A program made the position numbers and the translations under genes. 56,048 nucleotides of DNA from Pseudomonadota bacterium (lineage in GTDB: Bacteria; Pseudomonadota; Gammaproteobacteria; Burkholderiales; Burkholderiaceae_C), in NCBI GenBank assembly GCA_021805825.1, contig JAJZEC010000018.1, forward strand, positions 1-56,048, written 5' to 3'. Below, piece after piece: positions 1-56,048 of this stretch. Every line of letters begins with the position of its first letter. Position 1 is the stretch's first letter. The notes under the pieces were generated by a model. It did no database searches. It was not told the DNA's origin and worked only from the letters and a program-made list of their open reading frames with translations.

Positions 1-214
1 TCTTGCCACCAATGACGATGTGCTCCTTGTTCAGATCCTTGATGGCCATGCGCACGCCATTGGTGTTGTCCTCCCCGAACGCGGCCTGCGGGCCGGAAAT
101 CGGAGCAGCCGAGCCGATGGTGACGGTGACGTCGCCGGCAGCGAATGCGCTCGAGCTGATCCCGGCCAGAGCCAGGGCGACCGAGCATGCGACGACTGTG
201 TGTTTACGCTTCAT
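1..214 (-). CDS. Branched-chain amino acid ABC transporter substrate-binding protein (N-terminal part only)
   Basis: Only the first 71 codons lie in the window; the gene continues beyond base 1. The reverse strand starts at ATG 214 with GGGAGG about 9 bases upstream. The peptide starts MKRKHTVVACSVALALAG and has a clear Sec signal peptide ending near SSAFA, followed by VTIGSAAPISGPQAAFGED and NGVRMAIKDLN. That is the start of a LivK/LivJ-type (Peripla_BP_6) fold: first strand, then a helix rich in ligand-contact residues. It should capture branched-chain amino acids or similar small molecules in the periplasm for a Liv-type importer. A second protein of the same family lies just upstream. Family is clear; the substrate is not determined. 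Confidence 0.85.
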   Translation of the reverse strand, partial: MKRKHTVVACSVALALAGISSSAFAAGDVTVTIGSAAPISGPQAAFGEDNTNGVRMAIKDLNKEHIVIGGK

Positions 215-289
215 GTGAACGAACCTCCCGGTTATTGGACCTTGGCGCTTGGTACGCGCCAATTCTGTCGGGAACACCCAACGGCGGCC

Positions 290-318
290 ACTATACACAT
301 GCCGGCGCCCCAAGGTAA
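290..318 (-). promoter_or_regulatory. Candidate sigma70 promoter for the livK-like gene
   Basis: On the minus strand TTACCT (complement of 313-318) is followed after exactly 17 bases by TATAGT (complement of 290-295), giving a leader of about 70 bases before the ATG at 214. The -10 is 5/6 to consensus and the -35 about 3/6. Inferred by eye. Confidence 0.5.
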
Positions 319-383
319 GCGGGAGTTGCACGGAACGCGGTTCCGGCGCGCCGATCGGCCCGCGAATGCGGGGGTGCCGACAA

Positions 384-399
384 GGCCCGGATCCGGGCC
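384..399. terminator. GC palindrome just after the second livK-like gene
   Basis: GGCCCGGATCCGGGCC is a perfect 16-base palindrome about 8 bases beyond the stop of the gene ending at 407. A smaller hairpin (CCCGC-GAAT-GCGGG, 359-372) follows. There is no U-run, so it may be only a weak terminator separating the two paralogues. Confidence 0.35.
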
Positions 400-406
400 A
401 TCGCCC

Positions 407-1606
407 TCAACGAGGAAGGTGCACACGGATGGATTCCACACGCAGCGCAACCTTGCGTCCGCCGCGGAACACCGAAAGCGTGACCTGCGGGCTGGCCAGG
501 TTGCCGTCGGGAAGAAAGCGGATGTGCTCGCGGGTCACGCCGTCGTGGTCGGTACCGCGCAACGCCCGCTGGTAGCGCGCCGGATCGACCGAGTTGGCGG
601 CCACCATCGCCCTCGCCAGCAGCATCGTGGCATCGTAGGCATAGGGAGAGAAACTCTGGAAGGCCGCGGCGCCGAAGCGGCGATCGTAGCGCTGCTTCCA
701 GGCGATACCTTCGGGCATGCGATCCAGCGGCAGCCCGCTTTCGCCGCAGACCAGGCGATCGATGGCCGGCCCGGCCAGTTCGACCACCCCGCGCACACAG
801 GTTCCGTCGCCCGCCAGCAGCTTGGCCGACATACCGAGGTTGCGCATCTGGCGCAGCATCAACCCGCCCTGCGCGTACACCCCGCCGTAGAGGATGGCGT
901 CGAGGCGCATGCCGCGCAGGCGCGTCAGCACCGCCGAGAAATCGACCGCGTGATCCTCCGTGTATTCGCGGGCCACGACCTGCAGTCCGAGCGCCTCGGC
1001 GGCGCGGGAGAATCCATCGGCCAGCCCCTGGCCGTAGGCGGTGCGATCGTCGATGGTGGCGACGCGGCGACCGCGCAGGTCGTCGTGGGCATAGCGCGCC
1101 AGCGCGGCGGCCACGACGCGGTCGTCGCCGATCACGCGGTAGAACGTGCGCGAGCCCATGCTTGCCAGACGCGCATCGGTGGCGGCGGCGACGAGCATCG
1201 GGACGCCTGCGGCGGCATACAGGTGCATGGCCGCATAGGTGGCCCCCGAGGTATCGTGCCCGACGACGGCGGCGACCCCGCGGTCGATGAATTTCTGGGC
1301 CACGCTGGCCGCCTGCCTGGGGTCACCCTGGTCGTCCTCGGCCTCGACCTTCCACAGCACCAGCCTGCCGCCGATGCGCAACTGCCTGCGATTGAGCTCC
1401 TCGGCGGCCAGGATCACGCCGTTGTTGTGATCCTGCCCGACCGCCGCGCGCGATCCGCTGGCGCCGCCTGCCGCGCCGATGACCACGACGAGAGGCGGCC
1501 CCTGCCCATCCACGGGGCCAGGCTGCGCCCCGTGCGCTGCCGCCGCCACGAGCCAGCCCGCGGCGACGAGCGCCAGCGCCGGGCCAGGATGTCGAATGCA
1601 CAGCAT
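407..1606 (-). CDS. Periplasmic leucine/isoleucine/valine-type binding protein (LivK family)
   Basis: A 399-residue protein of the Peripla_BP_6 family. It has an N-terminal signal segment (LALVAAGWLVAAAAHGAQ), then IGAAGGASGSRAAVGQDHNNG, a variant of the LivK GPLTG..A..G motif. Later motifs include VEAEDDQGDPRQAASVAQKF, GHDTSGATYAA and AYDATMLLARAM. The reading frame can be extended to a GTG at 1624, but ATG 1606 has GGAGG six bases upstream and is the better start. It lies on the same strand upstream of another family member and has no adjacent permease or ATPase, so it may work with a transporter encoded elsewhere or as a sensor-type binding protein. Ligand unknown. Confidence 0.8.
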   Translation of the reverse strand: MLCIRHPGPALALVAAGWLVAAAAHGAQPGPVDGQGPPLVVVIGAAGGASGSRAAVGQDHNNGVILAAEELNRRQLRIGGRLVLWKVEAEDDQGDPRQAASVAQKFIDRGVAAVVGHDTSGATYAAMHLYAAAGVPMLVAAATDARLASMGSRTFYRVIGDDRVVAAALARYAHDDLRGRRVATIDDRTAYGQGLADGFSRAAEALGLQVVAREYTEDHAVDFSAVLTRLRGMRLDAILYGGVYAQGGLMLRQMRNLGMSAKLLAGDGTCVRGVVELAGPAIDRLVCGESGLPLDRMPEGIAWKQRYDRRFGAAAFQSFSPYAYDATMLLARAMVAANSVDPARYQRALRGTDHDGVTREHIRFLPDGNLASPQVTLSVFRGGRKVALRVESIRVHLPR

Positions 1607-1692
1607 CTGGCACCTCCGTGGCACGCAGAGTGCGCGCGCGCCATGGCGTGCATTACACCGCCGATCGAAACCTGGGTCGGTGGCAGGGGCGC

Positions 1693-2010
1693 TCAGCCGC
1701 CGGCACCGCGTTCGTCCATCCAGTCGCGCATGCGCAGCTGCAGGCGCTGCGCAAGCTCGCTGGCCGCCTCGCGCAGCAGCACCGCCAGTCGAGGCTCCAG
1801 CACTTCACGCAAGGCCTGCTCGAGCTCGAGCTCGAGCACCGCGCGCGCCATCTGATCCGACAGCGCCGAGGCCGCGGCGGTTCCGGGCGCGGCGGGCCGC
1901 GAGGCGGCCGGCATTGCTGCGTCGGGGCTGGAAGCCGCGCCGGGTATCGCGTCCTGCCCGGCGGGCACCAGGACTTCGGTCAGCAACGGCAGGCGTTCAC
2001 CGGGCTTCAT
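1693..2010 (-). CDS. Small conserved protein downstream of holC (DUF2486-like)
   Basis: 105 residues. It begins MKPGERLPLLTEVLVPAG, has a low-complexity Ala/Pro/Ser middle, and ends in a charged amphipathic helix (about residues 60-98, Leu/Glu/Arg-rich) that could form a coiled coil. The ATG at 2010 overlaps the end of holC by 14 bases, which implies translational coupling. The LPLLTEVL start and position after holC recall the DUF2486 proteins of Burkholderiales; I am moderately sure of that match. No catalytic motif or membrane segment is visible and the function is unknown. Confidence 0.65.
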   Translation of the reverse strand: MKPGERLPLLTEVLVPAGQDAIPGAASSPDAAMPAASRPAAPGTAAASALSDQMARAVLELELEQALREVLEPRLAVLLREAASELAQRLQLRMRDWMDERGAGG

Positions 2011-2476
2011 GGCCGGTCTCCAGGGTGCGCGGCGCGCAGCCGCCATCGCGATAGACGCGGAAGCGCTGGCGCGCGGAAGCCTTCGCCGCATCGTCGGCGC
2101 CGACCAGTTCGATGACCCGCGGCACCCGGCGCCAGCCCTGCACCAGCGAAGGGCCCAGGTTGACCAGGCAGTCGCGCCCCCGCAGGCCTTCGATGTCGGG
2201 ATGTGCGCTGAGCACGATCGGGCTGCGACCCTCCAGGGCGTCGCCGACACGGCAATGGGGCAGGAACTCGGCCGGCGCGAAGGTCCACAGTCGCTGGTCG
2301 AGTTCCTCGATCGCCGGCGCCGGTCCGCAGACCACCGGACGCGCGCCCTTCGCGGTGGCGCTGCGCAACAGCGCGCAGCAATAGCCCAGCACATCGCCGA
2401 GGCCGACACGGAACTCCACCCGGGGCGGTTCGGCGGCCGCAGGATCCGCGGGGGTGGGCGGCACCGGGGTCTGCAT
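1997..2476 (-). CDS. holC: DNA polymerase III chi subunit
   Basis: HolC (159 residues) links the clamp loader, through psi, to single-strand DNA-binding protein at the replication fork. The body reads VEFRVGLGDVLGYCCALLR, WTFAPAEFLPHCRVGDAL, PIVLSAHPDIEG and LVNLGPSLVQ, matching the conserved chi order (F..L.P... D, P..L.. , LVNL). ATG 2476 lies 7 bases after the pepA stop. This pepA-holC pairing is common in betaproteobacteria. An upstream extension to 2566 would run into pepA and is not needed. A Pro-rich stretch of about 18 residues precedes the domain. Confidence 0.85.
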   Translation of the reverse strand: MQTPVPPTPADPAAAEPPRVEFRVGLGDVLGYCCALLRSATAKGARPVVCGPAPAIEELDQRLWTFAPAEFLPHCRVGDALEGRSPIVLSAHPDIEGLRGRDCLVNLGPSLVQGWRRVPRVIELVGADDAAKASARQRFRVYRDGGCAPRTLETGHEAR

Positions 2477-2483
2477 CGCGGAA

Positions 2484-3968
2484 TCAGGCGTGCGACGGCG
2501 CCGCCGCCCCGGCCTGCTGCGCCAGCAGGTACTGCACCAGCAGCGCAACCGGACGCCCGGTGGCACCCTTGTGCGCCCCGCTTCTCCAGGCCGTGCCGGC
2601 GATGTCCAGGTGTGCCCAGCGGTAGGCCTGGGCGAAACGCTGCAGGAAACAGGCGGCCGTCACGCTGCCTGCCGGGCGCCCGGCGATGTTGGCCACGTCG
2701 GCGAAGCGCGAGCGCAGACCCTCGGCATACTCCTCGCCCAGCGGCATGCGCCAGCAGGTGTCGTGCGTCTGTCTGCCGGCCTCGAGCAGGGCCTCGGCCA
2801 GCGCGTCATCGGGGCTGAACAGCCCGCTGTGCACATGGCCGAGCGCGATCACACAGGCGCCGGTCAGGGTCGCGATATCGACCACGCTGGCCGGCTTGAA
2901 CTGCCCCGCATAGTCGAGGGCATCGCACAGGATCAGGCGTCCTTCAGCATCGGTGTTGAGGATCTCCACCGTCTGCCCCGAACGCGTGGTCACCACGTCT
3001 CCAGGCTTGACCGCTCGCCCCCCGGGCAGGTTCTCGGTGGCCGGGATCAATCCGACAAGGTTGATCCGCGGCTGCAGCCGCGCCACCGCCTCGAAAGCGC
3101 CGAGCACCGAGGCTGCGCCCGACATGTCGAACTTCATCTCGTCCATCTCGGCGCCGGGCTTGAGGGAAATACCGCCGCTGTCGAAGGTCACCCCCTTGCC
3201 GACCAGGACATGCGGAGCCTCGCCCTTGGGCGCGCCCTGGTAGCGCAGCACGATGAAACGCGCCGGTTCGTGCGAGCCCTGGGCCACCGCCATCAGCGCG
3301 CCCATGCGCTCGCGCTCGATCTGCGCCGGCCCCAGCACCTCGACCTTCAGCTTGTGCCGCTTGGCCAGATCCTGGGCCACCTTGCCGAGATGGGTCGGCG
3401 TGCAGTGGTTGCCCGGCAGGTTGGCCAGCTCGCGGCACAGATCGACCCCGGCCTGGATCGCCTGCGCGCGCTGCAGGCGCACGCGGTATGCCGCCTGCTG
3501 GCGCGCCGGCACGAGCAACTGCACCGCGGATACCAGGCAAGCAGGCTCGGCATCGGGCTTGCGCGTCGCGGTGTAGACGTAGGCGAAATCCCCGAAAGCG
3601 CGCACCGTGGCCTCGAACAGCGGCTGCTGGGCCTCGCTGCAGGTCACGTGCACGCGCGCCGCGCTGCGGCCCTTCAGCGCCACGCACGCGGCCTCGGCCG
3701 CCTTGCGCGCATTGCGCGCGTCGAGGGGCGCCGGGCCCAGGCCGACGAGCAACAGGCGACGCGCCGCCAGCCCCTGCGGCCGATTGCACAGATAGGTGCT
3801 GCCCGCGGCCGCGTGGAAATCCCCGTCCTGCCGCGCCTGCGCGGCGATCGCGTCGATGGCCTCGGCATCCAGCAAGCCGCTGGCCTCGGCCGATTGCTGC
3901 ACGAACACCACCAGGCAATCGCTGCGCAGCGAGGACAGTGCCTTCAGGGGGGCTATGCTAAATTCCAT
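2484..3968 (-). CDS. pepA: Leucyl aminopeptidase (M17)
   Basis: A 494-residue cytosolic di-metal aminopeptidase that removes N-terminal Leu and other residues from peptides. The C-terminal catalytic half contains VGKGVTFDSGGISLKP (metal-ligand Lys and Asp), DMSGAASVLG, and NTDAEGRLILCDAL, the M17 signature. The N-terminal macro-like domain covers about residues 1-165. ATG 3968 is chosen because CGGAG stands six bases upstream; an ATG at 3995 would add nine residues without support. It is transcribed divergently from lptF, the classical pepA/lptFG arrangement, and is followed by holC. E. coli PepA also binds DNA; that role is not testable here. Confidence 0.95.
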   Translation of the reverse strand: MEFSIAPLKALSSLRSDCLVVFVQQSAEASGLLDAEAIDAIAAQARQDGDFHAAAGSTYLCNRPQGLAARRLLLVGLGPAPLDARNARKAAEAACVALKGRSAARVHVTCSEAQQPLFEATVRAFGDFAYVYTATRKPDAEPACLVSAVQLLVPARQQAAYRVRLQRAQAIQAGVDLCRELANLPGNHCTPTHLGKVAQDLAKRHKLKVEVLGPAQIERERMGALMAVAQGSHEPARFIVLRYQGAPKGEAPHVLVGKGVTFDSGGISLKPGAEMDEMKFDMSGAASVLGAFEAVARLQPRINLVGLIPATENLPGGRAVKPGDVVTTRSGQTVEILNTDAEGRLILCDALDYAGQFKPASVVDIATLTGACVIALGHVHSGLFSPDDALAEALLEAGRQTHDTCWRMPLGEEYAEGLRSRFADVANIAGRPAGSVTAACFLQRFAQAYRWAHLDIAGTAWRSGAHKGATGRPVALLVQYLLAQQAGAAAPSHA

Positions 3969-4126
3969 GGCTACTCCGAAAGTGGTTGAGTTCATTATTC
4001 CACTGCCAGGTGCCGGCTGTCTCGCGCTTCGGCGGCTGGCTCATGCTGTGGCGGCGCCCGCAGCGGCCGGCCGCCGGCGGGCCACCCACGTGCGCGGCCG
4101 TGGCCTGCCGTCCCGCTCCGACCCCG

Positions 4127-5236
4127 ATGCTGCTCGACACTTCGCTGCGCCAGGAAATGGCGCGCCACTTCGGTGCCGCCTTCACGGTGCTGTTCTCGGT
4201 CGTGCTGACGCTGCTCCTGATCCGCGTGCTCGGCCAGGCCACCGAGGGGCTGGCCGATCCGCGCGACCTGTTCCTGCTCATCGGGCTGGCATGCCTGAGC
4301 TACCTGCAGTTCATCCTCGGGCTGGCCTTGTTCCTCGCCGTGCTGATGAGTTTCTCCCGCATGTACCGGGACTCCGAAATGGTGATCTGGTTCGGCGCGG
4401 GCGCGCGGCCCGGGCAGTTCTTCGGCGTGGTGCTGCGCTTCAGCGCACCGGTGATCGCCGTCATCGCCCTGCTCACCCTGGTGGCATGGCCGTGGGCCAA
4501 CCGGCAGGACGAAGCCCTGCGCCAGCGCTTCGAGCAGCGCTCCGATCTGTCGCGCGCGGCGCCCGGGCAGTTCCGGCGCTCAGCCTCCGGCAAGCGGGTG
4601 TTCTTCATCGGCAAGGGAGCCGATGGCAAGGGCCTGGCGCGCAACATCTTCATCCGTGAACTCGACCAGGGCCGCGAAACCATCACGCTGGCGCGCGAGG
4701 CGGCGCTGACCACCCGCGACGGCGCACGCTACCTGCTGCTGTCGGACGGCCATCGCTACGTGCATACGCTCGGGATGTCGGATTACCAGATCACCGGATT
4801 CGGCAGCATGGGCGTGCGCCTGTCGGCATTGAGCGCTCCGAGCGCAGCCGTGCTGCCGGCGGCCGCCCGGCTGGCCAACACCCCGAGCCGCGAGATCGAC
4901 ACCATCGTGCTGGCGCTGTCGCACAAGCCGCGCTGGCTGGGCGAATTGTCCTGGCGCATCGGGGTGCCGATTTCCAGCGTGCTGCTGGTGCTCATGGCCG
5001 TGCCGCTGGCGGCGACCAACCCGCGCGCCGGGCGCGCATTGCAGCTCATGGTCGCCGTGCTCGTCTACCTGGTGTACCTGAACATGCTCAACGCGACCCA
5101 GCACTGGATCGAAGCCGGCGTGCTGCGGCTGGGCAGCGGGCTGCTGCTGTTGCATGGCGGTGCATTGCTCGTGCTTCTGTTGCTGTCGCGCGCCAAGGGG
5201 CTGCTGCCCGGCGCGCTGCGCCTGCAGCGGGCCTGA
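4127..5236 (+). CDS. lptF: LPS export ABC transporter permease LptF
   Basis: A 369-residue inner-membrane permease of the LptB2FGC complex that extracts lipopolysaccharide and passes it to the periplasmic bridge. It shows three N-terminal membrane segments, starting around TVLFSVVLTLLLIRVL and LACLSYLQFILGLALFLAVL, then a periplasmic beta-jellyroll (about residues 135-260), then three C-terminal segments with GVPISSVLLVLMAVPLAATNPR. The frame is open upstream to 3986, but MLLDTSLRQEMARHF is the usual LptF start. lptG follows after 14 bases. The region 3969-4126 must carry the divergent promoters for pepA and lptF; no convincing -35/-10 pair was identified. Confidence 0.93.
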   Translation: MLLDTSLRQEMARHFGAAFTVLFSVVLTLLLIRVLGQATEGLADPRDLFLLIGLACLSYLQFILGLALFLAVLMSFSRMYRDSEMVIWFGAGARPGQFFGVVLRFSAPVIAVIALLTLVAWPWANRQDEALRQRFEQRSDLSRAAPGQFRRSASGKRVFFIGKGADGKGLARNIFIRELDQGRETITLAREAALTTRDGARYLLLSDGHRYVHTLGMSDYQITGFGSMGVRLSALSAPSAAVLPAAARLANTPSREIDTIVLALSHKPRWLGELSWRIGVPISSVLLVLMAVPLAATNPRAGRALQLMVAVLVYLVYLNMLNATQHWIEAGVLRLGSGLLLLHGGALLVLLLLSRAKGLLPGALRLQRA

Positions 5237-5250
5237 GCAAGGGGCGTGCG

Positions 5251-6339
5251 ATGCAGACCCTCAGCCGCTACCTGTTCCGCCAATTGGCCGGCGCCACCGC
5301 GCTGGTGCTGCTGGTGTTCGTCGGTTTGCTGTTCTTCCTCGACGTCCTCAACCAGCTGAGCAACAGCGGCCAGGGCTTCGCCCAGGCCCTGCTGCAGGTC
5401 GTGCTGCAGGTGCCGTCGCGCGCCTACCAGGTGATCCCGATCGCCGTGCTCACGGCCGCGGTGTATGTGCTGGCCGGTCTGGCCGCCTCGTCGGAATTCA
5501 CCGTCATGCGCATGGCCGGGCTCAGTCCGCGCATGGCCCTGGCCCAACTCATGGCCTTCGGGCTCCTGTGCGCGGCGCTGGTGTTCGTGCTCGGCGACTT
5601 CATCTCGCCCGCCGCGCAGCGCCTGCAGGCCACGCTGCAGGCCCGCTCCGCCGGGCATTTCGGCAACGCCCCCGACAGCGGGCTGTGGGTGCGCAACCGC
5701 GAGGGCCCCCGCAACGACCAGATGATCAACATCGGGCGGGTCGCGGCCAGCGGGCAGTGGCAGGACGTGCGCATCTACGTGCTGGACGATTCGGCCCAGC
5801 TGCTGCGGACGGTTCGAGCGCAGAGCGGAACCTACCTCGGCGATGGAAACTGGATGCTGCACGACGTGGAGTCGGTGCAGCTGCCCGCGGGGCCGCAAGG
5901 CGACATCCTGCGCACCCACGCAGCGCAGCTGGAATGGCACACCGCGGTGTCGCCGGCGGTGCTCGACGCCTTGCTGCTGAGCCCGGACAGCATGTCGGTG
6001 TTCGAGCTGTGGCGCTACATCGACCACCTGCGGGCGAACGGCCAGGCGGTGCAGCGCGACCAGCTCGACCTGTGGCGCAAGCTGCTGTACCCCTTCAGCG
6101 CCGTGATCATGATGATGCTGGCGCTGCCCTTCGCCTACCTGCACGCACGATCGGGCCAGTTGAGCTGGAAGGTCTTCGCGGGAATCATGCTGGGGGTGAG
6201 CTTCATCCTCATGAACACCCTGGCGTCCCGCCTGGGACTCGTCGCCAGCTGGCCGGTCTGGCTGGCCGCCGCGCTGCCCTACCTGTTGTACGGTGGGGTG
6301 GCGATGGGCTTCTTCGTCTGGCGCGTGCAGCGCCACTGA
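5251..6339 (+). CDS. lptG: LPS export ABC transporter permease LptG
   Basis: The 362-residue partner of LptF. It starts MQTLSRYLFRQLAGATALVL, a typical LptG beginning, with membrane segments near residues 12-34, 50-75 and 95-118. A periplasmic jellyroll follows (WVRNREGPRNDQMINIGR through about residue 255) and three C-terminal segments contain LYPFSAVIMMMLALPFAYL. The length fits the family (about 360). It is translated from the same mRNA as lptF and is followed by the LysR gene after 20 bases. Confidence 0.93.
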   Translation: MQTLSRYLFRQLAGATALVLLVFVGLLFFLDVLNQLSNSGQGFAQALLQVVLQVPSRAYQVIPIAVLTAAVYVLAGLAASSEFTVMRMAGLSPRMALAQLMAFGLLCAALVFVLGDFISPAAQRLQATLQARSAGHFGNAPDSGLWVRNREGPRNDQMINIGRVAASGQWQDVRIYVLDDSAQLLRTVRAQSGTYLGDGNWMLHDVESVQLPAGPQGDILRTHAAQLEWHTAVSPAVLDALLLSPDSMSVFELWRYIDHLRANGQAVQRDQLDLWRKLLYPFSAVIMMMLALPFAYLHARSGQLSWKVFAGIMLGVSFILMNTLASRLGLVASWPVWLAAALPYLLYGGVAMGFFVWRVQRH

Positions 6340-6359
6340 ACCCGCCTGCCCTGCACGCC

Positions 6360-7304
6360 ATGAACCTGCATCAATTCCGCTTCCTGCAGGAAGCCGTACG
6401 GCGCAACTTCAACCTCACGGAGGCGGCGCGCGCGCTGTTCACCTCCCAGCCGGGGGTCTCGAAGGCCATCATCGAACTCGAGGACGAGCTGGGAGTCGAG
6501 ATCTTCAGCCGCCACGGCAAGCGCATCCGCAAGCTCACCCCCCCCGGAGAGGAGGTGCTGCGCAGCGTGGAGATCATCCTGCGGGAGGTGGGCAACCTCA
6601 AGCGCATCGGGCAGAACTACGCGGCGCAGGACAGCGGTCGTCTCGACATCGCCGCGACCCACACCCAGGCCCGCTACCACCTGCCCCAGGTGGTGGCCGA
6701 ATTCCGGCGGCGCTTTCCCCGTGTCACCGTGCACCTGCTGCAGGGGAGCCCGGATCAGGTCGCCAGCGCGGTGCTCGAGGAACGCGCCGACCTCGGGCTG
6801 GCCACCGAGAGCCTGCTCGACAACCCCGATCTGATCAGCCTGCCCTGCTACGAATGGCAGCACCTGCTGGTCACCCCGGCCAGCCATGCCCTCAACGAGA
6901 CTGAGGACCTTTCGCTGCAGGCACTGGCACGCCACCCGATCGTCACCTACGGCCAGGCCTTCGCCGGACGCCGGCGCATCGACCAGGCCTTCGCCCAGCA
7001 GGGGCTGCAACCGGACATCGTGCTGGAGGCCATCGATTCCGACGTGCTGAAGACCTACGTGGAACTCGGCATGGGCGTGGGCCTGATCGCCGAGATGGCC
7101 TTTCAGCCCGAAAAGGACACCCAGCTGCGCGCGCGCCCCGTGGGCCACCTGTTCGGCCACAACCTGACCCGGGTCGCCTTCAAGCGCGGGGTCTACCAGC
7201 GCGGCTTCGTCTACGTGCTGGCCGAATTGCTGTCGCCGCGGCTGTCGCGCAAGCTGGTCGAGCAGGTACTGCGCGGCGAGGACGCCGGAACGTTTTCCAT
7301 CTGA
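6360..7304 (+). CDS. cysB: CysB-type LysR-family transcriptional regulator
   Basis: A 314-residue regulator. The winged helix-turn-helix occupies residues 1-60 (MNLHQFRFLQEAVRRNFNLT, then LFTSQPGVSKAIIELEDELG), with the CysB-specific LFTSQPGVSK helix and FSRHGKRIRKLT. The effector domain has TTHTQARY-like ATHTQARYHLP, GSPDQVA, and LGMGVGLIAEMAF, all typical of CysB/Cbl. CysB activates cysteine biosynthesis and sulfate/thiosulfate assimilation in response to N-acetylserine or O-acetylserine. It follows lptG closely, an order seen in other betaproteobacteria. It could control some of the sulfur genes near 43 kb, but nothing in the sequence proves that. Confidence 0.88.
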   Translation: MNLHQFRFLQEAVRRNFNLTEAARALFTSQPGVSKAIIELEDELGVEIFSRHGKRIRKLTPPGEEVLRSVEIILREVGNLKRIGQNYAAQDSGRLDIAATHTQARYHLPQVVAEFRRRFPRVTVHLLQGSPDQVASAVLEERADLGLATESLLDNPDLISLPCYEWQHLLVTPASHALNETEDLSLQALARHPIVTYGQAFAGRRRIDQAFAQQGLQPDIVLEAIDSDVLKTYVELGMGVGLIAEMAFQPEKDTQLRARPVGHLFGHNLTRVAFKRGVYQRGFVYVLAELLSPRLSRKLVEQVLRGEDAGTFSI

Positions 7305-7318
7305 CTGCTCCCGTGCCC

Positions 7319-8008
7319 ATGGATCTGCCCGCCGACACCGACTCCGCAGACGACGGCAGCGTACCTGCCGACGCACACCTCAGCGTGCTCGAACTACCGG
7401 TCGCTGCGGACGGCGCCTGCATGGCGCCGCGCTCGGTGGCGGCAGCCATCGAGGCACTGTCGACCGCCTTGCGCGACCCGCAGACACGGGTCATCGTGCT
7501 CGGCCTGCGACCGCAGGCGCAGGACGGCGCCAGCGGCAGCGTCGACGCCCTGCACGACCTGCTGCTGGCCTTGTGGGACAGTGACAAGCCGATCGTCGCC
7601 GCCCTCGACGCCGACACCAGTGGCGCCGGGCTCGGACTGGCGCTGGCCTGCGACCTGGTCGTCGCGGCGCGCGGCATACACCTGCGGATCGATCCCGCGC
7701 TGCTGCGCTCCGGGCGCTGTGCCGCGGCCTGCTGGCTGGCCGGGCGGCGCCTGCCGGCGGCAGCCGCCGCCGCGCTGGCCATGGGCTGGGCCATCGACAG
7801 CGCGCGCGCCCATGCACTGGGCCTGGTGCTGGAGCTGGCCGCGCCGCAGATGGCCCTGCAGCAGGCCCGGCAGATCGGGCGGCGGTTGGCGCAGCAGTCG
7901 CCGCAGCATCTGGCGCAGAGCAAGCAGTTGCTGCGGAGCTGCCGCGAGCAGACGCTGGCGCAGCACCTGGACGACGAGCGACTGCGCTGGCTGCGCGATA
8001 CCGCATGA
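7319..8008 (+). CDS. Reduced enoyl-CoA hydratase/isomerase-family protein
   Basis: 229 residues with a crotonase core: TRVIVLGLRPQA, then LLLALWDSDKPIVAALDAD, TSGAGLGLALACDLVVAA (oxyanion-hole turn) and MGWAIDSARAHALGLVLELA. It is about 30 residues shorter than usual enoyl-CoA hydratases and lacks an obvious catalytic Glu at the usual place after the oxyanion loop, so it may have lost hydratase activity or act on another CoA ester. The start may be GTG 7313 or ATG 7319. It begins 14 bases after cysB and is probably cotranscribed. The last third is rich in Gln and Leu (helical trimerisation region). Confidence 0.6.
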   Translation: MDLPADTDSADDGSVPADAHLSVLELPVAADGACMAPRSVAAAIEALSTALRDPQTRVIVLGLRPQAQDGASGSVDALHDLLLALWDSDKPIVAALDADTSGAGLGLALACDLVVAARGIHLRIDPALLRSGRCAAACWLAGRRLPAAAAAALAMGWAIDSARAHALGLVLELAAPQMALQQARQIGRRLAQQSPQHLAQSKQLLRSCREQTLAQHLDDERLRWLRDTA

Positions 8009-8129
8009 GAACGTGGGGATCGCGGCTGCCGGCGGCCGTCCGCGGCGCGACGCGCAACAATGGCGTGCATGACCGGCCGAACGGCACGCGCTGCGCGCGA
8101 TCCGGCCCATCCGTTCACGAGGAGACACG

Positions 8130-9047
8130 ATGAAACTGGTGCGTTATGGCAGCAAGGGGCGCGAGCGCCCCGGTCTGATCGATGGCGAAGGCAGGCTGCG
8201 CAGCCTGCACGAGGTGGTGGCCGACATCGGCCCCGAGGTGTACGGGACGCGCGGGCAACGCGCCCTGGCGCGGATCGATCCACAATCCCTGCCCCTGGTG
8301 CGCGGCAGGCCGCGACTGGGGGTGCCGTTCGTCGGTATCGGCAAGTTCATCGGCATCGGCCTCAACTACCGCGACCATGCCCGCGAGACGGGCGCCAGGC
8401 CGCCGCGCGAGCCGATCGTGTTCAACAAGTGGACGACCTGCCTGAGCGGCCCCTTCGACGCCATCGAGCAGCCTGCGCACAGCACGCGCCTGGACTGGGA
8501 AGTCGAACTCGGCGTGGTCATCGGCCGCGCCGCGCGCTGCGTGGGCGTGGCGCAGGCGCTGCGCCATGTCGCCGGCTATTGCACGGTCAACGACGTCTCG
8601 GAGCGGCAGTTCCAGCTCGGCCGCGGCAGCCAGTGGGACAAGGGCAAGGGCTGCGACAGTTTCGGCCCGGTGGGCCCATGGCTGGTCACGGCCGACGAGA
8701 TCCCCGACCCGCAGAATCTCGATCTGAGCCTCGATCTCAACGGCCAGCGCATGCAGCAGGGCAACACCTCCGACATGATTTTCGGCGTGGCGCAGATCCT
8801 CAGCTACCTCAGCCACTTCATGACCCTGCTGCCGGGTGATCTGATCGCCACCGGCACTCCGGCTGGCGTCGGCATGGGCATGCAGCCGCCGCGCTTCCTG
8901 CGGGCTGGGGACGTGGTCGAGTTGCAGGTGCAGGGTCTGGGAGCGCAACGCCAGCAGGTCGTGGCCAGCCGACTTCGGGTGGCCGAGGATGCGCGTGCAC
9001 TGGTCGAGCCCGCGCCGGACGAAGGCCCCGCAACCCTGCGGGCCTGA
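8130..9047 (+). CDS. Fumarylacetoacetate hydrolase-family protein
   Basis: 305 residues with an N-terminal cap (about 1-75) and the FAH fold. VGIGKFIGIGLNYRDHARET begins the catalytic domain; DWEVELGVVIG supplies the two Glu metal ligands, and QWDKGKGCDSFGPVGPW, TSDMIFGVAQI and LLPGDLIATGTPAGVG are the remaining signatures. Members hydrolyse or isomerise C-C bonds in acylpyruvates, hydroxyhepta-diene-dioates or ureidoglycolate-like substrates, using Mg2+ or Mn2+. GAGGAGA lies before the ATG. There is no pathway partner beside it, so the substrate stays open. It is 82 bases before recQ and probably in the same transcript. Confidence 0.82.
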   Translation: MKLVRYGSKGRERPGLIDGEGRLRSLHEVVADIGPEVYGTRGQRALARIDPQSLPLVRGRPRLGVPFVGIGKFIGIGLNYRDHARETGARPPREPIVFNKWTTCLSGPFDAIEQPAHSTRLDWEVELGVVIGRAARCVGVAQALRHVAGYCTVNDVSERQFQLGRGSQWDKGKGCDSFGPVGPWLVTADEIPDPQNLDLSLDLNGQRMQQGNTSDMIFGVAQILSYLSHFMTLLPGDLIATGTPAGVGMGMQPPRFLRAGDVVELQVQGLGAQRQQVVASRLRVAEDARALVEPAPDEGPATLRA

Positions 9048-9080
9048 GCAGGCCCTGCACGCGCGCACCGCCTGCCGCCG

Positions 9081-10952
<1,872 letters not shown>

Positions 10953-11627
10953 TCATCGGCCTGCGCGCAGCCACCGCGCGTCTGCTGCCGCCGGCGCAGC
11001 GCTGCGGCGCTGCGCCGCAGCACCTGCTGCAGCGCGCGATCGAGCAGACGCTGAGTGGCCATCGCATAACCGGCGGCGTCCTGCTGCGCCAGCTTCTGCG
11101 TGCCCTGGAAATCCCAGGCCGCCAGCAGCGTTCCAGGCCGGCTGTCGACCAACTGGCAGCGCAAGCCGAGCGAGGCGCTGTGCGCGGCCACGTCCTGCTC
11201 CAACCGCTGCAGGCTGCAGACCAGCGTGGCGCCTACATCGCGCAAGGGCAGCATGCCCTCCACGGCGGCGACCCACGGCTGACGCTGCAGGGTCTGGCGC
11301 AACGCGGAATCGACCATCTGGGCCGGGGGCACCAGCCAGCGGCTGTCGCGATAGGGCATCAGCTGCAGCGGCTGCGCGCTGTACAGCATGTCCACCCGCC
11401 CGAGCCCGGGTGCGGCCTGCACCGGCAGCACGCGCAGGATCACCGGGCGCAATCCCGGCTGCGCCAGTCGGGACGACAAGGAGCGCAGCCGATACTCGGT
11501 CTGCGCCGGGCGCTGGGTGACCGTCGGCAGCGCGCAGCCGGCCAGGGTGGCCAGCGACAGCACGAACGCCAGCATGACCGGTGGGGGGCGTCGCACCCGG
11601 AGCGGCAGCTCGCTTCTCTTTTTCATG

Positions 11628-12590
11628 TCAACGTTCCCCCGGTCCGGGTGGCGGCAGCGGAGCTCCAAACAGCAACTGGTTGGGATTGTGCTGCAGGCTG
11701 TGGCTCAGCGCGGTGAGCTGCGAGCTCAGCGTCTGCAACTGCAGGCCCAGGCGGTCGAACTCCGGCAGGGTGCTGCGCTGCAGCTGTTGCACCGCCTGGG
11801 TTCCCGCGGCGCCCAGCGCGCTGGCCTGGCTGCCCGCGCGCTGCCATTGCTGTGCCGCAGTATCGAGCCTTCCCAGCGTGCCCTGTGCCCTGCGCGCCGT
11901 GCTCTGCAGTTGCGCGAGCAGGTCGTGGGCCTGTGCGCCCAGCTGCCTGCCCTGGGAGGCCATCAGGCTCAGTTCGCCGCTGGCGCGCCGCAGGTTGGCC
12001 AGCATGACCGCCAGATCCTGACGGTGGGCATCGAGCACCGCCGTCGTGCGCTCGACATGCTGCAGGGTCCGGCCCAGGGCCTGCAGGTTGGACGGACTGA
12101 ACAGCACATCGACGCGACTGGCGATCTTCGACAAGGTCAGCGCGGCGTCGCTCAAGCCCCCCTCCAGGCGCGAGAACACCGAGGGCTCGTAGCGGATCAC
12201 CGCGTATCGATGTCCGGGCGCTGGCAGCAGCGGCTGCGTCGAGTGCCCGCCACTGAGATTGATCACCGACAGCCCGGTGACTCCACGCGGAGACAGCTGT
12301 GCGACGGTGTCCGTGCGTACCGGCACGTCGCGCTTGAGCGCCACCTGGATGCGGATGAGCGCGGGATTGGCGGGGTCGATCTCGATCGACCCCACGCGTC
12401 CCACCTGCACCCCCCGGTACTGCACGTCGCTGGCCGGACTCAGCCCGGTAACGTTGTCCGTGGCATAGATCAGGTAGGTGACGGTATCGGCGTGGCGCGC
12501 GCGGCTGAGCCACCAGATTCCGCCGGCCAGCGCCATCAGCAGCGCGACGACAAAGGCGCCGACGGCGGTGTAGTTGACCTTCGATTCCAT
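11628..12590 (-). CDS. MCE/MlaD-family lipid-transport protein
   Basis: 320 residues: a single N-terminal membrane anchor (YTAVGAFVVALLMALAGG), one MCE domain (about 38-118, with GLSPASDVQYRGVQVGRVG and RDVPVRTDTVAQL), then a long helical region to residue 300 that probably forms a hexameric coiled-coil needle. The C-terminus is Pro-rich. MCE rings hold phospholipids between membranes. It is encoded between the ATPase and the lipoprotein of one operon. The single MCE domain and long helix make it more MlaD/Mce-like than PqiB-like. Confidence 0.88.
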   Translation of the reverse strand: MESKVNYTAVGAFVVALLMALAGGIWWLSRARHADTVTYLIYATDNVTGLSPASDVQYRGVQVGRVGSIEIDPANPALIRIQVALKRDVPVRTDTVAQLSPRGVTGLSVINLSGGHSTQPLLPAPGHRYAVIRYEPSVFSRLEGGLSDAALTLSKIASRVDVLFSPSNLQALGRTLQHVERTTAVLDAHRQDLAVMLANLRRASGELSLMASQGRQLGAQAHDLLAQLQSTARRAQGTLGRLDTAAQQWQRAGSQASALGAAGTQAVQQLQRSTLPEFDRLGLQLQTLSSQLTALSHSLQHNPNQLLFGAPLPPPGPGER

Positions 12591-12594
12591 GGCC

Positions 12595-13395
12595 TCAGCT
12601 CCCTCCCGGATGGCCTGCTGCGCCCCTGCGGTACGGCTTCGAGCGCACCCCGCCGAAGTACTCCACCAGTTCCGGCTCCGCGCGCTCGGCCAGTTCGGCA
12701 GCGCGGCCGACGGCCAGGACCTTCCTGCGCGCCAGGAAGGCCACCAGATCGCTGCCGTGCCAGATCGAATCGAGGTCGTGGGTGGCCTGCAGCACGGTCA
12801 GTCCCAGCAGATCGCGCAGTTGCCCGATCAGTTGATCGAAGTCTGCCGCACCCAGCGGATCCAGCCCCGACGTGGGTTCATCGAGCACCAGCAGTTCCGG
12901 GTCGAGGGCGAGCGCGCGCGCCAGCGCGGCGCGCTTGACCATGCCCCCCGAGAGTTCCGAGGGATATTTGTGTGCGGCGTCGGCCGGCAGCCCGGCCAGC
13001 CCCAGCTTGAGCATCGCCACATCCGCCAGCAGTCCGGGGCGCAGCGCCGAATGCTCGCGCAGAACCAGCAGGATGTTCTCCAGCACTGTCAGCCCGGTGA
13101 ACAACGCGCCGCCCTGGAACAGGATGCCCATGCGCAGGTGCAGCCGGATGCGCTGCGCGGGCGAGGCCGACAGCGCGTCCTGTCCGAACAGCCGCAGCGA
13201 CCCCTGCTGCGGAGCGTGCAGCAGGGTCAGGGTGCGCAGCAGCACCGACTTGCCGCTGCCGGAACCGCCGACCAGCGCCATGATGCAGCCGCGCGGCACG
13301 TCGAGGTCGAGCCCTTCGTGCACGGTGGAGGCGCCGAAGCGGTTGAGCAGTCCGCGCGCCTGCACGATCAGATCGGTCGACGGCGGGATTGCCAT
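12595..13395 (-). CDS. MCE-system ABC transporter ATPase (MlaF-like)
   Basis: A 266-residue nucleotide-binding protein. Walker A is GGSGSGKS (about 43-50), the signature is ELSGGMVKRAALARALA, and Walker B is LLVLDEPTSGLDP, followed by THDLDS as the switch His. It is the motor of the permease encoded just upstream and of the MCE protein downstream. The gap to the permease gene is 3 bases and to the MCE gene 4 bases. The C-terminal tail is rich in Glu/Arg/Gly, as seen in MlaF where the tail clasps the partner ATPase. Confidence 0.88.
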   Translation of the reverse strand: MAIPPSTDLIVQARGLLNRFGASTVHEGLDLDVPRGCIMALVGGSGSGKSVLLRTLTLLHAPQQGSLRLFGQDALSASPAQRIRLHLRMGILFQGGALFTGLTVLENILLVLREHSALRPGLLADVAMLKLGLAGLPADAAHKYPSELSGGMVKRAALARALALDPELLVLDEPTSGLDPLGAADFDQLIGQLRDLLGLTVLQATHDLDSIWHGSDLVAFLARRKVLAVGRAAELAERAEPELVEYFGGVRSKPYRRGAAGHPGGS

Positions 13396-13398
13396 GGC

Positions 13399-14532
13399 TC
13401 ACAGGCCCATCATCTTGTACAGCACCGAGAACGCGGCGTCGATCACGATCACCAGGAAGATCGACTGCACCACACTGGTGGTTGCCGCGCGCCCGACCGC
13501 AGCGGCGCTGCCGCGCACGCGCAGGCCCTGCAGGCAGCCGACGAGGGCGATGACCACCGCGAACACCGGGGCCTTGACCAGCCCGAGCATCAGGGTCTGC
13601 ACGTCGACCACCTGGGGGATGCGCAGCAGGTACTGGCGCCAGGGAACCCCGAAACCCAGTGCCGCAACCACGCCGCCACCGAGCAGCCCCATGGCATCGG
13701 CCAGCAGCGACAGCAGCGGCAAGGCGATGACCAGCGCCAGCACCTTGGGCAGCACCAGGATCTCGAACGGAGACAGCGCGAGTGCGCGCAGCGCGTCGAT
13801 TTCCTCGGTGATGCGCATGGTGCCGATCTGCGCCGCGTAGGACGAACCGGTGCGCCCGGCGACCAGGATCGCGGTCAGCAGCGGCGCCATTTCACGCAGG
13901 GTGATGATGGCGACCAGGTTGACGATCAGCAGGTTGGCCCCGTAGGTGGCCAGGGTCGCGCCCCCCTGGTAGGCCATGACCATGCCGATCAGGAAGGACA
14001 GCAGCCCGATGATCCCCACCGCGCGCAAGCCGCCCACCTCGACTTCGGCCACCACCTCGCGCCAGCGCAGGCGCCACGGACGCAGCAGCAGCGGCGCACC
14101 CTCCCAGGCCAGCCAGCCGACCATCGACAGGAAGCCCAGCGCCTCGCGCCAGGCCACGCAGACCGCGCGCCCGATATCACCGAGCATCCCGGCATGCGCC
14201 GCGATCTGCCGCTGCGGCTGCTCGAGCATGCGCCCGCCGACGAGGTCGAGCAGGCGCGCGTGCGCCGGTGCAAGCCCGGACAGATCCACCGCGACCCCGT
14301 CGCGCTGCAGCCGCCGCAGACCCTGCAGCAGCGCACAGGCACCCGCGGTGTCGAGTTCCAGCCCGTCGTCGGCCAGCAGCAGCAGGCGCTGTGCTCCGGT
14401 CGGCACCGCGAGCGCCGGCGCATCGCGCAGATAGCCCAGCTTCCAGGATCCGAACACCCGCAGCACGCCCTCCTCGCCCGCCCGCGCCGCGGGCTCCCAG
14501 CGCGCCGACGCCGCCATCGGTGAGCGCTTCAT
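13399..14532 (-). CDS. MCE-system ABC permease with N-terminal STAS domain (MlaE-like)
   Basis: A 377-residue inner-membrane permease. The first ~115 residues form a STAS-like domain (LELDTAGACALLQGLRRL, then VDLSGLAPAHARLL). The MlaE core follows, with GGLRAVGIIGLLSFLIGMVM, TLREMAPLLTAILVAGRTG and GTMRITEEIDALRALALSP. In the classic Mla system the STAS protein (MlaB) is separate; here it is fused. The ATG at 14532 overlaps the gspE stop as ATGA. The reading frame continues upstream inside gspE, but that part is a shadow. Confidence 0.87.
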   Translation of the reverse strand: MKRSPMAASARWEPAARAGEEGVLRVFGSWKLGYLRDAPALAVPTGAQRLLLLADDGLELDTAGACALLQGLRRLQRDGVAVDLSGLAPAHARLLDLVGGRMLEQPQRQIAAHAGMLGDIGRAVCVAWREALGFLSMVGWLAWEGAPLLLRPWRLRWREVVAEVEVGGLRAVGIIGLLSFLIGMVMAYQGGATLATYGANLLIVNLVAIITLREMAPLLTAILVAGRTGSSYAAQIGTMRITEEIDALRALALSPFEILVLPKVLALVIALPLLSLLADAMGLLGGGVVAALGFGVPWRQYLLRIPQVVDVQTLMLGLVKAPVFAVVIALVGCLQGLRVRGSAAAVGRAATTSVVQSIFLVIVIDAAFSVLYKMMGL

Positions 14533-16415
14533 CCCTGGGCGGCCGGAGTGGCGCGCAGCACCTCCTCCAGCGTGGTCAGCCCCTCGGCGACCTTCAGCGC
14601 TCCGGCCAGCCGCAAGGGGCGCATGCCGTCGCGCACGGCCTGCGCGCGCAGCGCGTCCAGGTTCGCGCCATCTCCGACCAGCGCGCGCTGCGCTGCCGAG
14701 ACGCTCAGCAGTTCGTACAGGCCGACCCGCCCCAGGTAGCCGGTGTTGCGGCACTCCAGGCAACCGACGGCGCGGCTCGGGCGAACCTGCGCGCTGGGCT
14801 TCCAGGGCGCGACTGCGGCGTCGAAGCTGCGCTGGTCGAAGTCGGCGTCGGGCTGCCGGCAGTGCGGGCACAGCGTGCGCACCAGGCGCTGCGCCAGTAC
14901 GCCCAGCAGGGTGGCGCCCAGCAGGTACGGCGGCACCCCCAGTTCCAGAAGGCGGGTGATGGCCCCGGCAGCATCATTCGTATGCAGGGTCGACAGCACC
15001 AGGTGGCCGGTCAGTGCAGCCTGCACCGCCATGTCGGCGGTCTCGCGGTCGCGGATCTCCCCGACCATGATGATGTCCGGATCCTGACGCATGAGCGCGC
15101 GCAGGCCGTCGGCGAATCCGAGCTCGATGCCCGCCTGCACCTGCATCTGGTTGAACGCCGGCTCGACCATCTCGATCGGATCCTCCACCGTGCACACATT
15201 GACCTCCTCGCTGGCCAGGCGCTTGAGGGTCGAGTACAGGGTGGTGGTCTTGCCGCTGCCGGTGGGTCCGGTGACCAGCACGATACCGTGCGGCTGGCTG
15301 GTCAGATCCTCCCAGCGCGCGGCTTCCGCCGCCGGGAAACCGAGGGCGGAGAAGTCGCGCAGCACGACGTCGCGGTCGAAGATGCGCATCACCAGCTTCT
15401 CGCCGAAGGCCGTGGGCAGGGTCGACAGCCGCAGTTCGACCTCCTCGCCATCCGGGCGGCGGGTCTTGATGCGCCCGTCCTGCGGGCGCCGGCGCTCGAC
15501 CACGTCCATGCGGCCGAGCAGCTTGATGCGGCTGGTCATCGCTCCCATGACCGCCGGAGGAACTTGGTAGACCCCGTGCAGCACGCCGTCGATGCGGAAG
15601 CGGATCACTCCGAGCTCGCGGCGCGGCTCGAGATGGATGTCCGAGGCCCGCTGCTCGAAAGCGTACTGCCACAGCCAGTCCACCACCTGCACGATGCCGG
15701 CGTCGTTGGCGTCGATGGCGCGTCCGCTGCGCCCGAGTTCGACCAGTTGCTCGAACTGGTTCGTTCCGCCCGCGCCGGCAGTTCCCGTGCGCTGTGCCTC
15801 GCGAACCGAGCGCGCCAGCGCGAAGAATTCGGCCGTGTAGCGCGCGATGTCCACCGGACTGGCCACCACCAGATGGATCGTCCGGCGCAGCATGCGCTCG
15901 ATCTCGGGCAGCCAGCCGACATCGAAGGGCTCGGGAGTGGCGATGGTCACGCTCTGCGCATCGGAGGCCACCGGCAGGATGCGATGACGCTCGGCGTAGG
16001 TGCGCGAGAGCAGGTCGCCGACGCGGCCGATGTCGATCTTCAGCGGGTCGATGTGCAGCAGCGGCAGCCCGCTGCGCTCGGCCAGCCAGGCCGTCAACGC
16101 GTCGACGTCGAGCAGCTTGGCGTCGGACTTGCGTGCCAGTCCAGCGGCGGCCACGCGCTGCAGCGCGTGCAGGCGCGAACTGCCATGGGCGCAACGATCG
16201 AGGCCGCGGCGCAATTCGGCGTCGTCGATCCATGCATCCTGGAACAGGGCTTGCAGCACCGCCTGCCAGTGCAGAGGGCCTTGCAGGCGCAGACGCGCCG
16301 GCACCGGCTCGGCAGCCGCGCCCGAGGAGGATTCGGCGGAGAAGGACAGGGCCATGGCGCTCGCAGGCTGCCGCGGCGCGCTGGAGTCGGCGCGGCGCGC
16401 TGGCAGGAGGTTCAA
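14529..16415 (-). CDS. Orphan GspE/PilB-family secretion ATPase
   Basis: Up to 628 residues. The N-terminal GspE/PilB_N-like domain is followed by the ATPase: GPTGSGKTTT (Walker A), the Asp box, Walker B-like QDPDIIMVGEIRD, the His box HLVLSTLHTNDAAGAITRL, and a Cys4 zinc site CPHC...CLEC. It should power pilus or type II secretion pseudopilus assembly, but no other gsp or pil gene is in the window. It overlaps the glycosylase gene as TTGA and mlaE as ATGA. The start is uncertain: TTG 16415 has AGGAGG only 3 bases away but coupling geometry; ATG 16355 (MALSFSAE) is the alternative. Confidence 0.85.
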   Translation of the reverse strand: MNLLPARRADSSAPRQPASAMALSFSAESSSGAAAEPVPARLRLQGPLHWQAVLQALFQDAWIDDAELRRGLDRCAHGSSRLHALQRVAAAGLARKSDAKLLDVDALTAWLAERSGLPLLHIDPLKIDIGRVGDLLSRTYAERHRILPVASDAQSVTIATPEPFDVGWLPEIERMLRRTIHLVVASPVDIARYTAEFFALARSVREAQRTGTAGAGGTNQFEQLVELGRSGRAIDANDAGIVQVVDWLWQYAFEQRASDIHLEPRRELGVIRFRIDGVLHGVYQVPPAVMGAMTSRIKLLGRMDVVERRRPQDGRIKTRRPDGEEVELRLSTLPTAFGEKLVMRIFDRDVVLRDFSALGFPAAEAARWEDLTSQPHGIVLVTGPTGSGKTTTLYSTLKRLASEEVNVCTVEDPIEMVEPAFNQMQVQAGIELGFADGLRALMRQDPDIIMVGEIRDRETADMAVQAALTGHLVLSTLHTNDAAGAITRLLELGVPPYLLGATLLGVLAQRLVRTLCPHCRQPDADFDQRSFDAAVAPWKPSAQVRPSRAVGCLECRNTGYLGRVGLYELLSVSAAQRALVGDGANLDALRAQAVRDGMRPLRLAGALKVAEGLTTLEEVLRATPAAQG

Positions 16416-17029
16416 CTGCCTCCTAGTGTAGAGCCTGCCGGGAGCCGCGCAGCGTCATGCAGCAAGCCGCAGGCATCGAACACCTCCCGCCACGCGGCCA
16501 GCTTGCGCTCGAAGCTCCAGGAAGCGTTCGCCGGACTGCTCGACGGCAGCCGCCAGCTTCGCGGCGCCAGGTCGCGGGTGATGCGCAGGCTGCGCGCGGA
16601 CTCGCCGCCGTTGTGCGCGATGCCCTGCAGGCGGGGCAGCCTGCGCACCAGGACCTGCAGGTCGTTGGGCGACGCGCAACGGATGTTGGCATCCAGGCTG
16701 CCCCGGCGCTCGCAGGCGCCGTACACGTCCCACAGCCCGAGCCCGCGGGCCCGCAGGCACCGCAGACGGCGGGCGTACGACAATGCGCGCAGATCGACGC
16801 CGAGGAGTTCCGACAGCAGCGGCCAGAACTGGTTGCGGGGATGGGCGTAGTACTGCCGCGCGGCCAGCGAGGCGGCGCCGGGAAAGCTGCCCAGCAGCAG
16901 CAGTCGGGTGCCCGGGCCGGCCACCGGCGGCAGGCCGGACAGCCGGGATCCTCCCGCAGGCTCCGTTGCCCCCGCGCACTGTCGTTGCTGCACGGGATCG
17001 GAGGACACCGCGGAATCGGAATGACCCAT
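16412..17029 (-). CDS. Hypoxanthine/uracil DNA glycosylase (UDG superfamily, family 6-like)
   Basis: 205 residues. Motif I is LLLLGSFPGAASL followed by YYAHPRNQFWPLL, and motif II is LPSSSPAN. Those are hallmarks of the hypoxanthine-DNA glycosylase branch, in which the Asn of NQFW is catalytic. It removes deaminated adenine (and possibly uracil) from DNA to start base-excision repair. ATG 17029 lies 36 bases from the divergent aminotransferase start. Longer in-frame extensions cover that gene in antisense and are rejected. It heads the gspE-MCE operon, an odd partnership by function. Confidence 0.83.
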   Translation of the reverse strand: MGHSDSAVSSDPVQQRQCAGATEPAGGSRLSGLPPVAGPGTRLLLLGSFPGAASLAARQYYAHPRNQFWPLLSELLGVDLRALSYARRLRCLRARGLGLWDVYGACERRGSLDANIRCASPNDLQVLVRRLPRLQGIAHNGGESARSLRITRDLAPRSWRLPSSSPANASWSFERKLAAWREVFDACGLLHDAARLPAGSTLGGS

Positions 17030-17065
17030 GACTTTCACGCCCGGATGATGATGCATACTCGAAAC

Positions 17066-18244
17066 ATGAACGAAAACCCTCGCACGGGCCGTAGCTTCCA
17101 GGCCCCGCCCAGCCGCTTGCCCCAGGTGGGTACCACCATTTTCACCGTGATGTCGGCCCTGGCGCAAAGCTGCGGAGCCATCAACCTCGGGCAAGGTTTC
17201 CCCGATTTCGAGCCCGACCCGGCGCTGCTCGACGCGGTCACGCGCAGCATGCACCAGGGCCACAACCAGTACCCGCCCATGGCCGGAGTACCCGCCTTGC
17301 GCGAGGCCCTGGCGGACAAGATCGAGTCGCTGTACGGCCAGCGCTACGACCCCGGGGAGGAAATCACCATCACCGCCGGCGCCACGCAGGCCCTGCTGAC
17401 CGCGGTGCTGTCCGTCGTCCACCCCGGTGACGAGGTGCTGGTGCTGACGCCGGCCTACGACAGTTACCTGCCGGCGATCGAACTCGCCGGCGGGGTGCCG
17501 CGCTGCGTGGCGCTGAATGCGGACTTCGGCCCGGACTGGGTGGCCCTGGCGGCGGCACTCGGGCCGCGCACCCGTGCGATGATCCTGAATTCCCCCCACA
17601 ACCCCAGTGGGCGCGTATGGAGCGCGCAGGATCTGCAGCGGCTGGGCGAACTGCTGGCGCCGACCGACGTCGTGCTGATCAGCGACGAAGTGTACGAGCA
17701 CATGGTCTACGACGGTCGCGCGCACGCCAGCGCGGCGTCCCAGCCGCTGCTCGCGCAGCGCAGCCTGGTGGTGTCGAGCTTCGGCAAGACCTACCACGCC
17801 ACAGGCTGGAAGGTCGGCATGGTGGCGGCGCCCCGCGCGCTGAGCGCCGAATTCCGCAAGGTGCACCAGTTCAATGTGTTCACCGTCAACACGCCGATGC
17901 AATGGGCGCTGGCCGACTATCTGCGCAACCACCCGCAGGCGCACCTGCAGCTGCCGACCTTCTACCAGGCCCGGCGTGACCACTTCCGCGCTGGCCTGCA
18001 GGGCACCGGGCTGCGCCTGCTGCCTTGCGAGGGCACTTATTTCCAGTGCGTCGACTACGCGTCGATCAGCGACCTGCCCGAGGCGGAGTTCTGCAGCTGG
18101 CTGACGCGCCGGCACAAGGTCGCGGCGATCCCGATCGGCGCCTTCGAACCCGTGCCCGACCAGCGCCGCCGGGTTGCGCGCTTTTGTTTCGCCAAGCGGG
18201 AACAGACGCTGGATGCCGCGCTGCAGCGGCTGCAGGAACTGTGA
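17066..18244 (+). CDS. Pyridoxal-phosphate aminotransferase (methionine aminotransferase YbdL-like)
   Basis: A 392-residue fold-type I class I/II aminotransferase. INLGQGFPDFEPDPAL, NQYPPMAGVPALREAL, TAGATQALL and LNSPHNPSGRVWS are present, and the PLP lysine is in SSFGKTYHATGWKVG. SDEVYEHMVYDGR carries the Asp that pairs with the pyridine nitrogen. The best match in memory is YbdL/KAT-like, acting on Met, Phe or kynurenine. ATG 17066 gives MNENPRTGRSF; ATG 17048 would add a few residues. No Shine-Dalgarno sequence is clear. The stop is 49 bases before the tRNA gene. Confidence 0.85.
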   Translation: MNENPRTGRSFQAPPSRLPQVGTTIFTVMSALAQSCGAINLGQGFPDFEPDPALLDAVTRSMHQGHNQYPPMAGVPALREALADKIESLYGQRYDPGEEITITAGATQALLTAVLSVVHPGDEVLVLTPAYDSYLPAIELAGGVPRCVALNADFGPDWVALAAALGPRTRAMILNSPHNPSGRVWSAQDLQRLGELLAPTDVVLISDEVYEHMVYDGRAHASAASQPLLAQRSLVVSSFGKTYHATGWKVGMVAAPRALSAEFRKVHQFNVFTVNTPMQWALADYLRNHPQAHLQLPTFYQARRDHFRAGLQGTGLRLLPCEGTYFQCVDYASISDLPEAEFCSWLTRRHKVAAIPIGAFEPVPDQRRRVARFCFAKREQTLDAALQRLQEL

Positions 18245-18277
18245 GCGCGGCCGATTCCGAGGCTCCGGCCTTTGTTG

Positions 18278-18283
18278 TACACT
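18278..18283 (+). promoter_or_regulatory. Possible -10 box of the tRNA-Gly gene
   Basis: TACACT lies 10 bases before the mature tRNA 5' end, a usual position for a tRNA promoter -10. No good -35 was found at the expected distance. Confidence 0.35.
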
Positions 18284-18293
18284 TTGGCGCCTC

Positions 18294-18367
18294 GCGGGTG
18301 TAGTTCAATGGCAGAACGGCAGCTTCCCAAGCTTCATACGAGGGTTCGATTCCCTTCACCCGCTCCA
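18294..18367 (+). tRNA. glyU: tRNA-Gly (anticodon CCC)
   Basis: 74 bases with encoded CCA. The acceptor stem is GCGGGTG/CACCCGC, the D-arm is GTTCAATGGCAGAAC, the anticodon loop is TTCCCAA (anticodon CCC at loop positions 3-5), and the T-arm is GGGTTCGATTCCC-like. It closely resembles E. coli glyU. It reads GGG codons. The anticodon stem has one mismatch (C:T, second pair) as drawn by hand. The trmB reading frame continues through this gene. Confidence 0.93.
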
Positions 18368-18427
18368 GATTCCACCGCGGGTTGCGCCGTCCGGGAAACA
18401 CATCCCGGCTCGCCGCCGGAGCCTTAC

Positions 18428-18472
18428 GGGCCGCATCCTTCCGGGCCGCATCCTTCCGGGCCGCAGCCCTCC
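18428..18472 (+). repeat. 15-base tandem repeat, three copies
   Basis: GGGCCGCATCCTTCC occurs at 18428-18442 and 18443-18457, and a degenerate third copy ends at 18472. It would encode a GPHPS repeat in the trmB frame, in a zone where trmB lacks a normal start codon. It may be a slipped-strand expansion in a leader. Confidence 0.7.
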
Positions 18473-18496
18473 CAGCCCCGCGCGATCCGCTCCTAT

Positions 18497-19156
18497 GTGC
18501 TGCGCACCGGCCGCCTGACCACCGGGCAGGCGCGTGCCCTGGAGGAACTCGGACCGCGCTTCGTGCTGCCGCTGGCGGCCGCGCCGGCCGACTGGGATCG
18601 GATCTTCGGGCGCAGCGCACCACGGGTGCTGGAGGTCGGCTTCGGCATGGGCGAGGCCACCGCGGCCCTGGCCCAGGCGCAACCCGAGCGCGATTTCATC
18701 GGTGTCGAAGTGCACAGCCCCGGCGTCGGCGCGCTGCTGCTGCGCATGCGGGACATGCAGTTGCACAACCTGCGCATCGTGCGCGACGACGCGGTACAGG
18801 TCCTGCGCGACATGATTCCCGCGGGCTCGCTGGACGCCGTGCATGTGTACTTCCCCGACCCCTGGCACAAGAAGCGCCACCACAAGCGACGGCTGATTCA
18901 GCCCGATTTCGTCGCCCTGGTGGCTGCCCGCCTGCGCCCGGGCGGCCTGCTGCACTGCGCGACCGACTGGCAGGACTACGCCGAACACATGCTGCAGGTG
19001 CTGCAGGCGCATCCGCTGCTGCGCAATACCGCGCAGGGTTTCAGCGCACGACCGCCTTGGCGCATGCCCAGCAAGTTCGAGCAACGCGGCCTGCGCCTGG
19101 GCCACGGGGTGTGGGATCTGGTGTTCGAGCGCGCACTCAGCCCACCACCCCGCTGA
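18497..19156 (+). CDS. trmB: tRNA (guanine-N7-)-methyltransferase TrmB
   Basis: TrmB makes m7G46 in tRNA using S-adenosylmethionine. The core shows [15 protein letters not shown] (SAM site), [32 protein letters not shown] (family signature) and [17 protein letters not shown]. The start is uncertain. The only conventional start codon in frame between the tRNA and the domain is GTG 18497, giving 219 residues, yet the conserved IRSYVLR motif begins just before it. The frame is open upstream through the tRNA, where an in-frame ATG (18308) lies inside the tRNA itself. The last 20 bases overlap the convergent NRAMP-like gene. Confidence 0.88.
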
Positions 19157-20405
19157 TCCCGCCGTAGACCCCGAGCGTCGAAGTCGCGGCCACCACCGCG
19201 AGCACCAGCCACAGGTACCAGCCGCGCAGCCTGTGCTCCGGCGGCAAGGCCTTGACCGCCAGTGCGACCAGGAAGCCCAGCACCAGCGGCAGCATGAGGG
19301 CATTCATCACCTCGACACCGATCGACAGCGCGACCAGATCCGGGGCCAGCGCGACGATCAGCGCACCGCCGATCACGCCCGCCGAGAACACCAGGTAGAA
19401 CCATGGAGCCTCCAGAGGGTGCAGTTCGAGCGAATGCTTGTAGCCGCTGACCTCGCCGAAGCCCCAGGCCGCGGCCAGCGCGACGACGATGGCGGCCACC
19501 ATCGCCGCCCCCAGCATGCCCAGCCCGAACAGCGTGTGGCCCAGGGTGCGGCCGAGGAAAGGGGTCAGCGCCTGTGCCACCTGGCCCACGGTATTCAGCG
19601 GCGGGCTCAGGTGACCGGCCCACAGCGTGGCCGCCGCAGCCACCAGCACCGCGGCCATCACCACCTGGGTCAGCAGCGCGCCGGCGGCGGTGTCCCAGCG
19701 GGCCGCCGCGTATTCCTCGGCGCGCAGCCCCTTGTCGGCGACCGCCGACTGCTGGTAGAAGACCATCCAGGGCATGATCACCGCGCCGATGTTGGCCGCC
19801 ACCAGATAGCGCATGCCCGAGTGCGCCAGCGGATTGGTGGCCAGCCCGGCCAGCACGTCGGCGCCATGCGCGGGCGCGCGCAGCGCCACCCCGATGAACA
19901 CGAGTTCGAACAGCCCCAGCGCGATGGCCACGCGCTCGACGCGCCGGTAGCTGCCGGTCCACACCACCAGCAGCAGGAAACCGGCTGCCAGCGCCAGGCT
20001 CACCGCACGCGGCACGCCGAACAGTTCGCCGATGCCGGCGACCCCGGAGAATTCGGTCAGCAGCGCACCCACCGTGGCCACCGCCAACCCGCTGACCGAC
20101 ACCCAGGCCCAGAAACCGCCGAAGGTCTCGCGGATGAGTTCGCCATGCCCCTTGCCGGTGAAGATGCCCAGACGCACCGTCAGTTCCTGCACCACGAACA
20201 GGATGGGCACCAGCGCCAGCTGCAGCGCGAGCAGGCCGTAACCCCATTGCGCGCCGCTCTGCGCGGCGGTCAGGATGCTGCCGACGTCGGTGTCGGCCAG
20301 CATGACCACCAAGCCCGGGCCGAGCACGGCCAGGAAGACCCGCCAGCGGGGGCGCAGGCGGGCAGGCAGCGTGGATTCAGGATCGGTCTGCGCACAGGCG
20401 GACAT
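19137..20405 (-). CDS. NRAMP-related divalent metal transporter
   Basis: A 422-residue membrane protein with about 11 hydrophobic segments. TM1 carries [20 protein letters not shown] where classical NRAMPs have DPGN, and TM6 carries [20 protein letters not shown] where they have MPH. The [20 protein letters not shown] loop matches NRAMP-like importers. The overall fold should be LeuT-like and proton-coupled, but the altered binding-site motifs make the ion uncertain (Mn2+, Fe2+ or another). A candidate Fur box about 90 bases upstream of ATG 20405 supports iron or manganese. The frame extends upstream as a shadow over the methyltransferase. Confidence 0.78.
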
Positions 20406-20493
20406 GAGGTCGGGACGGCAAGTCCAGGATGGGAACGGTGGCGGCGGGGGCGGCGAGGCTTGGCGCCGTGAAGTTGCGACGCAGCAGCAATGA

Positions 20494-20512
20494 GCGAATG
20501 ATAATCGTTCTT
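20494..20512. promoter_or_regulatory. Candidate Fur box
   Basis: GCGAATGATAATCGTTCTT matches the 19-base Fur consensus (GATAATGATAATCATTATC) at 14 positions, including the core ATGATAATC. It is also AT-rich against a GC-rich background. It lies in the 219-base divergent region between the NRAMP-like gene (ATG 20405, minus) and the methyltransferase gene (ATG 20625, plus). Confidence 0.55.
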
Positions 20513-20624
20513 GATACGCAGGCCAACCACGACTTTGCCTCGGGGCGCCTTCCGGGCACGCGGGCGCGCGTCGTAACATGCAGGGATTTCCCGCAGCCGC
20601 CGATTCGCAGGAGCCTAGTACGCG

Positions 20625-21275
20625 ATGGACTTCGAACAAGCCCGCTTCAACATGATCGAGCAGCAGATCCGCACCTGGGACGTGCTCGACCCGGATGTGC
20701 TGGATCTGCTGGCCGCGGTCAAGCGCGAGGATTTCGTCCCCGCCGCCTACCGCACGCTGGCGTTCTCCGACCTGGAGATTCCCCTGCCTTGCGGCGAGAG
20801 CATGCTGGCGCCGAAGGTCGAGGCGCGCCTGCTGCAGGAAGTCGCGGTGCGCAAGCACGAGTGGGTGCTGGAAGTCGGCACCGGCAGCGGCTTCATGGCG
20901 GCGCTGCTCGGGCACTGCGCGGCGCATGTGCTGAGCCTGGAAATCCACCCCGAACTCGCCGAGGCCGCGCAGCAGCGGCTGCGTCAGGCCGGAGTGATGA
21001 ACGCCAACGTGCGCTGCATGGACGCCTCCCACGAACTGCCTCCCGGGGAGTTCGACGTCATCGTGCTGTCCGGCTCGGTCGCGCAGATCCCGCAGGCCCT
21101 GATCGATCGCCTCAAGCCGGGCGGGCGCCTGTGCGCGGTGGTCGGCGAACTTCCGATCATGCGCGCACAATTGCTCACCCGGGTGGACGAGCGCGCATCG
21201 CGCCTGACCGACCTGTTCGACACCGTCGCGCCACGGCTGCATGGCTTCGCGGAAGCCGAACGCTTCCACTTCTGA
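20625..21275 (+). CDS. Protein-L-isoaspartate O-methyltransferase-family protein
   Basis: 216 residues of the PCMT family. It begins MDFEQARFNMIEQQIRTWDV, has RTLAFSDLEIPLPCGESMLAP in place of the classic PCMT substrate loop, then VLEVGTGSGFMAALL (SAM-binding motif I), and VIVLSGSVAQIPQALIDRLK. Members either repair isoaspartate or act as SAM methyltransferases in other roles. The C-terminal extension of true Pcm is absent. It is followed after 25 bases by a single-domain rhodanese, a pairing common in Burkholderiales, usually upstream of tolC; tolC is not present here. Confidence 0.8.
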   Translation: MDFEQARFNMIEQQIRTWDVLDPDVLDLLAAVKREDFVPAAYRTLAFSDLEIPLPCGESMLAPKVEARLLQEVAVRKHEWVLEVGTGSGFMAALLGHCAAHVLSLEIHPELAEAAQQRLRQAGVMNANVRCMDASHELPPGEFDVIVLSGSVAQIPQALIDRLKPGGRLCAVVGELPIMRAQLLTRVDERASRLTDLFDTVAPRLHGFAEAERFHF

Positions 21276-21300
21276 AGGCCCTGCTCCACCGCCAGCCACC

Positions 21301-21645
21301 ATGACCATCGCCCAACTCACCGTCGCCGAACTGCGCGACCTGCTGGACAACCCGCAGGAATTCGACTCCTGGCATGTCGTCGACGTACGCGAGGCCTGGG
21401 AACTCGAACGCGCGAGCATCCGCCATGCCTGCTTCCGCTGCGCCCACATGCCCAAGGCCACGGTGCCGCTGCGGCTGGAGGAACTGCCGCGCGACAAGAA
21501 GCTGCTGATCATGTGCCGCACCGGTGGGCGCAGCACGGAGATCGCCCACCACCTGCTGCAACGGGGTTTCGAGCAGGTCTACAACCTGCAGGGGGGCATC
21601 ACCGCGTGGTCGCGCGAGATCGATCCCTCGATTCCCACCTACTGA
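21301..21645 (+). CDS. Single-domain rhodanese-like sulfurtransferase
   Basis: 114 residues. The fold starts AELRDLLDN, has VVDVREAWELERASI, and the active-site loop is MCRTGGRSTEIAHHLLQRGF, with catalytic Cys in CRTGGRS. No signal peptide follows from ATG 21301; an in-frame extension to 21241 overlaps the methyltransferase gene and is unlikely. It should transfer sulfane sulfur in the cytoplasm. The last 7 bases overlap the convergent waaA gene. Confidence 0.85.
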   Translation: MTIAQLTVAELRDLLDNPQEFDSWHVVDVREAWELERASIRHACFRCAHMPKATVPLRLEELPRDKKLLIMCRTGGRSTEIAHHLLQRGFEQVYNLQGGITAWSREIDPSIPTY

Positions 21646-23000
21646 GGCCGCAGGGGCGCCTGCCGGCGCGCTCCATCCTGCTGCGCCCGCTGCAGGCTGC
21701 GGGCGATCCAGTGCGCCTGCGCCTGCGCGGCGCCGCGGTGCGCGGTGCTGAAGGCGCGCGCCGCCTGACGCGCGCGTTGCAGCGCCGGTTCGTCCTGCAG
21801 CCACCCCAGCAGGCTGCTCCAGACGGCCGCGGCGTCGTCGACGCGCAACGCCGCCCCAGCCTGCTCGGCCTGCTCGACGGCCTGGGCGAAGTTGAACACA
21901 TGCGGGCCGAGCACCACCGGGCAGCCTTCGGCGCAGGCCTCGATCAGGTTCTGTCCGCCCAGCGGCAGCAGGCTGCCGCCGATGAAGGCGGCGTCGGCCA
22001 TCGCGTAATAGGCCGGCATTTCCCCCATGCTGTCACCCACCCACACCGCCATGTCGGCATGGGCGGGCCCGGCGCTGCGCAGCCCATGGCGCAGACCGCG
22101 TTGCTGCAGCAGTTGCTGCAGCGCCGGCACGCGCTCGATATGGCGTGGCACCAGCACCAGCAGCACGCCGGGCAGTCCACCAGGAGGCAGGCTGTCGAGC
22201 AGCAACTGTTCCTCGGCCACGCCGCGATGCTCCCGCGTCGAGGCGAGCACCAACACGCGCCGTACCCCGGCGGCGGTTCGCCACTGCCTGCCCAGCTGGC
22301 GCAACTGCGCATCGCCGCGGCGGTCGAATTTCAGGTTGCCGGCGACCACCACCTCGCGCAGGCCCAGGCTGCGCAGGCGCGCGGCGTCACCCCCGGTCTG
22401 CGCGGCCGCCCCCGACAGCGCGCCGCAGGTCGCCTGCGCCAGCGCGGGCCAATGCCCCCAGCGCGCCCGGCTGCGCGGCGACAGCCGCGCATTGGCCAGC
22501 AAAAGGGCCACGCCACGGGCCGCGCAGCCCTGCGCGAGGTTGGGCCACAATTCGGTTTCCATCAGCACCCCGACCTGCGGGCGGAAGTGCCGCAGAAATG
22601 CGTCGACCGCCCACGGCAGGTCGTAGGGCAGCCAGGCCTGCAGATCCCCAGGGCGCAGCAATTCGGCCCCCGCCGCGCGCCCGCTGGGCGTGGTGTGGGT
22701 CAGCAGTAGACCCAACTCAGGGCACTCCCGCCGAAGCGCTTCGAGCAGCGGCGCCGCCGCACGCGTCTCTCCCAGCGACACCGCGTGCAACCACAACCTG
22801 GGTCGCCCCGCAGGCACCCTCCAGTCCACGGTGTAGCGCCCGAAGCGCTCGCCCAGGCCTCGGATGTACGCGCGCTCGCGGCGCGCACGCCACAGCAGGC
22901 GCAGCACGGCCAGCGGCGCCAGCAGGCACCAGGCCAGGGTGTACAGACGCAGGGCGCGCCGGCGGGCGGCATCGCGCCGCGGCACCACGGGATCGCTCAC
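21639..23000 (-). CDS. waaA: 3-deoxy-D-manno-octulosonic acid (KDO) transferase
   Basis: A 453-residue membrane-anchored GT30 glycosyltransferase that adds KDO to lipid A precursor. It has an N-terminal membrane helix near LYTLAWCLLAPLAVLRLLW, then LWLHAVSLGETRAA, THTTPSGRAAG, METELWPNL, and in the C-terminal domain GGSLLPLGGQNLIEACAEGC and GPHVFNFAQAV. All are diagnostic of KdtA. The start is a GTG (23000) overlapping the waaC stop as GTGA, so translation is coupled. The C-terminal tail runs slightly over the rhodanese gene. Confidence 0.93.
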   Translation of the reverse strand: MSDPVVPRRDAARRRALRLYTLAWCLLAPLAVLRLLWRARRERAYIRGLGERFGRYTVDWRVPAGRPRLWLHAVSLGETRAAAPLLEALRRECPELGLLLTHTTPSGRAAGAELLRPGDLQAWLPYDLPWAVDAFLRHFRPQVGVLMETELWPNLAQGCAARGVALLLANARLSPRSRARWGHWPALAQATCGALSGAAAQTGGDAARLRSLGLREVVVAGNLKFDRRGDAQLRQLGRQWRTAAGVRRVLVLASTREHRGVAEEQLLLDSLPPGGLPGVLLVLVPRHIERVPALQQLLQQRGLRHGLRSAGPAHADMAVWVGDSMGEMPAYYAMADAAFIGGSLLPLGGQNLIEACAEGCPVVLGPHVFNFAQAVEQAEQAGAALRVDDAAAVWSSLLGWLQDEPALQRARQAARAFSTAHRGAAQAQAHWIARSLQRAQQDGARRQAPLRPQ

Positions 23001-24049
23001 GACGCCCCCTGCGTAGCGTCCACCGGCGTCTGCTGCAACAATTCATCGGCCGCCTGCAGGACTTCGTCGACCTCCGGTGGTCGCGCCACCCCGCCGAGGT
23101 TGCGGTGGGCGAAGCGCGAGCGGATGCCCACCTGATCCGGGGAGGTCGCGGTGTAGATGCCGATCACCGGACGCTCGACTGCCGCCGCGAGAAAACTCAA
23201 ACCGGTGTCGACGCCGACCACCAGCGCGCTGGCCCGCAGCACGCGCGCCCACTGATGCAGGCCCAGGCGCTGCGGAGCCACCGCCACCGGAGGCTGCGCA
23301 GCGGCAGCCGCCTCGATGCCCGCGGCGATGCGGCGGGCGCGTGCGCGCTCGTCCTCGCTGCCCCAGGCCAGAACCAGCGCCAGGCCACGCGCGCGCAGTT
23401 GCCTGCCGAACTCGATCCAGTGCGGCTCGGGCCAGAGCTTTTCGTCGCGCGCGGTGGCGGTCAGCAGCACCGCGAAGGGCGCCGACCCGCCGATCCAGTC
23501 CGGGCGCTGCGCCGGCACGCACAGCCCGTAGACCGGCTCGCCCCGAGGCTCGTACCCCAGGGCCCATCCGCACAGGCGACGGTAGCGGGTGACGGCGATC
23601 AAGGCATCGAAGGGCGGCGCGGCCATGCGGCGGTCGTACAGCCACGCGGCCGCCGGCTCGCGGCAGGCCCGCCCCTTCCATCCGAAACGCGTGCCCGAGG
23701 CCAGCCGCGCCAGCAGCGCGCTCTTGCACAGGCCCTGCAAGTCGATGATCGCGTCGAAGTGGCGTGGTTCCAGGTCTGCGCGCAACTTCCGCCAGGCCTG
23801 ACGCGTGCTGGCCGCCAGGGGCTTGCGCCACCATGCGCGCCAGGCGACCTCGACGACCCGCGCCACCCCGGGGTGCGCATGCACGAGCTCGGCGTAGGCG
23901 GGCTCGAGCATCCACTCGATGTGCGCCTCGGGGAAGTGCTCGAGGATGTCGTGCACCACGGGCAGGGCCTGCACGATATCGCCCATCGAGCTCGTCTTGA
24001 CCAGCAGCACCCGCGGGCACGGGTGCTCGGGATGCGCTGCGCCGGGCAT
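22997..24049 (-). CDS. waaC: Lipopolysaccharide heptosyltransferase I
   Basis: A 350-residue GT9 enzyme that adds the first L-glycero-D-manno-heptose to KDO. Signature segments are VLLVKTSSMGDIVQALPVVH, EWMLEPAYAELVHAHPGV, IIDLQGLCKSALLA, and VGVDTGLSFLAAAVERPVIG. It starts immediately after the phosphomannomutase stop (TGAATG) and overlaps waaA. The three genes form a minus-strand core-LPS operon. Confidence 0.92.
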   Translation of the reverse strand: MPGAAHPEHPCPRVLLVKTSSMGDIVQALPVVHDILEHFPEAHIEWMLEPAYAELVHAHPGVARVVEVAWRAWWRKPLAASTRQAWRKLRADLEPRHFDAIIDLQGLCKSALLARLASGTRFGWKGRACREPAAAWLYDRRMAAPPFDALIAVTRYRRLCGWALGYEPRGEPVYGLCVPAQRPDWIGGSAPFAVLLTATARDEKLWPEPHWIEFGRQLRARGLALVLAWGSEDERARARRIAAGIEAAAAAQPPVAVAPQRLGLHQWARVLRASALVVGVDTGLSFLAAAVERPVIGIYTATSPDQVGIRSRFAHRNLGGVARPPEVDEVLQAADELLQQTPVDATQGAS

Positions 24050-25426
24050 TCAGAAGGGAAGACGGAGCCCGGGTTCCAACTGCAGCAAGGCCTGCCGGAA
24101 TTCCTGCTGGATGCGTTGCATCGCCTGCGCATCGCGTGCCTCGAAGCGCAGAACCACGCAAGGCGTGGTGTTGGACGGCCGCGCCAGCCCGAAACCGTCG
24201 TCGTACTCGGCGCGCACGCCGTCGATGGTGTGGATATGGCGTGCGCTCGGAAAGCGGCCCTCGCGCTGCAGGCGCTCGCACAGCGCGAACTGCTGCTGCG
24301 GCTCGGTGATGATCTTCAGCTCGGGGGTGGACAGCGCGTCCGGCAGATCGAGGAGCAGCGCCTGCGCATCGGCCGCGCGGGCGAGCAATTCGAGCAGGCG
24401 CGCTGCGCCGTACTGCGCATCGTCGAAGCCGTACCACCGATCCTTGAAGAAGATGTGTCCGCTCATCTCCCCGGCCAGCGGCGCGCCGACCTCCTTCATG
24501 CGCGCCTTGATCAGCGAATGCCCGGTGCGCCACATCATCGGCTGGCCACCATGCCTGCGCACCCAGGGATCGAGGTTGGCGGTGCACTTCACGTCGTACA
24601 GGATCGGTGCGCCCGGGTGGCGCTGCAGCACGTCGGCGGCGTACAGCATCAGCTGGCGGTCGGGCCAGATCACCTGCCCGCTGCGGGTGACGACGCCGAG
24701 TCGGTCGCCGTCGCCGTCGAAGGCCAGTCCGACTTCGGCATCGGTCTCGCGCAACACGCGTTGCAGGTCTTCCAGGTTGTGCGGGTCGGCAGGATCGGGA
24801 TGATGGTTCGGGAAACTGCCGTCGACCTCGCAGAACAGCTCGGTGACCCGGCAGCCCAGGCGGCGCAGCAGTTCGGGCGCGAAGGCGCCGGCCACGCCGT
24901 TGCCGCAATCCACCGCGACGTGCATCGGGCGCGCCAGCTGCACGTCGGAAACGATGCGCTGCAGGTAGGGCTCGACGATGCTGGCGCTGCGCAAGCCCCC
25001 GTTGCCGCTGCTGTAGTCCTCCGCGAGCGTCCGTTCGCGCAGCGCAGCGATCTGCTCGCCATGCAGCGCGTTGCCCTGCAGCACCATCTTCAGGCCGTTG
25101 TACTCGGGCGGGTTGTGGCTGCCGGTGATCTGGATGCCGTTGCCGATGTCGGTGGTGGCACAGGCGAAGTACAGCATCGGCGTGGCGTTCATGCCGAGGT
25201 CGACCACGTCGAGGCCGCCGGCGCGCAGCCCCTCGGTCAGCGCCTGCGCCAGTTGCGGCCCCGAATCGCGGCCGTCGCGGCTGATGTAGACGGCCGTCTG
25301 CGCGCACGCGCGCGCCATCGTCGCGTAGGCGCGGCCGATGTGCACGCAGGCGTCGGCGCTGAGCGCCTGGGGAACGATGCCGCGGATGTCGTAGGCCTTG
25401 AACAGTGAAGGGTCGAGTTGCGCCAT
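24050..25426 (-). CDS. manB: Phosphomannomutase/phosphoglucomutase
   Basis: 458 residues of the alpha-D-phosphohexomutase family, interconverting hexose 6- and 1-phosphates for sugar-nucleotide and LPS synthesis. The domains run in order: LFKAYDIRGIVPQ, catalytic phosphoserine loop GIQITGSHNPPEYNGLKM, metal-binding GLAFDGDGDRLGVV, sugar-binding GEMSGHIFFKDRWYG, and phosphate-binding RPSNTTPCVVLRFEA. The start MAQLDPSLFKAYD (ATG 25426) is preferred to an upstream ATG that would overlap apaH on the other strand. Similar to AlgC/ManB; dual specificity is likely. Confidence 0.9.
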   Translation of the reverse strand: MAQLDPSLFKAYDIRGIVPQALSADACVHIGRAYATMARACAQTAVYISRDGRDSGPQLAQALTEGLRAGGLDVVDLGMNATPMLYFACATTDIGNGIQITGSHNPPEYNGLKMVLQGNALHGEQIAALRERTLAEDYSSGNGGLRSASIVEPYLQRIVSDVQLARPMHVAVDCGNGVAGAFAPELLRRLGCRVTELFCEVDGSFPNHHPDPADPHNLEDLQRVLRETDAEVGLAFDGDGDRLGVVTRSGQVIWPDRQLMLYAADVLQRHPGAPILYDVKCTANLDPWVRRHGGQPMMWRTGHSLIKARMKEVGAPLAGEMSGHIFFKDRWYGFDDAQYGAARLLELLARAADAQALLLDLPDALSTPELKIITEPQQQFALCERLQREGRFPSARHIHTIDGVRAEYDDGFGLARPSNTTPCVVLRFEARDAQAMQRIQQEFRQALLQLEPGLRLPF

Positions 25427-25571
25427 GGAAATCCCGATGCGATGGCTGGGGTTGCGGTGGACGGCCGCGCTTGCATTGCACTGCCGGTACGCTGCGCGGG
25501 CTGCCGAACGCCCTGATTGCAGGCAGAATGGCATTTTCTCACGACCGTGGGGCCGCTCACGACACGCGCCG

Positions 25572-26420
25572 ATGGCCACCTACTGGATCGGCGACCTGCA
25601 GGGCTGCGACCTTGCACTGGCTCGCCTGCTGGACACCATTGCCTTCGACCCCGCCTGCGACCGCCTGGTCGTGCTTGGCGATGCGGTCAACCGCGGACCG
25701 GGCTCGGCCGCCTGCCTGCGGCTGCTGATGCGCCTGGGCGACGCGGCGCAGTGCCTGCTGGGCAACCACGACCTGCACCTGCTGGCGGTCGCCGAGGGCC
25801 TGCGGCGCGCCCACCGCAGCGACACCCTGGACGACATCCTGCACGCGCCGGACCGCGAGGAACTGCTGCAGTGGGTACGCCAGCGCCCGCTGGCGCTGTT
25901 CGAGCAGGGTTGGCTGCTGGTGCATGCCGGCGTGCTGCCGCAGTGGACCGTGCAGCAGACCCTGAAGCTGGCGGCCGAGGTCGAGCAGCAGCTGCGTGGC
26001 CCGGCCTCCCGCTCCTTCCTCGCCGATCTCTTCGGCAACCAGCCGGCCGGTTGGTCCGATGAGCTGCCCGCGCCCGATCGCTGGCGGGTGACGGTCAATG
26101 CGCTGACCCGCGTGCGCTACATCGACACCCGGAACGGGAGCATGGATTTTCACTGCAAGCAGGCGCCGGGCTCGGCGCCGCGCGAACTGCTGCCGTGGTA
26201 CGCCATCCCCGGGCGCGCCAGCCTGGGCACGCCGATTGCGTTCGGACACTGGTCGAGCCTCGGGCTCGCCTGGCGGCATGGAGCGCTGTGCCTGGACAGC
26301 GGCTGCCTGTGGGGAGGCAGCCTGAGCTGCGTGCGGGTGGGCGATGCGCAGCCGCGCTGGCTGTCGGTGACCAGCGTGCCCTGCCCGGAACAGGCCTGCA
26401 CAGCGACCAACCATGTATAA
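25572..26420 (+). CDS. apaH: Symmetrical bis(5'-nucleosyl)-tetraphosphatase
   Basis: A 282-residue PPP-family phosphatase that splits Ap4A into two ADP. Metal-site motifs are YWIGDLQGCDLAL (GDxxG), VVLGDAVNRGPGS (GDxxxRG) and CLLGNHDLHLLAV (GNHD). Further on are LVHAGVLPQW and PIAFGHWSSLGL. The ATG at 25572 gives MATYWIGD. The stop codon TAA overlaps the -10 box of the following ribosomal-protein promoter. The 145 bases up to the divergent phosphomannomutase hold no clear promoter. Confidence 0.93.
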   Translation: MATYWIGDLQGCDLALARLLDTIAFDPACDRLVVLGDAVNRGPGSAACLRLLMRLGDAAQCLLGNHDLHLLAVAEGLRRAHRSDTLDDILHAPDREELLQWVRQRPLALFEQGWLLVHAGVLPQWTVQQTLKLAAEVEQQLRGPASRSFLADLFGNQPAGWSDELPAPDRWRVTVNALTRVRYIDTRNGSMDFHCKQAPGSAPRELLPWYAIPGRASLGTPIAFGHWSSLGLAWRHGALCLDSGCLWGGSLSCVRVGDAQPRWLSVTSVPCPEQACTATNHV

Positions 26421-26421
26421 T
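26416..26421 (+). promoter_or_regulatory. -10 box of the rpmBG promoter
   Basis: A perfect TATAAT overlaps the apaH stop codon (TAA at 26418-26420), 37 bases before the rpmB ATG. The -35 is weak (CTGCAC around 26396). A strong -10 is expected for ribosomal-protein genes. Confidence 0.6.
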
Positions 26422-26457
26422 TCCGCTTTTTGCCAACATCTATAAGTGGAGTGCTGC

Positions 26458-26691
26458 ATGGCACGCGTCTGTCAGGTAACCGGCAAGGGGCCGATGGTGG
26501 GTAACAACGTTTCCCACGCCAACAACAAGACCAAGCGCCGCTTCCTGCCCAACCTGCAATACCGCAGGATCTGGGTCGAGAGCGAGAACCGCTATGTGCG
26601 TCTGCGCATTTCGAACGCCGCGCTGCGGCTGATCGACAAGGTCGGCATCGATGCGGTGCTGGCCGACCTGCGCGCGCGCGGTGCGGTCTGA
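26458..26691 (+). CDS. rpmB: 50S ribosomal protein L28
   Basis: 77 residues, the usual length. [20 protein letters not shown] and [13 protein letters not shown] are diagnostic of L28. L28 binds 23S rRNA in the large subunit near the E site. The ATG at 26458 is chosen; a slightly earlier in-frame start gives a non-conserved leader. AGTGGAG lies upstream. rpmG follows after 40 bases. Confidence 0.97.
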
Positions 26692-26731
26692 CCCCTCCTC
26701 TACTGAACCCTGCACCCGGGAGTGACAAGCA

Positions 26732-26899
26732 ATGGCCAAGGGCGGACGTGAAAAGATCAAGCTGGAGTCGACCGCGGGCACCGGTCACTTCTACACCACG
26801 ACCAAGAACAAGCGGATCCAGCCGGAGAAGATGGAAATCGCCAAGTTCGACCCGGTCGCGCGCAAGCATGTGGTCTACAAGGAAACCAAGCTGAAGTAA
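26732..26899 (+). CDS. rpmG: 50S ribosomal protein L33
   Basis: 55 residues. The translated start is [20 protein letters not shown], followed by YTTTKNKR and a [19 protein letters not shown] end. This is the Cys-less (zinc-independent) L33 type seen in most proteobacteria. CGGGAG stands about 10 bases before the ATG. It pairs with rpmB as in E. coli, and a strong hairpin terminator follows. Confidence 0.97.
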
Positions 26900-26948
26900 G
26901 CAGCGCCGCCGGGGCTCGCCCGTTCCCGGGCGCCCCGCGACAGGCATT

Positions 26949-26975
26949 CGAAGGCCCGCCAACGGCGGGCCTTCG
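26949..26975 (+). terminator. Rho-independent terminator after rpmG
   Basis: A perfect 12-bp stem CGAAGGCCCGCC / GGCGGGCCTTCG with an AAC loop, 49 bases after the rpmG stop. The T content after the stem is modest (TTCGT). The stem ends in A/T pairs, usual for such hairpins. Confidence 0.75.
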
Positions 26976-27033
26976 TTCGTCTGTGTCCGTCGTGCGCACG
27001 CACTGCCGGAGATTGCCGAGGCCCAAAGCAACA

Positions 27034-27052
27034 AGCCGGCGCAAGGCCGGCT
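27034..27052. terminator. Small hairpin in the rpmG/lipoprotein gap
   Basis: AGCCGGC-GCAAG-GCCGGCT, a 7-bp stem, lies between the terminator of rpmG and the larger inverted repeat. It could be a second terminator for either direction. Confidence 0.3.
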
Positions 27053-27070
27053 CGTCGATCCTGCACACAC

Positions 27071-27106
27071 GCCCGCCTAGGCAGGGCGGAGCCTGCCTAG
27101 GCGGGC
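27071..27106 (-). terminator. 15-bp perfect inverted repeat, probable terminator of the lipoprotein gene
   Basis: GCCCGCCTAGGCAGG and its exact complement CCTGCCTAGGCGGGC are separated by 6 bases (GCGGAG). It lies 10 bases after the stop of the lipoprotein gene on the minus strand. CCTAGG in each arm is itself a palindrome, so alternative small hairpins or a protein site are possible. Confidence 0.6.
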
Positions 27107-27115
27107 AAGGGCCGA

Positions 27116-27382
27116 TTACTTCTTCTGCTCGCTGGCAGCCGCGGCGGGAGCCGAGGCGGGAGTCGAGGCGGCCGGAGTGGCCGAAGCGGCGGCTTCAGGC
27201 TTCGCAGCCGAAGCCGAAGCCGAGGCGGCAGCCGGAGCGGCGCTCGCAGCCGGAGCGGCCGCCGAAGCCGGCGCAGCGGCCGAAGCCGGTTGCGACGCAG
27301 GAGCAGCAGCTTCTTCCTTCTTGCCGCAGGCGGCCAGGGCCAGCAGAGCGACCATCGAAGCCAACAAAACAGTCTTTTTCAT
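27116..27382 (-). CDS. Small Ala-rich lipoprotein
   Basis: 88 residues. A lipoprotein signal (MKKTVLLASMVALLALAACG) with lipobox LAAC, then KKEEAAAP and a low-complexity tail almost entirely of Ala, Ser and Pro, ending SEQKK. AGGA precedes the ATG at 27382. It probably sits in the outer or inner membrane as a short flexible peptide anchored by its lipid. No catalytic residues. It has its own candidate promoter (TATACT, complement of 27494-27499) and a leader of about 105 bases. Function unknown. Confidence 0.75.
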   Translation of the reverse strand: MKKTVLLASMVALLALAACGKKEEAAAPASQPASAAAPASAAAPAASAAPAAASASASAAKPEAAASATPAASTPASAPAAAASEQKK

Positions 27383-27493
27383 TTTGATCCTCAAGCGTCA
27401 GAACGACAAACAGGCAGGAACAGTCCGGCGGTTCCGGGTGGTGGTTGTGCAGCACGCTCCGCCCCATGCGTCGGGCCCCGAGCGCAACGCGCA

Positions 27494-27499
27494 AGTATA
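27494..27499 (-). promoter_or_regulatory. Candidate -10 of the lipoprotein gene
   Basis: TATACT on the minus strand, about 110 bases before the ATG at 27382. The -35 is not convincing. Confidence 0.35.
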
Positions 27500-27560
27500 G
27501 CGAAGGCCAGGGTTTCCACGGGGCCGTCGATCACGAATGCATCGAAATGTTGCGGCCCGA

Positions 27561-28055
27561 TCACAAACCCAGGATCTCCGGAACAAAGCCCGCCTGCCCG
27601 AGTTCCCAGGCCTGATCGAAGTCCTGCAAGGTCGCCAGCCGCCGGGCCGGATCCAGCATCCGCGCGCGCCGCTGATTCTGTGCCGGCAGAGCCACCAGCG
27701 CGCGCTCGCGCAGCCACAGACCTTCGGGCGGCGCAAGCACTTCGGCCGGGAGTTCGCGGCACTCCAGCACATGCCCGAAGTCCATGCGCCAGCGCACGAA
27801 ACGTGGCGCCCGCGAGCACAGATCGGCGTAGCCGCGGGCGAGCATCCGCATGCAGCTGCGCGGCCGCGTCAAGGCCCACGCAGCCAGCGCCTCGACGACC
27901 GCGGGTTCATCCAGCGGCCAGTCCTCGAAACGATCGCTGTACAGGCAACACTCGGGGCCGGGCTCGGCCAGCAGCGCGCGCAAGGCCTGCTGCCAGGCGG
28001 CACGCCCTATCAGCGGCTGCGGCGCCGCGCCATCGTCCGCTACAGGTTCTTGCAT
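27561..28055 (-). CDS. Conserved hypothetical protein beside roxA (DUF7931-like)
   Basis: 164 residues, no signal peptide or membrane segment. Visible features are ALRALLAEPGPECCLYSDRF, an Arg-rich helix RMLARGYADLCSRAP, ERALVALPAQNQRRARMLDP and DFDQAWELGQAGF. The arrangement (short beta-alpha fold ending in an ..F..W motif) recalls the C-terminal DUF7931 domain of some GNAT proteins; I hold that only tentatively. It starts 24 bases after the roxA stop and is almost certainly in the same operon. Role unknown. Confidence 0.6.
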   Translation of the reverse strand: MQEPVADDGAAPQPLIGRAAWQQALRALLAEPGPECCLYSDRFEDWPLDEPAVVEALAAWALTRPRSCMRMLARGYADLCSRAPRFVRWRMDFGHVLECRELPAEVLAPPEGLWLRERALVALPAQNQRRARMLDPARRLATLQDFDQAWELGQAGFVPEILGL

Positions 28056-28079
28056 GATCCCCGTGCCTCACCGGCCGGA

Positions 28080-29213
28080 TCAGTCACCGGCCGCATGCGC
28101 CCAGCCCAGCCGGAACCACTGCCGCAGCAAATCGCGCTCGGCATCGCTGGCCGAAGCGTATTGTGCGGCATCCAGGCAGCGTGCGTCGGCCAGCTGCCGC
28201 AGCAGCGGCGATCGGCACAGAGCCTGCGGCACGCTCTCGCCATTGACGAAGATCGCGCCGGGCGCCCACAGCATGCGGCTGCGCCGATCCAGGCGCAGGC
28301 CCTTGCGCGCCAGCCGACGCTCCAGCGCCCCGGCTGGTGGGGCTTCGAACACGACTTCCTGCTTCGGTTCGGTCAGCAACTCGCCCAAGGCCCGACGGAA
28401 GTCCGCGCGCCCGGGACGCAGCCGGGAGAAAGCCTGGGCGACGAAATCGACCATGTCCTCGGGCAGGCGCGCCGGATGCGCGGCGCCTCGCGGCTCGATC
28501 CTGCCGCGGTCGCTGTAGCGGGCCGCTGCCGGCAGTTCCTCGGCCAGCTTCCACAGCAGCTGGCGCAGCAGTTCGTCGCCCGGGGGCGCACGAAAGCCGA
28601 CCGAGTAGGTCATGCATTCGCCCTGCGCCACACCATCGTGCCCCCAGCCCGGCGGCAGGTACAGCAGGTCGCCCGGCTCGACGACGATGTCCTGTTGCGG
28701 CTGGAAATCCTGCAGCAGCTTCAGCGGCTGGCCGTCTTGCATGCGCGGCTCGGCAACCGCTCCCAGGCGCCAACGCCGACGTCCCTGCGCCTGCAGCAGG
28801 AAGACGTCGTAATCATCGACATGGGGGCCGACGCCGCCACCGTCGCTGGCCCACGACACCATGATGTCGTCCAGCCGGGCGTCGGGCAGGAAGCGAAAGC
28901 GCCGCAGCAAGGCGGCCACTGCCTCGTGGTGCAGATCCACCCCCTGCACGAGCAGCGTCCACCCGGGGCGCCGCAACGGCGGCAGGTCGCGCGCGCGCAG
29001 CGGGGCGTGCAGCACGCTCCACTGCGCCCCGGCCCGTTGCACCAGCCGCGCCTCCACGTCGTCGCGCAGCGCAAGGTCGAACAGGGCACGGCGCGACAGC
29101 AGCGGGGCGAAGCCGGGCAGCGCCTGGCGCAGCAGCAGCGGCTTGCGCTGCCAGTAGCGACGCAGGAAGCGCTCCCGGCCGATGCCGGGAAGTTGCAGCA
29201 GGCCATCGGGCAT
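28080..29213 (-). CDS. roxA: Ribosomal protein uL16 3-hydroxylase (JmjC/cupin oxygenase)
   Basis: A 377-residue 2-oxoglutarate/Fe(II) oxygenase of the YcfD/RoxA family that hydroxylates Arg81 of ribosomal protein L16. The double-stranded beta-helix has VGPHVDDYDVFLLQ (HxD metal ligands) and LPPGWGHDG (distal His). GRRRWRLG and QPQQDIVVEPGDLLYLP lie between. A C-terminal winged helix/dimerisation region follows. The length matches YcfD (373). ATG 29213 (MPDGLLQLPG) is the chosen start; the frame's longer extension overlaps the slyD leader. It is divergent from the FKBP gene. Confidence 0.9.
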   Translation of the reverse strand: MPDGLLQLPGIGRERFLRRYWQRKPLLLRQALPGFAPLLSRRALFDLALRDDVEARLVQRAGAQWSVLHAPLRARDLPPLRRPGWTLLVQGVDLHHEAVAALLRRFRFLPDARLDDIMVSWASDGGGVGPHVDDYDVFLLQAQGRRRWRLGAVAEPRMQDGQPLKLLQDFQPQQDIVVEPGDLLYLPPGWGHDGVAQGECMTYSVGFRAPPGDELLRQLLWKLAEELPAAARYSDRGRIEPRGAAHPARLPEDMVDFVAQAFSRLRPGRADFRRALGELLTEPKQEVVFEAPPAGALERRLARKGLRLDRRSRMLWAPGAIFVNGESVPQALCRSPLLRQLADARCLDAAQYASASDAERDLLRQWFRLGWAHAAGD

Positions 29214-29340
29214 GGCGGACTCCAGCAATGCTCCAGGTACGGAATTGGCCGGGCAGTGTAGTGCGCGGCGGCCGATCCCAGGCACAATGCAGCCTGTGCG
29301 TCCCGGCCGCACGCACAGCTTGCTTGCAGGAAACCGCCCG

Positions 29341-29856
29341 ATGCATGTCGCCCCCGATACCGTGGTCACCCTGGCCTGGCGCCTGACGGACGCGCAGGAT
29401 GAATCCATTGCCGAAGACCCGCAGGGAACCGATTTCTACGTCGGCGGCGCCGACCTGCTGCCGCCGATTTCCCGCCACCTGATGGGCAAGGCCGCCGGCG
29501 ACAGCGGGGCGCTGCAGATCGAACCGGCCGATGCCTTCGGCGACTACGACCCGCAACGGCTGCGTCTCGAACCGCGCCAGCTGTTCCCTGCCCTGCTCGA
29601 ACCGGGCATGCAGTTCGAACAGCTGCCGCCGGGCTGCGCCGCATCGGCGCCCGGCGAGCTCTACACCGTGACCGACATCGCCGAAGGCCAGGTCGTGCTG
29701 GACGGCAACCACCCGCTGGCCGGCATGGCGTTGCGGGTGCATTACCGCATCGTCGAGGTGCGTGAGCCCGACGCCGACGAGCGCGAGGCGCGCAGCGCGC
29801 ATCTGGACGACATCGACAGCGGCATGTTCCTCGTCGGCCGCGCCGCCCCCGACTGA
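29341..29856 (+). CDS. SlyD-like FKBP-type peptidyl-prolyl isomerase
   Basis: 171 residues. The FKBP/IF arrangement is VTLAWRLTDAQ, FYVGGADLLPPISRHLMGK, IEPADAFGDYDPQRLRLEP (insert-in-flap domain), VLDGNHPLAGMALRVHYRI. This matches SlyD/SlpA-type chaperone-isomerases of the cytoplasm. The His/Cys metal-binding tail of E. coli SlyD is missing; the C-terminus is instead acidic and ends GRAAPD. Prolyl isomerisation helps folding of nascent proteins. Confidence 0.82.
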   Translation: MHVAPDTVVTLAWRLTDAQDESIAEDPQGTDFYVGGADLLPPISRHLMGKAAGDSGALQIEPADAFGDYDPQRLRLEPRQLFPALLEPGMQFEQLPPGCAASAPGELYTVTDIAEGQVVLDGNHPLAGMALRVHYRIVEVREPDADEREARSAHLDDIDSGMFLVGRAAPD

Positions 29857-29882
29857 GGCCTGCCCGCGGGCGCTGCCCCGCT

Positions 29883-31010
29883 TCAGGCCAGCGCGCCGAT
29901 CGCACGCCGCAGCCGACCCAGCGCGAGGACGAAGAACAGCGCGCCGATGGCGCACAGCGCGAGCAACTGCGGCCACACCTGGGCAAGCCTGGCGCCGCGG
30001 AACAGCGTGGCCTGCGACAGGCTGACAAAATGGGTCGTGGGTGCCCCCAGCATCAGCCACCGCACAGCCGCCGGCATGCTTTCGCGGGGGGTGCTCGCTC
30101 CGGACAGCATTTCGAGCGGCAACAGGATCATGATCAGCAGCAGGCCCATCTGCGGCATTGAACGTGCAAGCGTTCCCAGGTAGATGCCCATCGAGGTCAC
30201 CGCGAACAGCTGCAGCGCGGCGCCGATGACGAACACCGCGGTGACCGGTGGCAGGGCGACGCCGAGCAGTCCATGCACGACCAGCCACAGCGAAGTGCAA
30301 GCGCCCAGCAACACCACCAGGGCCATCGACCAGACCTTCGCGGCCATGATCTCCAGCGGACTCAGCGGCATGGCCAACAGGTGCTCGAGGGTACCGTGCT
30401 CGCGCTCCCGCAGCAGGGCCGCGCTGGTCAGCACGATGCCCAGCATGGTGATGTTGTTGATCAACTCGGCCACGGCGCCGAACCAGGACGGCGTGAGCGC
30501 CGGGTTGAAGCGGTTGCGCAAGGCCAGGCGCGCCGCCGGGCGCGGCTCGGACAGGCGCGCGCGCTGCTCGAACTCGGCGATTGCACGCTGCGCGATGGCC
30601 TGCACGTAGGCGCCGCCGGTGAAAGCCTGCAGCATGCGCGTGGCATCCACGCTGAGTTGCAGCTGCGGCCCGCGGCCGCCCAGCAGGTCGCGCTGGAAGT
30701 GCGGGGGCACGTCGAGCACGAAGGTGTAGCGCCCGGCATCCAGCGCCGCGTCGACCTGCTGCGTGCGCAGCAGGTCGGGAGGCAGGAAATACGGCGGGCC
30801 GAAATCCGCGCGCAGCCCGCGCGACAGCGGCGAATGATCCTCGTCGACCACCGCCAGCGGCGCGCGCTGCAGGGTCTCGGGTGTCCCGGTGGCCGCGCTG
30901 TAGATGGCCGCGGTGAAGGCGAAGAGCATCAGCACCAGCATCGCCGGGTCGTGCAGCAGACTGCGCAGTTCCTTGCCCCCCAGGAACCAGATGTTCGCCA
31001 GAACGCGCAT
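29883..31010 (-). CDS. yhhJ: ABC-2 type permease (YhhJ-like)
   Basis: 375 residues. An N-terminal membrane anchor (MLVLMLFAFTAAIYSA), a large soluble periplasmic domain (about 45-180), and five C-terminal helices starting at AELINNITMLGIVLTSAALL. LREREHGTLEHLLAMPLSPLEIMAAKVWS is the ABC-2 signature loop. It is the second permease of the export complex whose ATPases and first permease are fused in the next gene upstream. The gap between them is 10 bases. Homologues are encoded next to rbbA in E. coli. Confidence 0.85.
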   Translation of the reverse strand: MRVLANIWFLGGKELRSLLHDPAMLVLMLFAFTAAIYSAATGTPETLQRAPLAVVDEDHSPLSRGLRADFGPPYFLPPDLLRTQQVDAALDAGRYTFVLDVPPHFQRDLLGGRGPQLQLSVDATRMLQAFTGGAYVQAIAQRAIAEFEQRARLSEPRPAARLALRNRFNPALTPSWFGAVAELINNITMLGIVLTSAALLREREHGTLEHLLAMPLSPLEIMAAKVWSMALVVLLGACTSLWLVVHGLLGVALPPVTAVFVIGAALQLFAVTSMGIYLGTLARSMPQMGLLLIMILLPLEMLSGASTPRESMPAAVRWLMLGAPTTHFVSLSQATLFRGARLAQVWPQLLALCAIGALFFVLALGRLRRAIGALA

Positions 31011-31020
31011 GGCCTGCTCC

Positions 31021-33759
31021 TCAGCGCTGCTGCTTGCGCAGCAGCAGGACGCCGGCGCCGGCCAGCACCGGCGCCGCCAGCAGCAGCGCCAGCAGCTGCG
31101 GCGCCAGCTGCGACATCCCCAGCGCCTTGGAAAAGGTGCCGCGGGACACGATCAGGAAATGGGTCGTCGGGTACAGCCGGCCGATCCAGGCCGCCAGGCC
31201 CTGCAGCGAGGAACTCGGGTTGAGCAGGCCCGAGAACTGCACCGCCGGCAGCATGGTGCCGATGGTGGTGGCGAAGATCGCCGCCGTCTGGGTGCGCAGG
31301 AAGCTCGACATCAGCAGTCCCAGCGCGCTGGCGTCGAAGACGTAGAGCAGCGAAGCCAGGGCGTAGGCCGAGGCGCTGCCGGTGAAAGGTACCGCGAACA
31401 CGGCCACCGTCCACGCCCACAGCAACAGGGCGTTGAGCCATCCCAGCGCGATGTAGGGCAACTGCTTGCCCAGCAGGAATTCCAGTCGTGTCGACGGGCC
31501 GACGTAGAAATTGAGGATCGAGCCGAGCTCCTTCTCCCGCACCACGCTGAGGCAGGCGAGCATGGCCGGGATCATCATCAGCAGCAGCGCAAGGATCGCC
31601 GGAGCCATCGCCACCAGGCTGCTCAGATCCGGGTTGTAGCGATACCGGATCTCCACCCCTGCGCTGCCGGTCGCCGCAAGCGCCGGCGCGCGCGCGACGG
31701 CGCGCTGCGCCAGCCAATGGGCATGCACCGCCTCCACCAGGCCGTCGATGGTTTCCGCGCGCGAGGGCATCGATCCGTCGACCCACACGCCCACGCGCGG
31801 CGACAGCCCACGCTGCACGTCGCGCCCGAAGCCTGGAGGGATTTCCATGGCCATGGCCAGTTCGCCGCTGCGCAGGCGCCGATCCATGTCGGCATCGCTG
31901 CGCAAGGGCGCGCGCTCCTCGAAGGCACGCGCATGCGCGTAGTCGCGCACATAGGCGCGGCTGAGGCTGCTGGCATCGCGGTCGAGCACGGCGAAGCGCA
32001 ACTGCTGCACATCCAGGTTGATGCCGTAGGCCATGATCACCAGCAGCAACAGGCTGCCAGCCAGGGCCAGCGTCAGGCGCACCGGATCGTGCAGCAGTTC
32101 CAACGCCTCCCGCCAGCTGTGGCTGTACAGGCGGGTGGCCGAGCGCGCCAGCACCCCGTTGCGGCGGCGCGGCGCCGGCGCGGCGGCCAGTGCGGCCTCG
32201 TCGACGACAGCGGGCGGCTGCACGGCCTCGATCCAGTGCACGAAGGCCTGTTCCAGCGACGCCGCGCCGCGCTGCGCGACCAGCGCGTCGGGCGCACCGC
32301 TGGCCAGCAGGCGTCCGCCATGCATCAGCGCCACGCGATCGCAGCGCGCGGCCTCGTTCATGCGGTGGGTCGACACGAATACGGTGACCCCGTCCCTGCG
32401 TGCCAGCAGCAGCAGTTGCTCCCAGAAGTCCTCGCGCGCCAGAGGATCGACACCGGACGTGGGCTCGTCGAGAATCAGCAACTCGGGCCCGTGCAGGATC
32501 GCCACCGCCAGCGACAAGCGCTGGCGCATGCCCAGGGGCAGCTGGCCCGGGTACTGATCCATGACCCCGAGCAGCCCCATGCGGGCCGCGACCTGCTCGA
32601 CCGATGCGATGCGCCGTCGCGGCTCCAGGCCGAACAGGCGGGCATGCAGCAGCAGGTTCTGGCGCACGCTCAACTCGGCCCACAGGGAGAAGCCCTGGGT
32701 CATGTAGCCCACGCGTCGCCGCGCGTCGAATGCGCGCTCCGAAGGCGCGTGCCCCAACACCTGCAGGCTGCCGCTGTCGGGGGCGAGCAGGCCGGCCAGC
32801 ATCTTCATGGTCGTCGTCTTGCCGCAGCCGTTGGATCCGATGAAGCCGAAGATCTCGCCGCGCCGTATGCACAGGTCGATGGCATCGACGGCGACGACGT
32901 CGCCGAAGCGCCGGCCCAGCCGCCTGGCCAGCACCACCGGCGGCTGCCGCTCGGCCACCCAGGACGGCGCGGTCGGCGAAGCCTGCGCAGGCGGCGCCCC
33001 GCGCCGCACGCCCAGCAGAGCCTCGAAGGCCCCTTCGAGATCCGCGCGGCCGGTGCGCGCCAGCAGCTCGCGCGGGGCACCCTCGGCGATCAGCTTTCCC
33101 CCATCGAGCGCGGCCAGCCAGTCGAAAGCGCGCGCCTCGTCCATGTAGGAGGTGGCGACGATCACGCTCATGGCCGGGCGCCAGGCGCGGATGCGCGCGA
33201 TCAGGCTCCAGAACTGCGCCCGCGACAGGGGGTCGACTCCGGTCGTCGGCTCGTCCAGGATCAGCAATTCGGGGTCATGCAACAGCGCACAGCACAGTGC
33301 CAGCTTCTGCCGCATGCCGCCGGACAGCGTGCCGGCGGGACGCTGCGCCCAAGCGAGCAGGCCTGTGGCGCGCAGCAGCCCGGCCGCGCGGGCACGTCGC
33401 CAGCCCGCGTCGAAACCCCGCTGGCGACCGAAGAACTCCAGGTTCTGCGCCACCGTCAGGCTGGCATACAGGTTGCTGCCCAGGCCCTGCGGCATGTAGG
33501 CCACGCGATGCCGCAGGTGCACCAGGTGGCGGCGGTCGCGCAGGCTGCCGCCGAGCACGTACAGCTCGCCTTGCTGCAGCTGGCGCGCCCCGGCAAGCAG
33601 CGCCAGCAGGCTGGATTTGCCGACTCCGTCGGGGCCGATGAGCCCGGCCACGCAGCCGGCCGGGATGCGCAGCGACGGCAGGCTGAGCACCACGCGCCCC
33701 GCGTACTGCAGCCGCAGCTGCTGCAGTTGCGCCAGCCAGATCCGCGATGTCGCGGCCAT
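31021..33759 (-). CDS. rbbA: RbbA-like protein: two ABC ATPase domains fused to an ABC-2 permease
   Basis: 912 residues. ATPase 1 has Walker A GPDGVGKS (about 42-49), signature LSGGMRQ and Walker B LLILDEPTTGVDP. ATPase 2 has Walker A GSNGCGKT (about 308-315), a degenerate signature LPLGMRQ, and LLILDEPTSGVDP. From about residue 540 the ABC-2 permease follows, with LLLLVIMAYGI and six or so helices. RbbA in E. coli is described as ribosome-associated, but the HlyD neighbour suggests export. ATG 33759 overlaps the HlyD stop by one base. Confidence 0.88.
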   Translation of the reverse strand: MAATSRIWLAQLQQLRLQYAGRVVLSLPSLRIPAGCVAGLIGPDGVGKSSLLALLAGARQLQQGELYVLGGSLRDRRHLVHLRHRVAYMPQGLGSNLYASLTVAQNLEFFGRQRGFDAGWRRARAAGLLRATGLLAWAQRPAGTLSGGMRQKLALCCALLHDPELLILDEPTTGVDPLSRAQFWSLIARIRAWRPAMSVIVATSYMDEARAFDWLAALDGGKLIAEGAPRELLARTGRADLEGAFEALLGVRRGAPPAQASPTAPSWVAERQPPVVLARRLGRRFGDVVAVDAIDLCIRRGEIFGFIGSNGCGKTTTMKMLAGLLAPDSGSLQVLGHAPSERAFDARRRVGYMTQGFSLWAELSVRQNLLLHARLFGLEPRRRIASVEQVAARMGLLGVMDQYPGQLPLGMRQRLSLAVAILHGPELLILDEPTSGVDPLAREDFWEQLLLLARRDGVTVFVSTHRMNEAARCDRVALMHGGRLLASGAPDALVAQRGAASLEQAFVHWIEAVQPPAVVDEAALAAAPAPRRRNGVLARSATRLYSHSWREALELLHDPVRLTLALAGSLLLLVIMAYGINLDVQQLRFAVLDRDASSLSRAYVRDYAHARAFEERAPLRSDADMDRRLRSGELAMAMEIPPGFGRDVQRGLSPRVGVWVDGSMPSRAETIDGLVEAVHAHWLAQRAVARAPALAATGSAGVEIRYRYNPDLSSLVAMAPAILALLLMMIPAMLACLSVVREKELGSILNFYVGPSTRLEFLLGKQLPYIALGWLNALLLWAWTVAVFAVPFTGSASAYALASLLYVFDASALGLLMSSFLRTQTAAIFATTIGTMLPAVQFSGLLNPSSSLQGLAAWIGRLYPTTHFLIVSRGTFSKALGMSQLAPQLLALLLAAPVLAGAGVLLLRKQQR

Positions 33760-34823
33760 CAGCGCACCCGCAGCGGCGCCGGCCACGGCTGGTCGCGCCG
33801 CAGCCGCACGTAGGCCATGCCCGGCATGCCGCTCTTGAGTTCCGGCAGATGGGCGGTGACCCAGGCCGGATCGACGCGCGCGCGCACGCGGAACATCAGC
33901 TTCTGCCGTTCGCTGGCGGTTTCCACGCTCTTCGGCGTGAACTGCGCCGCTGCCGACACGAAGGACACCACGGCCGGCACGGCGCGCCCTGGCCGGGCAT
34001 CGAGCAACAGGCGTGCCGGATCACCGAGCAGAACCCGGCCGGCATCCGCCTCGGGCAGGAAGAAGGACATTCCCAGGTCGGAGGTGTCGAGCAGGCTGAC
34101 GACGCGGGCTCCCACCCCCAGCATCTCTCCCGGGCGCGCCACCAGGTACTGCACCTGGGCATCGACCGGGGCGCGGATGCTGCAGTCGCGCAGGTCGACG
34201 TCGACGCGCTGCAAGGCGGCCTGCATCGTGCCCTCCGCGGCACGCGCCTCCACCGCGGCCAGGCGGGCGGCGACCACCGCGGCCGCGGCGGCGCTCGTCT
34301 GCGCGCGCGCCGCGGCCAGCGCCCCTTCGGCGCTGCCCAGGCGCGCGGCATCGTCGTCGAGCTGTTGCCGCGACACCCCGCCCAGGCGCTCGAGCTGCCG
34401 CGAACGGGCTAGGCGACTGCGCGCAGCCTGCCATTCGCTGCGACGCTGGCGAACCTGGGCCGCCGCAGCCGCGTGCTCGCCACTGCGAAGCGCCACCAGG
34501 GCCGCGGTGGTGGCCGCCGCATCGCGGGTCTGCAGCAGCTGCGCCGCCGCCTGCGCGCGCTGCGCCTGCAGCCAGGAACAATCCAGCTCGGCCAGCACCT
34601 GCCCGGCACGCACGCGCTGACCCTCCTGCACGCGCAACGCCCGCAGGCGCGCGGCGAGCCGGGTCGACACTTCGATGTCCACCGCTTCCAGGCGGCCATT
34701 GCCGGAGGCCAGCCCGGCCAGCGGCCGAGGCCGCCAGATCTGCCAGCCGAGGAATGCCGCCAGCGCCAGCGCGAGCAGCGCAGCCACGGCCCACGCCATG
34801 CGATTGCGCCACAGCCCGATCAT
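33759..34823 (-). CDS. yhiI: HlyD-family periplasmic adaptor (YhiI-like)
   Basis: 354 residues from ATG 34823, which has GGGGA six bases upstream (a longer start at 34865 is possible). One membrane anchor near residues 10-28, then lipoyl/biotinyl-like half GNGRLEAVDIEVSTRLAARL, a long Ala-rich coiled coil (about 85-215), and the second half-domain with APVDAQVQYLVARPGEMLG. The adaptor bridges the inner-membrane exporter (RbbA-like plus ABC-2 permease) to an outer-membrane channel, probably TolC. The frame order matches E. coli yhiI-rbbA-yhhJ. Confidence 0.88.
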   Translation of the reverse strand: MIGLWRNRMAWAVAALLALALAAFLGWQIWRPRPLAGLASGNGRLEAVDIEVSTRLAARLRALRVQEGQRVRAGQVLAELDCSWLQAQRAQAAAQLLQTRDAAATTAALVALRSGEHAAAAAQVRQRRSEWQAARSRLARSRQLERLGGVSRQQLDDDAARLGSAEGALAAARAQTSAAAAAVVAARLAAVEARAAEGTMQAALQRVDVDLRDCSIRAPVDAQVQYLVARPGEMLGVGARVVSLLDTSDLGMSFFLPEADAGRVLLGDPARLLLDARPGRAVPAVVSFVSAAAQFTPKSVETASERQKLMFRVRARVDPAWVTAHLPELKSGMPGMAYVRLRRDQPWPAPLRVR

Positions 34824-34931
34824 GCGCTTCCCCGCCGGCCGGAATGGCCTTTTGCTGCAGGCCATTGTGCCGGCGCCGCGCGACGGCGGCCATGCGTCCA
34901 GATCAAGAGCGGCGCCGGCGCCGCGCCACCT

Positions 34932-35423
34932 TCAGCTTCCGGTGGATCCGAAGCCGCCGGCGCCGCGCCGGCTGGCCACCGAGAAGGACTCCACCAGCTC
35001 GAAGTTGGCGCGCACGATGGGAACGAACATCATCTGCGCGATGCGCTCGCCCGGCTCGATGCGCAAGGGCGCACTTCCCGCGGGGTTGCGGTTCCATGCG
35101 CTGACCATCACCTGTCCCGTGTAGTCGGCATCGATGACGCCGATCGCGTTGCCGAGCACCAGGCCGCGCTTGTGGCCCATGCCCGAGCGCGGCGCGATCA
35201 CCGCCATCAGCCCGGGATCGGCGATGTGCATCGCGAAGCCCGCGGGCACGAGCACCGCCGGGCTGCCCGCGGCCAGTTCCAGGCTTTCGTCGAGGCAGGC
35301 GTGCAGGTCGACCGCCGCGGCCATCGCGGACTGGTAGGCGGGCAGGCCCCATTGGTGCAGCCGGGGATCGAGGATGACGAGTTCCACGGGCGCTTGCGCG
35401 GCTGCTTGCAAGGTGATCTCCAC
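34932..35423 (-). CDS. dut: Deoxyuridine 5'-triphosphate nucleotidohydrolase
   Basis: 163 residues. It hydrolyses dUTP to dUMP and PPi, preventing uracil in DNA. The five motifs are visible: YQSAMAAAVDL, APRSGMGHKRGLVLG, GVIDADYTGQV, EPGERIAQMMFVP, and C-terminal RGAGGFGSTG. The start is a GTG (35423), with no strong Shine-Dalgarno. Motif V is complete, so the enzyme should be active as the usual trimer. coaBC is upstream, as in many proteobacteria. Confidence 0.93.
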   Translation of the reverse strand: MEITLQAAAQAPVELVILDPRLHQWGLPAYQSAMAAAVDLHACLDESLELAAGSPAVLVPAGFAMHIADPGLMAVIAPRSGMGHKRGLVLGNAIGVIDADYTGQVMVSAWNRNPAGSAPLRIEPGERIAQMMFVPIVRANFELVESFSVASRRGAGGFGSTGS

Positions 35424-35450
35424 GAAGGGTGCGGGGGGCGGGGGGCGCGC

Positions 35451-36671
35451 TCAACCCTGCCGCGCTGGCAGCCGGGAGGCGATTTCCTGCACCAGGCGGC
35501 GCGCCAGATCGAGCTTGGGCATGCGCGGCAATTCACGCTCGCCCTGCGCGTCGAGCAGCACGCAGGCGTTGTCGTCGCGGCCGAAGGTCTGCGGCCCCAG
35601 GTTGCCCACCAGCAGGGGCACACCCTTGCGCTCGCGCTTGGCGCGCGCGTTGACCAGCAGGTCGCCGGCCTCGGCGGCGAAGCCCACGCAGAACGGCGCA
35701 TCGCCACGCGCAGCGACCTCGGCCAGGATGTCGGGGTTGGCCTCCAGCTCGGGCAGCTGCGGCGCCCTCCCCGGCTCCTTCTTGATCTTGCCAGGCTGCA
35801 CCTCGCGCGGGCGCCAGTCGGCCACCGCGGCCGCGGCGATGAACACATCGCAGCGCGCCCCGGACAACTCGTCCTGCACCGCCTGGCGCATCTGCAGCGC
35901 GGTTTCCACCGCGACCACGCGCACGCCATGCGGCGGCGCAAGCGCACTGGGGCCGGCCACCAGCACGACCTCGGCGCCGGCCTCCCAGGCGGCACGCGCC
36001 AGCGCCCAGCCCATCTTGCCGCTGGAGCGGTTGCTCAGCCCGCGCACCGCGTCCCAGGGTTCGAAGGTCGGGCCCGCGGTGAGCAGCACGCGCAATCCCT
36101 GCAGCAGCTGCGGTTGCCAGAGGGCCTCGATCTCCCACAGCAGCGCCTCGGGCTCGAGCATGCGGCCCTCGCCGACCTCGCCGCAAGCCTGCTCGCCGCT
36201 GGCCGGCCCGGCCAGGCGCACGCCGTCGGCGCGCAGGCGGGCGGCATTGCGCTGAACCGCCGGATGCGCCCACATTGCGCGGTTCATCGCCGGCGCCAGC
36301 AGGGTGGGCACGGCATCGCGCGCCAGCAGCAGGGTGGCCAGCAGGTCGTCGCCCATGCCGCAGGCGGCGCGTGCCAGCAGGTCGGCGCTGGCCGGGGCGA
36401 CGACCAGCGCGTCGGCCTCGCGCACGAGGTCGATGTGATCCATTCCCGAGGCGCGCAGCGGCTGCCAGATATCCAGCGCCACCGCGCGCCCGGACAGCGC
36501 CTGCAGCGTGACGGGGCCGACGAAACGGGTGGCCGCCTCGGTCATCGCCACCTGCACCTGGTGGCCGGCCTTGACCAGCAGCCGGGTCAGTTCGCAGGCC
36601 TTGTAGGCGGCCACGCCGCCGCTGATGCCCAGCAGCACCCTGCGAGCTACGGCGCCACGCGGCGTGTTCAT
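35451..36671 (-). CDS. coaBC: Bifunctional phosphopantothenoylcysteine decarboxylase/phosphopantothenate-cysteine ligase
   Basis: 406 residues, two domains of coenzyme A synthesis. The N-terminal CoaC half is a flavoprotein with LGISGGVAAYKACEL, MTEAATRFVGP, and PAMNRAMWAHPAV. The C-terminal CoaB ligase has LLTAGPTFEPWDAVRGLSN, SSGKMGWALA, and IKKEPGRAPQ. ATG 36671 (MNTPRGAVARR) is the start; a further upstream extension reaches into alaS. It lies 27 bases upstream of dut and 11 bases downstream of alaS. Confidence 0.93.
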   Translation of the reverse strand: MNTPRGAVARRVLLGISGGVAAYKACELTRLLVKAGHQVQVAMTEAATRFVGPVTLQALSGRAVALDIWQPLRASGMDHIDLVREADALVVAPASADLLARAACGMGDDLLATLLLARDAVPTLLAPAMNRAMWAHPAVQRNAARLRADGVRLAGPASGEQACGEVGEGRMLEPEALLWEIEALWQPQLLQGLRVLLTAGPTFEPWDAVRGLSNRSSGKMGWALARAAWEAGAEVVLVAGPSALAPPHGVRVVAVETALQMRQAVQDELSGARCDVFIAAAAVADWRPREVQPGKIKKEPGRAPQLPELEANPDILAEVAARGDAPFCVGFAAEAGDLLVNARAKRERKGVPLLVGNLGPQTFGRDDNACVLLDAQGERELPRMPKLDLARRLVQEIASRLPARQG

Positions 36672-36682
36672 CGCGCGCCTCC

Positions 36683-39439
36683 TCAGCGGCGTGCCGACTG
36701 CAGTCGCTGCTCGCACCAGCGCAGTCCGGCGGCCAGCGCGGCGTCGACACCCTCCACGCGGCCGCCGCCGGCCATCGCGAAGTCCGGCCGGCCGCCGCCC
36801 TTGCCGCCGACCTCGGCGGCCGCCAGGTTGACCAGCTCACCGGCCTTCAGGCCTGCGCTCAGGTCGGCGCTGACCCCGGCCGCCAATTGCACCTTGTCAC
36901 CGTCGACGGCGGCCAGCAGCACGACCGCCGTCTTCAGGCGGGCCTTGATCTGGTCGACCACCGTGCGCAAGGTGGCGGCGTCGGCGCCGTCCAGGCGCGC
37001 GGCCAGCACGCGCACCCCGGCGATGTCGCGCGCGCTGTCGGCGAGTTCGGCTCCGCGCGCGGCCGCCGCGCGCGACTTCCAGGCCGCCAGTTCCTTGTCC
37101 TGCGCGCGCAACTGCTCCAGCAGCTGCGCGGCACGCCGCGGCAGTTCCTCCTGCGGCGCCTTGAGCAGCGCCGCCAGCTCGGCCAGTTCGCTGCCCTGGC
37201 GCTGCGCCAGCGCCAGGGCGCCCAGGCCGGTGGTGGCCTCGATGCGCCGCACCCCGGCAGCCACCGCGCCCTGGGCGATCACGCGCAGGCTGCCGATGTC
37301 TCCGGTGCGCGCCACATGGGTGCCGCCGCACAGTTCGCGGCTTGCACCGATGTCCAGCACACGCACCTCGTCTCCGTACTTCTCGCCGAACAGCATCATC
37401 GCGCCGGTCTTGCGCGCCTCGTCGATGGGCAGCACGCGTGCCACCGTCGGCGTGTTGTCCAGCACCTGGGCGTTGACCCAGTCCTCGATGCGCCGGATCT
37501 GCTCGTCGCTGATCGGCGCGTCATGCGCGAAATCGAAGCGCGTGCGCTCGGCATCGACCAGCGAGCCCTTCTGCTGCACATGCTCGCCCAGCACCAGGCG
37601 CAGCGCCTTGTGCAACAGGTGGGTGGCGCTGTGGTTGCGCATGGTCGCCAGCCGGCGCTCGGCGTCGACCTCGGCGATCAGCGGCTGGCCGAGTTCCAGC
37701 GCGCCCGACAGCAGGCGCCCATGGTGGCCGGACACCGCGGCCTGGATGCGCTGGGTGTCGGCCACGTCGAAGCGCACGCCGGCTTCGTCGCGCAGCACCC
37801 CGCTGTCGCCGACCTGCCCACCCGACTCGGCATAGAACGGCGTGCGGTCGAGCACCACCACGCCCTCCTCGCCGGCCTGCAGGCGCGGCACCGCGCTGCC
37901 ACCGCGGAACAGCCCGACGATGCGCGCGCCCTCCAGCCGCAGGTGCTCGTAGCCGTCGAAATGCGTGGCCTGGCCGGCATAGTCGAGTGCCTCGGCCATG
38001 CGAAAGCGACCGCTGGCCCGCGCCTGCTCGCGCTGACGCTGCATGGCCTGCTCGAAACCGGCCTCGTCGACTCCGACGCTGCGCTCGCGGCACACGTCGG
38101 CCGTCAGATCCAGCGGGAAGCCGTAGGTGTCGTACAGCGTAAAGGCCACCTCCCCGGCCAGCACCGAAGCGCCGCGCCCGCGCAGGGCGTCGAGTTCGGC
38201 ATCCAGGATGCGCATGCCGTTCTCCAGGGTTTCACCGAAGCGGCGCTCCTCGGCCTCCAGCACCTCGGCGATGCGCGGCGCGGCCTGCGCCAGCTCGGGG
38301 TAGGCCTGCCCCATCTCCTGCACCAGATCCGGAACCAGGCGGTGGAAGAAGGGCTCGCGGCGGCCGAGCTTGTAGCCGTGGCGCAGTGCCCGGCGGGCAA
38401 TGCGCCGCAGCACGTAGCCGCGCCCCTCGTTGCCCGGTATGACCCCATCGACGACCAGGAAGGCGCAGGCCCGGATGTGGTCGGCGATGACCTTCAGCGA
38501 CACATGCCCCAGGTCGTCGCAACCGGTCTCGCGCGCGGCCGCGGCGATCAGCCGCCGGAACAGGTCGATCTGGTAGTTGCTGTGCACATGCTGCAGCACC
38601 GCGGCGATGCGCTCGAGCCCCATGCCGGTGTCCACGCAGGGGCGTGGCAGCGGCTTCTGCACGTAGGACAGGGTCTTCCAGCCGTTGCCGGCGCGCTGCA
38701 CCTGGGCGATCCCGCCCTCGCGCTCGATGGCCGCCTTGGCCGCCTGGGCCTCGACTTCGCTGGCGAACTCCTGCTCGGCCGCGAGGCTGCGTTCGAACTG
38801 CATGAACACCAGGTTCCAGATCTCGATGTAACGATCGCCGTCCTCCTCGGGCGAGCCCGGGGGCCCGCCCCACACCTCCGGCCCGTGGTCGTAGAAGATC
38901 TCGCTGCACGGCCCACAGGGGCCGGTGTCGGCCATCTGCCAGAAGTTGTCCGATGCGTAGCGCGCGCCCTTGTTGTCGCCGATGCGCACGATGCGCTCGG
39001 CCGGCACGCCGATCTCGCGGTTCCAGATCGCGTAGGCCTCGTCGTCCTCCTGGTACACGGTGACCCACAGCTTGTCCTTGGGCAGGCCGTAGACCCCGGT
39101 CAGCAGCCCCCAGGCATAGCTGATCGCATCCCTCTTGAAATAGTCGCCGAAGCTGAAATTGCCCAGCATTTCGAAGAAGGTGTGGTGGCGCGCGGTATAG
39201 CCGACGTTCTCCAGGTCGTTGTGCTTGCCCCCGGCACGCACGCAGCGCTGCGCCGTCACCGCCCGGCTGTAGGGGCGCCTGTCCTGGCCGAGGAACACGT
39301 CCTTGAACTGCACCATGCCCGAGTTGGTGAACAACAACGTGGGATCGTTGCCCGGGACGAGCGGCGAGGAGGCCACGCGGCTGTGGCCGTGGGACGCGAA
39401 ATAGGCGAGGAATTTCTCGCGGATGTCGGATACGTTCAT
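36683..39439 (-). CDS. alaS: Alanyl-tRNA synthetase
   Basis: 918 residues, class II, cytosolic. The catalytic core begins [14 protein letters not shown], with [32 protein letters not shown] and [11 protein letters not shown]. The editing domain carries [15 protein letters not shown], and a Cys/His zinc site [13 protein letters not shown] follows. A C-terminal dimer domain ends with [12 protein letters not shown]. It is about 40 residues longer than E. coli AlaS. The extra length lies in residues 218-262, between MQFER and [12 protein letters not shown], where E. coli has about 7 residues. Otherwise all motifs are intact. Confidence 0.95.
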
Positions 39440-39654
39440 GCGCTCGGTCGGTGGACGGGCCGCGGGCTGGACGCAGCCACGGCGAAGGCGCGATTTTAGC
39501 CGCCGCCCCCGTGACCGCGGTCGATCCCCGCGCGCCCTGCCCGGCGCCGCGGCTGCCGGGCAGCGCCGCGTCCGGCGCGGGCCGCGCAGGCAGGCCTTCT
39601 CCTACAATGGATGGCTTGCCCATGCCCTGCCGCCGCGACGCGGCCGTTCCGCCC

Positions 39655-40935
<1,281 letters not shown>

Positions 40936-40948
40936 GCAGGGGGCAGCG

Positions 40949-41269
40949 ATGGATCTGAGCCCGATCCGCGGCGCGGTGGTGCCGCGTGCGAATGTGTACT
41001 TCGACGGCCGCTGCGTCAGCCACACCCTGCAGCTCGACGACGGCAGCCGCAAGAGCCTGGGTGTGATCCTGCCCGGCAGCTGCCTGCTGTTCGACACCGC
41101 GGCGGCCGAGCGCATGCAGGGTGCCGGCGGCTGGTGCGAATGGCGCATGAGCTCCGGCGAAGCCTGGCAGCGCAGCGCGGAGGGCGAGGAGTTCGCGGTT
41201 CCGGCAAACAGCCGCTTCGAGATCCGCACCGGCGAGCAGGCCTACCACTACATCTGCCACTACGACTGA
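40949..41269 (+). CDS. ppnP: Pyrimidine/purine nucleoside phosphorylase (PpnP family)
   Basis: 106 residues, the cupin fold of former DUF1255. It has PRANVYFDGRCVSHTLQLDD, SLGVILPGS, WCEWRMSSGEAWQ, and FEIRTGEQAYHYICHYD. PpnP phosphorolyses several nucleosides. AGGGGG stands before the ATG. It follows argG by 13 bases and is probably cotranscribed. The gene ends 25 bases before the convergent sqr stop. Confidence 0.85.
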   Translation: MDLSPIRGAVVPRANVYFDGRCVSHTLQLDDGSRKSLGVILPGSCLLFDTAAAERMQGAGGWCEWRMSSGEAWQRSAEGEEFAVPANSRFEIRTGEQAYHYICHYD

Positions 41270-41294
41270 ATCCCGCGGCTGCCGGTGGGCGCGC

Positions 41295-42596
41295 TCAGCG
41301 CGCCTGCCCGGGGTGGAACACGCGATCCTGCAGGCGCTTGAAGCCGATCAGGCGCATCAGGTACTTCTCGTAGAGCGGTTCGGAGGTACCCTTGCGCATC
41401 TTGCGCAGGAAGTACTTCTCGAAGGCGATCTTTGCCAGGTGCACCCACCTGCCGGATCCGAACCAGTTGAGATCCCGCGGGGGGATCTGCGGCACCGCGG
41501 CGAAGGCGGCCCCGGTGGATCCGAAATCGGCCAGGCAGATGGCCTGCCAGGTTCCCTTGTGCGCCGGCGGCCGTCCCGCCAGTTCCTCGGCGATGTTGTG
41601 CACCACGGCCGACACCATCGACTCGATCATGAAGCCGGTCTTGGGCACCCCGCAGGCCACCGGGGTCGGGCCGACCGGGGGTATCGCGATGCAGACCCCG
41701 GCTGCGTAGATGTTGGAAAAGCGCGGGCTGCGCTGGTGCTCGTCGACCAGCACGAAGCCACGCGGGTTGCACAAGCCCTCGACCGCGGCCACGGCGTCGA
41801 CGCCGCGGAATGCCGGAAGCATCATCGCATGCCGGAACGGCAGCGCGTGCTGGCGAAACACCTGGCCCAGCGCGTCGAGTTCGTCGACATGCAGCGTGCC
41901 GGGCTCGATGCGGGTGGTGCGGGCGTTGGTGATCCAGCGGATATCGTGGTCGCGGAACTCATGTTCCATGATGCCCTTGGAGTCGCCGACGCCATCGAGA
42001 CCGAGGTGCCCTATGTAGGGCTCGGCGGTGACGAAGGTGATCGGCACCTTGCTGCGCAGCCGGCGCTTGCGCAGGGCCGTGTCGAGAATCATCGTGTACT
42101 CGTAGGCCGGCCCGAAGCAGCTCGCGCCCGGCAGCGCCCCGACCAGCACCGGCCCGGGCTGCGCGCACAGGCGCTGGAAGTCCTCGAAACACTGCAGCGC
42201 ATGGTCGGTGGTGCAGATCGACTGCGTGTACCCGGCGTGCGGGCCGGCGCCCTCGACCTCGTCGAAGGCCAGCTTCGGCCCGGTGGTGATGAGCAGGAAG
42301 TCGTAGCCCAGGCGCTCGCCACCCTCGACCTCGACAATGCCGGAGCGGGCGTCGATGGCCACCGCCGGTCGCCCGCGGAAGTCGATGTCCTTGCGCCGCA
42401 GCCAGGGCGCGATCGGCAGCACCACCTGCTCGCGCCTGCGCCAGCCCACCGCCACCCAGGGGTTGGAGGGCACGAACTGGAAATAGTCTCCGTGGTTGAC
42501 CACGGTGATGCGATGCTCCCGCGGCAGCTCGGCGCGCAAGGCGTAGGCCGCCGGCAGGCCGCCGAGGCCCGCCCCCAGGATGACGATGTGCGCCAT
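41295..42596 (-). CDS. sqr: Sulfide:quinone oxidoreductase (type I, Acidithiobacillus-like)
   Basis: 433 residues, FAD-dependent, peripheral at the inner membrane. It oxidises sulfide to sulfane sulfur or polysulfide and passes electrons to quinone. The FAD-binding start is IVILGAGLGGLPAAYALR. FQFVPSNPWVAVGW matches the A. ferrooxidans protein, and three redox cysteines align: C128 (SICTTDHA), C160 (GASCFGPAYEY) and C354 (CLADFGSTG). C-terminal amphipathic helices occur in the last 40 residues. ATG 42596 has GGAGGA upstream. It is divergent from the YeeE-like genes across a 264-base gap. Confidence 0.93.
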   Translation of the reverse strand: MAHIVILGAGLGGLPAAYALRAELPREHRITVVNHGDYFQFVPSNPWVAVGWRRREQVVLPIAPWLRRKDIDFRGRPAVAIDARSGIVEVEGGERLGYDFLLITTGPKLAFDEVEGAGPHAGYTQSICTTDHALQCFEDFQRLCAQPGPVLVGALPGASCFGPAYEYTMILDTALRKRRLRSKVPITFVTAEPYIGHLGLDGVGDSKGIMEHEFRDHDIRWITNARTTRIEPGTLHVDELDALGQVFRQHALPFRHAMMLPAFRGVDAVAAVEGLCNPRGFVLVDEHQRSPRFSNIYAAGVCIAIPPVGPTPVACGVPKTGFMIESMVSAVVHNIAEELAGRPPAHKGTWQAICLADFGSTGAAFAAVPQIPPRDLNWFGSGRWVHLAKIAFEKYFLRKMRKGTSEPLYEKYLMRLIGFKRLQDRVFHPGQAR

Positions 42597-42860
42597 GGTG
42601 TCTGTCCTCCGTTGCGCATGCGCCGGGCTCCCGACGCCCCGCGATCAATCCAGCATACGAAGGCGGGCGTGGCTTTCCGCGGGTCTCGCCGGCAGACCAT
42701 GCACAGGGTCTTGACCGGGCGCAACAGCCCGGTGCGCCACCATGCTCGTTGACCCGCATCTGATTTTCCCTAATACCCATACCAGCATGTTGCTTTCTGT
42801 ATCTATACTCCGCACACCATCCAGGCCGGCAGTCCCGCAGGCCCGCACGAGGAGATCGCG
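42597..42860. promoter_or_regulatory. Divergent control region between sqr and the YeeE operon
   Basis: 264 bases without a gene. The plus-strand part has TATACT at 42804-42809 (a -10-like box about 50 bases before TTG 42861) and no good -35 at the usual distance, so an activator or alternative sigma factor may be needed. The AT-rich stretch 42755-42815 includes CCCTAATACCC. No known sulfide-regulator binding site (for example a BigR or SqrR box) could be recognised. Confidence 0.4.
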
Positions 42861-43373
42861 TTGAGCAGCCATTCCCCGCGTCCGCTGTGGAATCCCTATG
42901 TCGCAGGGGCCGCGCTCGGCCTGGCCCTGCTCGCCACCTTCCTGATCACCGGCAATGGTTACGGCGTCACTGGAGCCACGACGCTGCTGACGGCCGCCGC
43001 GGCAGGCCGCGTGGCCTCCTCCACGGTGGCCGCCGGAAGCTATTTCCATGGACTGTTCGCCGCCGGACTGAACCACTGGATCGTCTGGGAGGTGCTGGGG
43101 CTGCTCGTCGGAGCCCTGCTCGCCAGCCTGCGCGCCGGCCGCTTCCACTGGCAACTCGACGGCCCGCGCCGCGCCGGGCATGCGCTGCGTTCCCTGCTCG
43201 CGCTGCTCGGCGGCGCAGCGGCCGGCTTCGGCGCCCGATTGTCCCTGGGCTGCACCAGCGGCATGGGGCTCTCGGGCTCGGCGACCCTGGCGGCCGCCGG
43301 CTTCCTGTTCCTGATCGGCTTCTTCATCGCCGGCGCGCTGTTCGGCCAGCTCACGAAGGGACTGTGGCGATGA
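42861..43373 (+). CDS. YeeE/YedE-family half-transporter, first subunit
   Basis: 170 residues, about five membrane segments (AALGLALLATFLIT, VWEVLGLLVGALLASL, LLALLGGAAAGFGA, FLFLIGFFIAGALFG). Its SLGCTSGMGLSG loop (Cys131) is the YeeE/YedE signature, linked to transport of thiosulfate or other sulfur compounds (TsuA, PmpAB). The start is TTG 42861 with GAGGAG seven bases upstream. The stop overlaps the next ATG as ATGA, so the two halves are coupled and probably form one heteromer. Confidence 0.82.
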   Translation: MSSHSPRPLWNPYVAGAALGLALLATFLITGNGYGVTGATTLLTAAAAGRVASSTVAAGSYFHGLFAAGLNHWIVWEVLGLLVGALLASLRAGRFHWQLDGPRRAGHALRSLLALLGGAAAGFGARLSLGCTSGMGLSGSATLAAAGFLFLIGFFIAGALFGQLTKGLWR

Positions 43374-43942
43374 CTTTTCCTCTTGGGTATCAGGGTCCTG
43401 TTTCTGGACTGTTACTGGGTATTGTATTTGGCTATGTCCTGGAGAACGCCGGCTTCGGCAGCGGCTGCAAGCTCACGGCGCAGTTGCGCTTCCAGGACTG
43501 GGCGGTGTTCCAGGTCATGTTCACGGCCATTGTCGTCGCCTCCGGAGGTCTGTACCTGCTGCAGGCGCTGGGCATGGTCGACATCGCCAGCGACCTCTTC
43601 GTGCCTTCGGTGTACCTCTGGGGCTCGAGCCTGGGCGGGGCGCTGATCGGCGTCGGCATGGCCGTGGGGGGCTACTGCCCCGGCACCTCGCTGGTCGCGC
43701 TGTGCTCGGGGCGCGTCGACGGCCTGGTGTTCGTCGCCGGCCTGATGCTCGGCACGCTGGGTTTCAATTCCGTCTATTCCGAGGTGCGCGACTGGGTCTG
43801 GAGGCAGAGCGGGCCCGACGCGCTGACCCTGCCGCAGCTTCTGCACCTGCCGGCCTGGGCGGTGTGGGGCCTGCTGCTGGGCGTGCTGGCCGCGGTAAGC
43901 TATCTGACGCGCGGCTCGGTTTCGTCGACGCAGTCGCCGTGA
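43370..43942 (+). CDS. YeeE/YedE-family half-transporter, second subunit
   Basis: 190 residues with five or six membrane segments. Cys33 lies in FGSGCKLTAQ, Cys103 in GGYCPGTSLVA and Cys112 in LCSGRVDG; the CPGTS loop is another YeeE/YedE signature. The last segment ends SYLTRGS. The first 24 codons are AT-rich and include TTA and GTA, unlike the rest of the gene. It probably pairs with the preceding subunit to import sulfur species for the cytoplasm. The Cys-repeat peptide follows after 81 bases. Confidence 0.82.
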   Translation: MTFPLGYQGPVSGLLLGIVFGYVLENAGFGSGCKLTAQLRFQDWAVFQVMFTAIVVASGGLYLLQALGMVDIASDLFVPSVYLWGSSLGGALIGVGMAVGGYCPGTSLVALCSGRVDGLVFVAGLMLGTLGFNSVYSEVRDWVWRQSGPDALTLPQLLHLPAWAVWGLLLGVLAAVSYLTRGSVSSTQSP

Positions 43943-44023
43943 TGCGCGATGACCGCAGCGCCGATACGCTGGCGCGCGCCGACGCGTCCGCCCATCCCCT
44001 CGAACCATGCAAGGAGTCCTTCG

Positions 44024-44275
44024 ATGAAGACATCACCCTCTTCGCGCCGCCTGAAGCTGTCGCAGGCGCTGCCCGTGCTCGCGCTGGCGGCAGCCACGGT
44101 GGCGCCGATGCCCCAGGCCGTGCGCAGCCTTTCGCCGACCGGGGTCGCCCAGGCCGCGGCGAACCCCTGCGCGCCATCCAACCCCTGCGCTCCGTCCAAG
44201 CCCTGCGCTCCGCAGGGCGGCAAGCACAAGGCGCGCAGCGGCAAGGCCGGCAACCCCTGCGCGCCATCGAAGTGA
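44024..44275 (+). CDS. Secreted NPCAP-repeat cysteine peptide
   Basis: 83 residues. A basic N-terminus and hydrophobic core (ALPVLALAAATVAPMP) form a Sec signal, with cleavage likely after VAQAA near residue 45. The mature part has three NPCAPS-type repeats at Cys49, 55 and 61, then a Lys/Arg linker and a last NPCAPSK with Cys79. AAGGAG precedes the ATG by 8 bases. Four cysteines at a regular spacing of 6 suggest metal binding, disulfides, or a sulfane-sulfur carrier. Its position in the sulfur operon favours the last, but this is inference. I know of no characterised homologue. Confidence 0.7.
   Translation: MKTSPSSRRLKLSQALPVLALAAATVAPMPQAVRSLSPTGVAQAAANPCAPSNPCAPSKPCAPQGGKHKARSGKAGNPCAPSK
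44162..44268 (+). repeat. 17-base direct repeats within the NPCAP gene
   Basis: AACCCCTGCGCGCCATC occurs exactly at 44162-44178 and 44252-44268. Shorter versions (CCCTGCGCTCCG) lie between. They encode the NPCAP repeats and may expand or contract by recombination. Confidence 0.8.
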
Positions 44276-44340
44276 TCGGCGGCGGGCCAGGCCTGGCCGC
44301 CGTCGGGCCCGCCCGATCGCCGCACCTCCGGTACCGGTCG

Positions 44341-45030
44341 ATGGGCACTCGTCTGCTCGTCCCCCGGGACGAACTGCTGCGGGCCTTGCGCGGCGCGCCG
44401 CGCCAACCCCTGCGGCGCGCCGCGGAGTCGACCCTGGCGCGACTGCAGTCCGATGCGCGCCGCGGCCGCGGCCTGCTGGCCGAGGTGCTGGGCCGCCAGC
44501 CGGCCTTCGTCGAGTGGCAGCACTACCCGCGCGGCGACGCCGTCGACCTGCACAGCGGCTATCGCTTCTACTACCACGCGCATGCGGCGCCGGGCCGCGC
44601 GCGCGGCGAGCACGGCCATTTCCACGTCTTCGCATCCACGCGCCCGACGCGCGACGGCGACAGCGGCCACGCGCACCTGTTCGGCCTGTCGGTCGATGCG
44701 CGCGGGCTGCCCATGCGGGTGTTCAGCACCAACGGCTGGGTCACCGGCGAGCAGTGGCACGACGCCGCATGGACGCTGCGTGCGCTGCGCCGGCTCGACC
44801 TCGCGCAGGCGCGGCCCGCGCGGGTCGCGCAATGGCTGCAGGACATGGCGCGACTGTTCGCGCCGCAGATCGAGGCCGTGGTGCGCCAGCGCGACCTGCG
44901 CATCGCCGAGCGCGCGCGCAGCGCGCCGCTGCAGCGGGTGCTCGAGGATCGGCGCACGCATATCGTCAGCCAGTGCGCGGTCGACCTGGAACGCCAGTTC
45001 GACTGCCTGCAGCAAGCGGCGACGCACTGA
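44341..45030 (+). CDS. His-rich DUF6969-like protein
   Basis: 229 residues, no signal peptide or membrane helix. The core holds several His pairs: WQHYPRGDAVDLHSGYRFYY, then HAHA, EHGHFHVFA, and GHAHLFGLSVDARGLPM. This pattern suggests a metal site or a cupin-like fold; I recall DUF6969 proteins with a YYYHAH..EHGHFH core but cannot verify it. WVTGEQWHDA follows. The N-terminus and the C-terminus are helical and Arg-rich. It lies 65 bases after the NPCAP gene and 46 before the rhodanese. Function unknown. Confidence 0.68.
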   Translation: MGTRLLVPRDELLRALRGAPRQPLRRAAESTLARLQSDARRGRGLLAEVLGRQPAFVEWQHYPRGDAVDLHSGYRFYYHAHAAPGRARGEHGHFHVFASTRPTRDGDSGHAHLFGLSVDARGLPMRVFSTNGWVTGEQWHDAAWTLRALRRLDLAQARPARVAQWLQDMARLFAPQIEAVVRQRDLRIAERARSAPLQRVLEDRRTHIVSQCAVDLERQFDCLQQAATH

Positions 45031-45076
45031 GCCCGCGGGCGCCGTGCCGACCCAGATTTTCAACCGGAGGAGACCC

Positions 45077-46066
45077 ATGAAGACCCTGTTTCGCTTGCAG
45101 CACCTGCTGGCCGCCGGCGCCCTCGCCGCCTGCACCCAGTTCGCCGCCGCGGCCGCGCTGCCCGGCCCCTTGGTGACCCCGCAATGGCTGCGGCAGCACC
45201 GCGCCGAGGTCACGGTGGTCGACATACGCGACGACATGGGCAGCCTGACCCAGGCCCCGCGCTATGCCGTCGACCCGAAGACCCGAGCGCGGCATCTGGT
45301 GCAGACCGGGGGCCACCTCGAGGGTGCGTTGTCGGTGGATTTCGGCAAGATCCGCAAGGACAAGATCGTCGACGGCAAGAAGATCGTCGCCCAACTGCCC
45401 ACTGCCGCCTACTTCACGCAGGTGATGGACTCGGCGGGGCTGGATCAGGGCAAGCCGGTGGTCATCGTCCCCACCGGGCAGAACGTGGATTCGATGGACA
45501 TGGCTGCGCGCTTGTACTTCCAGCTGCGCTACTTCGGCGAGCCGGAGGGTCAGGTGGCCATTCTCAACGGCGGGGTCAATGCCTGGCTGCAGGACGGCCT
45601 GCCGGTGAGCACCCAGCCCATCGTCGCGACGCGCGGCAACTGGAGCGCCGGCGCAACCGACGCGGGTCTGCTGGCCACCCTGGAGCAGGTCAAGCAGGGC
45701 CTGCGCAGCGGCTCGGATCAGTTCGTGGACGCGCGCCCGATCGCTCAATTCCTGGGCATCGTGGTCAAGCGCCCGGTGGATGCCGCCGGCGGCCACCTGC
45801 CGGGGGCGCGATCGCTGCCCACGGAGGCGATCGTCAAGCCGGTAGGTGCCGCCCATGTATTCATGAGCGCAGCCGACTACCGCAAGATCTACGCGGAATT
45901 CAACATCCAGCCCGACGCCGCGACCGTGACCTACTGCAACACCGGGCACCTGGCCTCGGGTGCCTGGTTCGTCGACCACGAGATCCTGCGCAACCCGAGA
46001 ACGCGGCTGTACACGGGCTCGATGACCGAGTGGACCCACCTGGGCAACCCCACGCGCGGGCTGTAA
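45077..46066 (+). CDS. Secreted two-domain rhodanese (thiosulfate sulfurtransferase)
   Basis: 329 residues. A signal peptide (LLAAGALAACTQFAAAAALP) sends it to the periplasm. Domain 1 (about 30-180) has VVDIRDDMG and ILNGGVNAWLQDGLP but no cysteine in its loop. Domain 2 (about 190-329) has VDARPIAQFLG, GGHLPGARSLPTE and the active loop YCNTGHLASGAW with Cys287. The usual CRxGxR loop is altered to CNTGHL. GGAGGAG lies just before the ATG. It should move sulfane sulfur between thiosulfate or persulfides and acceptors in the periplasm. A hairpin terminator follows. Confidence 0.85.
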   Translation: MKTLFRLQHLLAAGALAACTQFAAAAALPGPLVTPQWLRQHRAEVTVVDIRDDMGSLTQAPRYAVDPKTRARHLVQTGGHLEGALSVDFGKIRKDKIVDGKKIVAQLPTAAYFTQVMDSAGLDQGKPVVIVPTGQNVDSMDMAARLYFQLRYFGEPEGQVAILNGGVNAWLQDGLPVSTQPIVATRGNWSAGATDAGLLATLEQVKQGLRSGSDQFVDARPIAQFLGIVVKRPVDAAGGHLPGARSLPTEAIVKPVGAAHVFMSAADYRKIYAEFNIQPDAATVTYCNTGHLASGAWFVDHEILRNPRTRLYTGSMTEWTHLGNPTRGL

Positions 46067-46081
46067 CCCCGCGAAAGGCGC

Positions 46082-46120
46082 GGCCGCGCGCGTGGGCCGG
46101 CAAGGCCGCCGCGCGCGGCC
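46082..46120. terminator. Bidirectional hairpin between the rhodanese and murB
   Basis: An 11-bp stem GGCCGCGCGCG / CGCGCGCGGCC with a 17-base loop lies in the 55-base gap between two convergent genes. It is extended by AAGG/CCTT-like flanks. Such GC-rich stems can stop transcription from both sides. Confidence 0.55.
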
Positions 46121-46121
46121 T

Positions 46122-47144
46122 TCAGACCACCACCGGCTCCAGATCCAGTTCGATGCCGAAGCGCTTGCGTACCGCCTCGCGCACCTCCTGCGCGAGCTGC
46201 AGCACCTCGGCACCGCTGGCTCCACCACGGTTGACCAGCACCAGCGCATGGCGGCTGTCGACCGCCGCGGCGCCCACGCTGCGGCCCTTGCAGCCGCAGG
46301 CCTCGATCATCCAGGCGGCGGCGAGCTTGTAGTTGCCGTCGTCGAGAGGGTAGCTGACGATTTCGGGGTACTCCTCGAGGATTTCGTTGCGGATCGTGCG
46401 GTTGACGACCGGATTCTTGAAGAAGCTCCCGGCGTTGCCCAGCCGTGCCGGATCCGGCAGCTTGGCGCGCCGGATCGCGCACACCGCGTCGAACACCTCC
46501 CGCGGCGACGGCTCGCGCACCCCGCTGCGCTCGAAGCAGCGCTGCAGCTCGGCATAGCCCAGCTGTGCGCGCCACGGCTTGGGCAGGCGCAGGCGCACGC
46601 GCGCGATCACCGATTTGCCGGCCAGGGCGTGCTTGAACACGCTGTCGCGGTAAGCGAAACGGCAGGTCGCACGATCCAGGGTCGCGGCACGCCCGGTGGT
46701 CAGGTCGACGACGTCGAGGGATTCGAAGCGCTCGGCCAGCTCCATGCCGTAGGCACCGATGTTCTGCACCGGCGCAGCGCCCACCGTGCCGGGGATCAGG
46801 GCCAGGTTCTCCAGCCCGGGCAGGCCCTGCTCCAGGCTCCAGCACACGAGTTCGTGCCACGCCACGCCGGCGCCGGCCTCGATCAGCGTGGCCTGCGCAT
46901 CGTCGCGCAGCACGCGCAGGCCGCCGATCTCGATCTTCAGCACCACCCCGGGGGGATCGCGGCTCAGCAGCAGGTTGCTGCCGCCGCCCAGCACCAGCTT
47001 GGGCAAGGCACCCAGCCGCGGATGATCGACCACCGCGCGCAACTGCCGCACATCGCCGATGCGTACCAGGGCCCGCGCCCGCGCGGGTACGCCAAAGGTG
47101 TTGAGCCGCGTCAGGTCGACGTCGCTTTCGATCCTCAGATCCAT
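46122..47144 (-). CDS. murB: UDP-N-acetylenolpyruvoylglucosamine reductase
   Basis: 340 residues, FAD/NADPH-dependent, cytosolic; it makes UDP-MurNAc for peptidoglycan. [56 protein letters not shown], and [11 protein letters not shown] are present, the last with the catalytic Ser. The Glu loop lies near the end. AAGGGA stands before ATG 47144. It is type I MurB. It is divergent from yajQ with an 82-base gap. Confidence 0.93.
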
Positions 47145-47226
47145 ACAATTTCCCTTCGCGGCAGGAACAACCAGACCGCGCCTGCCGAACCGTCCACCCA
47201 CCCTCTACACAGCGCCTTCCGCCACG

Positions 47227-47712
47227 ATGCCATCCTTCGACGCCGTCCTCGAACCCGACCTGATCGAAATCCGCAACGCCGTCGACCAGACGGCCAAGGA
47301 AGTCGCCAACCGCTTCGACTTCAAGGGCAGCTCGGCCCGGGTCGAACTCGCCGACAAGACCATCACCGCGTGGGCGGACAACGAGTTCCAGCTCGGACAA
47401 CTGCGCGACGTGCTGCTGGCCAAGATGGCCAAGCGCCAGGTCGACCCGCGCTTTCTCGAGCACGGCAAGCCGCAGCCGGCCGGCGGCGACAAGGTGCGCC
47501 AGGTGATCACCGTGCGCGCCGGCATTGCGCAGGACCTGGCCAAGCGCATCAGCTCGGCGGTCAAGGAATCGCGCATGAAGCTGCAGGCGTCGATCCAGGG
47601 CGAGACCGTGCGCATCAGCGGCGCCAAGCGCGACGACCTGCAGGCGGCGATCGCCCTGCTGCGCAAGCAGATCGACGACACCCCGCTGTCGTTCCAGAAT
47701 TTCCGCGACTGA
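47227..47712 (+). CDS. YajQ-family nucleotide-binding protein
   Basis: 161 residues. It starts [20 protein letters not shown], with [19 protein letters not shown] and [20 protein letters not shown]. These are diagnostic of YajQ/DUF520. Two ferredoxin-like (RRM-like) domains are predicted. In Xanthomonas a relative binds c-di-GMP; in most species the job is unknown. Length matches the family. Confidence 0.88.
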
Positions 47713-47747
47713 AGGCCGCCAACGGATCCCGCGCCGACGCCCATCCC

Positions 47748-48401
47748 TCAGCGCCCGGAGCCGGGCGCGGCGCGCGCGCCGATGCGGCTTTCCTCGCCGC
47801 GCAGCAACTTCGCGATGTTGCCGCGGTGGCGCCAGATCACCAGCAGGCAGATGAGCAGCAAGGCCGGCATCGCCATGCGCGGCAGATTCCAGGCCAGGCC
47901 CTGTCCGAACCAGGCATAACACGGCGCGAAGACGGCCGCGGCCAACGCCGCCAGCGAGGAATAGCGGAAGAAGCCCGCAACGATCAGCCAGGTGGCCACG
48001 GTCGCCAGTCCCAGCCAGGGATTCAGGCCCAGCAGCACGCCGGCCGCGGTGGCCACGCCCTTGCCGCCGCGAAAGCCGAGGAACAGCGGCCACAGATGTC
48101 CCGCCACGACCGCCAGTCCGAGCCACGCCACCGCATCCATGGGCAGCCAGCCGGCCTGCGCCGCGCGCCATCCCAGCCCGAGCGCGAGCCAGCCCTTGCC
48201 CCCGTCGAGCAGCAGGGTCAGCGCCGCCGCGGTCTTGCTGCCCGAGCGCAGCACGTTGGTCGCCCCGGGATTGCGCGACCCGTAGCTGCGCGGATCGGCC
48301 AGCCCCATGACGCGGCTGACGAGCACCGCGAAGGGCAGCGAACCCAGGAGATAGGCCAGCGCGGCCGCGACCAGCGCGGCGATCATCGGGTGGTTCTGCA
48401 T
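47748..48401 (-). CDS. plsY: Glycerol-3-phosphate acyltransferase PlsY
   Basis: 217 residues, an integral membrane acyltransferase that uses acyl-phosphate to acylate glycerol-3-phosphate, the first step of phospholipid synthesis. [12 protein letters not shown] and [17 protein letters not shown] are the first signature; [17 protein letters not shown] is the second. Six or so helices. ATG 48401 ([20 protein letters not shown]) is chosen; upstream extensions are unlikely. The C-terminal tail is basic. Confidence 0.92.
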
Positions 48402-48478
48402 GCCGGAGATTCTAGTGTCCTGTCCCGCGCCCGGCGGGCGCAGCGGGCCTGGGCGCCGCAGGCCGTAAAATACCCTGG

Positions 48479-49324
48479 ATGTCCGCCCTGCTGAACGCCG
48501 ACCTGCACTGCCACTCCCTGGTGTCCGATGGAACCCTCGAGCCGGCGGTGCTGGCGCGGCGGGCGCAGCGCAACGGCGTGGATCTGTGGGCATTGACCGA
48601 TCACGACGCCGTGGGCGGACTCGAAGAGGCCGCGCGGGCCTGCGCCGACATCGGGCTGGCCTTCGTCGCGGGCGTCGAGATCTCGGTCTCCGTGCTCGAT
48701 CAGACGGTGCATGTCGTGGGCCTCGGGGTGGACGCCGGGCATGCCGGACTGCAGCGCGAACTGGGGCGCCTGTGCGCAGGCCGCGACGCGCGGGCGCAGG
48801 CCATCTCCGACGCGCTGCGTGAACACACCGGGGTCGACGACGCCTATGCCGGCGCCAGCCGCCTGGCCGGCAACCCCGCGCTGATCTCCCGCACCCACTT
48901 CGCCCGCCACCTGGTCGCGCGCGGCGTGTGTTCCAGTACCGGCGAGGTGTTCAGCCGTTTCCTCACTCCCGGCAAGCCCGGCTACGTCGAACATACCTGG
49001 GCGAGCCTGCAGCAGGCTGTGCAGTGGATCCACGATGCCGGGGGCCTGGCCGTCCTTGCCCACCCGGGCCGCTACCGCTTCCGCCAGGATCAGGAAGAGG
49101 CCATGCTGCGCGAGTTTCTCGAACTCGGGGGCGAGGGCATCGAGGTCATCACGTCCAGCCACGGCGCGGCGGACTGGCGCAAATACACCGCCGTGGCGCG
49201 CAGCTACGGTTTGCGCGCCTCGCGGGGATCGGATTTCCACTGTCCGCGCGAAAGCCGCTGCGACCTCGGCCGCCTGCCTCCCTTGCCCGACGGCTTGCGC
49301 CCGATCTGGGACTTGCTGCACTGA
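48479..49324 (+). CDS. yciV: PHP-domain 3',5'-nucleotide phosphatase / RNase (YciV-like)
   Basis: 281 residues. Metal-site motifs are [45 protein letters not shown], and [13 protein letters not shown]. This is the YciV/RnmP type, which acts on pAp or on RNA 5' ends. The next gene is a YciO-like protein, as in E. coli, where the pair is also adjacent. The start is ATG 48479, and the stop is 19 bases before the next gene. Confidence 0.85.
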
Positions 49325-49343
49325 GCGCGCGCGGCGACCCTCC

Positions 49344-49970
49344 ATGGCACAGTATTTCAGCCTGCACCCCGAGGATCCGCAGCCGCGCCTGGTCAAGCAG
49401 GCGTGCGCGATCCTGCATGCAGGGGGCGTCGCGGCCATTCCGACCGACTCGTCCTACGCCCTTGTCTGCCACCTGGACGACAAGACCGCGGCCGAGCGGC
49501 TGCGGCGCATCCGCGGAGTCGACGCCCGCCACCACCTGACGCTGCTGTGCAGCGACCTGTCGGAACTCGGCGCCTACGCGGTGGTCGACAACCGCCAGTT
49601 CCGCATGCTGCGCGCGGCCACGCCGGGACCCTACACCTTCATCCTCGAAGCCACGCGCGAGGTGCCGCGCAGGTTGTCGCACCCGTCGCGCAAGACCATC
49701 GGCGTGCGCGTGCCCGGACATGCGGTGGCGCACGCGCTGCTTGTCGAACTCGCACAGCCCCTGCTGGCCACGACCCTCATCCTGCCGGGCACGTCCGAGC
49801 CGCTGAACGACCCATGGGAGATCCGTGCGCGGCTCGAACGCCAGGTCGACCTCGTGCTCGACGCCGGCGCCTGCCCGTTGCAGCCGACGACGGTCGTCGA
49901 TCTCAGTGGGAGCGCCCCGGAAATCCTGCGCATCGGCGGCGGCGACCTGTCGCGCCTGGGCCTCGACTGA
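49344..49970 (+). CDS. yciO: YciO/Sua5/YrdC-family protein
   Basis: 208 residues. It has GGVAAIPTDSSYALVCHLDD, the N-terminal YrdC signature, LTLLCSDLSELGAYAVVDN, and TPGPYTFILEATREVPRRL. The C-terminal part holds RVPGHAVAHALL and PTTVVDLSG. YrdC/Sua5 makes threonylcarbamoyl-AMP for t6A37 tRNA; YciO proteins are close relatives whose role is less clear. The gene order points to YciO. Confidence 0.85.
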   Translation: MAQYFSLHPEDPQPRLVKQACAILHAGGVAAIPTDSSYALVCHLDDKTAAERLRRIRGVDARHHLTLLCSDLSELGAYAVVDNRQFRMLRAATPGPYTFILEATREVPRRLSHPSRKTIGVRVPGHAVAHALLVELAQPLLATTLILPGTSEPLNDPWEIRARLERQVDLVLDAGACPLQPTTVVDLSGSAPEILRIGGGDLSRLGLD

Positions 49971-50002
49971 GCCGGCCGCGAACCACGCCGATCCACTCCA
50001 TC

Positions 50003-50659
50003 ATGAATGATCAGATCCAGCAATTCACCGTCTACGCCCTTCCCCTGCTGTTCGCCATCACCCTGCACGAAGCCGCGCATGGCTACGCGGCACGACGCTT
50101 CGGGGACAACACCGCCTACATGATGGGGCGCGTGTCCCTCAATCCGGCACGGCATATCGATCCCGTCGGCACCATCCTGATCCCGATGGTGCTGCTGCTG
50201 CTTGGCAGCCCCTTCCTGTTCGGCTATGCCAAACCGGTGCCGGTGAATTTCGGCGCGCTGCGCAACCCCAAGCGGGACATGATCTGGGTTGCGTTGGCCG
50301 GACCGGCGTCGAATTTCGTGCAGGCCTTTTTCTACGCGCTGGCCCTGCTGCTGATGGGTCACTTCGGGGTGCGCGAGGCTTTCCTGATCGATGTCGCCAG
50401 CGCCGGGGTGACGGTCAACCTGGTCCTGTGCGTGTTCAATCTGTTCCCCATTCCCCCACTGGATGGCGGGCGCGTGCTCGTCGGCCTGCTGCCCATACGC
50501 CAGGCGCTGGCGCTGTCGCGCATCGAGCCGCTGGGGTTCTTCATCGTCATGGCGCTGGTGCTGAGCAACATCGCCACCTACATCTGGCTGCTGCCGCTGA
50601 TGGGCGTGGCGCAGACGCTCCTCGGACTGCTGCTGAGCCCGTTCCGGCTGCTGCTGTAG
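50003..50659 (+). CDS. Site-2 protease (M50 family)
   Basis: 218 residues, polytopic. The zinc site HEAAH lies in FAITLHEAAHGYAARRFGD and the Asp motif is NLFPIPPLDGGRV. ILIPMVLLLLGSPFLFGYAKP and LAGPASNFVQA are membrane/inter-helix segments. Members cleave membrane-bound substrates within the bilayer. No PDZ domain is present, so it is a compact group. It lies between yciO and pagL, as in Burkholderiales genomes. Confidence 0.85.
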   Translation: MNDQIQQFTVYALPLLFAITLHEAAHGYAARRFGDNTAYMMGRVSLNPARHIDPVGTILIPMVLLLLGSPFLFGYAKPVPVNFGALRNPKRDMIWVALAGPASNFVQAFFYALALLLMGHFGVREAFLIDVASAGVTVNLVLCVFNLFPIPPLDGGRVLVGLLPIRQALALSRIEPLGFFIVMALVLSNIATYIWLLPLMGVAQTLLGLLLSPFRLLL

Positions 50660-50751
50660 CACCGCCGCCGCGCACGCGGCCCGCCACGGTTTCCTGATCC
50701 TGATCCTTGCCCGACCTGCACACGATGCACACGATGCACACGATCTGCGCG

Positions 50752-51306
50752 ATGAATCTGCCCCTGTCCCCGTCCCTCTCCGCCCGTCGCAGATGGAGCC
50801 CCGCACTGGCGGCCATCGCCTGTGCGGCGTGCCTGCTCGCTCCCGCGTCCCATGCCTCCGAGGTGTCGTTGCTGGCCGGCAGCTTCGACGGCTACCACAA
50901 CCTCACCGCGGCATGGCAGGGCGATCCGTTCTGGCAGCACGCCTTCGCCTCCGGTCGCCTGGATCTCAGCCTGGAGGCCTCCGCCGGGCGGGCGTTCGGG
51001 CCCGCCGGCCAGCCCGGGGCACCACTGTGGCATGTCGGACTGACGCCGTTCCTGCGCTGGTGGTTCAGCCCGGACAACGCGGTCGAAGCCGGCATCGGCG
51101 CCAACCTGTTTTCCGGAACCCACATCGGCTCGAAGAACATCTCGACCGCCTACCAGTTCGGCGACTCGATCGGCCTGTACCATCGCATGGCCTCCAGCCC
51201 GTGGGGGATCGGCCTGCGCTTCACCCACTACTCCAACGCCGACATCAAGCGCCCGAACCCGGGCCAGAACTACCTGCAATTGCGCGTGGGCTATGAACTC
51301 CGCTGA
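50752..51306 (+). CDS. pagL: Lipid A 3-O-deacylase PagL-like protein
   Basis: 184 residues from ATG 50752. A signal peptide (ALAAIACAACLLAPASHA) precedes a beta-barrel-type sequence with WQHAFASGRLDLSLEASAGR and VGLTPFLRWW. The family motif FTHYSNADIKRPNPG supplies His159 and Ser161 of the catalytic dyad. The Glu that lies 14 residues after the His in P. aeruginosa PagL would be position 173, which is Asn here. Upstream an ACACGATGC repeat gives alternative in-frame starts (TTG 50707). The last 14 bases overlap trpS. Confidence 0.78.
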   Translation: MNLPLSPSLSARRRWSPALAAIACAACLLAPASHASEVSLLAGSFDGYHNLTAAWQGDPFWQHAFASGRLDLSLEASAGRAFGPAGQPGAPLWHVGLTPFLRWWFSPDNAVEAGIGANLFSGTHIGSKNISTAYQFGDSIGLYHRMASSPWGIGLRFTHYSNADIKRPNPGQNYLQLRVGYELR

Positions 51307-52528
51307 ACACCAGGATCAGGCAGCCGCATCCTGCGAGCGCGTGCTTTCGGGCATGCGCCCGACCGGCGCGCTGCATCTCGGGCACTACCACGGTGCGCTG
51401 AAGAACTGGGCGCAGTTGCAACGCGACCATGATTGCCTGTTCTTCGTCGCCGACTGGCATGCGCTGACCACGCATTACGACTCCCCGGAAATCATTTCCG
51501 CCCACACCCACGACATGGTGGTGGACTGGCTGGCCGCCGGGGTCGATCCGCAGCAATCCACGCTGTTCGTGCAGAGCCGGGTACCCGAGCATGCGGAGTT
51601 GTTCCTGCTGCTGGGCATGGGCACGCCGCTGGCCTGGCTGGAGCGCGTTCCGACCTACAAGGAGCAGATCAGCAACCTCAAGGACAAGGATCTGCTGACC
51701 TACGGATTCCTCGGCTATCCCCTGCTGCAGGCCGCGGACATCCTGATCTACCAGGCACGCTGGGTGCCGGTGGGCGCGGACCAGGTTCCACATATCGAAA
51801 TGAGCCGCGAAATTGCCCGCCGCTTCAACACCCTGTATGGCAAGGACGCGGGGATCGAGGCTGCCGCGCGCGCGGCGGCGGAACGGCTGCCCGAGGACAG
51901 CCGAGGGCAACTGGCGTCGCTGCGCCGCGCCGCCGACCAGGAAGGACGGGTCGAGCAGCGCGACGCGGCGCGCGCGCTGGTCGCCGCCAGCAAGCTGTCG
52001 CGCTCGGACAGGCAGGCGCTGCTGGCGCAGATCGACGGGGGTCGGCGCAGCATCCTGCGCGAGCCGGAGGCTCTGCTGACGCCCGAGTCCCGCCTGCCGG
52101 GGCTCGACGGGCGCAAGATGTCCAAGAGCTACGGCAATTCGATCGCCATCCGCGAAGAGCGCGGATCGGTCGAGCAGAAGATCCGTCGCATGCCGACCGA
52201 TCCGGCGCGGGTTCGCCGCAGCGATCCCGGGAACCCCGAACGCTGCCCGGTCTGGCAGTTCCACCTGGCCTACAGTGACGCCGCCTGCCGCGAGTGGGTG
52301 CAGCGCGGATGCACCAGCGCCGGCATCGGCTGCCTTGAATGCAAGCAGCCGGTGATCGACTCCGTGCTGCGCGAACAGCAGCCCATGCTCGAGCGTGCCC
52401 AGCCCTACGTCGACCAGCCGGCGCTGGTGCGCGACATCCTGGACGCCGGCTGCCAGCGCGCCCAGCAGGCAGCACGCGAGACCATGCGGGAAGTGCGCGA
52501 GGCCATGGGGCTGCGCGCACCGAGTTGA
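51293..52528 (+). CDS. trpS: Tryptophanyl-tRNA synthetase
   Basis: 411 residues, class I. The HIGH-type motif is LHLGHYHGALKNW, and KMSKS appears in LDGRKMSKSYGNSI. ADWHALTTHYD and GADQVPHIEMSREIARRF bind substrate. A helical insert of about 60 residues (about 185-250) stands before KMSKS; this is usual for the betaproteobacterial type. The ATG overlaps the 3' end of pagL by 14 bases. Confidence 0.93.
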   Translation: MNSAEHQDQAAASCERVLSGMRPTGALHLGHYHGALKNWAQLQRDHDCLFFVADWHALTTHYDSPEIISAHTHDMVVDWLAAGVDPQQSTLFVQSRVPEHAELFLLLGMGTPLAWLERVPTYKEQISNLKDKDLLTYGFLGYPLLQAADILIYQARWVPVGADQVPHIEMSREIARRFNTLYGKDAGIEAAARAAAERLPEDSRGQLASLRRAADQEGRVEQRDAARALVAASKLSRSDRQALLAQIDGGRRSILREPEALLTPESRLPGLDGRKMSKSYGNSIAIREERGSVEQKIRRMPTDPARVRRSDPGNPERCPVWQFHLAYSDAACREWVQRGCTSAGIGCLECKQPVIDSVLREQQPMLERAQPYVDQPALVRDILDAGCQRAQQAARETMREVREAMGLRAPS

Positions 52529-52556
52529 GGGCGCGGGGCAGAGCTGCGCGATGGAT

Positions 52557-53186
52557 TCAGCGCGGCCTGCCGCGCCCGGACAGACGGCGCAGCAGGCGAC
52601 GCCCCAGCCACGATGCCAGCGCGACCACCAGCAGCAGCGCGAGCAGCCCGGCCTGCACGCCAGCCAGACGCTGCGACAGATGCTCCCAGGCGTGGCCGAA
52701 GCCCCACCCCAGACCGGTGATCAGCGGTGCCCACAGCAGCGCCCCCAGCACGTTGAACACCGCGAAGCGCAGGGGGGAAACCCCGGCCGCGCCGATGAGC
52801 ACCGGCCCGGCGATGCGCAGGCCGTAGAGGAAGCGCACGGCAACCACCGCGCCGCCGGGCCTTCGCCGCAGCAAGGCGCTCACGCGCTCGACCTGGGTGC
52901 GCAGCCGCGGAATGCGCTGCAGCAACGCGTGGCCCCAGAGGCGGCCGATCCAGAAGAAGAACTGATCGCCTGCACTGGCCGCGAGAACGGCCACGGCAAG
53001 CACCCGCCACAGATCCAGCCAGCCCACGCGGGCCGCGTAGCCGGCGGCGAGCAGCACGGTTTCGCCCTCCGCGAAAGCCCCGACGGCCACCGCCAGATAG
53101 CCCCATTCGCGCACCAGCTGATCGATCAATTCCGTCCCTTCGGCGCGAGCCCGACGCCGCCATGTCGATGATGCCTCATTCGGCAC
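52557..53186 (-). CDS. DedA-family membrane protein
   Basis: Up to 209 residues. The DedA/SNARE-associated core has GYLAVAVGAFAEGETVLLAAG, AASAGDQFFFWIGRLWG, and VVAVRFLYGLRIAGPVLIGAAG. Four or five membrane segments. DedA proteins affect membrane potential, undecaprenyl-phosphate or phospholipid distribution. The displayed start is GTG 53186; a TTG at 53129 (with AGGGA upstream) gives a start nearer the conserved domain. It is convergent with trpS. Confidence 0.82.
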   Translation of the reverse strand: MPNEASSTWRRRARAEGTELIDQLVREWGYLAVAVGAFAEGETVLLAAGYAARVGWLDLWRVLAVAVLAASAGDQFFFWIGRLWGHALLQRIPRLRTQVERVSALLRRRPGGAVVAVRFLYGLRIAGPVLIGAAGVSPLRFAVFNVLGALLWAPLITGLGWGFGHAWEHLSQRLAGVQAGLLALLLVVALASWLGRRLLRRLSGRGRPR

Positions 53187-53504
53187 ACTCGGGGCAGGCG
53201 ACAGCTCAAAGTCCAGGCACTACGCCTGGCTTTCCGGGGGCAGAGCAGCCAAGGTCGGCGCGGCGGCGATGGAGGCCGGGCCGCTGGGAACAACGGGCGA
53301 CAACAGGCAAGCCCGGAGCCAAGCCGCAGGAACCTGTTCAGGACGGCTGCAAGGGAGACGAGCCCAGAACCGGGCCCGATGGGCTCGTGCGCAACCCGTG
53401 GGGGCGCTCGCGCACAGCGCCAAGCGCGCCGCGGAGGCGCACCAGAAAAGCAGGCACGCCCCGGGGCGCGCCGCTGGCCGGGCAGAACCCGGCCCCGAAG
53501 CCGC
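53187..53504. other. Gap between dedA and the cold-shock gene with several hairpins
   Basis: 318 bases with no supported gene. On the minus strand this is the space after the cold-shock gene and before dedA. It holds CCAGGC-ACTAC-GCCTGG (53213-53229), CGAGCCCA...TGGGCTCG (53359-53387) and GGCCGGG-CAGAA-CCCGGCC (53476-53494). Open frames here lack a good start or composition. An RNA gene or a long dedA leader is possible but not shown. Confidence 0.4.
53476..53494 (-). terminator. Hairpin downstream of the cold-shock gene
   Basis: A 7-bp GC stem (GGCCGGG/CCCGGCC) with a 5-base loop, about 10 bases past the stop on the minus strand. No U-run follows, so confidence is limited. Confidence 0.4.
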
Positions 53505-53708
53505 TCAGAGCACGCGGATCTGCGACGCCTGCGGGCCCTTCGGCCCGGCCTTCACGGTGAACTCCACGCGCTGGTTTTCCTGCAGGGTGCGGAAGCCCTT
53601 GGCCTGGATTTCGCTGAAGTGGGCGAACAGATCTTCGCCGCCTTCGTCCGGCTTGATAAACCCGAAACCTTTGCTTTCGTTAAACCATTTGACGATGCCG
53701 GTGGGCAT
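53505..53708 (-). CDS. Cold-shock protein (CspA family)
   Basis: 67 residues, a single cold-shock domain. [20 protein letters not shown] and [15 protein letters not shown] contain the RNP1 (KGFGFI) and RNP2-like (LFAHF) RNA-binding motifs. It binds single-stranded nucleic acid and acts as an RNA chaperone. AAGGAAG lies before the ATG. A long leader of about 120 bases is likely (promoter near 53833-53859), a feature of cold-regulated csp genes. Confidence 0.93.
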
Positions 53709-53859
53709 GATCTTCCTTTCAAGTACTGTTTACCAATGATCGCAAATCTTCAACAAGCCCAGCCGGTTTATCGAAAGTCCGAACCCAAACTGTGCGCAGC
53801 AAAGCGCCCGTCTTGAAGCGACTGCAGGGCTTACTATACACCGCTTGGCGCTTGTGCAA
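53709..53859 (-). promoter_or_regulatory. Promoter and long 5' leader of the cold-shock gene
   Basis: TATAGT (complement of 53833-53838) with TTGCAC (complement of 53854-53859) 15 bases upstream gives a possible promoter, the spacing being short. The leader to the ATG is about 118 bases and is less GC-rich than its surroundings. Cold-shock mRNAs often have such leaders. Inferred. Confidence 0.4.
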
Positions 53860-53997
53860 GCATTCCCCAGCACTTGTCTGGCCAAACCCCCGATCCGACC
53901 GACTCCGGCGTTGCCGGACGGCCACAACCGCTGCGGCTGCCCGCCGCGGCAGCGGCGGCCGGGCAGCCACCGCGACCGCCTTTGCCCACCATCGTCC

Positions 53998-54957
53998 ATG
54001 CAGGTATTCCGAGGTTTCCAGCATGCCGCACTCGTCGGCGCCAGCGCCGTCAGCATCGGCAATTTCGACGGCGTGCACCGCGGCCACCAGGCCATGCTGG
54101 CGTCGCTGGTGCATGAAGCCCGGCAGCGCCGCCTGCATTCCTGCGTGCTGACATTCGAGCCGCACCCGAGGGACTACTTCGCGCAGCGTGGCGGGCGCCC
54201 GGAGCGGGCGCCCGCGCGGGTCAGCACCCTGCGCGACAAGCTCGATGCGCTGGCCTGCTGCGGCATCGACCGCGTCGTGGTGCTGCGCTTCGATGCCGCA
54301 CTGGCCGCGCTGAGCGCCGAATCCTTCATCACACGCGTACTGGTCGACGCCTTGCATACCCGCTACGTGCTGGTCGGCGACGACTTCCGCTTCGGCGCGC
54401 AGCGCGCGGGGGACTATGCCCTGCTCGACTCCTGCGCTGCGCGGCTGGGCTTCGAGGTCGCGCGCATGAATGCCTTCGAGCTGCACGCGCAGCGGGTGTC
54501 GAGTTCCGCGGTGCGCGCGGCGCTCGCCGATGGCCGCATGGAGCAGGTCGCCAGCCTGCTGGATCGCCCCTATGCGGTATCCGGCCATGTCCAGCATGGA
54601 GCCAGGCTCGGTCGGGAGTTGGGGTTCCCCACGCTGAACCTGCGCTTCGGGAATGCCCGGCCAGCGGCGCAGGGCATTTTCGTCGCCCGCGTGCACGGGC
54701 TGGCTTCCCGCGGCCTTCCGGCCGTCGTCAGCTTCGGCCGGCGACCCACCGTCGAGGACGACGGGCGGGTGCTGCTGGAGGCCCATGTGCTGGATTGGAG
54801 CGCGGACGCCTACGGTAAACTCGTGCGCGTGGAACTGCTGCACAAACTGCGCGACGAAGCCCGCTACGACGGTCTGCCAGCCCTCAAGGCGGCCATCGCC
54901 GCCGATGTGCGCGCGGCGCGCGACTGGTTCGTCGCTGCCGGCCCCGAACCTGCCTGA
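53998..54957 (+). CDS. ribF: Bifunctional riboflavin kinase/FAD synthetase
   Basis: 319 residues. The N-terminal FAD-synthetase domain has AVSIGNFDGVHRGHQAML, VLTFEPHPRDYF, and VLVGDDFRFGAQRAGD. The C-terminal kinase domain has GHVQHGARLGRELGFPTLNL and PAVVSFGRRPTV, then VRVELLHKLRDEARYDGL. It makes FMN and FAD. ATG 53998 starts MQVFRGFQ. ileS follows after 114 bases, the usual ribF-ileS order. Confidence 0.93.
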   Translation: MQVFRGFQHAALVGASAVSIGNFDGVHRGHQAMLASLVHEARQRRLHSCVLTFEPHPRDYFAQRGGRPERAPARVSTLRDKLDALACCGIDRVVVLRFDAALAALSAESFITRVLVDALHTRYVLVGDDFRFGAQRAGDYALLDSCAARLGFEVARMNAFELHAQRVSSSAVRAALADGRMEQVASLLDRPYAVSGHVQHGARLGRELGFPTLNLRFGNARPAAQGIFVARVHGLASRGLPAVVSFGRRPTVEDDGRVLLEAHVLDWSADAYGKLVRVELLHKLRDEARYDGLPALKAAIAADVRAARDWFVAAGPEPA

Positions 54958-55071
54958 AGCGCCGTCCGGCCTGGCGCATCGCGGCTGCGTCCCGATGCCC
55001 TGGCCGGTCGTTGCCAGCCCCCGCAACCGCCCCTGCCGAACCCCCGCGCCGCCGTGCGCGCATGCCACCCG

Positions 55072-56048
55072 ATGACCGATTCCGCCGCGCCCGCCAAACC
55101 CGACTACCGCAGCACCCTGAACCTGCCGGAGACCCGCTTCCCGATGCGCGGCGACCTGCCGCGCCGCGAACCCGGCTGGGTGCAGCGCTGGCAGGATGAG
55201 GGGGTGTACCAGCGACTGCGGGCTGCGCGCGCCGGGCGCCCGCGTTTCGTGCTGCACGACGGGCCGCCGTATGCCAATGGCCAGATCCATATCGGCCACG
55301 CCGTCAACAAGATCCTCAAGGACATGATCGTCAAGGCCCGGCAGCTCGAGGGCTACGACGCCGTCTACGTACCGGGATGGGACTGCCACGGGCTGCCGAT
55401 CGAGAACCAGATCGAGAAGCTGCACGGTCGCCATCTCGATCGCGACCGCATCCAGGCCCTGAGCCGTGCCTACGCCGGCGAGCAGATTGCCGGCCAGATG
55501 GCCGATTTCCGGCGCCTGGGGGTGCTGGGCGACTGGGATCATCCCTACCGCACGATGGACTTCGGCAACGAAGCCGACGAAATCCGCGCGCTCAAGCGGG
55601 TGGTCGAACGCGGCTTCGTGTACCGCGGGCTCAAGCCGGTGCACTGGTGCTTCGACTGCCGATCCTCGCTGGCCGAATTCGAGATCGAGTACGCCGACAA
55701 GGCCTCGCGCTCGCTGGACGTGGCCTTCGCCTGCGAGGAGCCGCAGCGCCTGGCCGCGGCCTTCGACCTGCCGCAGATCGCGGGGCCGGCGTACGCGGTG
55801 GTGTGGACGACCACCGCATGGACCATCCCGGCCAACCAGGCCCTGAACCTCAACGCCGAACTCGAGTACAGCCTGGTCGAGACCGCGCGTGGCGTGCTGC
55901 TGCTGGCCAGCGCGCGGGTCGACGACTGCCTGCAGCGCTACGGCCTGCAGGGACGGGTGCTGGCGACCACCCGGGGCGAACGCCTGGGTGGCCTGCGCTT
56001 TCGCCACCCGCTGGCGCTGTCCGACCCCGGCTACGGCCGCAGCAAGAT
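55072..56048 (+). CDS. ileS: Isoleucyl-tRNA synthetase (N-terminal part)
   Basis: 325 codons are in the window and the gene runs past its end. The start is [20 protein letters not shown]. The HIGH region is [20 protein letters not shown], followed by [29 protein letters not shown] (part of a Cys motif), and [15 protein letters not shown], the start of the editing (CP1) domain. Everything matches bacterial IleS. It attaches isoleucine to tRNA-Ile. Confidence 0.95.

Follow-up and report, generated by a model that had tools for sequence, protein, structure and literature searches.

The described systems closest to the present locus are the bufferins with other MNIO-modified RiPPs, and the half-YeeE sulfur importers PmpA/PmpB along with SoxT/TsuA. 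Bufferins and other exported RiPPs modified by MNIO (PF05114) have a short precursor with repeated Cys motifs and a leader of Sec type, encoded next to a dedicated protein without a signal peptide; ECF sigma genes accompany some of the clusters, and long or fused array proteins occur as well (PMC12452194). PmpA/PmpB are encoded by two half-length YeeE genes for a C- and an N-terminal half. The paper on them describes the means of sulfur transfer from periplasm to cytoplasm during sulfur oxidation as unknown, and the term "Cys-rich" is absent from its main text (PMC11582611).

Apart from MNIO and its modification, the features of these systems could also be recognised at positions 41295–46066 of the window (the whole stretch of 56,048 nucleotides that was analysed, from a Thiomonas-like bacterium) or, for the ECF sigma genes and the long or fused arrays, at some related loci. 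Unlike in PmpA/PmpB as described in that text, the half-YeeE genes here share a unit with an array peptide, a DUF6969 protein and a rhodanese:

41295..42596, minus strand: sqr, sulfide:quinone reductase, 433 aa, divergent from the unit, with full-length PDB similarity
42861..43373, plus strand: half-YeeE 1, PmpA-like C-terminal half, 170 aa, TTG start, PF04143
43370..43942, plus strand: half-YeeE 2, PmpB-like N-terminal half, 190 aa, PF04143
44024..44275, plus strand: Cys-array (NPCAP) peptide, predicted exported, 83 aa with 4 Cys, leader about residues 1–46, array 47–83
44341..45030, plus strand: DUF6969 protein (PF22308), 229 aa with 12 His, start not firm, no evident signal peptide
45077..46066, plus strand: two-domain rhodanese, predicted exported, 329 aa, two PF00581 stretches, Cys287

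The six genes, with sqr divergent from a five-gene unit, are all present where a sequence-only reading of this DNA had placed them. The half-YeeE genes overlap through an ATGA (43370/43373), and the following gaps, given earlier as 46–81 bases, measure 81 (YeeE-2/peptide), 65 (peptide/DUF6969) and 46 bases (DUF6969/rhodanese). The good ribosome sites of that reading are seen as purine-rich sites before YeeE-1, the peptide and the rhodanese, but none precedes the ATG chosen for DUF6969 at 44341. DUF6969 could also start from a GTG in the same frame at 44272, which overlaps the peptide stop codon. Since no sigma-70-like promoter and only one terminator-like site (at 43287 within YeeE-1; chance expectation 1.4) were found in a scan of 42400–46300, one transcript across the unit is plausible. 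Proteins are called exported from their N-terminal sequence, by eye and by an ad hoc rule rather than a signal-peptide program.

The SQR matches PDB chain 3sz0, which we take to be the SQR of Acidithiobacillus ferrooxidans, over residues 2–428 (E = 5.3e-165), and carries Cys128, Cys160 and Cys354, presumably the catalytic Cys residues. YeeE-1 covers positions 177–308 of the 310-position Sulf_transp profile PF04143 (E = 2.2e-18) and has a single Cys (131), while YeeE-2 covers positions 4–149 (E = 2.7e-15) and has Cys 33, 103 and 112. The second rhodanese domain holds the active-site-type Cys287 in the motif CNTGHLAS.

The peptide, NPCAPSNPCAPSKPCAP...NPCAPSK, is Cys-rich with a Sec-type leader (by rule and by eye), and its four Cys residues lie in the repeats of a Cys-repeat array. 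When compared with known MNIO precursor families (DUF2282 and others) through Pfam and NCBIfam, it had no match, the profiles searched excluding those for Buf2, EGKCG and CxxxxC precursors. No name for an exported Cys-array module was found among the literature matches listed. All 16 possible synonymous 9-mers are present among 406 NPC units from 76 arrays (80 related loci and the window), and only 60 of 330 neighbouring pairs of units in the same arrays have the same 9-mer. The NPC repeat is therefore maintained at the protein level and not through copying of DNA.

The leader core of the arrays has a mean identity of 0.87, compared with 0.56 for the signal and 0.79 for the mature part of the neighbouring rhodanese (16 array rows and 12 rhodaneses, leaving out L024 as a near-copy), this core having been picked after the alignment was viewed. 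The whole leader (0.75) is conserved no better than the array part (0.78), and a set of 10 Polynucleobacter rows gave 0.77 for the leader and 0.79 for the mature part. Leaders also look conserved by eye in a family without detectable DUF6969 (f77), so leader conservation is not specific to the pairing with DUF6969.

Unlike the bufferins, the operon encodes no protein with a Pfam match to MNIO (PF05114) or DUF2063. DUF6969 as a homologue of MNIO or of its partner was rejected: hhalign gave a probability of 1.4% against one MNIO protein and 0.3% against one DUF2063 protein, a weak test with single-sequence templates. The single MNIO match in the genome of the window lies on another contig (C45; the window is on C63), and no MNIO match was obtained in 12 of the 20 genomes with DUF6969, which indicates that the pair is independent of MNIO. 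The best reading is that the array/DUF6969 system is analogous, not homologous, to bufferin/MNIO.

The pairing of array and DUF6969 was followed in 80 DUF6969 loci, which are the best-scoring relatives and are not independent of each other. In 53 of the 80, no more than 2 kb separates DUF6969 from an NPC-type array (48 upstream, 5 downstream) when gaps of up to 20 residues are allowed in the regular expression; an earlier short-gap version matched just 32/80 loci. Upstream NPC arrays occur at 32.6 loci per 100 kb near DUF6969 versus 0–1.1 per 100 kb farther off, and three altered control motifs matched near DUF6969 at 0, 0 and 1 of the 80 loci. The two uncharacterised genes thus recur together, and near sulfur genes, in relatives, a recurrence to which the sequence-only reading had tied its view of a single system. 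A generic screen for Cys arrays, with a minimum of 4 Cys in 40 residues, picked up 35/80 at distances of up to 3 kb but not the arrays of Thiomonas type; a looser rule for exported ORFs was set afterwards.

A sample across the order contained 21 DUF6969 matches. For 17 of them an exported Cys-array ORF was found by rule within 2.5 kb, two further pairings (G230, G042) were recognised by eye, and one more match is itself just a remnant next to arrays. The background of this rule was 3 in 175 kb, two of them genuine arrays, and near DUF6969 it also took two shadow ORFs (L142, L146). Per genome in the order, NPCxxxNPC was present in 14/20 with DUF6969 versus 24/280 without (Fisher p = 5.7e-10), where one of the 14 matches (G230) seems due to chance and the two inspected among the 24 were a genuine array (G037) and a chance match (G147). 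An alternative table (13/7 versus 1/279), in which uninspected matches were deemed chance by their letters, was set aside.

The peptide and DUF6969 genes could instead be unrelated passengers in a sulfur operon, as adjacency in one operon is little proof of a link. Yet the pair recurs outside sulfur contexts and with altered order and strand, and divergent DUF6969 clades adjoin differently worded arrays (KCAPK, PCVKTK). Arrays downstream of and antisense to DUF6969 (L053, L064, L088) argue against passive operon inheritance. We regard the passenger reading as very improbable and disfavour it; judged from these genome comparisons, the pair is the constant element and the sulfur genes are not, and peptide and DUF6969 very probably form a functional unit.

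The DUF6969 protein is a full-length member of PF22308 (profile 2–201 of 201, E = 2.6e-58, 197.4 bits against a cut-off of 27). Five His residues (H79, H81, H93, H95 and H112) are invariant in 57 sequences, and H61, D66 and D69 are almost invariant in the same set. The structural model is confident (pLDDT 95), and a Foldseek search gave no hit at E ≤ 0.001, whether against PDB (best 0.34) or against BFVD (best 0.058). Similarly, the sequence profile gave five matches in PDB, the best at E = 0.49 only, and the literature search found no paper naming DUF6969. An anti-phage role was considered and rejected, as neither P0007 nor the Cys-array peptide (P0001) had a PADLOC match. The pairing with arrays is a new addition to knowledge on PF22308 and gives a specific partner to a family of no known function that is encoded by at least 562 stretches of a single genome collection.

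In the reading that we prefer, with a probability of roughly 0.45, a cytosolic and probably metal-dependent DUF6969 serves an exported thiol array, which in this operon handles sulfane sulfur. As synthesised, the peptide would have a Sec-type leader and, at its C-terminus, an array of Cys motifs that are almost identical. Lacking an evident signal peptide, DUF6969 would remain in the cytoplasm and act on the peptide precursor ahead of its export; its most likely role is that of a maturation enzyme that depends on metal and works through the conserved His/Asp cluster. The exported array would then be a periplasmic thiol module that in this operon would most likely accept sulfane sulfur made by SQR and the exported rhodanese and either deliver it to the importer formed by the half-YeeE proteins (PmpAB-type) or buffer it. 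Taken by itself, a maturase role of DUF6969 falls just short of an even chance, and a sulfane-sulfur role of the array in this operon is slightly more doubtful. The sequence-only reading had proposed a periplasmic sulfur or metal carrier and its cytoplasmic partner, which is a fair guess for the two proteins.

If DUF6969 does modify arrays, an enzyme class and a fold would be added to RiPP-like chemistry and linked to sulfur oxidation. In its widest form, DUF6969 would be the founding family of new-fold modification enzymes with a multi-His/Asp metal site, acting independently of MNIO on exported Cys arrays, including cytochrome- and rhodanese-fused ones, to make periplasmic persulfide or metal carriers; we consider this speculative and rather unlikely.

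In 30/80 loci a YeeE gene of the same orientation is found upstream at a distance of up to 3 kb, and in 29/80 a rhodanese within 1.5 kb downstream. Both are present in 27/80 and a divergent SQR within 5 kb in 14/80, from which the sulfur context, as far as gene neighbourhoods tell, is genuine yet lineage-bound. Just 3 of the 30 loci with window-type YeeE nearby fall outside the DUF6969 clade of the window, in a tree of 97 rows (the 80 loci, the window and 16 loci of the order sample; minus L015, L135, L138 and L139). The shared sulfur system proposed earlier thus holds in this clade but not as a generalisation: beyond it, the pair adjoins either an exported protein resembling FGE, together with parts of a TRAP transporter and P460 cytochromes, or ECF sigma genes. 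Fusions join arrays to domains of several kinds: rhodanese (L076), BLH-type phosphatase (L087), SoxA/TsdA-type cytochrome (L083) and P460. The FGE-like protein neighbours DUF6969 in 24/81 loci, counting the window. The recognition motif of FGE is CxPxR, and arrays were considered as FGE substrates but set aside, as the array motif has no Arg and the FGE-like protein appears to be an exported one itself.

Several neighbourhoods instead fit a bufferin-like metal or metalloid buffer, in which DUF6969 matures the array, the thiols bind copper, mercury or arsenic, and the sulfur genes are present because sulfur oxidisers of ore waters meet such metals. In G037, the gene for an NPCAAK peptide immediately precedes a cluster of bufferin type that includes MNIO (PF05114, 5.4e-103) and DUF2063, and in G115 array genes lie near a bufferin-type cluster and MerR/Mer-like genes (named by eye). 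ECF sigma genes occur near DUF6969 at five loci (L143, L145, L146, L147 and L148; by eye, with Pfam for L143 only), as in bufferin clusters, and the metagenome bins of the closest relatives are, as we take from their isolate codes, from mine water. However, sulfur genes recur as neighbours in the clade of the window and the fusion partners of arrays include rhodanese and SoxA/TsdA domains, and we find a metal buffer somewhat unlikely.

The idea that NPC arrays are exclusive to DUF6969 genomes proved false across the phylum. NPCNPC was found in 52 of 329 sampled genomes, 41 of these in the family f77, and none of these 41 was among the 11 PF22308 genomes of a same-sized draw. The 11 had two NPCNPC matches, a genuine one (G339) and one at two places, of which the inspected one is no array (G000). 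None of 12 array genomes checked (11 from f77, 1 from f74) had an MNIO match, so NPC arrays can occur without DUF6969 and without MNIO. One genome (G011) has arrays beside a C-terminal remnant of DUF6969 of 48 codons, the N-terminal motifs being found nowhere on the 7.2-kb contig (an assembly error is possible). Conversely, 27/80 loci have no NPC array within 2 kb of DUF6969; NPCNPC was present in 12 of the 24 genomes searched (leaving out L068, L074 and L097), and arrays were verified in 10.

Arrays without detectable DUF6969 in one family, or beside a remnant, suggest that modification is not always required. DUF6969 might then be a cytosolic chaperone, a metal or sulfur donor or a sensor for the array preprotein, its thiols being held reduced until export, and a fold without a solved-structure match at E ≤ 0.001 would suit this as well. 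The near-invariant His/Asp set, on the other hand, would suggest catalysis or metal binding more than a holdase, and we think such a role improbable, below that of a metal buffer. If DUF6969 does not modify arrays, there is still an exported module of Cys arrays to account for, which is widespread and occurs in fusions with several redox proteins.

As a separate observation from the order-wide sample, a further DUF6969-negative genome (G267) has six NPCxxxNPC matches in tandem.

The sequence-only reading had described a gene for sulfide:quinone reductase (SQR) divergent from a five-gene unit of YeeE halves, Cys-repeat peptide, DUF6969-like protein and rhodanese. This observation is confirmed, and the gene list holds at base level:

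42596-41295, minus strand: SQR, best match a solved SQR (5.3e-165)
Divergent from SQR: two half-YeeE genes (PF04143 halves), with an ATGA overlap between them
Next in the unit: Cys-array peptide of 83 residues, four NPCAP/KPCAP motifs behind a leader
Next in the unit: DUF6969 protein of 229 residues (PF22308, 2.6e-58)
Last in the unit: two-domain rhodanese, exported, in which a single Cys is a candidate for catalysis

The gaps in the unit are 81, 65 and 46 bases, and three of its genes have a visible ribosome site in front. None is visible before the chosen ATG of the DUF6969 gene; an in-frame GTG at 44272 overlaps the stop of the peptide gene. Across 43702-44340 the DUF6969 frame has no stop and runs through the array gene, giving a 442-codon ORF; start calling could be misled by this GC-rich shadow frame. 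One YeeE gene corresponds to the C-terminal half of PF04143 and the other to the N-terminal half, a half-and-half arrangement that PMC11582611 describes for PmpA and PmpB. A ppnP-type nucleoside phosphorylase gene (PF06865, 40949-41269) is convergent with sqr.

When 300 genomes from the window's order were searched with PF22308, 20 of them gave 21 matches in all, and reading 1.5 kb around each showed Cys-repeat exported peptides adjoining many of them. A scan of the genome collection with a 12-row DUF6969 alignment found at least 562 encoding stretches, of which the best 80 were kept with flanks of up to 10 kb. Because the best-scoring loci were kept, this set is biased towards the window and includes near relatives. 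In 53 of the 80 loci, segments with three NPC-like motifs lie no more than 2 kb from DUF6969 (48 upstream, 5 downstream). Farther off they were seen in two loci at 2-5 kb upstream and one at 5-10 kb downstream; the two remaining distance bins were empty, and control patterns with PC changed to CP, PW or PH matched 0, 0 and 1 loci. The array is mostly upstream on the same strand; it is downstream on the same strand in locus L071 and downstream antisense in L053, L064 and L088. For the 27 loci with no local array, 24 of their genomes were searched; 12 of these matched NPCNPC, and 10 had verified arrays.

The order sample was not selected for arrays. A rule written with no reference to NPC found an exported Cys-array ORF within 2.5 kb of 17 of the 21 DUF6969 matches; its background was 3 in 175 kb, two of which are real arrays, and it also took two shadow ORFs near DUF6969 (L142 and L146). 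Arrays are clear by eye in two further cases (genomes G230 and G042), which the rule missed because their motifs vary too much, so that 19 of the 21 matches have an array beside them. The twentieth case, genome G011, has arrays ≈1.3 kb from a match that is itself a 48-codon C-terminal remnant (L135, 645-788, minus strand); the neighbouring array genes are intact, and the DUF6969 N-terminal motifs are absent from this contig. Genome G132 has no array on its 7.7-kb DUF6969 contig, and has pattern matches on other contigs.

DUF6969 subfamilies lacking NPC have KCAPKCAPK, KCGAKCAPK or PCVKTKAGGLA arrays in its place. In a quick tree of 97 DUF6969 proteins, with long branches and midpoint rooting, the KCxxK partners form two starred clades that split first, and partner labels change 11 times as against 29.5 with shuffled labels. 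That DUF6969 is generally paired with an exported Cys array is the strong result of the analysis. A second DUF6969 gene in genome G115 (L133, 999-7741) has an NPCAAK/PCPLD array and adjoins multihaem cytochrome genes that by eye resemble an extracellular electron-transfer cluster.

The pairing does not run in both directions. NPCNPC occurs in 52 of 329 phylum-sample genomes. A single family, f77, accounts for 41 of the 52, and these f77 genomes do not include any of the 11 with PF22308 in a same-sized draw. Only two of those 11 (G339 and G000) carry NPCNPC, and the place opened in G000 is no array; at phylum level, the pattern does not track DUF6969. The opened loci of f77 and of a second family, f74, hold true arrays, either stand-alone or fused to a cytochrome that by eye resembles SoxA/TsdA, and a multihaem cytochrome often adjoins them. 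Since these genomes have no DUF6969 match, NPC arrays need no DUF6969. Twelve such array genomes (eleven f77, one f74) also gave no MNIO match. Loci L193 and L197-L206 (f77, f97 and f74), with no DUF6969 match, show NPCSMK/NPCAMK arrays and array-cytochrome fusions, often next to a multihaem cytochrome and some near arsenosugar-type radical SAM and methyltransferase genes (by eye).

Among known systems the bufferin/MNIO family, whose members are exported RiPPs rich in Cys (PMC12452194), comes closest, and the array-DUF6969 pair resembles it in anatomy. Unlike bufferin clusters, the window operon has neither MNIO, the defining enzyme, nor a DUF2063 partner, and DUF6969 showed no profile similarity to the one MNIO and one DUF2063 protein compared. 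We therefore describe the pair as working like a bufferin system, not as belonging to it. In genome G037, which has no DUF6969 match, an NPCAAK peptide lies directly upstream of a bufferin-type cluster with MNIO (PF05114) and DUF2063 (L141, 5331-7417), which suggests that the same array type can serve with MNIO. On another contig of G115 (L132), a bufferin-type cluster and genes resembling Mer (by eye) are no more than 10 kb from DUF6969, an array peptide and an array-cytochrome.

Invariant columns across 57 DUF6969 sequences include Y78, H79, H81, E90, H91, G92, H93, F94, H95, H112, G122, N131, W133, R184 and D185, while H61, D66 and D69 are nearly invariant. H61, D66, D69, H79, H81, H93, H95 and H112 are kept in a 19-sequence set with the most divergent members. 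In the AlphaFold2 model (mean pLDDT 95, pTM 0.92) the conserved His residues are located on strands 62-68, 75-79, 92-100 and 109-118 or at their ends, and may form a single metal site. Foldseek gave no match to this model at E ≤ 0.001 in PDB (best 0.34) or BFVD (best 0.058). Since no N-terminal signal is evident in DUF6969, it should meet the peptide ahead of export. Our best guess is that DUF6969 is the maturase of the array.

The array shares a chain with Pfam domains of SoxA/TsdA cytochrome (L083), Cytochrome P460 (L059), rhodanese (L076) and BLH-type phosphatase (L087), and thus acts as a portable exported module. Codons vary freely between neighbouring NPC units, so the conservation is of the protein motif. 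Among 16 Thiomonas-type peptides, mean identity is 0.75 for the whole leader, 0.78 for the array part and 0.87 for the leader core KLS...PMPQA, which was chosen once the alignment had been seen; the adjoining rhodanese (12 rows) has 0.56 in its signal and 0.79 in its mature part. This pattern fits a recognised leader. By eye, leaders also appear conserved in a family that has no DUF6969. In Alphaproteobacteria, long NPCNPCAAK arrays occur on P460-type proteins (L059, 8731-9804, by Pfam; L150-L166, by eye), some away from DUF6969.

The sequence-only reading had further proposed a single sulfur system, and this stands in part. Around DUF6969 in the 80 loci, YeeE is found up to 3 kb upstream in 30 and rhodanese up to 1.5 kb downstream in 29; the two occur together in 27 loci, and 14 have a divergent SQR no more than 5 kb away. 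The sulfur unit is conserved in one lineage: 27 of the 30 YeeE loci fall in one starred clade of the DUF6969 tree, that of relatives of Thiomonas, Polynucleobacter, Tibeticola and Polaromonas; the other three (L067, L076 and L087) fall in another clade. Because the other large clade has other neighbours, sulfur genes are not the constant that defines the pair. A sulfane-sulfur role of the array is likewise a best guess. In that large clade the genes that recur nearby encode an exported protein resembling FGE (24 of 81 loci, with the window counted), DUF2336 (16), TRAP components (11 and 10) and a small rhodanese (8). The exported-looking FGE-like protein (L082, 7280-8158, and 23 other loci) has a conserved GGSWDDxGCGICRPAARHSRP, with a Cys spacing unlike that of classical FGE. 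At L095 (4111-5292), a P460-like protein carries an array of CGACGAK repeats where others have NPC, and its gene is divergent from the FGE-like and DUF6969 genes.
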